From Polytrichum commune (lineage: Eukaryota; Streptophyta; Polytrichopsida; Polytrichales; Polytrichaceae): a stretch of DNA of 64,000 bases. The notes beneath the pieces are model-generated. The model saw nothing but the letters and a program-made list of their open reading frames with translations, was not told the DNA's origin and did not search any database. The stretch covers positions 1,056,001 to 1,120,000 of the forward strand of contig OX485809.1 in NCBI GenBank assembly GCA_950295325.1, given 5' to 3'. Below, in pieces: positions 1-64,000 of the stretch (position 1 is its first letter; every line of letters starts with the position of its first letter). Both the position numbers and the translations under genes were made by a program.

Positions 1-14
1 AAAATATATTAATT

Positions 15-32
15 CGACGACGACGACGACGA
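15..32. repeat. (CGA)n microsatellite in 5' leader
   Basis: About six CGA triplets lie just before the ATG at 46. The tract probably falls in the 5' untranslated leader of the first gene, because an in-frame stop (TAA at 10-12) shows it is not part of that coding frame. Confidence 0.6.
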
Positions 33-45
33 TTTTTTGGTATCC

Positions 46-3000
46 ATGGAATTTCAGAAACCAGCGGGGCCTAATAATGTGAAAGGCGGGAAGACAACGA
101 GGCCATGGACTCGATCCATAACACAAATATTTCGCGCTTTTCGGGACGGCTACGTGAAGGGGTGTGTCACGGCCAGCCATAACGCGAACGTGAGCCGAGC
201 TGCCGTGGGCGCGGCAGGTTTCCGAGCTGTGGACGTGGACGATCAGGTTCTCAGCCGATCGAGTTCCCGGCATGTCGAGGACGTGATCTCTCAGGAATTT
301 CTCGACCTCTCCGCAAAGTTTCTCCGGCAAGGGTCGTCCACAGATCAGAAAGGATTCATCCAGTCCGGTAGCATTAATACACCTCCCGGCCAATTACAAG
401 GTACGGTGGTCACCTTAATCCTGTAACTCCTAACTTACTGCAATATCTCTACTCTCCCTTCCCTAGCCTTCACATCGTTGACATTGTGAGATTCTTGCTT
501 TTGGAGTTTTTTGCCACTCTGAGAAATCCCGTCCGCAGCTACAGTCCAGTTTTACTCGGTTTGTCCTACCATGGAGCTGTCAATTTTCTTTCGAAACTGC
601 TTTGTGTGGTAGCTTGAACAATACGTCGCTCTGGACAAGTTAAAACAAGCGATTGCTACAACCATCATGGCATGTCACCTTTTTTTCTCAAGCATGGCTC
701 AGTTCAGGAGTTTTTTGAGGGCATGACATCAGAGATCCAAAATTAGGAGGCAAATCCACCATAATCTTGCATACCTCTGCCCCCGCTTGCTTCGCGCTTT
801 TGGTGGATTTCCTCCTGATTTTGCACACGAGATGGCTACCAGAATAAATGGGTTGTTTAAGAAATATTTAGTATCAATGCCGTAGGACAATGAGGTTGGA
901 ACCCAACGTCCATACCTAGGTAGAATTATCCTCTTATCGATATAATAGTAGGTTAATTATGACTCAGGTAAGGATATTTTCTTGTGATACCCATCAAGTA
1001 TCAATATTCGACCGATCTTACAATTTTGATCTTGGGTGGGTAACTTAGGAAATCTTTTCGACTACACTTATATTCATATTTGTGTATTTATACTACGCAT
1101 GAGTCATCACAAGGCTAACATCTTCGACGATATAAGTTAGCCTTGTGCATACTCTTGCTCAAATCAGAATGACTTCGTCCTGAATTTCATGTCTTCTTCT
1201 ACTGCATTGTGTATTGGGAGTAGGAGCGAAAACACCTGGACGACATTGGTCGCTAAGCTTGCTAATTAGAAAAAGATTATGTGAAGGCTTTGGGAGTTTC
1301 CTATACACCGTAATTCATGCCAAACCGTCATCTGTTTAAAGATCTACCACATAGTGCTGTGGAAATGGAACAAACATCCCACATTCAGTACATAAGGCGT
1401 TGGAGAAAGTAGGCCGTCATTCACCCGAAATTAGTCGCTAACATGCACAACACCAAGTCACAGTGCACAATTTGTGAGGGAAGTGGTACCACCCAACTCT
1501 GTATGTAGAAGGTGGATCCAATGCTGCCACATTTCTTTAATATCGCTGCGTTTCTGTCATATCATGGAGTTTCTTTGAGATGGAGAACGGCTCTTAAGTT
1601 TAAAGACACATACCCTGGGTAATCTTGCAACTTACCCACAAACTCTCCCACAGGGGCCCCTGAAGCTCGTCACCTCTGCCCAGTATCTAGGACGATTGTA
1701 GATGTGGGAGCTTTGGCAAGTGTACATCTACCAATATCCTAGATACTGGGGCAGAAATGAACAACTTTACAAAGGCCCCTGTGACATATGATGCATTACA
1801 GGTCCCTTAGGAATTGGTTTTTGTTGAGGACCATGAATGGGTGTACAATGACGATTTCGTTGGTGTTGTCAAATTCCTCATCTGTGGACTCCAAAGGTGA
1901 TGGTCCGGTGGTTCGATGGTGCCACAAGGTCCCAAGTTCAAACCCGCTTGTGAATTGGTGAAAGTCCAATGCGTCCTTTTCTTTTTTCTAGGGCTCTCAT
2001 GGGCCAACACAGTCCGCACTAGTGTTTTTGCATAGCCCTCCATTGAAAGGTGGGAGTAGCCTGTGGGATGAAGAGGCTCTTCATTCATGTGGAGGCCACA
2101 CATGTTCAAAAACTCCGGTTTTGAAACGAAGTTTGGTAAGCCAAGGTAAACGAGATTTGACCCTGACATGTGCCTAACTTTGAGGAGTGTGGTTTCAAGC
2201 GATCAGAGTTGAAAACATACAGGTTTTAACCCGTAAAAAGACGGGCCAACCTTGAAACCAAGCTCCTCGAAGCAAGGCGCATGTCAAAGCTGACCAAACT
2301 TGGCTTACCAAACTCCGTTTCATGCTTGTTTCCTATGGAAGCCGGCATTGTACTACTACTACTTTTGAGGGGCTTGACTTGGAGGTCATCTTGCCAACAC
2401 CAAACTCTTGTCAGCCCATGGGTGAAAGTGTTGTGTACTACAACAGAGAAAGTAAGAAAACAAGAGGAAATCTATGATCGGGGAGAACCGGCAGTTAGTT
2501 AAAGATGAACCGGTTGAGTTTGAGAAATAACCGGTTGAAGTTCAAGACTGCAGGCAAATTACCGATCAGTTTAGAGGAATTTATAGAATATACCCCCAAT
2601 TCCATAAAGGAAAACCGAAGGATGTCGACATGTAACCGGTTGGACTTGCAAACTCTAGGATCTCAACCGATAATGCCCAAAAATCTCCCCGGTCACTGGA
2701 GGGAATTCTTATTTTTATTTTTTGTGAAAAGAGGAACCCTTATTTCTTCCCCAAAGTGCTCATGCATGAGGGTGGGGTGAATACTGCAGGCATAACCTTG
2801 GCGGATCTACAAGGCTACTCAAGCACGTTCCGCACAGCTAGCCGGCCGAGCTTCGATGCGGTGCCCGAAAGCGAGCAATACACCGAGACGCCCACAATTC
2901 ACGGCTCCAACAAGACGGCGCTGGAGTCGTTGTTCCGAAGCTCCTCGCTCCACCCGACCGAGTTTCTTCAATCCCCGTCGCGCAGAATGGCCGCTCTGGA

Positions 3001-3442
3001 CACACATAACAACCAAGTTGCCGGAGCTTCGAGAGGTGTAATGCTCACGAGGGGAGGGAGTGAGTCAAGGCTGCGCCAAACGCCCTCGAGGTTTTCGAAC
3101 GCCTCTAATGTAGATGCCGATACTAACGGGAGGAGTAATAGTAGTAACACTAACAACAACAACCCGTTAATGAAGCCCTTGTCTCCCATGGTGGACATGA
3201 GCAGTTTCCGTGAGCAGAACAGTAATAATCATGTTGGCGCCCGAAAGTCGGTCGATTTTCGGCGGTCGGTGTCGAGGAGGCGAGAGGATTTGGCGAGGTT
3301 TCTTTCGCAGCGTGGCCCGAGCCAAATGGTGGACGCCGAATTTGAGGAGTTTGCAAGGTCGAATTCGAAGAAATTAGCGAACCGGCCAAACCCGTACAGA
3401 GACTATGACTCTCGGGCACCGTCCCCGACCCCAACTGTGTAG
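46..3442 (+). CDS. Unrecognised Ser/Asn-rich two-exon protein
   Basis: Proposed exons are 46-400 and 2790-3442, giving 335 residues. The donor (CAAG^GTACGG) and acceptor (CTGCAG^GC) are both phase 1 and rejoin a Gly codon, which is good support for one gene. ATG 46 is chosen because an in-frame TAA lies at 10-12 and no ATG intervenes. The first exon is basic near its start (RSITQIFRAFRDGYVKG) and then has a segment ending VEDVISQEFLDLSAKFLR that may be helical. The second exon is low complexity: Ser/Arg-rich stretches, an Asn run around genomic 3140-3165, and a charged region (SRRREDLARFLSQRG) before a Pro/Ser tail. I see no signal peptide, membrane segment or enzyme motif. I do not recognise the family; composition suggests a disordered nuclear or regulatory protein, which is inference. 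The last exon has degenerate copies downstream. Confidence 0.6.
1648..1784. repeat. Foldback element in intron of the first gene
   Basis: The left arm (CACAGGGGCC, then TGCCCAGTATCTAGGA) is mirrored by the right arm (TCCTAGATACTGGGGCA, then GGCCCCTGTG). Two blocks of inverted repeat with a short loop suggest a very short miniature inverted-repeat transposon. The rest of the 2.4 kb intron (401-2789) shows nothing I recognise. Confidence 0.6.
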
Positions 3443-3682
3443 GTTCTTAATTACAACCTTTTCAATTAGTTAGGAATGTTGGAGTTCAATAACACAGATG
3501 AGTCAACTCTGGAAAAAGTGGTGCAAGTTTAGAATTGCATTACTCTCATCGACATCTAAGTTAGCCTCCTCGTCACAGAAAGTTGCAGAGAATAACTCCA
3601 CAATGGCATCACATTTTGTCATCATCCCATTGTTTGGCTTTCCTTCTTCGAATATGATGAGCAACTTTGGGCTTTGATGAGG

Positions 3683-3812
3683 TTGCGAGGTGGAATTCGA
3701 AGAAAATTAGCCAACCGGCTGAACCCGGACAGAGAATACAACGACTCTTGGACACCATGCTCGACTCCAACTTGTGTACATTTTAAATTTACAACCTTTC
3801 TTCACTTAGTTT
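3683..3812 (+). pseudogene. Degenerate copy of the terminal exon
   Basis: This stretch repeats, with many substitutions and indels, the last coding part and 3' flank of the upstream gene (3350-3470). Shared blocks include GAATTCGAAGAAA, ACCGGC..AACCC and CTCCAACTTGTGTA against CCCCAACTGTGTAG. The frame is not maintained. It looks like a tandem partial duplication about 335 bp downstream of the original. Confidence 0.65.
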
Positions 3813-4251
3813 ATGTGGAGTAATTTACACAAATTCGATTCTGCAACAGAGGCGCTTTGGAATAGGTACACTGGATATGATATCTAGTGTCATATGGTAT
3901 TTAATGTCACTATGGTAACATTCCGGGTGACGCTTCTTATGAACAAGTGAACGGATATTGTCATGGATGATGGGATGAGTTTATCCATTGGCCAAAACCC
4001 GACCTTCTCTTGTCAGCAACTTGTGATAAAATATTGTCATGGATGATTGAAATTTGGATGAAAAATCACATGGTAAGTGACAGTAATTGCAACATTGCAA
4101 ATCCATAATCCCCCATAAATTAGAAGGAATGACAAATGATTTCGTGTGGGTGACACTATACCGCAGTTTACAATTAGTATTAAGCAAGAAAATCAGGATT
4201 GGTGATACTAAAATATCATATTTAGTGTAGTTTCACTCCTCTTACTGTAAT

Positions 4252-4350
4252 TTAGCCTCCCGCTCACAGAAAGCAGCAGAGAATAACAACTCCAAGATGG
4301 ACTCACATTTGTCTTCATCATCCCATTGTATGCCTTCCCTTCTTAAAAGG
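4252..4350. repeat. Second copy of gene 3' flank segment (with 3561-3658)
   Basis: The segment CACAGAAAG..GCAGAGAATAAC through TCATCCCATTGT..GCCTTCC occurs at 3561-3658 and again here. Together with the copy at 3683 it shows repeated local duplication of the 3' end of the first gene. Confidence 0.6.
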
Positions 4351-4692
4351 TATGGCACTTTGGTCAATTTACCTCAAGAAACATGTGGTAAAGTGGACAA
4401 AACCTGGGAAAATGGGTCATGCATCACTTTGCCCCATGGCTGTCGTTTCTTGGGGTAAGGTATGTATGTGACATTTGATTCAATTTTATTGTTTTTCATC
4501 TTCTATTGATCAATTTTGTGTCTTCAAAGTTGCGTTGCATTAGCAAATCTACACTGAAACATGAACAAAACCTAAAAAATTGAACCTTCCTTGATTTAGT
4601 ATTGATGATTGGAAGTGCATGTTTGTAGATTCCTTGACTGAATAGTACATAAGTCCTCCCAATTGCGTTCACTATTGAATGTGGAGGAGTCC

Positions 4693-5331
4693 CAGGGAGT
4701 GCACTGTTCAAGTACTGTAAATATACACGTGCGTGCACAAAAGGGGTATTATTTAGAACAAGCATGTACAAAATGTACGTACAAGAGACATATTGCTATT
4801 AAGCAGGAAGTAGATGTACATGAGGCTGGAGATAAGGCTATAGAAAAATATATGTAAAGTACGGGTTTACGCGTTTATGCGTTCAAGTTAGACCTAGACC
4901 AAGAATCATGCGTTTTTTCATCCACTAAGTAACAACCTTATTTGGAGTTATGATCTCACAGATCATATTATGCTAGAATTGGATACGGTTATTGCTTTGG
5001 CCAATTTGACGTATGATGCTGAAACAGACACGTACGAACTTCATCCAAGTGATGAAAAAGTCTTTAACGACTTTATAACTAAAAATCCATGATTTGATAG
5101 TATACATATAATAGGGCCATATTTTTGCATTTCCAAACATTTGTACACATGTTATATACAATTTCTGTATTTGTTTTTGGACCCTTGTGTACGTATGGAA
5201 ATGTATTTTGAAGCAATGAGATTTGTAAGTATATTGCTTGATTTTAGCAAAAATAAAATGTATACAGGGGTATTTTAATAAGGGGCATGCACGCACGTGA
5301 TACTTGGTTTTAATGAATAGTGCACTCCCTG
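4693..5331. mobile_element. Miniature inverted-repeat transposon, family C, copy 1
   Basis: Perfect 13 bp ends CAGGGAGTGCACT and AGTGCACTCCCTG bound about 640 bp without a transposase. The second copy at 62177-62817 shares the internal GCACAAAAGGGGTA and GTGATACTTGGTTTTAAT blocks. It is a non-autonomous DNA transposon by structure; the superfamily is not assignable from what I see. Confidence 0.75.
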
Positions 5332-5664
5332 AGGGAGGAGTTGATAAGATTTGCATACTTAGTCCAATCTTTTTTAAAACATGTTTCTTTATGGGGTCTT
5401 TATGGTGTTTGTTCTTTGATCCTCACCTCACCTCACCACACACCAATCAAATGTAGGTGTTCGCTTAAGAAACTTGACCAAATAACACCCACGTACCTTA
5501 GGTCATACTCCGCTCCTTTGAATTTGCAAAGGTTGAACACTACCAAGTTGTGCATGCCATCATGTTTTAGGTTCTTGAAGGAAACCTAAAGATGGACCCT
5601 GGTTGATTGGTTTTTTTTGGTACAAGATGAGTATGTTGAAGGTGAGCAACAAGGAGGTACACTA

Positions 5665-5860
5665 AACATGTGATTTAGTGCAGCTTGCATTATTTATCAT
5701 CGACCCACACCAATTGTCTTGCAATCACGAGGTGGGAGCTACATAGGGTGCTATGTGACATATGACGTGCTTGGTGCTACATGACAAGTCATGAAGGCCA
5801 CTCTAAAATTGTCATGACACACCAATTTCAATGCCACATCAAGTCGGATATTTAGTGTAG
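5665..5860. repeat. Dispersed repeat, copy 1 (matches KARI intron 9)
   Basis: The segment with TTTATCATCGACCCACA and AATTGTCTTGCAATCAC is shared with 44780-44945. Both copies are diverged. The remainder of 3443-6427 is AT-rich non-coding DNA with a fragment of another repeat near 5380-5530 and a short TA run at about 6295. Confidence 0.55.
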
Positions 5861-6427
5861 TGATATTAGAAAGTTGCCAAATGCAACCACCTAAGGAACT
5901 GGCAGGTGAAGGGGATCTAGGGGGTCTCAATTGCATGATGACTTGTCAAAATGAAATGAAACTGATTTCCAAATCCTAGGACGCCAAAAAAGTTATGGAA
6001 CTAGAAATACATCAAGATGGTGTCAAAATGGCTAATTCCCTATAGTGACAGAGTGTGGTGACCTAAAGTTTAAGGTATGTTTTCTTAAATGGTAAATTGC
6101 CCAAAGTTTGTTGTGCTACTTGATAGATGTTGCACTTGGATGAGCACATATTACCTATGTTCAAATAGCATGAATACCATCTATGGTCAGATATGTCAAC
6201 AGATAAAACTGAATGCTTCAATGCAGAACCTTGACCAAAGTTAACATGAATCAAGTGAAAACAGAAGTGCTATTTTGTGAACACAGAGTATCTATATATA
6301 TATATATAGGTGTTGGAAATAGTCAGTTTTGATTGGTGACTGTATCCATTGAAAAGAGCTTGAAATTGAGTACAATGACAAATTCACGGATGGTTGCTTA
6401 ATATCCTAGTGAAGATGAAAAAGGTTA

Positions 6428-9400
6428 TCAACATGAATCGAGGTTGTCAATGACGGCCTTGGTGTAGTCTGTACAAGTAGTTGAACCGCCAAGATCAAAC
6501 GTCCGGTACTTGCCATCCGCAATGGTCTTCAATATAGACTTGTGAATTTTCTCGGCAGGTTCGGTCATGTTCAGGTGTTGCAGCATCATCACCGAGCTTA
6601 ACAAAATTGCAGTTGGGTTTGCTTTGTTCTGCATCCAAATGCATGAGAACATGCACAACAGATAATTTGAGAGGATAATAGATATGGACTATACATGTTG
6701 GAGCGAGAGAGAATTATCACATACGAGCATACCTTTCAATCATGCAACATAAAAGCCCTGAAGTAGTATGTAGGTCGGATGCTATTATTTGACAATGCAC
6801 TACTAGGAGCTTAGTCCTATGCAATTGTCCCGCGTCGATGAAAGAGTTATGTAAAGCTACCACTATGCTAGATTTGCAAATTTTCCAATTACATAGGACA
6901 AATTTCTAGTGACGTAGATCAATTGTCTAGGACTCATATGCTTGTGGTGTTGAATTAGTCTAATCTAGGTCATTTGAGATGCATCGGCCACCTATAAGGG
7001 GTCAAGTTTTTATGTTGGACGGACGAGAGGTACACTTGTATATGACAATTCCCACTCTCCATACATGTCTATCTAGCTTCCGTAATTAAATGATTGAATT
7101 AGCACATGGTCTTTTGAGAGGATATCTCACCATGCCAGCAATGTCTGGAGCTGTCCCATGTACCGCTTCCATTAGGGCCAACCCATTGTCCCCAATGTTA
7201 CCGCTGCACACATACATTTCATTGAAAGGAGGGAAGCAAGCTTAGCAATTGCAAATGACAAGAGGAATACTAATCTCAATTTACCCTAGTCCTAATATTG
7301 GTTGGTCGAGCACTTTGTAGTCCTGAAAATAGTGTGCTTTCCCGTCCAATTACATTTATGAATATCAGAATCAATTGCCACCTATAAGAATTATAGGGGA
7401 ATGGAAATCACCTGGGTGTTAAGCCTAGCCCTCCGATCAGACCAGCACAAAGGTCACTAATAATGTCGCCATATAAGTTGGGCATCACCAAAACATCAAA
7501 AAGCCCTGGATTTTTCACCAACTGCATCTCACAGGATATTCCCGAGTGTCAATATCGCTCTGAAGCAGGGAGTCATAATTGAGCAGATGACTGAGAGCAA
7601 TAGGACCCAAGCACCAGGATGCTTCACCAGAAGGCTATCCTTTTGCATGACACTTGATGTGTACATTCTCACTTAGTAAAATATTGTTGTGTAAAGAATA
7701 TGAGTAAAGGTGCTCATTCTAATGTCTTTTCCACTGTTAATTGTAAGCCTCCACTCATAGTATGAAGTGACTCCTAGAAAGACTAGTAAAACAGTTTTCT
7801 CAGCTTCCTCATAAAAGACAATCAGTTATTGACATAGTACCATCATGCAACAATTGTCGATGATGACTTCCTCGTAGACAAGATCCGGATACTTCTCAGC
7901 AACTTCGCGACAACACTGTCATATTTGCAACATACATCGTCAAAGTCATCCAATAATGTTTACATGGGCTAAATAAGGGCTTAAGTCTCTAAACAATTAT
8001 CTGTGTGGAAGTACAAACCTGGCGGTTAATCTGAATTGTGATAATGGTTTACAATGACTTTCACAGAAAAGTAGCCATAAATACCTATGGCTCTCATATT
8101 ATCAAAATGAACGGGCAGACTTGCCTGAAGGAACAGCCCATCCGTTTTTTTCATGATATTCGCTTTATGTATTGCAGACACCCGTTTTCGACCATGAAGC
8201 TTTGCGTAGTGGAAGGCATACTCAGCCACACGCTTGCTTGCTTGGCGCGTGATGATTTTCAAGCTCTCCACCACACCCTTCACTACCTGACCAACATATA
8301 TTGTTAATCACCTCCACCAACTTATCTTTCATCTACAGAATTGAGCATAAATGTGGCAATGTGCTTCTTCAGGCACACAAAATAACACTAGTCAACAGAG
8401 ACAAGACACACCTACCTTCCTGTCACCATTTGAAATCCCATTATCAGATGCTTAAACAGTTGCAACATTTTCTCAATCTGAAGCCAGATCTTCAGAGGGT
8501 CTACTGATTTGTATCACTTGATGGTATCTAACGCTGCTCTACAACCAGAGTTCACAAGGAAGTTTGGGCAATTTACCACCTAGGGATCACACTACTGGAA
8601 TCCAGTGGACTTAATGTCATATGCGTTTGTCAACGTTGTGGCATTCTAAGTTTCCACCGAGAGAAAGTGTCATATTTGTGAAATTATTGTGCGCAATAAG
8701 TTGACATTAACACAGTCAAAACACATTAGTGTCATGTGATAAAGTGGACAAAACCTGGTGGATGGGTCTCCATTCACCACTTCACCCCATGTTTCCCGAT
8801 GTGGTAAATTGCCTAAATTTCCCTGTGGCAAGGTAGACAAAAATTCAGGGGTCGAAAGGCTCTGCCACTTTTTAGTTTAATTGCCATAGAGGGCTCTCTA
8901 TTCCGAGATGAATTGATTATTTTCTCCTGAAACTTTGCCACATGTCGTTCCAAGATTGGCTGAGACCACTTCAATCCCATGTGGATAATACATTCCCAAA
9001 ATAGTGATTGAGAAATAGAGCGCTTTCTACAGTACTACAATTAAAATTTACCATGAAAAGCTCACCTGATGTTCCAAACCGCTATACTCGCCCTCTGTGT
9101 TTTCACGAATAGTAACAAGGTCAACATTGTCATAACGTGTTTTGTATCCTGGAATACTGAGACATGGTCGCACATTCGCATACAAGCCAAGCTCTTTCCT
9201 TAAAGTCAGATTCAGTGACTTATGGCCTTTTCCAATTGGGGTGGCCATTGGCCCCTTCAGGCCTATGCCACATTGCCTCACAGACTCCATACTGTCCCAT
9301 GTGATGAAGCTTCCGGTCCTGGGGTCCACTTTCTTGCCCACAAAGTGCGTGTCCCACTCAACTTGCACTTGAACAGCATCAAATATCTGCAAATTGTTGA

Positions 9401-10567
9401 AATTTATACATATCATTCACTACAGAAAGTAAAGACTATATACTTGTTAGCTCTTTTCTTGGGAATAGTGAAAATTCTGTAAATGAGTGGACTCACGGTT
9501 AAATTTGAAATTACATCTGGGAGTCAGCGAGGCTTCAAGACTGAAACCCTTCAATCCTAAATTTCCACAAGTGTTGCAATATTCTCCTGTCACAACTATG
9601 GTGCAAGAGCCATGGCAAAATTTGGCTTGTCTCAAACAAACAATATGACATTTTCTTGCCTCCATAATACTGGGAAATTCCAAGTCCTGTCGCATTTGAA
9701 ATTCATTGTTCAAGAATGTCTCACCATAGATAAGCAAAATTAAGTCTGAAGCGGAAGGGATAGGGAGACAGAACCCCCATCAGTCACTGCAAAATTTACT
9801 CCTTGTTATCGGATTTTGACACTTTTGAAGGTATGACAATATTCTTGTCCCTCCAATCATAATGAAATGTACTCATTGTGCACCGATTATGCTACAAAGA
9901 ACTTCTGTTTGAAGGTCGTGGCTGGGAAATTGTTCTCATGATTTCCCGGCCGAGGCAGCCTTCAAAAAACATTCCTCGTCACCATAATTGGTGGGAAATG
10001 AAGAATTTTGCTCATATGTCATATGGTGAGACAACCATTCCACCTGTTTTATAAAGCTGAAATAACCGATGGCAGCAAGAAAATTCCTCTGATCTGACAG
10101 TCATGCTGTAAGCGAATTACTTAACCCTAAAGAAACTGGTGCGTGAGTTATCTACGAATTCTCCAGACATTGAGGTTATCCGAGACCCACAACCCGAGAA
10201 CTGTTCTTTGGAAACTTTGTACTAGGAGAAAAGATTAAAGTCTACCAGTCACCTTCTTGACAGAATCGGCAATTTCGGGGCCAATGCCATCCCCTGGAAA
10301 TAAGGTCGCCTTGATGACCCCACCGCTTGATGAGAATGCCCTTCGGCCGCCGTGAGCCTGTTCAAAAACCGGCTGCTCTTGCAGCACTCCATTAAACACG
10401 GGAAATGGAGTACTAAAACTCGTCGGGGGCAGGACATGAAGAGCTCCTGGACATGAAGTGATTATTTGGCAATCTTTCTGGGGAATGACAATACTCCTGA
10501 TTGCCGACAATGCCCGCCGCACCAACGACGTAGGTGACCCTGATGACGAGGGCCGCAGCAACGCCAT
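6428..10567 (-). CDS. IDH5: NAD-dependent isocitrate dehydrogenase, catalytic (IDH5-type) subunit, mitochondrial
   Basis: Oxidative decarboxylation of isocitrate to 2-oxoglutarate with NAD+ in the mitochondrial TCA cycle. Exons on the complement: 10253-10567, 9066-9386, 8125-8286, 7841-7915, 7412-7521, 7131-7203, 6428-6628; 418 residues, all phases consistent. Residues 1 to about 80 are a Ser/Arg-rich mitochondrial leader, longer than usual. The dehydrogenase core follows: GDGIGPE at 92-98, [20 protein letters not shown] (substrate and phosphate region, [10 protein letters not shown] at about 199-208), HKANIM, and [13 protein letters not shown], whose Asp 310 and 314 are the metal-binding pair expected of a catalytic subunit. 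Wording such as [13 protein letters not shown] and [14 protein letters not shown] matches the catalytic rather than the regulatory plant class. The 8125 donor is GC (CAG^GCAAGT). The ATG at 10567 is the first in frame. A tandem array lies immediately upstream. Confidence 0.95.
8563..8819. mobile_element. Miniature inverted-repeat transposon in IDH intron 2
   Basis: The ends read TTTGGGCAATTTACCAC and GTGGTAAATTGCCTAAATT, an imperfect terminal inverted repeat of about 17 bp around roughly 255 bp. A related fragment with GGTAAAGTGGACAAAACCTGG lies at 4390-4410. No coding capacity. Confidence 0.65.
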
Positions 10568-10679
10568 GTCCACAGACCATCAATTTTCAGTAGGAAAAAG
10601 GTAAACAAGGGAAGATGACATAAAATTACGAACTCAGGAAATGAGAATTGGGTGTTCCGATTCTCCAATCATTCGATTT

Positions 10680-11350
10680 TTTAGTAATCTCTTCTGGAAC
10701 CACAAACTCATCTACACACTGCCAGCTTCAGAAACCTAAATGTTCAGGTTTTAAAACTGCAATAGTCTTGTTGCCATCGGGCAGAAACCTGTGCGATAAT
10801 TGTGGGTCTGCTGTCTACGTTTGACCCAATCTTGCAACCCAAGAATTCTGAAACCAAAAATTCATCCGCTTCAAGAAACCTATACAGGTTGGGCCTCTAA
10901 AGATTGCACGTCATCCTTGCCATTCCCAACCCTGAGCAATAAGTTAATATGTGTCTTGCTAGAGATTAATCTTCACTTCAATATTCTTGCAACTCAAGAA
11001 TTGATGATCTCTTCTGGAACCAAAAAACCAATCCACTTCAACTGCCTTCCCAAACTCCTATACCCCTCATACATCTAAAGACTGCATGTCAAACATTGCC
11101 ATCTTCAATTAAACCTGACAAGCGTTTTTAGCGTCTGCTACATATATTCGCTCCAATCTTGCAGCTCAAGAATAGATAACCTCTTCTGGAACCAAAAAAT
11201 CAATCAACAACACGCTGCCAAACTCATACGCCCTTCATAACTTACAGCCCTCTAAAGATTGCAAGAGCATTGCCATCCCCCAAATTTGTGCATTTAATTC
11301 TGGCTCTCCTATCTTTAATCAAAAATTGCAACCCAAGAACCTTCCCAGGA
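10680..11350. repeat. Tandem repeat array upstream of IDH
   Basis: Three to four diverged units of about 150-180 bp share the blocks CTTGCAACTCAAGAAT, CTCTTCTGGAACCAAAAA, CTGCCAAACTC and CTCTAAAGATTGCA. Unit starts are near 10685, 10828, 10978 and 11155, with a tail at 11320. The array begins only about 115 bp upstream of the IDH start codon, so it probably overlaps the promoter or 5' leader. Confidence 0.7.
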
Positions 11351-11608
11351 TCTTTTCATCAGACTGCACGAGTATCAATATCCGCAATGTTGTAACCCTG
11401 ATCTTGAAACCCATCGACGGTATCGTACGCTTGGATTAAGTTACATTTCTTAGTCTTGGTTCTTGCTGTCGACCTTGTTCGGTGATGCATCCAAGGGCCC
11501 AACTGACTAACCAACCAATCAATGTCCCTGCCTGCGGACACCCTCCACTATTTTCAAAAAAATTATTATGTAAAAAGAAAAACAATTACAATTAGCATTT
11601 GGCACAAA

Positions 11609-11762
11609 CCATAACATTACTCAAGTTATGAGTTGTGTCCAACTGCCCTAACTTTAGATTCAGTATGAAGCAGTGGGATTCCAACATCCAATTAAAGTCT
11701 TTATTTTCGAATTTATTGTTGGGCCCATGAACACAACTCATTAGTTCAATAATGTTATGACG
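11609..11762. repeat. Foldback element
   Basis: CATAACATTACTCAAGTTAT plus GAGTTGTGTCC on the left is mirrored by GAACACAACTC and ATAATGTTATG on the right; arms of about 31 bp with a few mismatches. A short non-coding hairpin transposon by structure. Confidence 0.65.
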
Positions 11763-12735
11763 ATCTGCACTCACCATCCTGCAGTAAAGGACCGCCACTA
11801 TTCTGCCATATTATTCTAAGGGCAACACCCAAGTAGGTAACATGTTTTTTTAACTACACTAATTATCTCAATTAGTGTGTAATATTTATTCCCGAAACAT
11901 GCATTATTTTGCCAAGTCTCAAAATTCAATTCAAGTTGACCTTCCTTGTATTTGAGAAAATGGCATATGTGGCATCTTTACATGCAATGTGACATTTTCA
12001 TGTATACCATAAGTCTCATGCCGTCATGGCCCGTTGCACCCTACACCCATTCCAAAATGTCAAACAGCAATGGGGCAACAACATAGCTTGGACCCTTGCC
12101 ATCTCAACCCATCCCTCTCCCCCTCCCCCCCCCCCCCAGCCGTCTCCCAGTTGGCTAAGGTGGGGCACTGGCAATCCCCAACTCCCGATGTGTAGCCACC
12201 TACACCCTCACCTTTTTTGGGGATAAAATATTCACAACTTTGCCTTGTGGATTTTGGAATGGTGGAGGCGGTCTTGAATAGAAGGTGACAAAAAAAAATC
12301 CGTTGTATACAGATTGGACTCGCAAGCCTTTGGGCCCCCATCAAGACATGTCTTGAGTGGATGGTCGAAGGCATTTGGCCACCATGGGGTTTTGAACCCT
12401 CGACCTTGTGGTGCCCATTTGCTTGCTCATCATTTGGGTGGTTTAAAGACATCCCAATCCACGCTATCATGATTCTCAACCCACTCATTATAATGCCCCC
12501 TTCCCATCTGGCTCTAGCTAATACCAGGTGGGGTACCCTAAAACCTTGAGGCCACCTTGGAGGTGAACCTATTCACACTGCACTCAGGGTCAGAGCAATT
12601 TTTCAGAGCATACCTATTATTTTGTGATGATACTTTACCTTGTTTCCTCACCCGGTCTACGTTATATGTTCATCAACAACCACCTAGGCAAATATAGATA
12701 GAAATTAATTCACCTTCTTCCCTAAAGGCTATCTA

Positions 12736-12965
12736 AGGGCCGCTTCATACTATGGCCGTCCAAATCAAGAGGCCGTGGAATTGAGTGGCCAAACTTTGTT
12801 AAGAGTCCAAAGAAATGAGTTGAAAATAACCAATAAAATATAGTAATTGTAGTTTGAACTTTGGCCTTAGTGTGAAGGGTCGAGAGGCCAGACTCTTGGT
12901 TTCTTGCAATCTCACTGGTGGAAATCAACGGCCTCGTGACCTCCGGCCATAGTGTGAAGCGCCCT
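12736..12965. mobile_element. Miniature inverted-repeat transposon, family A, copy 1
   Basis: The ends GGGCCGCTTCATACTATGG and CCATAGTGTGAAGCGCCC are inverted repeats; the flanks are TAA and TTAA. The element is about 230 bp and has no ORF of note. A second, rearranged copy sits upstream of KARI at 39599-40073 in the opposite orientation. Confidence 0.8.
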
Positions 12966-15900
12966 TAAAACGACATCCTCTAGTTACGCTCGCTTTCTCT
13001 CGATGAAAGCTCTTTTGACTAGATGTGCTTCGGAGTCTTCAATGCCTTCATCAATTTGAGATGCAAGCTACAGAATAAACTCCAAGTAGGATTTGCCTGA
13101 GGATTGTGTACATCTGAGATTACTGGGGAATCGACTTCGCAGTTGTGCACCGAAAAGTAGAAGCTTCGACATCCTCTCTCCGAGCTCAATCCTGCAACTC
13201 CCCACCTGAATGACAAGGCCCTTCAACTTGTTTGATGACAAATACAACACGCATGATGCAACTATACATTGCATTGTGGATGATTGAAGGTATAGTTCTA
13301 GCTACGAGAATTTAACTTGAAGCTTAGATGGTTGTTGTGAAGTTCCAAGACTCGGGACCTCCGTAGTTGGCGATAAAACTTAGTCCGTTGGAGAATTTTT
13401 AGATAATCTCGCATTTGGGGCCAAGATAACTAAAAGTGAGCCTGACCACTCACAACAATTCATTTTTATGCACTTAGTGGAACCAAAAAACCACAGCCAG
13501 TTTTTAGCTACAGAGCATTGGTTCGGTGAAAGTGGATTGCAAATGGCGGTCTTAAACTAGCTAGTTAGGCATGCCACCTAGGCTCGGAGTTATCTAACAA
13601 CACATGTGTGGAACCATGGTATTTGTGGTAAATTATTAGCCTAAAAGCTGGTGGCTAGAGTCAAGTGGGAAGGGAATATAAGGTAAGTAGTCAAATCTAT
13701 TATAACCTTTTTTTTAACATAACATTTTCATATACATACAAATGAAAATATTTTTTCTTTCATTCCCTAAAAAACATTGAACCTAAAATAGAATGAGCAC
13801 ATCTCTAAGGTATGCACAGGAGAACCTATTATGGTTGGTTTCAACATTTCAATATATTTTGCATGACTTGAGAGTAAAATAGAAACATGTGTACAAGATG
13901 CATATTTAAATTTCAAAATTAATAAGTATGTATTTAGATAATATAATGTATGTTTTATAAAAATTGTGGATATAAGTTGGACCACATTAAACGTTATACA
14001 TAATAAACATAATGTGGTGTCAAAACGAGTTGTTACGTTGATGCCATGTCAATCTCCCACATTTTAAGAGCGTCAATATCCTTATTGACATAAGGGGCAT
14101 CAACCCTACTAGGTTATGGATTACGTGAAAAAATTTATTTACATATCATAAATTAATTCAAAGTTTGTCTTCAAATTTATATTAAAATTTAGAGTTGTTT
14201 GGAATTTGGCATTTTTCACTAATAATTTTTTTGTTTGAACTACCCATCATAAATTTCAACTTGGACTAGATTCACCTTGTGAAGGCGATCAAAATGCACC
14301 TTCAGAACTTCCAAATTGACCAAGATATGACCAAAAAAATCAACTTTAAACAAGTTGGGTTTAGGTCAAGCACTCATTTTTCACTAATAATTTTTTTGTT
14401 TGAGTTGCACATCATAAATTTCCACTTGTAGTAGATATTTTCTTCACCATCTCATTAAAATTTAAAAACATAATCATACGACTCATTTGTGCTCACCTAC
14501 GATGCAATTTAATAAAATAATACATATGTGGATTAAAATCCCACCTGCACTAATTGGTACGGGACACTAACAAACGGTTCATGTTAGCAAGGGTTAAATT
14601 GGTTTAGCCAATGAGGGTCATTGGATGTAACTTGTGTTGATGGGAATTGTTCACTGATGGCGCGCACCAGTAACTGTGGGTGAACTATAAGCTCTTTTCG
14701 AAGGGAAACCTTAGATTATAGACATTATTCTTATAAGATTTGTCCTAGTGCTTACAATCTTAGTAATTTCAATATTTGTGTTTGATCTTTCACTTAGTAG
14801 TATTCTAATAGTGATCTAAATGTTTTGAGGTTTGCGAAAGTAAATTGAAGCGCCACAAAATTCCACGATTTGATTTTGGTTTATATTGGTATATTCCAAA
14901 ATAATGTTCATTGTAGAATTCATCCACCATTTTAATGTGTCATGATAAGATCCAAATAAGATTTTATGGTTTCTCCATATTATGGAGTTCATTAAGTGAG
15001 TGGGCTCCATATACCAAGAAACATGAATAATCAATAACATGTCAAGATTTTTGTGAATTTCAAATAATTTCACAAAAAATGATTATTTTTATTTTTTATT
15101 GACATTATGTTTGATTAGTTTCTAAACATAAAATATATTCATTTATGAATGGGGTAAACAAATTCATATTTATATTCTCACTATTGGTACGTAGAATTCA
15201 CATCTGATTAGATCATCTTTATATCATAATGTCTTTTAGGTTATCTATGTGTTTCCTACTTTTCAAAATATAATGTCAAAGCATTTTTTTTAAAATATCG
15301 ATTTCTTTTCTTTTCTTTTGGTGACTTTGTAGTGTTTGGCCCTATAACACAATGACTAATTATTTACAAAATTGTTTTGAAAAATACATGGATTATGGTA
15401 TTTCCATTAAAAAATGTATTCTATCTTTGTGGTCTCATTTGAAAAACTAATATGCATGATTAATAAATCCTAAATCAATGGTTAAACTACACGCTTGGGT
15501 TGTTGGGTATTATTCTTACAAGCATTCATCTTTATTATTGAAGTAAGAACAAAAAAAATAATCATGCAAATCACTAGTTTTGTTTAAATGATGAGTTTGG
15601 ATTAAAGTCATTGACAATTCATTATGAGACACACAATTAATTTTTATCAATGCTATTTATCATAAATATACCAAATCTGCATATCAGTTATAAAGTATAA
15701 TATTTTATTGAAGGATGCAGTTGAAAACAACAACATTTATTGGTTTTCAAGACATGTTTTTACATAATAATCGCTAATAACTTGTAATTTTTATTTTTAT
15801 TTTAAAGAATGTCCTTAAAAGGTGTGTGACAAGGTCTTAGTTCCTTAGATGTGTTAAAGGAATGTCATGATAATGTAGTTGGAGAGCATTTTGTTATAAT

Positions 15901-17660
15901 GTATTTTATGTCTATAATATACAATGTGACATGTGTCAACAAATAGGTGGACTTACAACATGCCCACATTAAGGAGTGAGTTTCCACCTTATAGGAGTTT
16001 AATATGTCTTATATGCAGTGAAGTGAATAGGTGAAATTGCAATACATTACATCCAATGAGGATATTATGAGTGGGATTAAAAATCTTATTGATAGTAGTA
16101 ATTTTTGAAAAGAGATGAACTTTTCCTATTGAGAAGGATTTCTCCTGTTGCAAAGGAGGAGCAATTAACCCTAGTATGGACAAGCTAACTTCAGCAATGC
16201 CCCTTACCCCTACTCTAGGTTTATTATATTATATATGCTTGTCTATTGAGCTCATAGCCAACCTTCCAACCAATGATCAATTTCCTTCTATTAGTTTTGA
16301 ATCCTCAAATGGCGTTTCTCTACGAAGAATAATTATTGGGATTTTTTCATGTACATATACTTATTAAAAATATAAATAATCTAGATGATCTCTCAAAGAA
16401 GTAGCTAAAATTATTCATAAGCCACTCCACCACTCTAGGGAACCAACCAGTTTGAAATCAACTTGATGTACTTTTAGTCCCATTAGCCTTTTCGCTCTCT
16501 GGACTCTAAAATCAATTTCAATTTCACAAGGAGTGCTAATTGTGTCATTTTTGTTTCAAGTTTGGTACGTGTATCACCAAGATGATTATTTGTCATTGAT
16601 ATTTTGATGAAATTTAATGACAAAATTTGATATTCATTAAGAAATGGTTTCTTCACTTTACACAAATTCATAAATTCATAAATATTTATTTAAGGGTCCA
16701 CATCTTTAGAATGTACATTATCTTTTATTAAGGGAGAAAAAAACTCTTGGTGACATTGATGATCAAAATAGAAGCAATGATTTGTATTCAAGGGCATCCA
16801 TATTGTGTATAACACAAAGGTAGTCAACCCTGGAGGGGGGGGGGGGGCACTAGTGGTATTTTAGAAAGGACATGCGATACAATATAAGAAAATTAATATT
16901 CACTCGAAGTAAAAATTTGAATAATTATATATAAAATATAAGGGGGCGAATAAATGTTGGAAACCAATTATAAAAAATAAATAAAAATACCATGCAATAT
17001 AACATGTGTAAGGGACCACATTTTGCTTCATCAAAGAAGATGGAGAGTTCAATTTTATTCCATGAAAGTTTCTCTTGAACTAGTTTATTTTGAACTCCAT
17101 TATGTTCGAATGTTGACATGAAGGAGTATATTTGAGACAATATTTGATGTTTGAAGTTCTTTTGTAAATGTTGTACGAATTCTTGCTATCTTGCAAATGT
17201 TGGACAATAGTGTTTCTTAACACACTAAATTTTAAGGTTGCACTCTACTTGCATTCTCCATTACAATCTTGTTGGTATAATTAAAATCCATTATGTTTTC
17301 TTTGTTGTACCACAACAATGCAATCATGATGTTAAAATGTCAATTCACAATGCACCCCCCTCCCCCTCGGCTTAAAATTAAAGGCTATTAGAAATTTGTA
17401 AGAAAAATAGGGTATCTAATATTGAATGCATTCTAGATTTATAATTACCAATAGGGTATTAAAATTTTAAGCTCAATAGACTTTTTCTACTTTAAGGACT
17501 CCTTATATATATTTTTATCTCCCTTGAAAATAAGTGGTTTTTGTAGGTGTCTCCAAAAAATTACTATGAGTGCCCCCCCCCCCACCTGCGGGTGTTCAAC
17601 CAATTTAAAAAGCTCACTTACAAAATAAGATATTTGACACAATTAGTTTTGAAAGAGAAT
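12966..17660. other. AT-rich intergenic DNA, no gene seen
   Basis: I find no ORF with recognisable coding character here on either strand. There are homopolymer tracts (poly-G near 16838, poly-C near 17573), and a diverged local duplication around TTTTTCACTAATAATTTTTTTG at about 14210 and 14380. The composition is AT-rich and gene-free. Confidence 0.6.
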
Positions 17661-17667
17661 ATTTAGC

Positions 17668-18061
17668 TCAACTAGGTACACATTTTTATGCATGGAGAGG
17701 CCATAAGGCAGTTGCACCTACTTCTCATAGGATACGAAACAAGCAATTGGTGTGAGATGAATAGCAAATCCAAATCGTGCATGTAGCCACTATCCTCATA
17801 GTTTTCAGAACTCATATGAACGAATATCCTATTCATTGTCAAAGTGAAGAATCTCATGATTATTAAATGATCATGTAGGCTCCCCCAATTCTGTTGACTA
17901 TGGCGTCTAAAATGGTTAACACAATTAGAGAATGTAGTCCAATGTCTTTTCAACACATGTCGTTTTTTTGGTCCCTTCTTAGATTCACACCCAACCATAT
18001 ACCACTCAAATATAGGTGTCCATTTAAGATCAAACATTGAATTAGGCACATCTACCTTATG
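17668..18061. mobile_element. Dispersed repeat with TAAGGTAGATG-type ends, copy upstream of RID1
   Basis: About 390 bp, recognised by ACTCAAATATAGGTG, CATTGTCAAAGTGAAGA, AAATGATCATGTAGG and the end CATCTACCTTA. Other full or partial copies lie near 22780-22990, 25245-25660, 27545-27850, 46580-46905 and 63770-63885. The 27545 copy begins TAAGGTAGATG, the inverse of this end, so the family probably has short terminal inverted repeats and is a non-autonomous DNA transposon. Confidence 0.6.
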
Positions 18062-18092
18062 GGGCTTTTTAGACGCTTAGGGGTTTAAGAGT

Positions 18093-18114
18093 TAAACCCT
18101 AAACCCTAATCCTA
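18093..18114 (+). promoter_or_regulatory. Telo-box (AAACCCTA repeats) upstream of RID1
   Basis: Two and a half AAACCCTA units lie about 280 bp upstream of the RID1 start codon. In plants such interstitial telomere motifs (telo-boxes) are common in promoters and leaders of translation and growth-related genes. Function here is inferred from position only. Confidence 0.5.
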
Positions 18115-18391
18115 ATTGCATGAGAGGACTCGTAGCAAAGAAGTATGGAAAGCTTAATGAAGTTCCTGGGTCTTCCACCGAAGATACGAACTACGAGGAC
18201 ACGCTCGTCATTTGCATCTGGCAAACGAAGCAGAGTAATGTCCTAAAAAAATTATACTCTTAGGGTTTGCACATTGCGTCTGAACAGAAACTCAAACTCC
18301 AAATTCACTGCAAAAATCACAATCTTCCACGATTGACAAGATTATCAGGAACCTTGCACGTTGAGCGACAGAGCTGTCGAGGATCAACTCA

Positions 18392-25121
<6,730 letters not shown>

Positions 25122-26961
25122 CTGTCAGAGTTGTTGCTGACTTGTGCCACATGATTTAGTACCTTGACACATGCCAATTTTGTCATGGTAGAATTTCAGC
25201 AGATGCTGGGAAGACAAGTGTGTGATTAGTGGATGTTAAAAGGTGTTACTTCTGATGTATCTGTTCTTGGCAAGATAAGTGGGCCTAATTCAGTTACTTA
25301 TCTCAAATGGGCACCTATATTTGAGTGGCGTGTGGTTAGGTGTGGATCCAAGTATGGGTACCAAAAAGATGTGTTTAAGAGAAATTGGACTATGTGCATT
25401 AAATTTGGTGACCATTCTAGGCTCAATAGTTAACAAAATTGGGTGAACTTATATGATCATTTAATGAGAAAGAGAATCTTTACTTTGACAGTGAATAAGT
25501 TATTCATGAGCTCTGAAAACTCTGAGGAGAATGGCTGCTGGCACAACTTGGATTTGCTAATCACCTTCATCACCTTCACTACCGTAATGTCATAATTCAT
25601 GCCTTACAAGAAGTGGATCCAGTGCTAAAAAGAGTCCATTTAAGACCCATTTAGCATAAAGCATTACCAATAGCATCAAAATGCTCTTTTAGAACCCAGT
25701 GGTTGGAATTGCATCGTTAGGCCAACAATTATAAGGCACAACTGAAATTTCATGTTTTTAATATTTGGAAGATAAAGAGGGAGAGGGAACTGTGCCTTTA
25801 TAGAAGGCCTTCCCGTAGCATAAAGGCATGTCATCAATATAGGCTTTCATCATTCACATCCCGAGGAAGGGATAATGTGGCCTTTTCACATGTGGAAGTC
25901 AACTATATATGGCATCAAAATGGAGACATTTGGTTGATTCATTTGTGCGGTCGCCTATTGGAACATGTGCGTCAAATAACTCCCATTTGAGAATAGAGTT
26001 ATATGTAAAGTAAAGCAGATGAAACCATGGGTTTAGTCCCGAACCTTGAGTTTACGAGAATCAACACAAAGTCACTCAAGTTTTCTTATTGCTTAAAATT
26101 ATCAGACACAAAGAGTTATGTTGGGTTATTGAAAATTGGTTTTCTAACTTTTCCTACTAGGATGGGTGGGCCAAGCTACCCTTGGATAGGTCGATATGGG
26201 ATCTAAGAGAGTGGGTTCCATGCGCATACCTTATTTTACATCTTGAGATTCTCTCAAGATTTTAGAGTTGGAAAGAAGAGATCTCAAAAGCTTCACCCTA
26301 CTTTCAAAATATGCTCCGATATGCAATGAGCTCTTAATAGGGAGGTTTTTTCAGAGAGACATCACTTGAAGTCCTCAATATAATTTGCCCGCCACAAGAA
26401 CCAACAAGGGTAGGCCATTGTCACTACAAGAAGTGGAGTTCGATGGTTGATTCTTAATTCTTCACATCGTACTAAAAGCATGTACCATATAATTCACGCA
26501 CAAGTTCAATATGAGCTTTGTATTTCATTTCTATATTCTTGGATTGACATCTTGGATTCGAACCAGCCCTTCAATTAAAAGGCTGAAACTTGAGAGCCCT
26601 TCAAAATGAAACTCATATGAGGGCTTCAATCTTGAACAATGGTTTGGCCCCTCTTCGAAGAACTATATGGATAACTTCAACCTTGAACGCTTTGTCTCCC
26701 TCGTCGTGGCACCTGAAAAAACATAGAAATCGGAAAACCGTAAATAATCATGACAACTTACGGAGGAGGATGAAAAGCGTGCCATCATAGGTGCCTACAC
26801 CTTTAGTACCTCGTACAAAAACATGCCATCAATGTTGATCATAGTACAATGCCCAACATGGATGACACAAGATATGGATAAGTTGGGCAAGGTGGTTGTA
26901 GTAAAAGGGCCTTAAATGGATACTTTATAGCTTCACAGATACCCACTTCTCGTAGGACATG
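25122..26961. other. Gene-free DNA downstream of RID1
   Basis: Holds a nearly full copy of the TAAGGTAGATG-type repeat (25245-25660, with GGCACCTATATTTGAGTGG and CTTACAAGAAGTGGATCC) and an inverted copy (26035-26345) of the repeat in RID1 introns 6 and 8. No gene seen. Confidence 0.6.
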
Positions 26962-27531
26962 AGGGCCGTTTTACACCATGGACCATAAAGTCGGACCATG
27001 AAAAGATGGCATTTTTTCATGGTCCAACTTGATGGTCCAACTTTCATGGGTCCAATTTTTATTTTTAAATCAATTTACAAAGCATTTGGGCCTTTATCTA
27101 GGTGTAAATCGAATGTGGATCGAGAGGAATGACCATGCATCAAAAAGTAAATGTGTTGATTTCTTTTAATATATGTCCAAAATGGGCAGTTTTGAGAAGA
27201 AAAAAAACTAAAGTTTGATCATTCTATTGTCTTCTCTTCCCCAAAAAAAATTCATTCAAAATATATTATAATAGTATTTCTTTGCCATGGACCCCTACCT
27301 TTTTCTACCAAGGCACCTCTTTTGCCTCTCCCACCACAAAACCCATTGGACCATGTCAGTGGATAACGTAGGCCTTAGAATATGTCTTTTGGGGACCTCG
27401 AACTCCATGGTCACTCTGACATATTTTCCTTGGTGTAAACCGAAGTGGTCCCGGGACAAATTCAACAACCAATCACAAATCTTACATGACCTTGGGACGA
27501 CTTCATGATCCATGATGTAAACAACCCCTGA
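26962..27531. mobile_element. Miniature inverted-repeat transposon, family B, copy 1
   Basis: The ends AGGGCCGTTTTACACCATGG and CCATGATGTAAACAACCCCT are imperfect inverted repeats around about 570 bp. A second copy at 53594-54218 matches through most of its length, including GGACCATGTCAGTGGATAA and TATGTCTTTTGGGGA. No transposase is visible, so it is non-autonomous. Confidence 0.8.
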
Positions 27532-27544
27532 GACATGCAATTAG

Positions 27545-27850
27545 TAAGGTAGATGGATCTTAGATGGGTACTCTTTTCCATCTAGCCAACTTCTCCTATG
27601 ATATGAAACACATGATTAGTACAAGATGGTTCACAAATCTAAACCAAGGTCGTAGCCACTTTCCTCGTGGTTTTTGGAACTCATATAAATATCTAATTCG
27701 TTATCAAAGTGAATATTTTGGTGCTCATTAGTTGGTCATATAGGTACTCCCAGTTTTGTTGACTATTGAACTTAGAATGGTTATTGTATTTTGAGCATAC
27801 AATTCAATCTCTTTTCAACACGTGCCTTTTCGGTATCCATTCAAATTGAG
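27545..27850. mobile_element. TAAGGTAGATG-type repeat, further copy
   Basis: Starts TAAGGTAGATGGATCTTAG and contains CACATGATTAGTACAAGATGG and the ATATTTTGGTGCTCATTAG region parallel to the copy at 17668-18061. It directly follows the family B element. Confidence 0.55.
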
Positions 27851-28644
27851 TTAGTAGGTTCCATGGACCAAAACCAAAGTTTAAAGAGCTTGGGCACCAA
27901 CACATTCCCTAACCTTGTAGAGCTTCAATGTCCCAACCTTAATTCTTCTTCTTATTGTTGAGAAAAGAAATGCAAGTTGTTATGTATTAAATGGCCAATC
28001 CCATATAGAAATTTCTAGAAAGGTTGTCCCAAGCTCCAATTCTTCTCGGGTGAGGTTGTGGCTATGATCAAGGGCGATGATAACCCAAATGAATGGATCT
28101 CATCCAATGTTGGAAGAGTGCTCCAAGATGACTCCCCCACCTCCACATACTCACTAAGATGCTCAAACATAAGTTTCCAATTAAGAAGATGGACTCATAT
28201 GAGCCCCACCCACCTTATGTGTTAATGTTTAGTGACCCAAGACATACATTAGGTAAGCTAAAGGCCAAGTCCCAAGTTGTCAACTAGTCCCAACATGGAG
28301 GCAAAGTCCGAACTTTTGATTAAAATATGGTTTACATATGTGTGTGTGTATTTTTTCTTTTTCTTTTTCTTTCCCTAGATCTTTATTATTTTATGTAAAA
28401 TATCTCAAAACTTGTGTTGTGAGTTGGGTCTAGCTTTTTGCTCAACCCAACTCTCAACACAAGTCTTAAGCCTCACCTCCCAAAACTGATGTCATGTATC
28501 CATGTCATACTTGACACTTTGGACTTGGGACTTGTGTAAATTGGTAAGTCCCAACTTCCATGCTCTTAATGATTGAGATTGCACATATTGACCCCAACTC
28601 AAGACTCAAGATCTTGTGTGAACATGCCCTTACTAAGAAGTGGG

Positions 28645-28960
28645 TTTACAGCAGAGCCCAACATTTTCCTTTCTAATTGCACCCATACCCAGACCATGCC
28701 CATCAGCAACGACCTATGCCCACCCATGCCCACCCATGCCCACACATAGCATGACATGTGCCCACCCATACCCACCCATGCCCACCCATGCTATTCAAAT
28801 TGCGCCCATGTATTCAAAAATTATGTAATGTGTATTGTGTAATTATGCCCCACCCATGCCCACCCATGCCTGCCCATGAACAATAATATTGCACCCATGC
28901 CCACCCAAAACCCATGGGCATGGGTGGGTATGGGCGCCCGATGTAGGGCTCTGGTTTACA
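28645..28960. repeat. CCCACCCATG minisatellite with inverted flanks
   Basis: About fifteen diverged CCCACCCATG-type units lie between 28680 and 28935, most on one strand. The last block flips to the opposite orientation (CCCATGGGCATGGGTGGG). The ends carry AGAGCCCAACA and TGTAGGGCTCT with TTTACAG on each side, so the array may have grown inside a small inverted-repeat transposon. Confidence 0.6.
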
Positions 28961-29987
28961 GTAGGTATCGGCCTTGTTTTTATATTTCTTTTTTGTCAGA
29001 ATCTTGGACTCCGTGCTTCTCATTGGTGCAATTTCTGAAATTGGCCCCAACCATGTTACAACAAGGGTGATGCCAATTTTTCCAAAGGGTTTTATTATTC
29101 ATAATAAACATGATCTGACATGGTCCAAGCTTGAGCAAAGGAACGCAACATTCTAGGAAGGCTAATTCTTGAGACCAATGCCAAATTTATGTGTGTGTGT
29201 GTATGTGTGTATATATATGTATATATAAAACTAATATAACATATAAACATATAAACATTATATATATATGTCCTAAACATATACATTTTTGAAGTGTTTT
29301 AGGCCATTTGATTGATTGGAAATCTAAACGATTTCCTCCCTTTTTTCTCTCCCTTCATCATTTATGCAACAACCTCTTTGTTCTTGACTTCAAGGCCACG
29401 AGACATGGGAGAATTTGGCCCTTGTCATAATCCTATTCCAAGGAATGATTGGGACGACCTCAAGACCAAATAGGGGCTGAAATCTCATTGAATCGACCCC
29501 AAGAAAAATTGGTCTTGACCTCAAGTGTTAACCAACCTTTACTTTTAAAGATTCAAAGCCATTTAAAAAGTGATACATAGTAGACATACCTATTTCTAAT
29601 CCCCCCCCAAGTCTTAATACGGTAGATAGAGTCTCCCAAAACTATGAAGTTCCACACATGTGGCCGTCACATTTAGCGTGATGGAAAAAAGTAAGTTAAA
29701 AGTGCACGGATTTGGGTTCCTTGATAAGGCCACTAATTGCACTCAAGTTTCCATATCCTGCTATTAAAAAAAAAGTCGACCTATAATGTGAATATGGGTT
29801 GGTAGAGAATCTTGCCTTTGAAATTTTAAAGTGTTTTCAAAACTTGAAAATCTAAAAAATGTGACTATTTTATCAAATGCTATGACATCAATTTCCAGGC
29901 ATGTGAAGAATCACCCCAATAATATCACACGTGTACTACACTTATGCGAAATTGCTTAAGTTAATGGAAATAGGTCTGTGTACTCTA
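28961..29987. other. Gene-free AT-rich DNA with (GT)n/(AT)n run
   Basis: A GT/AT microsatellite lies at about 29190-29230, followed by ATATAAACAT repeats. Nothing coding seen up to the retroelement. Confidence 0.6.
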
Positions 29988-30379
29988 TGTCACGGTATGC
30001 GGCGTCGACGGCCGCATCTTATCCGTTGGGTTTCATCCATCTAGATTTGGATGGATGAATCTAGATGTGAAGAGGAAGGCTCCTAAGTGAGGAGCCTCCT
30101 CCTTGGCTTGGCATTCTTGCCAAGTCAAGTCTTGTGAGTTAGTGTGTGGAGAGAGCTTGTGTGAGGTGTAGATTGCATGATTTTGCAATAAATCTTGAGT
30201 TCTTCTTCCCCTACTTACACTCTTGGATTCTCCCTTGGTGGAGTGAGAGATAGCTTGATTAGTTGTGTGCATTTGAAGAGAGATTTAGAGCTATTGTGAG
30301 TGTTCTACTCTCTTCCTTCTCACTTGGCAAGAATGCTTCATTTCTTTATTTTGTTCTCTTTTCTTCTTGATTCTTGACA
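29988..30379 (+). repeat. Candidate 5' LTR
   Basis: Starts TGTCACGG and may end TTGACA at 30379, giving TGTCA..TGACA inverted tips as in many gypsy LTRs. It holds a palindrome around CATCTAGATTTGGATGGATG and a T-rich 3' part. There is no second copy downstream to prove it, so this is a guess from structure. Confidence 0.35.
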
Positions 30380-31931
30380 TTTAACACGCAAGGAGGCGCG
30401 TGGGGGCAAGGAGCGACGAAATTCCAGAGTTTTGGAGCGGAGAAAGCCGCGGATTATTGAAGCAACAAGAAGAAATAGGTGTTCTTGTGAAGTTTAGACA
30501 TCACTTTGAATTGTGGTGAGAATCCCTTGAATTTTCCACGGAATTTCGTATTATTTTGCTCAAATTCAAGCTTGAATTCGAGACATTGATCTTGGAGAAT
30601 GGAGTTGTGATTCTAGAGAGAAGATTGGAATAAAAAACACACATTAAAAAAAATAAAAAATGAGGCAGTCTGCCTCCCTCTGTTGTCTGCCCCTGTACCG
30701 GCCCTGCCTGCCTAAGCTGTCTGTCACTATGCCGACCTTCGGCGGCTGCCTGCGGCAGCTATCGTCCCTCGGTGGCTGTTTGCGTCATCTGTCGGTTCCC
30801 TGCGGTTGCCTGCAGCAGCTACCTGCCTGCTAGCTTACGTGCCTGCTGTTGTACCTGCCTGCCAGGGTACAACTACATTAACTAAATCCCCCCCTTCAGT
30901 TGGGGTGGATTAAATCAATCCAGGGAATCGGGTTGATTTTTGGGCATAAGGGGTCGAGGCTGCCTCCCCGATCGGGGAGCTTGTTGGGCATAATTGGTTG
31001 GGACCCAAGTGTTTGCAAGTCCAACCGGTTATATTTTATTTTTGTTTTATTTTTTGTTTTGTTTTTATTTTGTGTTTTAATTAATTAATTAAAACCAGAT
31101 TTTTTAAATTTAATAATTAAAAACCGGATTTTTTATTTTAATTAATTAATTAGTTACTTTAGATTCCTACAACTTCTAATCCTTTGTCTTCTCTCTAAGA
31201 GGTTAATTTCTTGGGCTCATTAATCAAGGATACAAGGAAAAAAACTTAAGCTCTTATGAAGTATTAAACATACTTGGGATTTCTTTTAGGGGTTGTGTTA
31301 TACAAAATTTCCGAGAGAAATGTCATTGGCAATTGGGTGGCATGTAGAATTTCCGTTCGGCCTAAAATAAATTATTATTAAGGTCGAATTGTGTTTGTCA
31401 ACACATATTCCCGACATTATTGTGAGGAGGGATTCTTAGGTTGTAGTGGGAAGATGAGAGATGTGCATATGTAGCATTTCCTTTTCTTAAGCAACAGGGG
31501 TTCTTCATTTTGACCACCAACCGCAGGCGGGTGCCGGTTGGTCGCGGTCGTTTTCAATTTTTGCTTAAATGTTGTTTGGGGAAGAGGATCCAGTGCTGAA
31601 AATTGCATTGTTTTCTGTCTTTTGTTTTGGTACCTTCCCCCGTGGCGGGTTGTATTGCTGGCAGTTGTCGGCATTGCCCCATTTTGTGTTGTTATAGATT
31701 GTGATAGGGTAGTGTGGAGGTGAGGTCGGATTAATGACCGACGGGACCTTTGTTTGTGCACCAAGTGGGCGGTGCTTGTTTTCACTTGTGGTGAGGCTGG
31801 GTTAATGACCAGCAGACCATAAGTTTTGGTGGTGGTTGTAGGTGCAGGTTGCCTTTGACCATTTTTCTCTTTGTACCTGGATACTAATTCATTTTGGGTT
31901 GTTGATTCGGTGACCATCCCATTGTGGGTTT

Positions 31932-33701
31932 ATGGTTACAACTCGTATTCAACACTATCGTTCTCCGTCCCCATGAGCATCGGAAGGTCATCCCTCGGAC
32001 CTCTCGGACATTGAACCAGTGGTAGCACCCAACGAGGCTTTTCAGCCTACTTCGGCGTGGGGGACTATCACTCGGTCTCACGTCCTGTGGGTGGGAACCT
32101 TTGACGATATGGAGGACGAGACTAGGGGAGGGATATGGGACCGGTTTTCTGGTCGAGCAGAGACCATTTCTCTGCAAGACTGGAAAATCCGGTTTCGTAC
32201 GTGGATGCGAGAGAAACGCCAACGAAATACCAATTTCAACGATTGGTATGCATTCGAGCTTCTGCCCCAACATTTGGAGCACGAAGCTCTTCAAACTTAT
32301 GAGCAGTGGACGGAGGCTCATTGGATGGAGCTGCGCCAGGTGGAGCGGTACTGGGAGACTCGGGTTGAGTTGGTATCCGCATTGAAAGAAGGCGCAGCTT
32401 CCAGTTTCATGGCCGTTCCGGATGTCAAGACGGAGGTACCGGAGGGAGGTTATGTGGTGGATGTGGAGGGAGCTCCTCCTGGTGAGCCGAGGGCTACGGG
32501 TCCTGCTCCCACTGCGGCGAGTACGGCGAGCCCAGTTCTTCCACTCTCGCGTTATGCTATGGCCACCCAAGCGGCTTTAGCCTCTTTAGGGGCTCCGCCA
32601 GATTTTGAGCCATTGCGGGCATTTGAGCTGCATATACAGGGGGAGTACAGAGGCTTCCGTCGTGACCACATGCAGCGGATACAAGATTTCAGACGGGAGA
32701 AGGACGATACACCTCGTACCATGTATACGAGGTTGGCGAGGTTTGCCAGAGAATCTGGAGGTGTGTTCGCGGAAAGTCAGTTGGTGAAGGTGTTTTTGTC
32801 AAAAATTGACAAACGTCTCCTTGATTTGGCGCTACCCAGGATCATCATGGAGTTTGGTGGTCGAGCGACACTCGCAGAGGCATTCGCCGTGGTGGAGCAG
32901 TGTGATCGTGCATTATGTCAGCACGATGCCACTGATTTGGTGTCCTTGCTAGTGGATTCTAACAAATCCCGAAGAGTTCCGGTTGCGGCTGCGGGATTGG
33001 CGGAGGCCGAGGTAGACAAGACCATGTATTGTTGGTCTTGTGGGCAGGCTGGCCACGCTAAGAAGGATTGTCCTTCGAAGCAAAGGCAAGCCCAGACCGT
33101 CACTACTCCGAAGCGGAAACCATTTGTTCCCACTAAGGGCTTGGCGAAGGGGACGACGAGTAATCAGTTACCCAAGCAGTTGAAGTGTTCCCATTGTGGG
33201 CGGAACAATCACACGGTAGAGAACTGCTTTGCTCTCCATCCTGAGAAACGTCCTTCTTCCGACCGGGAGAAGACGTTGGAGGCGAAGATTGGAGCCATGG
33301 AGGAGAGGTTCAAAAGCTTGGCGTCATCCGGCCAAATTTTGGCCTCACCGTCTTCCTCCGGAGCTCAGGCTAGTTCTTCCACTCCGGATTACTATATGTT
33401 CGGAGCCTCGGGCGAGGTGGTGAGTTCCGCGGCCGTGACACGTGCTCAAGCCGTGTCACAATCCATACCTTCGACCACAAATGAATATGTGGCAAATTCG
33501 CGAGCTCGGGACAATGCGCCCGCGGACCAAATTGGTCAGGCACGCCTACCATTATCCTTTGGATTAGCCGATGCCGTCCAATCTGTCAGTGGTCGTCATC
33601 CGAACGATGAGGTTTCACGTTCAGCGACCGATGTGACGCACACGTTGGCATCCAAGGTGTTGCACACACCTTTGTTCACGGCCATGGAGTGGTCATCGCC
33701 A
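31932..33701 (+). pseudogene. Gag region with two CCHC zinc knuckles
   Basis: After the stop at 31974 the frame is open to 33701; the first later ATG is 32109. A retrotransposon Gag core is seen around 32590-32910 (FELHIQGEYRGFRRDHMQR through FLSKIDKRLLDLALPR). Two nucleic-acid-binding zinc knuckles follow: CWSCGQAGHAKKDC from 33030 and CSHCGRNNHTVENC from 33186. The second has the usual C-x2-C-x4-H-x4-C spacing. Two knuckles are common in gypsy elements. The stretch before the core is Ala/Pro-rich. It would coat and package element RNA. Confidence 0.85.
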
Positions 33702-33704
33702 TAA

Positions 33705-34568
33705 TTCCAACCTGCTAAGGTTTTTCACTTAGCAGGTAGGATTTTGGAAGGGAAAGCATCCTTACCTTCTCTGACCGTGGCTCAAGCCACTACGGACATC
33801 CCTGCTTCTGAAGATCCCGAGGATGTGGCCAAACGGCGAGCGAGACTTGCGGCAGAGACCATTGCGTCTTTTGACGCACACGCCTCAAATGACAAGGCAC
33901 CGACCACGTTTTATGACTCACCAGTATCCGCGGGTGCAGCTTATCTGTTTGATGTCGCTGCTAGACCTGTCCGCGAGCGCCGCGGCATTCGACCCGGCGT
34001 TGTGCGTATGGTGAATGATACTGGAATTTTGGTGGTCAGTCGCACTGGGAGCAATGCTACTCGTGTTTCTTCCCGTTGTGTGATGTTGGATTCAGGGGCA
34101 CAACCAGTTATGATAGGCAAGAGGCTTGCCCAAGAGTTGAGGTTGACGGCCGAGGATTGGGCTCCCTGTCCATTCACCATTGTTACATCCATTGGTCACG
34201 TGGAGCGGGCCATGGGTTATACTCGAGAGCCATTACAGCTTAGCTTCCGAGTGAAGCCTGGAGATTCACCCGCACCTCTTCTTCTTAGGTGTGCGGTGAT
34301 GGATGCGACCAACTATGACATTTTAGTTGGTCAGCAAGCACTTTACCCTCTTGGTTTTGGTTTGGACAACTGGACTGAGGAGGCGTGGATTCGACCAGGT
34401 TGGTCGGCTGGGGATGGCCACAGGGAACTTATTCCCGTGGCTTTCGCGGCGGCCGCGACCATAGCACCATTATCTATGGTTTTTGGATGTGGTGCTATGG
34501 TGGACACATTGCCTTATGGTTCCGCATTGTTGGAGGAGTCATTGGCATTCATGGGGAGTACAGACGAT
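33705..34568 (+). pseudogene. Retropepsin-type aspartic protease region
   Basis: Open between the stops at 33702 and 34569. The active-site motif VMLDSGAQPVMIGKRLA has its catalytic Asp at 34089-34091. Strands typical of gypsy proteases follow (GYTREPLQLSF, then CAVMDATNYDILVGQQAL, where DILVGQ is the usual second motif). It should cut the polyprotein. Upstream of the active site is a linker of about 110 residues. Confidence 0.85.
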
Positions 34569-34577
34569 TAACGGGAT

Positions 34578-35780
34578 ATGACACCTAAGGGTGCATTGGT
34601 GCGCCATCCCAAGGATCCCCTTCCTCCTTGGCGTGATTCCGCCGAGCTATTTCGGAGGTGCGAGGATATTGTTCACTCTCTCACTCCTAGGACACCGGTC
34701 ATACCGAGTGTCCTCTCGGCATTGGCACATCCCATTTTATGGCAGCCGCCAGACGCGGGGATTACTTTGGTGGAACTGTTTGGGGGCATCGACACAGGCT
34801 TAGCGGCCGTATTGGAGGCTGGCCTCACGGTCAGACGGTATGTCTATGTGGACAACTCTCCAGTGTCCACCCGTGTGGTTCGTCACCATCTTCACCAGTT
34901 GATGGTATTGTACCCCCAGCAGTTACACCCAACTGCCATTCATGGGTGTTTTTCACGTCTCCCTCGTGATGTTACACTCATCAGTGAGGCCGACTTACGA
35001 CACTTGGGCCCGGTGGATATGGTGATGGCGGGATGGCCATGCCAAGGCCACTCACGTGCTGGAGCAGGCCGAGGTTTAGAGGATCCCAGGTCTAGCCTTT
35101 TCTGGGACCTCATCCGGCTTATGCAGTGGTGGTTTACCCACCAACCTTCCCCTCCAGGGTATATCTTCGAAAATGTACCTTTGTTGGGAGACTCTCGGGA
35201 CAAGGTGTTGGAAGGCAATTATTATGTTCGTCAACACCTTGGAGATCCCATTTTTGTGGGTGCCGCGAGCATTGGTTCTTATGCCCACCGACCTCGGTGG
35301 ATTTGGACCAACCTCGCACCGTCATCTACTTTAGCTGCAGCATTTTCTGCAGTGCCTCCATCTTTTGATCAAAAGGTGGATGACATCTTGGATCCAAACC
35401 GGACCTCTTTGCCGGTTGTTCGAGATGATTTACCCCCGTTGCCATTGGTCAACAAAATGGGGGCACCACGGCGGGCCTTTCCCACATTTATGACGTTTCC
35501 ACAGTCATTCGCTTTCCGCAATAAGGGGCCGGGTATGGTGTGGGATGTTCACACCAAAACCCACACCGAACCATTGGCTGACGAACGGGAGCGTGCCATG
35601 GGATTCCGCACTGGCACCACCGCAGCTCCCGGCCTTTCTGAGGGCCAACGACGCTTCGTGTTGGGCCAAGCTATGGATCTTCATACTATGGTGTGGACTG
35701 TTGCTTTATGCCTTTCATTGCAAAGGCATCGTGGTGACCAGTGGTTGTCTCTGGGGGCAGAGGACTCTGGTCAGGGGGCA
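34578..35780 (+). CDS. Cytosine-5 DNA methyltransferase (DNMT3/DRM-like) inside the retroelement
   Basis: An uninterrupted 401-codon block between protease and RT. It has its own ATG just after the stop at 34569, so it could in principle be made alone. C5-methyltransferase motifs are in linear order: motif I LVELFGGIDTGLAAVLEAG (Phe about residue 68, AdoMet binding); motif IV GWPCQGHS, with the catalytic Cys at about 155; motif VI ENVPLL, with its Glu at about 198; motif VIII AHRPRWIWTN at about 236-245; then a target-recognition stretch, DERERAMGF, and motif X RRFVLGQAMDL near 361. The motif I to VI spacing and the GRGLEDPRSSLF and LGDSRD blocks resemble animal and plant DNMT3-type enzymes more than MET1 or CMT. 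There are no BAH, PWWP or chromodomains. All key residues are present, so the domain looks catalytically competent. Reaction: methyl transfer from AdoMet to C5 of cytosine in DNA. Confidence 0.9.
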
Positions 35781-35783
35781 TAG

Positions 35784-36014
35784 CGGTCCACACCCATGGA
35801 AGAGGGAATTCACGCCATGGTTCGAGAAGCCGAATGAATTTTTCAATTCGAGCAGCATGTGATGGAGGAGCTTCGAGCTCAACATTTTTACACTGCTTCG
35901 GTTTCTTCGCCTCCGGTGGTGGCTTCATCATCACATATTGGTGGTGATGAAGAAATGTCAGACTCTAGTACTAGCACCGAGACTGGGGGCATGGTTAATG
36001 CCCCCTCCTGTCAT
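35784..36014 (+). pseudogene. Linker between methyltransferase and reverse transcriptase
   Basis: The same frame continues but is broken by TGA 35835 and TAG 36015. It encodes an acidic Ser/Thr-rich segment (GGDEEMSDSSTSTETGG), probably an interdomain linker. No known domain seen. Confidence 0.6.
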
Positions 36015-36017
36015 TAG

Positions 36018-37673
36018 CAATTAGAGTCTGTGCCAGCATTAGGTGGTTCTCCTTTGGTGGAGAGGGAGACTACAGAGTTTGATGATTGGCCACTTGAATT
36101 AGGCCCTCGTCTCACTGGTGCTGAGGCACGGAAGGTACGAGCATTTATTCGCTCGTACCGTAGATGTTTTGCTTTTAGCCTTCAGGATCTTGAAGGTTAT
36201 AAAGGAAAACCCATCCACATTCAATTGGAGGACGACCATCCCATTTTTCGGAGACCTTACAGGCTTAGTGTTTCCGAGCGGATTGGCGTTCAGGCTCGTT
36301 GCCGAGAGCTCTTGGCAGCAGGGCTAATCGAACTTTCCAACGGGGAGTATGCTTGTGCTACGGTTATGCCATCGAAGAAGGATATCTTTGGCAATTGGAC
36401 GGAGAAGCGGATGTGTGGGGATTACCGTCCAGTTAATCGGAAGACCAAGTCGGATCGATATCCCATGCCAATCCCGGAGGAGTTGTTCGATGCCCTCGGA
36501 TTTGCTCGAGTCTTTAGCACGTTGGACTTGAGATCCGGCTATCACCAACTCCCATTACTTGTGGGAGACCGAGTGAAAACCGCATTCTGGGGAGTTGATC
36601 AAGATGGGAAAGATCAACTTTACCATTGGAAGTTTCTTCCGTTTGGCCTGAAGAATGCACCTGCGGAGTTTCAGAGAGTGATGGACCAAGTTCTCTCTGG
36701 CTTACCCTTTGCTCGGTGTTACATTGATGACGTTATCATTTTCAGTATAACACCACAGGAGCACGTAAGACATCTTCAAGCCGTTTTTGAGCGGTTGCAG
36801 CGGTGGGGATTGCGCTTGCACCACGGCAAGTGCAAGTTTTTCCATGACCGGCTGGCATATCTGGGGCATATGATTGTTCCAGGAGGTCTTGGGGTACAAC
36901 AAGCTAAGGTGGACGCCTTGCAGAAGATTCCGGCACCGGTTGATGTGCCGAGACTTCGTGCTTTCTTGGGCTTGGCGAATTACTATCGGCGATTCGTCAA
37001 GAACTTTAGCTTGATCGCCAAGCCTCTCACCATTCTCACGAGCAAGGACCAACCATGGACTTGGGGTCGTGAGCAACAACAGGCGTTTGAAATATTGAAG
37101 CAGAAACTGGGTACGGCTCCAGTGCTTCGACGTCCAGATGTCTCCAAATCTTTCCAGTTGCATACGGATTGGAGTTCATTGGGTTTGGGAGCAGTTATCA
37201 CTCAGAAGGATGATTTTAGCCGGGAGTATGTTGTTGCTTACGCTTCGCGAAACAATAACACGGCGGAGGCTAATTATTCATCCTACGAGGGAGAAGCATT
37301 GGCGGCGGTATGGGCTATTGCTCATTTTCGGCCGTATCTTTATGGTCAGCACTTTACTTTAGTGACTGACCATCAGCGGTTACGGTGGCTCATGGAGTCA
37401 GATAAGCTTACTGGGAAGCTTGCTAGGTGGGCTTTGTTGCTCCAAGAGTATGACTTTGAGGTGGTACACCGTGCTGGGATTACCAACCTGGATGCAGATG
37501 GACTCTCGCGCAATCCAAGTCCTTCGGATGAGGACTTGACTAGGGCCAGGTGGCATGGAGATTGTGATCGAGAGGCGGTTCCAGGTTGGCACGCGGCTGC
37601 TTATTTCACTTTATTTTCTGGTGCATCTGTTGATATTCTGATACAGGGCTCGGATGATGAGACTGATCGGCCT
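36018..37673 (+). pseudogene. Reverse transcriptase and RNase H
   Basis: An intact 552-codon stretch between stops. RT landmarks: FSTLDLRSGYHQLPL, LPFGLKNAPAEFQRVMD, and the catalytic box CYIDDVIIFS (Tyr codon at 36720), then the thumb with FLGLANYYRRFVKNFS. RNase H follows with LHTDWSSLGLGAVITQ, EGEALAAVWAI and VTDHQRLRWL, ending near LDADGLSRNP. The order and motifs are those of Ty3/gypsy elements. It would copy element RNA into DNA and degrade the RNA strand. Confidence 0.93.
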
Positions 37674-37676
37674 TAA

Positions 37677-39002
37677 GCTATTGCCGATATATGGGAGGAT
37701 CTTCCCGTATTGCATAAGCTTCAACAGGGTACCTTTCCTTTGTCTATTTCGGCAATGGAAAGGGATAGGATTGGACATCGAATAACAAGGTTCCGTTGGG
37801 AGAACGGTTTGTTATTTCGATTGTGGCCGGATGGGACAAGGCGTATTGTTCCTAGGCCGGATCAGAGGGCCTCCTTGGTGCGACAAGTGCACGAGGAACT
37901 TGGCCATTTTGGCATACGCAGGACACATTTGATGTTGCGTGGCCAATATTGGTGGACTGGCATGTATCAGCAGGTGGCTGCATATGTCGGGAGGTGTGAA
38001 GTTTGTGACCGGATCAGGTCTAGCTTTAACACCTTATCACCTCAGTTACAACCCTTACCTATCATGGGATTAGGCTACCGTTGGTCGCTGGACTTTGCAG
38101 GGCCGTTGGTGGTTACACCACCAAAGTACGTTTTGGTGATGGTGGAACATTTTAGCAAATGGATTGAGCTTGTTGCTCTACCCCAGAACTCTGCAGAGTT
38201 GGCCGCGGCCGCCTTTTTGGATCGTGTGTTAGCACGTTTTGGAGCACCAGCTGAGGTGTTGACGGACCAAGGGAGGGAGTTCCTTGGTGCTTTTGAGGAG
38301 TTGTGCACTAAGGCTCTCATAGATCACCGTACCACCTCTCGGGATCATCCGGAGGCAGATGGCTTGGCTGAACGGGTTGTTCAGACAACCAAGCGTGGCT
38401 TGAGGAAGTATGGATTACTTCGGGGAAGCCACCGGAATTGGGACCTTATGTTGCCATGGATTGCTATGGGCTATCAATTTAGTAGGCAGGCCTCTTTGGC
38501 ATCCTACAGCCCGTATCAATTATTGTATGGACGTGAGCCTATACTCCCGAGTTCTATTCGGGAAAAACTAGCTCCTGTTGTGAACTTAGATGACCCAGAC
38601 CTTTGGGTAGAGTGTTTACAGGAGCAGGCTTAATTCTTCCAGAGGGCCATGCCTATGGTCATGGAGAATTTGTCCATTGCTCAGCACCGTGACACATTGC
38701 GTTATGCACGCATTCGTAGTGGTGCTTACCGACCTCAGTTGCGGAGATTTCGGCAAGGGGATTATGTTTATCTTCAACGTGAGGCGCCTACGACATTGGA
38801 TGTCAGGGCGGGGCGCACTATCCTTCGGGTGAAGGAGGTGTTGCCGAGTGGTTTGTTGTTGTTGGAAGACAAGAATGGCAGGGAATGTCGCGAACATTCC
38901 AAAAACTGTGCCCCATGTCATCTACCTATTGAGGGTACAGTTCATTCTGAACTGGCTGTCGTACCAGAGGGTTTTCCATGTTTTGTGTGTGGAGAGAAGA
39001 AA
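37677..39002 (+). pseudogene. Integrase, split by a stop at 38631
   Basis: Zinc-binding HHCC domain (HEELGHFGIRRTHLMLR and CEVC). The catalytic core has Asp in SLDFAGPL, Asp in TDQGREFLGAF and Glu in HPEADGLAERVVQTTKRG, so the DDE triad is complete. The stop TAA at 38631 falls after the core, and the C-terminal part (RFRQGDYVYLQREAP and KEVLPSGLLLLEDKNGREC) continues in frame, resembling the GPY/F-type tail region. It would insert element DNA into the host genome. Confidence 0.88.
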
Positions 39003-39119
39003 TGAGCGGCTACTATGCTCTTGTGTGATCAGTGTCAACGCGGTTGGCACATGACATGCTTGAGGCCACCCTTGACTTCTCTACCATTTGGACAGTGGAG
39101 TTGTCCTCGCTGTCGAGGA
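38979..39119 (+). pseudogene. C-terminal PHD-type zinc finger of the polyprotein
   Basis: In the polyprotein frame the ligands run CFVC, then after the stop at 39003 CDQC, HMTC and CPRC, the C4-H-C3 order and spacing of a PHD finger, with the usual Trp two residues before the last pair (QWSCPRC). PHD fingers commonly read histone H3 tails. Its position after integrase is where chromoviruses carry a chromodomain, so a targeting role is plausible inference. The frame ends at TGA 39156. Confidence 0.75.
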
Positions 39120-39431
39120 TCTTCGGTACTTGGTGCTTCCACCAATCGTGCTCAATGATCCTGTGTGGTTTTCATCATCTTGTGCCTGCCCAAATGGAAA
39201 ATAATGAGTTATGGCATAGAGACGCAATCAACATGAGGCGGTGGATTTAATTCTTTGGGATCTGATGGCCAAACATCAGAGGCGATTAAGGATGGGGCTT
39301 ACCTTGCACCCAGCCTACAGTTCCTTGGAATAACGTTTACCACACTAGTTAGTTGTGGAGCAATCTTTCATTATCCATGCCCTTTAGATTGGCATTGGTC
39401 CTAGTTGCTTGGCGGGACTCCATAGTCAGCT

Positions 39432-39440
39432 GAGGGGGGG
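39432..39440 (+). other. Polypurine tract
   Basis: GAGGGGGGG directly precedes CA and then TGTCGAGG, the usual layout of a plus-strand primer followed by the start of a 3' LTR. The downstream sequence does not match the candidate 5' LTR beyond the first few bases. Confidence 0.5.
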
Positions 39441-39598
39441 CATGTCGAGGTGTGTTGTTTATGTGTGACTTTGCTATGTTTTAGTGTTGTTTGTTAGTGG
39501 TGGTTGGTACTCGAGCTGCAGTGACACACGATCGCTATTTACACGACATCTAGGTTTCCAACGAAGAAGCATGACCACATGAGCCCCAAACACCTTAA

Positions 39599-40073
39599 CG
39601 GGCGTTTCACACTATGGCCGAAGGTTGAGAGGCCGTTGATTTCCACCAATCGAATTACAAGAAACCAAGAGTTCGGCCTCTCGACCCTTCACACTAGAGG
39701 CCAAAGTTCAAAGGCCATCGCAATTTGAAGAAGGCGACGGACTCTCGAAGGAAGTTTGGGTCGGACGGGAATGGAAATCCAAACTATGGTCGAGAGGCCG
39801 TTGGTTTTTTTCCATTAAAAAATCAATCATTGACAAGATCCTGGCCGTTAGATTGGAGGGGTTATTTTGAACAAGGAATAAAGTACAATGCTCCTTTGGG
39901 TTTGGACTTTGGACTTGGCCTTTGAAAGCTTCACACTATGCCTGGCCGAAGGCTCCACTTACTATATTTCATTGGCAATCTATTTTCAGCCCATTTCTTT
40001 GGACTCTCAACAAAGTTTAACCACTCAATCCCATGACCTCTCGACTTCGACAGCCATTGTGTGAAGCGGCCCT
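39599..40073. mobile_element. Family A miniature transposon, copy 2, with internal insertion, upstream of KARI
   Basis: The ends CGGGCGTTTCACACTATGG and CATTGTGTGAAGCGGCCC correspond to the ends of the 12736-12965 copy, inverted. The left part (39599-39730) and right part (39928-40073) align to that copy; about 200 bp between them (39735-39927) are extra and contain another CTATGGTCGAGAGGCCGTTGG block. It ends 378 bp before the KARI start codon. Confidence 0.75.
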
Positions 40074-40197
40074 AAGTTATGTGTCAAGAATTAGCTAAGC
40101 TAAGCCTCCACGTCAGCCTCCAGGTCAGCTTTGATGTCACTCCCTAGTGACGTAAGCAAACCCAAAGCCCCAAGCCCAAGCCAACGAGAGTGGCTCA

Positions 40198-40262
40198 GGA
40201 GATCACTCTAGAGAGAAGATCCCAAGAAAGGAAGAGAGAGAAGAGAGAGAAGAGGCTCTGGA
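40198..40262 (+). promoter_or_regulatory. Purine-rich (GA) tract in KARI promoter or leader
   Basis: A run of AGAGAGAAGAGAGAGAAGAGG-like sequence lies about 190-250 bp upstream of the ATG. GA-rich elements are frequent in plant core promoters and 5' leaders. No clear TATA box was fixed. Confidence 0.35.
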
Positions 40263-40450
40263 AGGCAGGCAAGGGAGTACAAGAGCCACGGGGACCGCCA
40301 TAGCCACCCTTTCGCATTTCCTCCTCACCGTTTGTAGCGGCTGCCTCTCGCAGGCACGCTTTATCTCTCGAGCCTCTCTCGGCTTCCTCGCCATCGCCAT
40401 CGTCAATCCTCCCATCCCTCAAGTTTGCACAGAGCACCGCGTCGCAAGCA

Positions 40451-46052
<5,602 letters not shown>

Positions 46053-46090
46053 GGGATAGTTGGGGAGTTAATTTTTAAGATGCCCAGTTT

Positions 46091-46114
46091 GAGATGAGAT
46101 GAGATGAGATGAGG
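46091..46114. repeat. (GATGA)n microsatellite in KARI 3' region
   Basis: Four GAGAT/GATGA-type units lie about 40 bp after the KARI stop, probably in its 3' untranslated region. Confidence 0.6.
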
Positions 46115-46579
46115 GAACGAGCTTGCTTTTGAGAGGCATTTTATCGGCATATCTTTAGTTATAATACCCTTCCATGGTGAAGGGAGAAATGTAGAGGATG
46201 GTGTTCTCACCACTGAATCCTTGACAGTCTTTTAAGTATGCAGAAAGGCTTGTGCCTCTTTGAATGAATAGCTATTAGTCCCATAAGCCTTTTGGCTTCC
46301 CGGACTATAAAATCAATATCATTTCATTTTATTTCAGTGTAGATCAACCATTCCAAGGTATGAATGCAAAGGGTTAGGGTATTACTGACTGAAAGTGAAG
46401 TGTAGTGTCTTTCGAAAGGCTCCATATGAAACGTGAAGTGGTTTTGCAGCAAAGCTGCCACAAGCAGCTTGAAGTTGCTCGTGATGATTTGAGTGGTGTT
46501 ATTTGATTGTGATTTTGGGATGAATCCTAAGGCTGTGTGGCATCAATGACTTTTGCTTAACGGTCGAGTTTGGGATCGA

Positions 46580-46905
46580 ATTTATAATTTGATGTATGGT
46601 AAACGACCTTTATTCGGTTTATGTCTTACTAGGACACCTATATTTGAGTACAATGTGAGCTGGTATGGCTCTAAAAAGCCATGTGTTTGAAATTGGTTGG
46701 ACTGTAGGATCAAAATATGATAAACCATTCTAGGTTCAGTCATCAACACAATTTAATGAGCACAAGAGCACGAGAATCTCCCCTTTGATAATAGATAGTA
46801 TTCACTTAAAACTCTGAAAAGTATGAGGAAAGTGGCTAGGGCCTCTATGGATTTGCTCACAATCCTGCATTAACTACATGTTTCATATACCAGGAGAAGT
46901 GGACT
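46580..46905. mobile_element. TAAGGTAGATG-type repeat, copy after KARI
   Basis: Contains GGACACCTATATTTGAGTAC, ATAAACCATTCTAGGTTCAG and CTCTGAAAAGTATGAGG, parallel to the 25245 copy. A piece near 48060-48175 (GGTGGGTAACACAATTGGGA) is a further fragment. Confidence 0.55.
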
Positions 46906-46939
46906 AGTTGGGAAAAATGACCATCTACCTTTGACGGCT

Positions 46940-47050
46940 GGGGCGTACCGACCTGTATATTGGTTCCTTGGAGGCAAGGGTTTAGGCATCCAACAAAAAA
47001 TGAGTGTTTGGGTTAGTTTGCTCAAATCTACCTTTGCTAGGGTGTACAAC
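46940..47050. repeat. Copy of small foldback repeat
   Basis: GGTTCCTTGGAGGCAAGGG plus TTTAGGCATCCAACA is the reverse complement of part of the nested foldback at 54103-54185. Only one arm is well kept here. Confidence 0.6.
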
Positions 47051-47200
47051 AATCAATCTAACCTAAAGTGCAATAGAGTTATCCTTCAATTTGAGTGAGG
47101 TTTTGGTCAGTTATTTTGCATGCTAACTTTCCATGCTAGGTAAGTTTCTGGTGCATGCTAGGCATCACTGAGGAAGTTTGAATGAATGAAGGATGTTTGG

Positions 47201-47275
47201 ATCAGTTCATTGGGGGCTAAACTCATCTTGGCACCTCTTTGCATGCCATTATGAGTTTGGCCCCCAATGAACTGA
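47201..47275. repeat. Hairpin (25 bp arms)
   Basis: ATCAGTTCATTGGGGGCTAA plus ACTCAT pairs with ATGAGT plus TTGGCCCCCAATGAACTGAT, leaving a loop of about 25 bp. Arms are nearly perfect, so the hairpin is young or selected. Confidence 0.7.
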
Positions 47276-47666
47276 TGTAGAAAGTTTTATATTCAAACAA
47301 ACCAACTCCCAACCAAATCTCTAGTTGAATAAGTAAATAGAGTAGAGGCCTCCATAACCAATCACTTTAAGAGATTTTGCGCCAAATTTGGAGAAGCATA
47401 TAGTGGTGCAAATTTTTCTTGTGTAGGAAGATAGAAATGAGAATTGCAAATTTTTTGATGTTTTTTTTTATCCCCCCCCCCCTTAAACTGAAATTACTAT
47501 GAATTTTTGAAGCCAAAAGTTGACCCGAACACAAAATTACCAATGTCTAGAATCTATCATAACCGCTCATTTGAGATGAATTCCTCCTCACTTTAGCACT
47601 CAACTGGGGACATGTGTCATGGCATTATTGATTCCATTCTGATATCATAACTGAAGTTAGAGACTT

Positions 47667-47740
47667 AGGGTTAGTTTCCATGTAGGCTACCTCACCCACT
47701 AGAATCAGATGGGCAAGCGGCTTGCATGGAAACTAACCCT
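47667..47740. repeat. Hairpin (16 bp arms)
   Basis: AGGGTTAGTTTCCATG pairs exactly with CATGGAAACTAACCCT over a loop of about 42 bp. Confidence 0.7.
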
Positions 47741-49268
47741 TCGAAACCGTGAAACATGGAACCTTATTTTAACCACCCACAATTTTTTCTTTACCGAAAT
47801 CAGTCCCAACCTGATCAAAATTATGGCACCCTATAGATTCCCGATGGAGTCTTGATCGAAAATAGGTGGTTCGACTCTAGTTCTAATGATGGTTGCAACT
47901 GCTTTCAAACTTATTGAAAAGCATCAACCGGATAAGGTATGTGGGCCTTATGTGATCATTAATCGAACGTCTATCGTTGAGTGGAATATGGCATAGCTTG
48001 TAGGTAAGGATGAACACCAAAATCGTTTTGATGTTCCGATGAGATTAGACTGGTGTGCCAAAACATAGCACCATTGTTAAGTTCAATATCAGGTGGGTAA
48101 CACAATTGGGAGTGACTGTGTGATCGCTTAAAGAGAAAGAGCATCTTCACTTCGACACTCTATAGCTCTTGCAAATCAAGATCTGATTCCAAAAGTTAAC
48201 ACGTGAATCTTTCTGACTTGCAATTGCTAACTGAATGACCCAGTTTCCAATCCAATCCGAAGGTCAAAATTGTCTGTGGAGTTCTCTAGGGTTGTATACT
48301 TGTCTTGACATTCGACATCAATCCAAATCTGTCGTGATTCACTTTGCAAAAATCGATCAAAATGATGCGTGGCCTGCCACTGTGCAGATTGGAAACACGA
48401 CATTTTCACAGGTGAGCTAAACTTCACAAACTTTGTAAATCCAACTCACAAAATTGCACCTATCTGGAAACCCACAGCTCCACACTTACGCCTGAGCTCT
48501 CATTTGAGATTTGCAAGCAAGTCAGAGTTATTTGGCTCCGCCATACCTATTGCTCGTCATTCGTTTCAAACAGCCTGTGAATATTGCTCCCAAACTTCCT
48601 GGGTTGCTTCGTATTCACAGGATTATGTTTCTTCCTCCTATGAAAACACCCACACTTGAAAAACGAAGTACTCTCTTGCTGAATCGACTTGCCAGAGGTC
48701 ACGGTGGCATTCCCAATTGAGTTCCCTGTTCACAAGTGATAACAATACCTGATCAATCAACTCTCGTTATCGATAGATGTTTATATTTTGTTGCACAACA
48801 AAACTATTGAATTGTGTGCGTCCTTTACATAACATTACTTAGCTGATGAGCAGTGTTCATGGATCCCATAGTAGATTCGAGAATAAAGCCTCCGAATGTC
48901 GGAATTCGAGTGCTTTAGACTGAATTTGAAGTCAAGGCAGCTGAGTGATGTTATGTTTGACTTGTCATTACTTAGAATTTGAGTCGACATAGAAAAGTAG
49001 GCATGTATTTTGGACATCATGATATTATATACATTTGATTTCATTGGCATGCATCGTAATGCAAATGGCATGTATCAATTTGTCGTAGTACTTGTAAAAA
49101 CTCTTCTACATTGGGTTTTTGAGCATTGCTTCTCAACATGTGTATATTAGGGCAACCATCACAATGCTCTTAGTTTCCTATTTCCGAATACTTTTCTTTT
49201 TGGTGATGCTCATCATGTATCTCAAACGGTGCAAATGACACTCACAAATGTATACATTTGCTCAAACC
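47741..49268. other. Spacer; possible stray exon at 48235-48413
   Basis: Mostly non-coding. One open stretch ends ACAG^GTGAGC at about 48411 and would encode VVIHFAKIDQNDAWPATVQI, which looks protein-like, but I could not link it to other exons or to a family. Treat as unassigned. Confidence 0.3.
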
Positions 49269-50856
49269 CTAGATTATGTCTCGTGCCGCCAACTTACGAG
49301 GTGAGAGTTTTGAAACTCGAGGATCGTCTTTGGATTTGAACACGCATAAGCAAGGACACAAAAACCAAATGTCTTTGAATTGGGTGGTTGAGGTTGATTG
49401 AGATGGCGATGTGTTGCGATCCTTCTTCCATCCAGAATAGATGGTGGAAACCATGTGCCACTTATATGCAACGGCGGAACATGGGGAACAAATTAGGGTC
49501 TTCAACCAACGATAAGAATATGGTGGCCTTAGCATGATCAATGTGGATCGAGGCCCAAGTTGGAGCTCCCTCAACGTTTTCTTCATATCTTCATCACGAT
49601 GACCCAATTATTTTTATTTTTATTTTTATTTTTTAATATATTTTTAATCTTGATATGCAAGTAAATGCATTCATAGTTGAAGTAGTGTCCAAATAAAGAA
49701 CTTGGAGATTATAAAGGTGGAAATTGAATTAGATGATCTTATTTTAAATGCTATCATGGGATCTCGAGGTTTGCTCAACTTCTTTAACCCCTAAATGACA
49801 AGGGGTATACATGATATCAAAGATATGTCGTGAAGTGTGGTTTTGGAGTTGACATACAAAAGGTGGTTGCTAAGGGTGAAATTTAAGACTATGTCTATAT
49901 GGTTGAAATGAAGGTAGCTATGGACTATCATTGCAATATCAACTTGGAAGCAGTTTCTTTCAAAATTGATAGTACATCTATATATCACCAAAATAATTGG
50001 AATTGTGTTTTGATTGGTTAAAATCACGGGTTCTATCATATGGTGGAGAATGACAAGCACTTTCAACTCAATAACCTCATTGCTTTCCCTTTAATAATAA
50101 ATTTTGTAACCAAGGAAAATGTATGATGTCTGAGCACTTCAAAATTCATGAAGAAATGCTAATAATAAATTCCTACAAACCAATTGACAAAAGTGAAACT
50201 TTAATACCCACAAGTGGAGAAAAAATCAACATTATAATAACATTTCTCAAAAACCTTTGAAGTTACTACCAAAAAGCACATACACACATGACCCAATTTA
50301 GGTTGATTGGTCTTTTAAGGATTGAATCAGATTCAATAAATCACCAAAGTAAAATTCATGTTTGTAATTTTGTGATATTTTTTGTGAGTTTTATGTGCAT
50401 TTAAAGTCAATAGTAGCAGCTTACAATAACAAAATTTAGATTACTTAGGTTCAATCTCCTTGGGTGAAACATTCACCATTGTTTAGAAATATTATCATTG
50501 GATTAAATCATGATGCTTACCCAATTAAGCCTTTAATGCTTCAATCGCCAAATCACAAAGAAGATTGCCGACATTGAACAAGTGTTTTTAAGTTCATAAA
50601 TTATTCTAGAATCAAACATGTCGTGTACACACGAACCTGATGCACCAAATTTTTTTCGAGGGAATGGGAGCGCAAACACGTAGTTGTATGTTCCGTCCGT
50701 GCGATTTCGATCCACAAATGTTTTCACTTCACGAAGCAAATTGGATGGCTCGAATGATCCTTGAATAGTTTCATTGTTGATCATGCGGATTTGTATCGTG
50801 AAAAGAGTCGGTTTCTTATCACCTTTCTCCGCCTTTGATGGCGTACTCGCTCTCAT
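49269..50856 (-). CDS. UBX-domain protein, small two-exon gene or remnant
   Basis: Proposed exons on the complement are 50646-50856 and 49269-49588 (phase 1 join, 176 residues). The first gives the start of a UBX beta-grasp fold (TLFTIQIRMINNETIQGSFE through VDRNRTDGTYNYVF) and the FPRKKF loop. The second supplies DMKKTLRELQLGPRSTLIML, the usual closing segment. UBX domains bind the AAA ATPase CDC48/p97 through the FPR loop, which is present. After the domain come about 85 residues of unrecognised, Cys/Trp-containing sequence. There is no UBA or SEP domain upstream and no obvious longer reading frame, so it may be a truncated duplicate; the intron (49589-50645) is AT-rich. The 2-nt start of exon 2 is inferred from phase and family fit. 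Confidence 0.5.
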
Positions 50857-53593
50857 TGCTTGGAGCTTTTGGTTGCTTCAATGAGATAGTTGATTAACCC
50901 CTCAAGGCCTGAGGGGTGATTCATTTTCTAATATGTGTTATAAAATAACATTTCTATGGGTTTCTTGAGAATTATCACAAGGAAGACGTTATGAGATAAC
51001 ATCAATGAACCACATCTATATGACGAAGGTATCAAAGATGATTTTGATGGCTTCGTTTCTTAAAGAATTTATTTATTTTGGAGCAAGATTCAATCATTCG
51101 AAATCGTGAGTTTCATTTTAAGACGTTTAGGTCATTCAAGGTTGCAAGTGTAAAATCAAGTTTTGATAGAGTACGAGGACATAATGAGGTTGGTGTCATT
51201 AATTACTTCACTACTTTCTAAATTCATATGTCAAAATTGACTTCACATTGATGCAACCTCCTCAAACAATGCCTACCAAGCACAAGGTTGCAATTTTAGA
51301 TCTTTTGATTCTATATTTTAGAGCTGCAAGACATAAAATGTTGAATAATATGTGAAATCATTGCTAAATTTTGAGGCAGTGCTAGAAAATAATAACTTAT
51401 TAATATCATGGAGGATATGTATCAACACTAACTTAATAGTCAATATCAATTAATTATGATTATGAGATGTATCGTTACCTTCAAAACCTTTGTGAGATAA
51501 ATAATATCCAAAGAAAGAAGCATCTTTGAAGCATGGGTGTTCCTTGTGGACTATATTAATACATAATAATTTATGGTCACCCCCATGGTAGCAAAACAAT
51601 TGTGGATCAAGTCAATTGGTTTATCAATGATGTGTTGCTTCTAGCAATAAACATGGCTATCCCTAGTCGTAACATTGTTGAAGGAACATAGATGCTTCTT
51701 TATAATGAGCACTACGCACAAGTATACCATCTTGGAATAAGTGCAAAATTGCAACGAATCAATTCCTCTTTAAGGAAAACAAGGCTTAGGAATCGTGACA
51801 CCCATGTTAGGGATCCAATATGAATCTATTCTCTATTTTTGATGGTTGATTCATCCTGCACTTGATCTGACTAGGCCCAATTTCAGTCTCCAATGCTAAT
51901 TCCGGGGTCACATGAAAAACAAACAAAATTGTACTAGAAATAATTCCTTACATTTTCACCTTCAACTCACATGGATGTCACAAAACATTACCTTCTACAT
52001 ATACACAAATCCATCTCTGCATGCAACCCCCATATCTTCATGAGATAATAAAATTTCAAGTTGGAGTAAATGTGGATTTTAGGGTTTGGGTGGCTTAAAC
52101 CCAAGTCCTTAACCCATATTCCTAGGAACTCCAAGGCCAAACCATCTAAGATTGAAATAGTACTTGGATGGGGGCTTTCCCCTAGGGTGTTGGAATCTTC
52201 ATTAAAAACCTAAATGACACTATGAAATTAAATCCCCTATGTACAAGAGGTTTGTAAAGAAACAAAAATGTATAGTACGCACTAACGGCATGCTAGAAAA
52301 TGGACTCATGTATTTATACTAAGCTGAATGTGATAAATGCCTCCACTAACTATACAAAATACAAGTCATAAATTAAACGTGTTCCATTACATATAAAATT
52401 TACTTTCACTTTTCGATGAGAAAGCCATTGAACATTTTTTCATCCATGTAACTTAACGACTGCATCAAACAAACGAAGACAAGAGCACAACAACTTAGCC
52501 TTGATATGTAGAGCAAAACTCAAAGAAGCCCATGAACACTTCAAAAGCCTCATGGTATAAACCTAGAACCCAAATGCAAACCCTAAAAAGAATGGACTTG
52601 GTAGTCATTGAGGACTACTATCATGTGACAACAATCAATGAAAACATGTATTGGATGAAACTAATACATCTATTATCCATCTTTTCTCTAAACCTCATGG
52701 TCCCCTTTGGTACTTCTACCTTTACTCCAAAATTATTTAATAGCATTTTTAAATGTACAAACTAGAGGAAAATCGATACCTCTCCCTTATGTATTCTATG
52801 TATGCTAATGCGTCAAACAATACCCCTTCTTACACTCATGTTAGTTCGTAAGTGGTATGCAAAGTCCACCTCTTCCTAGCACTTGGTTTCTAGTGCACCT
52901 TACCACTTATGGTCCACCCAATCAAAGTAGGGATATCCAATTGATATTTCCAACCAACTGTGTGTGAACCTAGGGTTATGCCCTAAGGGGGAGTAGGTGT
53001 GGGCCTTGTGTGGGCTGGCTTGTTTGCGCATGTTCACGATGTTCACCTTTGAAAGGCTCTACTTGCCTTTGGGACCCTTCTACTGTTTATGATGTTCAAT
53101 CGAATCATGTAAGGTCAAGGCATCCATAGCTGACTAGATTCATTTAACTGCTCACTAGGGTCATGTAATGCCGACATGGATCACATCTATATTTTCTAGG
53201 CAAATAGAGTTAAGAATCTATGTGGTGGCAACCTGTGATTGAATACCCTCATAAGATTTTTGACAGTTGTCATAACCAAGCATTAGAATTTAGATGAGCA
53301 GTTATGGGTTAACTTATAGATCGACTATGTGTTACCCATATATGAGATGAATTGTTTTTGAGAGGCTGAGGGATGTTTGTTGAGAATTTGGGGAGCTTGA
53401 ATTTGGTTGTTGTTGCGGAGGAGTTGTTGGCAAAGGTTTGGCAAGCACCATTAAGAGTTGTGAAGGAGGAGAGGTTGCGTTAAGGGGGGGGGGGTCTATT
53501 TTAGATAATAGTGTGGAGGTTCATTGAGGAAGGTTGGTAGATTGTGCCACGCAATAGAGCCTAGGTGGCAGTTTTCTGACTAAAACACCTCTG
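50857..53593. other. AT-rich spacer, no gene seen
   Basis: No ORF on either strand shows coding character or a recognisable motif. A poly-G tract lies at about 53485. Confidence 0.55.
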
Positions 53594-54218
53594 AGGGCGG
53601 GTTCACACTATGGACCATGAAGTCAGATGATGGAAGATGGCATTTTTTCATGGTCCAATTTCTTCAAAAAAATCAATCTACAAAGCCTTTGGGCCTCTCA
53701 CAGGGTGTAAATTGAATGTGAACCAAGAGGAATGACCATGCACCAAAAAGTGAATGTGTTGATTTTTTTCAATATATGTCCAAAATGGGTAATTTTGAAA
53801 ATATTCAAGTTCTTCCATGCTTTTGTCTTCTCTTCTCTTCATCTTCTCTTCCCCCTGTTTTTTTAATTAAAAAAATATTATAACATTATATTCTCTGCCA
53901 TGGGCACTTGCCTTTGTCTACCAAAACTTGTTGGACCATGTCAGTGGATAATGTAGGCCTTGAAATATGTCTTTTGGGGATCTTGAACTCTATGATCACT
54001 CTAACATTTTTGCCTTGGTGTAAACCAAAGTGGTCCCAGGACGAGTTCAACAACCACTCACAAATCTTGTAGGGCCTTGGGATGACTTCATGGTCCATGA
54101 TTTGGGCGAACCAACCCATACACTTGTTCCTTGTTGGATGCCTAAACCCTTGCCTCCAAGGAACTAGTGTACGGGTTGGTTTGCCCCGGCCCATGGTCCA
54201 TGGTGTAAACAACCCTTG
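53594..54218. mobile_element. Family B miniature transposon, copy 2, with nested foldback
   Basis: The ends AGGGCGGGTTCACACTATGG and CCATGGTGTAAACAACCCTT match the copy at 26962-27531. An extra block near the right end is the separate foldback listed at 54103-54185, inserted in or beside the GACTTCATGGTCCATGAT motif. Confidence 0.8.
54103..54185. mobile_element. Nested small foldback element
   Basis: GGGCGAACCAACCCATACAC and GTGTACGGGTTGGTTTGCCC are inverted ends; the inner arms GTTCCTTG and CAAGGAAC also pair. It is about 83 bp and absent from the otherwise parallel copy at 26962-27531. A related single arm is at 46940. Confidence 0.7.
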
Positions 54219-54502
54219 AGGTGAGGAAAAAACCTTCACCTAAAACCACCGAAATTGGCAGCCATTGCAGAATAACGGCCCCGACCTTGGCTACAGTGTG
54301 AACATGGCCACTTCCACATCTGCCGGAGGGGTTTAGCTCACCCAATACACTAAATAGGATATATAGTGTTTGATACACTGAATACGAGCGCATACACTAA
54401 ATATCAAGAACCCTATGAAAATAAGCAACATTAAATGTAAACTCAAACACCATGGGGTATTGGTGTAGTGCTTGATGTCGGGTTGCACCATGGCCCTTGG
54501 GC

Positions 54503-55044
54503 TTACAATAATCTCCCACTTAAGTACACACCCGTTTAAGTACGCATCCCAGTTAAGTGCGCAAATTTTTTGACAAAAATTAGGGTTCATACTTTATTAT
54601 ATGAACACGTCATGCATAGTCATTTGCCGCGAATGCATGAATTTTTGACACTTGACATTCAATGTTAGTTTGTTAACGTTTCGCTTAAACGTCTCAAACG
54701 ATTGTTGCAATTCATCATACATGTGTCTAACTCCCGCTTAGGGTTTTGGCATCATTAGACATTAGCGTTGTTCATTGCAATATGTTCTCCCGATTGTCCC
54801 AGACTTTCCGGGACCCCTTCACTGACTTCAGACTCCCGCCCTAACGCCTACTTGCTCAACTTTGCAATGATTTCACATCGTTGGGCTTCAGTCAAGCGGG
54901 TTGCCTCAGGTTTCATTCAATTCCCATTGCGATTCATTGAATAAGAGGGTCTAGAAAGCGATATGAGTAAAGTACACATTTACCAACTAAGTGCGCACCA
55001 ACGGCTCCGGTTCAAAGTGCGTACTTAAGCGGGAGATTACTATA
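54503..55044. mobile_element. Miniature inverted-repeat transposon with TTAAGTACGCA-rich ends
   Basis: Left ACAATAATCTCCCACTTAAG and right CTTAAGCGGGAGATTACTAT are inverted repeats; the left side carries three spaced TTAAGTRCGCA/TTAAGTACACA units, and the right side two (AAGTGCGCAC, AGTGCGTACTTAA). About 540 bp, no transposase. It ends about 390 bp upstream of the DUF1818 start codon. Confidence 0.75.
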
Positions 55045-55261
55045 CTTCTACACTACATCCCAAGGGCTGTAATATACAGATAAACCCTGGGGCCAGTATA
55101 CATTATGAAACATTGAGGGTTGAGGTTGGGGTTTTGGTGCTGGCCTTGCTCTAAGTGCCCAAGGGGGACGGAGACGAACGAACGAATGAAACCTGGTTTT
55201 CGTCTACCCTCCGTCCACGCTCCGTTCGTCGAGTCTCACTCTGTCTCTCCGCCTCGTGTCC

Positions 55262-55285
55262 CCTCGCTCGCTCGCTCGCTCGCTC
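55262..55285. repeat. (CTCG)n microsatellite
   Basis: Five to six CTCG units in the GC-rich 5' leader of the DUF1818 gene. The open frame through this tract lacks an ATG, so it is read as untranslated. Confidence 0.65.
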
Positions 55286-55429
55286 CCTCCCTCTCTCGCT
55301 GTGCTCGCGACAACAACATCGACAATTCAACTCCTACTCGCCTCGATATCGCACCAATCCTCCGTCCCAATCTCTGGTAGCGAAGATAAAAACTCTGAGC
55401 ACCCCCTGAATCCCCATCCGTCCTCTACG

Positions 55430-58312
55430 ATGCTGGAGGCAGCGACCTATGGCGCTTTCCTGCTCCTCCCAACGTTCAAAAGACCCGTTGCCATTGCGGA
55501 ATGTTGCAGCGTAAGCAACAGGGTGGCCCCCAATCTGTGCAAAATCGTCTCTAGTAATGTTCTAGGCATCGAGAGAAGGTCGCAGGGTTTTGTGAGAGAG
55601 AGGCGGAGGAGGAGGGGGTCCAGATTGGGGGCGAGGGGAGGGGGGACAAGGTACCCGGTGGGGGAGTTCGGGGAGCGGATTCTGGTGTCGAGTGATGACG
55701 AGGACGGCGAGGACGGCGATGTGGGAGAAATTCGATTGGAATGCGACGAGAGCGGGTGTGTGCTCGTCATGCCCAAGTCCAGGACGCTCGCTGAAGAGGA
55801 TGACGGAGGCGGCTTCTTGCGTTGCGACCTCACAGGTTAGCTTCGGGTTGGGTTGGGCCAGGCCATGGAATACTTTACTTTTGTCACGAAATTGATCCCT
55901 TCTCATTAGGGAGAGGGGTGTGAGTGCCAATCAATCAAGTTTCGGTAGGGGTCCCAATGTAAGTCCAGGCACTGCAATTCAAGGGCAATCCTTACATTTG
56001 TAACTATGCTAATTGAGGCTGATTTTGATGATAGCCTATTATGAGCTAGCTATTCATTGAATTATTATTTATTAGTTTATTTATCCATTTAACAATCACC
56101 CACTCTTCAGGTTGCTACTTTGCGGATGAGCCGGCTGCCGAAAAGGGCTTTGAAGTCATCGAAGGGGAAGGGTGGCGCCTGGGATACGAAACTGCACCAG
56201 ACACAGAAGAGAGCTTTTGTGCTATTGTAAGAGCAGCAGACTAATAGCTCTTTTTGTAGGAGTTGGAAATTCTTTACCCTCGTTTCTCTGGATTCTGTGC
56301 ATCGACAAAGTGCTACACATTTAGGGGTAGACCTTTCCTTTCAGCTACTGGATGCCAACATTGATACTGAACTATCTATAAGCATAGCTTATAATGGTCT
56401 GCATGAGGTCATTGCGATCTGTAGGTCTTCAAGTGTAAGCATGGCCTCAAATGTGAAGAACCCCACCTTGTCCAGGAATTTGTTAGGTTGTCTATCCTGA
56501 ACCTAATCACCAGAGAGGTGCACACCAGTGTTCTGTGGGTTATGTTTTTTTTCACTTACCAGTAGGTTAGGGTATTGATAGAAAACTTAAAATTTGATAT
56601 CCGGCAGCTATTGGTTTTAAAAATCTTCATAAAATGTCCAAGGATATATGGTGATACCATGGAATTTTGCAATGGTAAATATGCAAATATTAAGTGGGTA
56701 TCAATGTTGGCATTCCGGGACAACCTTGATCACCACACAGGCCCTGCATACTAAGCATCTGTAGTTTTATTGTTCCAGCTTTTGTGTTCCCTATTGGGCC
56801 AGGAACCTTGACTCTCCAATATTTGGTGAATGTAGAAAGAAGCATGATGTAGCTGACTACTTGGTGACAGGTTGGAGCTGGTGGATGGAGCCTTGCTTTG
56901 ACAGCATCGGAGTTCAATGATTTCTGCTACCTTATACAGGTGGTGTAATCTTAAATATCAGCATCATGTTTATGATGAAAATCATTTAGACAGCCTTATC
57001 CCATTATGAAACTTACATGTGCTTTTTGTGAAAATCCTGGACAGTCTTGCAGGTCAATTGAGGACTGAAGTGCTTAATGTAGGCTTCTGTGTGTTCTTGC
57101 AGGCTCTCAGAAAGGGCATTGCAACCATGAATGAGGACGGGTTCATTGGAAAGGATGAAGTGGTTATGCAGGTGCAGTGTCACTTCTCTGCAATTTTTCT
57201 ATTGTTTTCCAGATATGACTCTTTAGTGCTCTGGAATTCCACAAGATTATTGGCTTATGTGTTGAGCATTTTCTGTAGACAAGAAGATAAATATTTACTT
57301 GGACTATTCTTGTCTCTCTTTTGAGTTTCCAGGTTGAGAGAGGTAGCGTCTGGATGGAATGCAGCATCCCCAAGAAAAGAGTTGCAGTCTTTCAAAATCT
57401 CTTGAAGGTTGTTATCTTGGCCTATATCAGTAGTTGGTTGGCTTAGACAGTTTGTATGTAGAAGGATGCTGATATTACGTTATCATTTTACTAAATTGCT
57501 GCATTGCAACTGGACATGTTTGCTTAAGGGATGCACCGTGTCAAAGCTTTTAGTGCTGAGAAAAGGGGTTGTTCCTCTTACACAGAATAATTAGCGATTG
57601 AGGTATATATATATAGATAGATAGATAGATAGATATATGTCTGACAATTGAATAGCCTTTGTGACCAGCTTGGGAACAGAGCACTGGTTGAGAGTCAACA
57701 AAAGACAGCTTTTGAGCTTCGATTTATTCTATCTGGTGCTGCAGCCAGGCGACAGGTTTATTTACATAACCCCCTAACTTTCTCATGATTAGTTACTAGA
57801 GGATCTTTGTTCTTGGTGGACTTCAAATAGCTGGTCGATTGATAACATGGATATATATATATTTTGTCCACTCAACATTGTATTGCATTGATTTTCATTG
57901 AATAGATTGCAGCATCTTGGGCTGGCTACTTTTGACTTCTTTTCTGTGTAGAAATTTGGACCAAATGGTTTGTCTGATGAGATCTGCTTCTTGGAATAGG
58001 AGAGTCCGGAGGAGAGCAGATTAGGTTAAGCCAGAGAGTGGAGTAGCACTTACTTTTCAGTTGGGCAAATAGTTTAGTGTTGAATGACGTTTTATTCAGA
58101 GATGCAACCTCCAATCTGCCTAATGGACATCTGTTGTGGATACCTTATTTTGACCTATGCTGAGAATTGGGTTGTACTCGAATGCTTTGACACAGGCTGA
58201 AGGATTTTGGCCAGCTGAAGCTGTCATGGACATGCTAAAAAAGATTGATGCAACACACTTGGAACTGGAGGATACTGCAGAAGTTAGAAGACCTGAAGCA
58301 GCCAATGCCTAG
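55430..58312 (+). CDS. DUF1818-family protein, probably plastid
   Basis: Exons: 55430-55835, 56111-56226, 56871-56939, 57103-57171, 57333-57407, 57669-57755, 58196-58312; phases agree, 312 residues. The first 135 residues are a leader-like region: an N-terminal stretch rich in small and hydroxylated residues, an Arg-rich patch (RERRRRRGSRLGARGGG) and an acidic segment. The conserved part starts at about 150: FEVIEGEGWRLGYETAP, then GAGGWSLALTASEFNDFCYL, MECSIPKKRVAVFQNLL, KTAFELRFILSGAA and GFWPAEAVMDMLKKID. This order (EGWRLG, then the WxLxLTxxEFxDFC core, then ExxPxxxxLRxIL and WPxEAV) is that of DUF1818, a family I know from cyanobacteria and plastid-bearing plants, so an endosymbiont origin is likely. 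Molecular function is unknown. ATG 55430 is the first in the frame. Confidence 0.85.
57609..57637. repeat. (GATA)n microsatellite in DUF1818 intron 5
   Basis: A TATATATA run followed by five GATA units. Non-coding. Confidence 0.65.
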
Positions 58313-59200
58313 TGCGTCAGTGTAGAATAAAAAGAACAACACTTATCTATCAGTGTCCTCTTTCACAAGCTTGAGAGTTAGTTGCAGATTTCATTCCAAC
58401 TGGAAAACTAGTCTACATTGTTGGTTGTCCATCACATTATTGAGAGTACTCCCAGGTATTTAGTACATGAGCTCTTTTTATAGAAACCTTGCCAAATTAT
58501 ATAGTGTGTGCATCTAGATTCCTCAAAAGAGATCTCTGATCCTTGGTGGCGTGGAAAGCAAAGAAGCCCACATACACTGCTAGCATCAGCTGAAGCTTGG
58601 ATTTTAATTGTGGCATTTATACTTTTGCCTCGATGTCAAATCCAAAAAATGATTACTCTCTTCTTGGGTTGAATCTTTAAAGAGGATACTTATGGACATG
58701 TATGAGTCAGGTTCCTCTCACATATCTTGTTTCGAACACTAAAACTTCAGATATCCCATGATTTCTTGGTCTTGCAAAGTGAAATGATATTTATAGTCAC
58801 GATCCTATTTTCACTATTCTCAACATACCTTCATACTTACATGCCTTGGGTGAGGCATTAGCATAATACCTCTAGCAAACTTAAATCAGATTGGTTTGGG
58901 TAAATTGGAGAGTTCTTTTGTGGCAATATATATGAACATCTGATATTCATTGCTGCATCTGACATAAAATATCAGACCACCTAAAACCTGCTGTTTCCCA
59001 TTGAAGGAAATCTGATATTCATTGCTGCATCTGGAATGCAGTGTTTAGAACATCTGAAATTCATGGCAATTCCCACCAAATTACAGGCACTGAATCCTAT
59101 GGACTCAACATTGTCATTTTTTATCAGATGTGAAGCATATCTTTCAGTAACCAAACCTGTTGGGGGCTATGTCTAATAACTTGTAAGTTTGCTCTTGTGA
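58313..59200. other. Intergenic region between convergent genes
   Basis: Lies between the 3' ends of the DUF1818 gene and the Ohr gene. A short duplication (GATATTCATTGCTGCATCTG) occurs at about 58942 and 59014. No gene seen. Confidence 0.6.
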
Positions 59201-59683
59201 TCACACAATGTTGTACTTGAAATCTATGTTCCCCCTGGTTGCATTGCTGTAAGGGCATATCTGATGCGCATCCTTGACCACCTGCTCGGCAGTCTTCTTA
59301 TCAACACCCTCGACCTGGATGTCAAACACGACTGCGACATTCATTTTCTTTGTGGCGTCATCAATCACCAATGAAACCTTGCTGTTAATGGTGGTGGACT
59401 TCACCTTTGCTTTGCTGTTCTGTGCGGCGACACCGACGGCGCCTGAAAAGCAAGCTGCGTAACCTGCTGCAAACAGTTGCTCTGGGTTGGTGTGCTTCCC
59501 TGGCCCTCCCATGCCTTTGGGAAGTCCTAGAGTGAGTTTTAAGTTCCCGTCATCTGAGGTAATTTGCCCATCCGCTCTTGCACCCTTCACCAATGCTTGG
59601 GCCGTGAAGATGACTTTATTTGCATAGTGGCGGCTAAAAACCGGCCAAACCGAGGACGATCGGCGCAATGTGTGCTGGAGCAT
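59201..59683 (-). CDS. ohr: Ohr-type organic hydroperoxide reductase (OsmC family), probably mitochondrial
   Basis: A thiol peroxidase that reduces organic hydroperoxides using a Cys pair. Intronless, 160 residues from ATG 59683. Residues 1-20 (MLQHTLRRSSSVWPVFSRHY) form an Arg/Ser-rich, acid-free leader typical of mitochondrial import; the OsmC fold follows at the standard bacterial length. Diagnostic Ohr features: Arg 36, TNPEQLFAAGYAACF with Glu 68 and peroxidatic Cys 78, and ICPYSNATRGN with resolving Cys 143. That second motif separates Ohr from OsmC proper. Bacterial Ohr is recycled by lipoylated proteins, so a mitochondrial location beside lipoyl-enzyme complexes makes sense; that link is inference. 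I know of Ohr in bacteria and fungi and do not expect it in flowering plants, so the gene may be an old lateral acquisition. It is convergent with the DUF1818 gene. Confidence 0.93.
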   Translation of the reverse strand: MLQHTLRRSSSVWPVFSRHYANKVIFTAQALVKGARADGQITSDDGNLKLTLGLPKGMGGPGKHTNPEQLFAAGYAACFSGAVGVAAQNSKAKVKSTTINSKVSLVIDDATKKMNVAVVFDIQVEGVDKKTAEQVVKDAHQICPYSNATRGNIDFKYNIV

Positions 59684-60355
59684 GGTGGCGATTGGGTAGG
59701 TAAGATAAAACTTAAAATGTGAAGAGGGCAGATATTTGAACTGTTCAGTGTCCCAGTGGTTTGATACTAAGCCAACTACGGTTACTTCCAGGAGGTTTGG
59801 TCTCTTCTGATGTGCAATAAGTTCTGGAGAAAAACAATTTTGTCGATTAGAAAATCTTGTATAAATCCAATGTCATAAGAATGAGTTCAAGGCGACAAAA
59901 TGTCAATTTGTGACAAATTTTCAAAGAATAGATATGCAATCTTACACTTAGTTACCGAGGCACATGGTTCAACGAACCAACCTTGCCAACTCGCCAATTG
60001 GCGAACACTTTCAATTGACCACACTTTCTGTGTATCCGATCTGTTGTCAAATAAAAGTGTTAGATGAGGAGTACAAGGTGCGAGAATGTTGAAATAATGA
60101 TGAGATTCTCAACCTCCTTCCCTCCCTTTCTTCCTTCCTGCTGTCACACGGACCTGAAACCCACCCCAAAACCCTTGGGTTATCTAGACCACCAGGTATA
60201 GTAAATACATGACTCACACCAACGTTGGACCGGTATATAGGTGAATGCATGGTATCGATAATCAACATCAATGGACATGTGGTAGAAAATTAATTGAAGT
60301 AAACCAACTAATACGCAGTAGAAATTAATGTCATGCATCTACTTCTAAACTGAAG

Positions 60356-61041
60356 ATGAAGCTCAGATCTTCTGCACACATACATATCGTCCACTCAAAG
60401 GTTGCTCAAGTGCCAAATGTTTTGTCAATAAGGATCAATAAGGGAGGTGAACAGGGTGGCAGAGTGGAGGCCAAGAATTCACCAAACACTTGTCTCATGC
60501 AAACTATGCAAAATACAACAGCTAAAGCACGACTTGTCCTCTTTCTTCGTAGCTACCTCATGTCCATGTCTAGATCTGTAGAGCCTCACAAAGCCTCCAA
60601 AGCCTCGCAACATGATTCACCAGACAAAGCGTGTCCCAAAGAAGGACCAAGTGATGAATTACTCCATACTACACGACAGCAAGGTGAAATCCTGATGGTT
60701 AACCCTCATGTGCACAATGCCCATAGCTTGTAGTGATTTACGAGATAAAGACACGAGGAGAAGATCTATGCAAAGCATATGAGGAAATGAGGAGAACATG
60801 TGATCAATTCTTCCAAGCGTCAACAACAAGCACAATTGTGGAAACCTCAAGGGCAATTACTGTACACTTCACAAGAAGGGTAACCCCCATATGGCTCATG
60901 AATTCTACCTTGTGTGAGGAATATGCTTACCGGAGTTGTTATTATGATGATGATGCTGCATGCAGCGTTGAAGAGGAGCTGGTGAAGGATCGTCAACTGC
61001 TGGCGAAGACGAAGCTCAATTTGGTTCGTGAATACCGATGA
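60356..61041 (+). other. Two consecutive unrecognised ORFs
   Basis: Open stretches at 60356-60733 (125 codons) and 60733-61041 (102 codons) follow each other in different frames. The second contains an acidic-basic helical-looking piece (EDLCKAYEEMRRTCDQFF) and ends EEELVKDRQLLAKTKLNLVR. They could be exons of a small gene or a decayed mobile-element protein. No motif recognised, and I could not define splice sites. Confidence 0.25.
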
Positions 61042-61119
61042 AGCGGATCTTGGTCCGAACCCTAGAAGGGTTTAGCTGGCGAGTTACATGCACCGGAGCA
61101 CCTCCAACAGAAACATGGT

Positions 61120-62110
61120 ATAATTTACCACGTGCCCTAATTGGCAAGGATGGTACGTAAAGCTCATTACTCCCCATGCTTTTCTATCCATGTGACGAGC
61201 ATTTCATCCATAATTTATTTATTTTTAATTTAATTTTTTTTTCCGGAAAGATGTAGCAATCAATGCCTATAATCTTTGGTTTTTGTCCATGAGTAGACCA
61301 GTTATGCCCCATGTAGGGTTGGACTAAGTGGATGTCTCGTTGCTATTGTAGCGGTTGTCCTCTTGTTGGATATTTAGTTTGCGAAGGTTACGTGGTGATT
61401 TGCATGCACCAGGGAATCTCAAACAACACCATATAAAACACATTGTTGTGCTTGGCATGGTAAGAACCTCCTCCTCACAGTTTCTATCTATGTGGAGAGC
61501 ATTTCATCCATAACCTTTGATTCTTGTCCATGGGCAGACCGGTTATGCCTTGTGTAGGGTTGGATTAGGTGGATGTCTCATCCGTTACTCTCCTCTTGTT
61601 AAATATCTAGACTGCAAAGATTAGGTGGTGATTTGCATGCACGAGGGAATCTCTATCAACACCTAATAGACCACATTGTTGTGATTGGCATGGTAAGGAC
61701 CTCCTCCTAGCCTTTTCTATCTATGTGGAGAGCATTTCAACCATAACCTCTGGTTTTTGTCCCTGAGCAAACTAGTTATGTCCCATATAGGGCTCTAAGA
61801 GTAACTCGATGTCTCGATGCTATTGTGACTCGTTGTTTATTCTCCTCTTGTTGAATATGTGGTCCTAGAAAGCTTAGGTGGCGATTTGCATGCACCATGC
61901 ACCTCTATTAACACCTATGAATAGACCACATTGTTGTGATTGGCAAAGTAAGGAATTCCCCCTATGCTTTTCTATCTATGTGAAGAGCAATTCATCCATA
62001 AACATTGGACTTTGTACATGACCATAGTGGTTATGTTCCATAAAGGGCTAGAGTAGGTGGAAGTCTTGTTGTTATTGTAGCTCATCATCCACTCTCCTCT
62101 TGCCGGTTTA
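61120..62110. repeat. Tandem array, units of about 240 bp (left block)
   Basis: Units share CACATTGTTGTG.TTGGCATGGTAAG, CTATGTGGAGAGCATTTC, TTTTTGTCCATGAG, GTTATGCC..TGTAGGG and GTGATTTGCATGCAC. Anchor positions are near 61135, 61438, 61673 and 61925, so the spacing is about 235-300 bp. No ORF is kept between units. Confidence 0.75.
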
Positions 62111-62176
62111 TAACATGGATTGGTTAGCTACACTATCTATGATGAATACAGTGGGCATACTTATAGTGTGACCATG

Positions 62177-62817
62177 GGGGGTGCACTAGATTAAACACGT
62201 ATGACTATACGTGAGAGCACAAAAGGGGTAATAATTTGAACTTTGTTGTATGATATATACATATGTTGCACAAATTATAAATTTCTAACTTGTGGCTATG
62301 TACATGTATGGAAGGCCTTCAAAGAATATACAACATTTTCACTTGTATGGTGTTGTCACTAGACTTAATAGCATACATGCTTTTATTGGCTTATGTTGAT
62401 ATCAAAAAGGAATCAACAACAAGTGGACATATGATGTTATTCATTTGCTGGTAGACTCAGAAACAATAATTATATTAGCTTCTATGACATACATTGCAGA
62501 CTTAGATGCTTATGAGTTATATCTTGGGATGAAAAGGTCTTCAATTCCTTTATTGATGAATGCTAGGGTTTTGCATTGTACATATATGATAGAGGTTGAA
62601 ATGTTATTCAAAAGTATATTTGTATGCTTATGTCTATGACTATATATGAATATAATTTTTCTAAATATACACACATTGACTTGTATTTTTATCATTTAAA
62701 TTGTACATGTAATGCTAGATTCTACAAAAACCAAAAAAAAAAACTTTGCATATAAGGGGTGTTTAGAGTATGTTGTGAATGAATGTGATACTTGGTTTTA
62801 ATAAAAGGTGCACCCCT
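62177..62817. mobile_element. Family C miniature transposon, copy 2
   Basis: The ends GGGGTGCACTA and AAGGTGCACCCCT are inverted and resemble the 4693-5331 copy; internal shared blocks are GCACAAAAGGGGTAAT and GTGATACTTGGTTTTAAT. It lies between two blocks of the same tandem array. Confidence 0.7.
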
Positions 62818-63299
62818 AGGAGTGTGACTGACCCTTCGATGCACTATAGTGTGGTCCACAGTATATACCATGTATCAATATAGTGTGGAACCTAATAGTT
62901 GAGGGAATTGTTTTTGCATCAATATCTCCAAATCTATATCATACTAAAATAAATCAAAATTCGTAAAACCCTAATTCTACATAAAGAACATCTAACAAGG
63001 AAATCTATGGGAAAATGATGATTTCAAATTTGATAAAGCTTACTTTTAGAAATGGATTGAATATTTAATTCTTAGAATCAAAACTGCACAAGTAAGATAG
63101 GTGTGAATTGGATCTTAGTTTGATGAAAGTCTTTCAAATGCACACTATTTTCCATCCAATATAAATACTATAACCTACAATGCACTTTCATTGTTATATA
63201 CTAAGGGAACATAGTGTGCATCTTTAGTAATACCCCCGTTGTTCTATTGTTGGTTTCCTTGTTTATACTGTGGCCCACATTGTTTTCCATTATTAAATA

Positions 63300-64000
63300 A
63301 TGTGGTGAGTTGCATACACTTGAGCACCTCCAACAATAACCCAATAAGCCATGTTGCCCTAATTGGCAAGGTAAGTTACCACTTAGTTATGACTTTGGTC
63401 AATCATCCAAATGGGGAGCATTTCTAACAACTCTTGCCGTTTTGCTTCTCTATCCACATAGAGAGCAATGTATCAATGATCTCAAGTTTATGTCCATGAG
63501 CATATTGGAACTAAGGTATGTGGGTGTTCTTTGGTTCGTTTTCCATGTTCTCCAACTTCCACCGATTAAAGATACACAACAAAACTTGTGTTATATTAGC
63601 AAATCTACGATGAAACATCTACAAAAATCAGACTTCCCCTAATTTAGTTATGGTTATCGGAAGTGCATGTTTGTTGATTTCTTAACTATGTACATAGGTC
63701 CTCCCAATTACGTTCCCTATCAAGTGTAGAGTAGTTAATAATACTCGAAAACATAATCCAAACTCTTATAAACATGTGTCTTATGATGTTTGCTCTTTGA
63801 TCCTCATCGAACCACATACCAATCAAATATAGAGTTCTAATTAAGAAAATGAGCCACTTTAAGACCCATCTACCTTATGCCCCAAACAAAGCTAGAGTAG
63901 GTGGATGTCTCTTGCTATCGTAGCTCATCATCCACTCTTTTGCCAACAATCATGTAAGTAGTCCGGAAAGGTTTGCTCACAATTTGCCCAATAGACCACA
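63300..64000. repeat. Tandem array (right block), running off the window
   Basis: Resumes units of the 61120-62110 array (GAGCACCTCCAACA, GCCCTAATTGGCAAGG, AGAGTAGGTGGATGTCTC, TAGCTCATCATCCACTCT) and ends in AATAGACCACA at the window edge. A fragment of the TAAGGTAGATG-type repeat (63770-63885, CCCATCTACCTTATG) sits inside. The stretch 62818-63299 shows nothing I recognise. Confidence 0.65.

Follow-up and report, generated by a model that had tools for sequence, protein, structure and literature searches.

The window analysed, a 64,000-nucleotide stretch of the Polytrichum commune genome, contains a Ty3/gypsy retrotransposon at positions 29988-39548, which begins with TGTC, ends with GACA and lies between two TCTA duplications. 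Its coding sequence occupies a single frame on the forward strand (31932-39158) that runs through Gag, protease, a DNA cytosine methyltransferase (DNMT), reverse transcriptase (RT), RNase H, integrase and a PHD finger. The features are given below, where identifiers beginning with L denote other copies of the element and C is a second subfamily.

29984..29987, no strand: left target-site duplication TCTA (by eye; equals 39549-39552)
29988..30321, +: repeat A (A1), starting TGTC; 95.5-97.0% identity to A2 of the sister copies L102, L104 and L107
30111..30125, +: segment complementary to the primer-binding site, predicted RNA 5' end; 15/15 nt reverse complement of 30322-30336
30322..30336, +: putative self-priming primer-binding site; 0/20000 shuffles as long; L054 and subfamily C differ here yet are complementary
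31932..33701, +: Gag with zinc knuckle (PF00098), interrupted by the stop at 31974; N-terminus set by eye against L110
33705..34568, +: aspartic protease region (LDSGAQP) with the stops 33702 and 34569 on either side; Pfam match below cut-off, L054 and L110 have it at the equivalent place in their protease-DNMT chains
34578..35780, +: DNMT3-like cytosine methyltransferase domain (Pfam, PDB sequence search, profile, model and fold search)
35781..36014, +: C-terminal tail of the DNMT chain, interrupted by the stops 35781 and 35835; L054 has a tail of 102 aa and L110 one of 120 aa
36015..36023, +: conserved stop context TAG-CAA-TTA, probably leaky; TAG-CAR-YYA in 20/20 loci and 9/10 more
36018..37673, +: reverse transcriptase and RNase H (PF00078, PF17917, PF17919)
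37677..38630, +: DDE integrase (PF17921, PF00665), following the stop at 37674
38634..39155, +: integrase tail ending in a PHD finger (PF00628, 2.4e-10), with stops at 38631 and 39003 and the frame end at 39156; unbroken in L054
39433..39440, +: polypurine tract AGGGGGGG, immediately before repeat B; the G-run is found likewise in 18/18 other copies and L054
39443..39548, +: repeat B, single in the window copy and ending GACA (comparison with other copies)
39549..39552, no strand: right target-site duplication TCTA (by eye)

The frame of the window copy has no frameshifts and ten stops, at 31974, 33702, 34569, 35781, 35835, 36015, 37674, 38631, 39003 and 39156. The stop at 36015 is common to other copies and that at 39156 closes the frame; the remaining eight are disabling, so this copy is dead, and the suggestion made in an earlier sequence-only reading that the element can methylate DNA fails for it, since it is no working element. 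The limits of the 401-aa open reading frame are themselves disabling stops, and translation does not natively start at the ATG at 34578. In its native form the DNMT chain extends to the equivalent of position 36014, with no earlier stop in L054 or L110, and in the intact copy L110 Gag, protease and DNMT form one frame of 1365 aa. The assignment to Ty3/gypsy made in the same reading is confirmed by the order Gag-PR-RT-RH-INT (protease, RT, RNase H, integrase) and the DDE integrase, the protease being matched weakly. The DNMT had also been described as lying in frame between protease and RT; frame and position are both correct, although in this copy the stops at 34569, 35781, 35835 and 36015 separate the domains.

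The open frame of 401 codons (34578-35783, +, stop included) matches the C5 methyltransferase family PF00145 at 3.4e-12 and carries the motifs originally named for it in canonical, unpermuted order; in DRM enzymes the motif order is permuted. In a single-sequence search of the PDB the best matches were DNMT3A (7.6e-10), DNMT3B (7.4e-9), the plant entry 4onj (1.7e-6), which we take to be DRM, and HaeIII (7.4e-5), while a 24-sequence profile matched DNMT3A at 6.7e-23, DRM2 at 2e-9 and HhaI at 1.1e-7. A model of the domain calculated from a 35-sequence alignment has a mean pLDDT of 90.5 and a pTM of 0.91, and the best 50 of its 202 PDB fold matches (E up to 0.001) are all entries for DNMT3A, 3B or 3C, some of them complexed with 3L, with identities to DNMT3 of 20-23% across the fold matches listed. 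The best Foldseek match among viral proteins (2.7e-15) is weaker than that in the PDB (1.0e-16). The catalytic residues Cys155 and Glu198 (of the ENV motif) are invariant in 24 aligned sequences, the window copy among them; in the alignment of 35 sequences Glu198 is still invariant and Cys155 is present in at least 90%. Among solved C5 methyltransferases the element enzyme is closest to DNMT3. It has the fold and the canonical motif order in common with animal DNMT3A and DNMT3B, but contains PCQ where these have PCN, and neither a PWWP nor an ADD domain was found by Pfam in the 401-aa frame. The domain at 34578-35780 is a genuine C5 methyltransferase, far beyond chance, and, as had been proposed, a complete one, the whole DNMT3 fold being present in the model and in the PDB fold matches.

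The RT is preceded by TAG-CAR-YYA in 29 of the 30 loci read. These comprise a set of 20 without exception (the window, L054, ten subfamily C copies and L074-L081) and ten RT loci with no scored DNMT match, of which only L119 departs from the motif; the variants CAATTA, CAATCA, CAACCA and CAGTTA all fall within the consensus. L115 keeps the motif before RT and has no DNMT in the stretch read. UAG CAR YYA is the leaky stop of the tobamovirus type, and the stop and the next six bases found here are identical in type, the difference being that they lie in a retrotransposon, after a DNMT. Judged on this motif, the stop is probably leaky. In L054 and the C copies the Gag-protease-DNMT frame terminates at the TAG and the RT frame is in the same phase, so that the DNMT is part of the Gag-protease chain and RT should be obtained by readthrough of the stop. 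The RT frame is open directly after the TAG in L054 and in eight of the ten C copies: in seven the second frame has 1047 open codons from the TAG onwards, and that of c7b meets a new stop after 253 codons. The long frame of c2 and c4b has its start further downstream. With a leaky stop before RT, the enzyme would be expected at the dose of Gag. The methyltransferase does therefore sit inside the polyprotein between protease and RT, as first described, but as part of the Gag-protease chain, ahead of a conserved stop that is probably leaky, and not simply as a piece of Pol. The stop is not general, since P0092, a relative of 2358 aa, has none between DNMT and RT and the Marchantia gene models P0087, P0088, P0091 and P0094 continue into RT. 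The Marchantia models P0082, P0083, P0085, P0089 and P0090 end 79-84 aa beyond the matched DNMT stretch, and many metagenome relatives, seen as proteins in which the next codon is not visible, end at the equivalent place (e.g. ...GGMNALSATK).

A PF00145 search of the 408-Mb genome returned at least 123 scored matches from 353 candidates, a lower bound that may include host DNMT genes, with open frames of up to 1386 aa. The RT search gave at least 79 scored matches from 3013 candidates, 47 with a scored DNMT match upstream and 32 without, and the integrase search at least 129 from 2557. Ten of the 32 RT loci without a scored DNMT match, most of them among the first listed, were fetched: five hold the whole DNMT core, four part of it and one none. 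As nine of the ten still hold DNMT sequence, members without it are thus rare among the closest RTs. In all 18 loci read that had been selected on the DNMT (the ten C copies and L074-L081), where its presence follows from the selection, RT adjoins the DNMT and the stop context. The DNMT is a trait of an abundant, multi-copy element family; the 47 RTs with a DNMT and the nine fetched loci settle the question, left by the sequence-only reading, of family trait or one-off capture. The intact copies that it proposed to look for exist, with L110 and its 1365-aa chain among them.

Relatives of the element occur in mosses and liverworts, going by the names attached to the matching proteins. Protein searches yielded 66 relatives, of which one is plant-named (Sphagnum troendelagicum); 32 relatives, of which 13 are named Marchantia polymorpha and one Sphagnum fallax; and 98 relatives, in most of which the DNMT follows RNase H and precedes integrase, and of which one bears the name of a green alga, Monoraphidium neglectum. 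No record named Klebsormidium was present among the relative proteins found. In a table of 200 rows (194 of the proteins and six segments taken from the window, C and L054), 93 have RT/RNase H before the DNMT, 44 have protease before it or RT after it, 51 have the DNMT alone, eight have it before integrase only and four have no DNMT. In P0054, P0127 and P0152, with the DNMT after RNase H, a G-patch domain is also found. The PR-RT and RH-INT layouts separate in both trees, with support of 98/73 in the DNMT tree (50 rows, including 26 sampled from 82 usable RH-INT rows, with some PR-RT layouts assumed from relatives) and 100/100 in the RT tree (34 rows); both were built without DNMT-less RT outgroups and so give no choice between one and two origins of the DNMT. 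Of the host classes DNMT3, DRM, MET1 and CMT, the DNMT tree contains a single 167-aa piece of DNMT3A, on a very long branch. The two trees disagree on the branching of the window subfamily, C and L054, and exchange between these lineages may have occurred.

Single-sequence scans of viral and bacterial collections found no loci. A profile scan of viral contigs gave 53 loci with 24-55% identity, which were taken for ordinary viral C5 methyltransferases, and among 20 loci from the bacterial collection only L054 is the element, the others having 23-41% identity. L054 lies on a contig with identical ends of 127 nt (circular) that was binned in the cyanobacterial AVDCRST_MAG81, and is probably plant contamination.

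Between families the DNMT has a dN of 0.207-0.266, three to four times that of RT (0.061-0.071). Synonymous sites of the DNMT are saturated, the single finite ratio being 0.094 (L076 vs L054); the finite ratios for RT are 0.027 and 0.040. Among the C copies dN/dS is 0.565 for the DNMT (45 pairs) and 0.114 for RT (36 pairs, c4b excluded), and among three copies of the window subfamily it is 0.330 for the DNMT (3 pairs). The 320-codon DNMT core is exactly 960 nt long in 16 of 20 loci and 957 nt in L077; in L074, L075 and L079 it is in two pieces. Constraint on the DNMT is clear over long times and weak or mixed over short ones, the latter because of the high ratio in the C copies compared with that of RT. 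The weak recent constraint and the faster change than in RT count against the explanation preferred below.

Changes private to the window copy comprise 23 C-to-T or G-to-A against 6 in the reverse direction over 3237 aligned columns, and decay with no frameshift fits C-to-T change. In six pooled copies of the window subfamily C-to-T (or G-to-A) changes are seen at 67/1655 CG, 53/1372 CHG and 113/5556 CHH sites, and transitions at A or T at 40/8431. From this excess the decayed copies were probably methylated in the past. The excess does not identify the methylating enzyme, however, and host enzymes alone would leave the same CG/CHG/CHH decay, which counts against reading it as self-methylation.

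Directly after A1 there is a stretch complementary to the interior of A, of 15 nt in the window copy and 13 nt in L054 and in all ten C copies. Equal complementarity was reached by 0, 1 and 2 of 20000 shuffles each for the window, L054 and one C copy, respectively. The paired sequences vary between the three subfamilies with the complementarity kept, as in covariation, and in three cross-subfamily comparisons only 7-8 nt of the primer site fit A. This pattern suggests that reverse transcription is self-primed in the manner of Tf1.

The window copy has the form A-internal-B, with one A on the left and one B on the right, and the initial LTR search found no direct repeats of at least 60 nt around it because the repeats are split. 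Of the ten subfamily C copies, which were picked for long open frames and are therefore biased to young copies, eight are A-internal-B-A-B and two A-internal-B; the A pairs are 99.3-99.8% identical in seven and 94.6% in one (gaps included). Eight further 3' ends, drawn from the PF00145 matches, comprise six with A2 and B2, one ended by the end of the stretch and one passing from B into flank. A2 and B2 are present in 14 of 19 copies, the window included, absent from four and undecided in one. Two full direct LTRs are absent and split A/B repeats are found instead; the coding content is still LTR-retrotransposon-like. The DDE integrase and the target duplications place the element outside the DIRS order, whose members use a tyrosine recombinase and are not known to make target duplications.

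Given the primer-binding site and the G-run before B, reverse transcription should make an LTR of the form B-GC-A. Integrated copies, contrary to this, start with A and end with B, which a two-LTR circle opened at GACAGCTGTC would match. The proposal that A-internal-B-A-B copies come from such a circle, opened by integrase at this palindrome, with A-internal-B copies such as that in the window derived from a one-LTR circle or produced later by recombination of B1 with B2, seems to us evenly balanced. In 12 of 14 copies A2 and B2 join exactly at the LTR ends that the primer-binding site and polypurine tract predict, the variants in L109 (a duplication) and c4b, also L099 (a short deletion), being such as end-joining would give. 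A 4-bp target duplication, scored by eye and within the 4-6 bp expected of a Ty3/gypsy element, is found in all 11 copies with both flanks (8/8 A-internal-B-A-B and 3/3 A-internal-B). Template bridging of the DIRS type could yield an equal layout, however, and B1-B2 recombination accounts for the short form without a circle. L054 is a circular contig, yet assemblers make such circles from repeat-flanked elements.

The PHD finger of L054 has among its best matches the fingers of CHD4, PHF12, UHRF1, KDM5 and PHF21A, several of which read unmodified H3. By analogy the finger may guide the site of insertion.

We consider it likely, with a probability of about 0.6, that the element in the window is a dead member of a high-copy Ty3/gypsy family, related to those of mosses and liverworts, in which a DNMT3-type enzyme forms the last domain of the Gag-protease precursor and serves the element's own DNA. 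This builds on the domain order, the TAG-CAR-YYA stop, the split repeats and 4-bp duplications, the self-complementary primer site, the PHD finger and the long-term conservation of the DNMT, all seen in the sequence. In the proposed mechanism ribosomes would mostly stop after the DNMT and occasionally read through, so that the enzyme would be made at Gag dose and enter every particle; reverse transcription would be self-primed; the new cDNA would be methylated by the element enzyme before or at integration; and the copy would arrive marked, to be tolerated or shielded, at a place that the PHD finger may help to choose. It is rather doubtful whether the scheme can be taken further, to a bryophyte gypsy lineage in which many enzyme copies per particle, supplied by the Gag precursor, methylate the cDNA, which then becomes a two-LTR circle that the DDE integrase inserts by cutting the internal 10-bp palindrome. 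Insertion of circles was long argued, and rejected, for retroviruses.

An unlikely alternative is that the enzyme acts not on the element but on the host or on rivals, its abundance shifting host methylation or warding off competing elements or DNA viruses. The copy number and the predicted Gag-level dose would suit this, and an antiviral role has been proposed (PMC6338049, available text), but the location of the enzyme in the particle precursor speaks for the particle as its place of action. Less likely still, the domain might be a passenger kept in the particle for structure or nucleic-acid binding, with catalysis incidental or lost. While the faster change of the DNMT than of RT and its weak recent constraint would be expected of a passenger, the conservation of Cys155 and Glu198 in both alignments, the whole DNMT3 fold of the model and the retention of the DNMT at two different polyprotein places in two groups all argue against it. 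That a fragment of a host DNMT gene was captured once, at the window locus, can be dismissed, as the domain stands at the same place across the family and in relatives from other plants, and no point in its support was found.

Elements of this kind are already known, and the earlier statement that algal and dinoflagellate retrotransposons carry DNMTs is borne out by the cases from Klebsormidium nitens and Symbiodinium (PMC5890265, available text). KnitGypsy-Dnmt3 of K. nitens (de Mendoza et al, 2018; PMC5890265) is likewise of the Ty3/gypsy type and has a polyprotein that includes a DNMT3-type domain, and the available text describes DIRS-like repeats with gypsy domains (Fig. 4 legend) and intronless copies under constraint; the element here is multi-copy. 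It differs in its algal host and in that its DNMT is reported in the Pol ORF, whereas that described here is on the Gag side. The available text of PMC5890265 makes no mention of a PHD finger or read-through and reports target duplications only for SymbioLINE. Expressed in yeast, the KnitGypsy-Dnmt3 domain gave no methylation, a result its authors regard as inconclusive (PMC5890265, available text) and one that counts against our preferred explanation. SymbioDIRS-Dnmt3 and SymbioLINE-Dnmt of Symbiodinium are retrotransposons with cytosine DNMTs, the former with A-coding-B-A-B repeats as here, but they use tyrosine recombinase or LINE machinery, and no DDE integrase is described in the same text. 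The streptophyte and dinoflagellate cases are cited in a 2025 paper (PMC12344493, available text). Methylase-encoding transposons are stated to be absent from land plants, such as tracheophytes (PMC6338049, available text), and for Marchantia five DNMTs are given (MET, CMT, DRM) (PMC5784723, available text). The available portions of PMC6453930, PMC9516144, PMC9033089 and PMC11244446 hold nothing on such elements in bryophytes, and that of PMC6317226 no match for PHD, methyltransferase, bryophyte or Marchantia. Among the titles listed by searches of the open-access literature, no report of DNMT-carrying gypsy elements in bryophytes was found. Together, the host range, the Gag-side place, the stop context, the PHD finger, the self-priming and the split repeats with a DDE integrase distinguish the element from the cases already known. 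Tf1/Sushi and Tcn1 elements have a chromodomain and ordinary LTRs and, to our knowledge, no DNMT, whereas the present element combines a PHD finger with split repeats. What they would have in common is self-priming, described in the Tf1/Sushi and Tcn1 chromoviruses (PMC6317226, available text) and predicted here from sequence complementarity.

An element equipped with the type of enzyme by which its hosts silence mobile elements presents a testable paradox. Compared with the published algal and dinoflagellate cases, there are here more than 100 scored matches in one plant genome, many with open frames, and Marchantia and Sphagnum have relatives as well. From its place on the Gag side the enzyme is predicted to be packaged, and the combination of split repeats with a DDE integrase raises a testable question on DNA insertion.

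An ATG at 40451, 0.9 kb downstream of the end of the element, presumably lies in the first exon of a ketol-acid reductoisomerase gene, the later exons of which match KARI_N and KARI_C. This gene spans 40451-45300 in several exons, and a segment at its first exon (40717-40822) is repeated downstream at 41259-41362 with 78% identity. In the 64-kb window no tRNA was found, and Rfam gave no match at gathering scores. Two copies of a small inverted-end element (GGGCGTTTCACAC...), which looks like a MITE, lie at 39600-40071, between the retrotransposon and the reductoisomerase gene, and at 12738-12964, with 434 and 185 nt between their arms, respectively. A tandem-like direct repeat with 75.7% identity over about 600 nt is found at 61269-62102.
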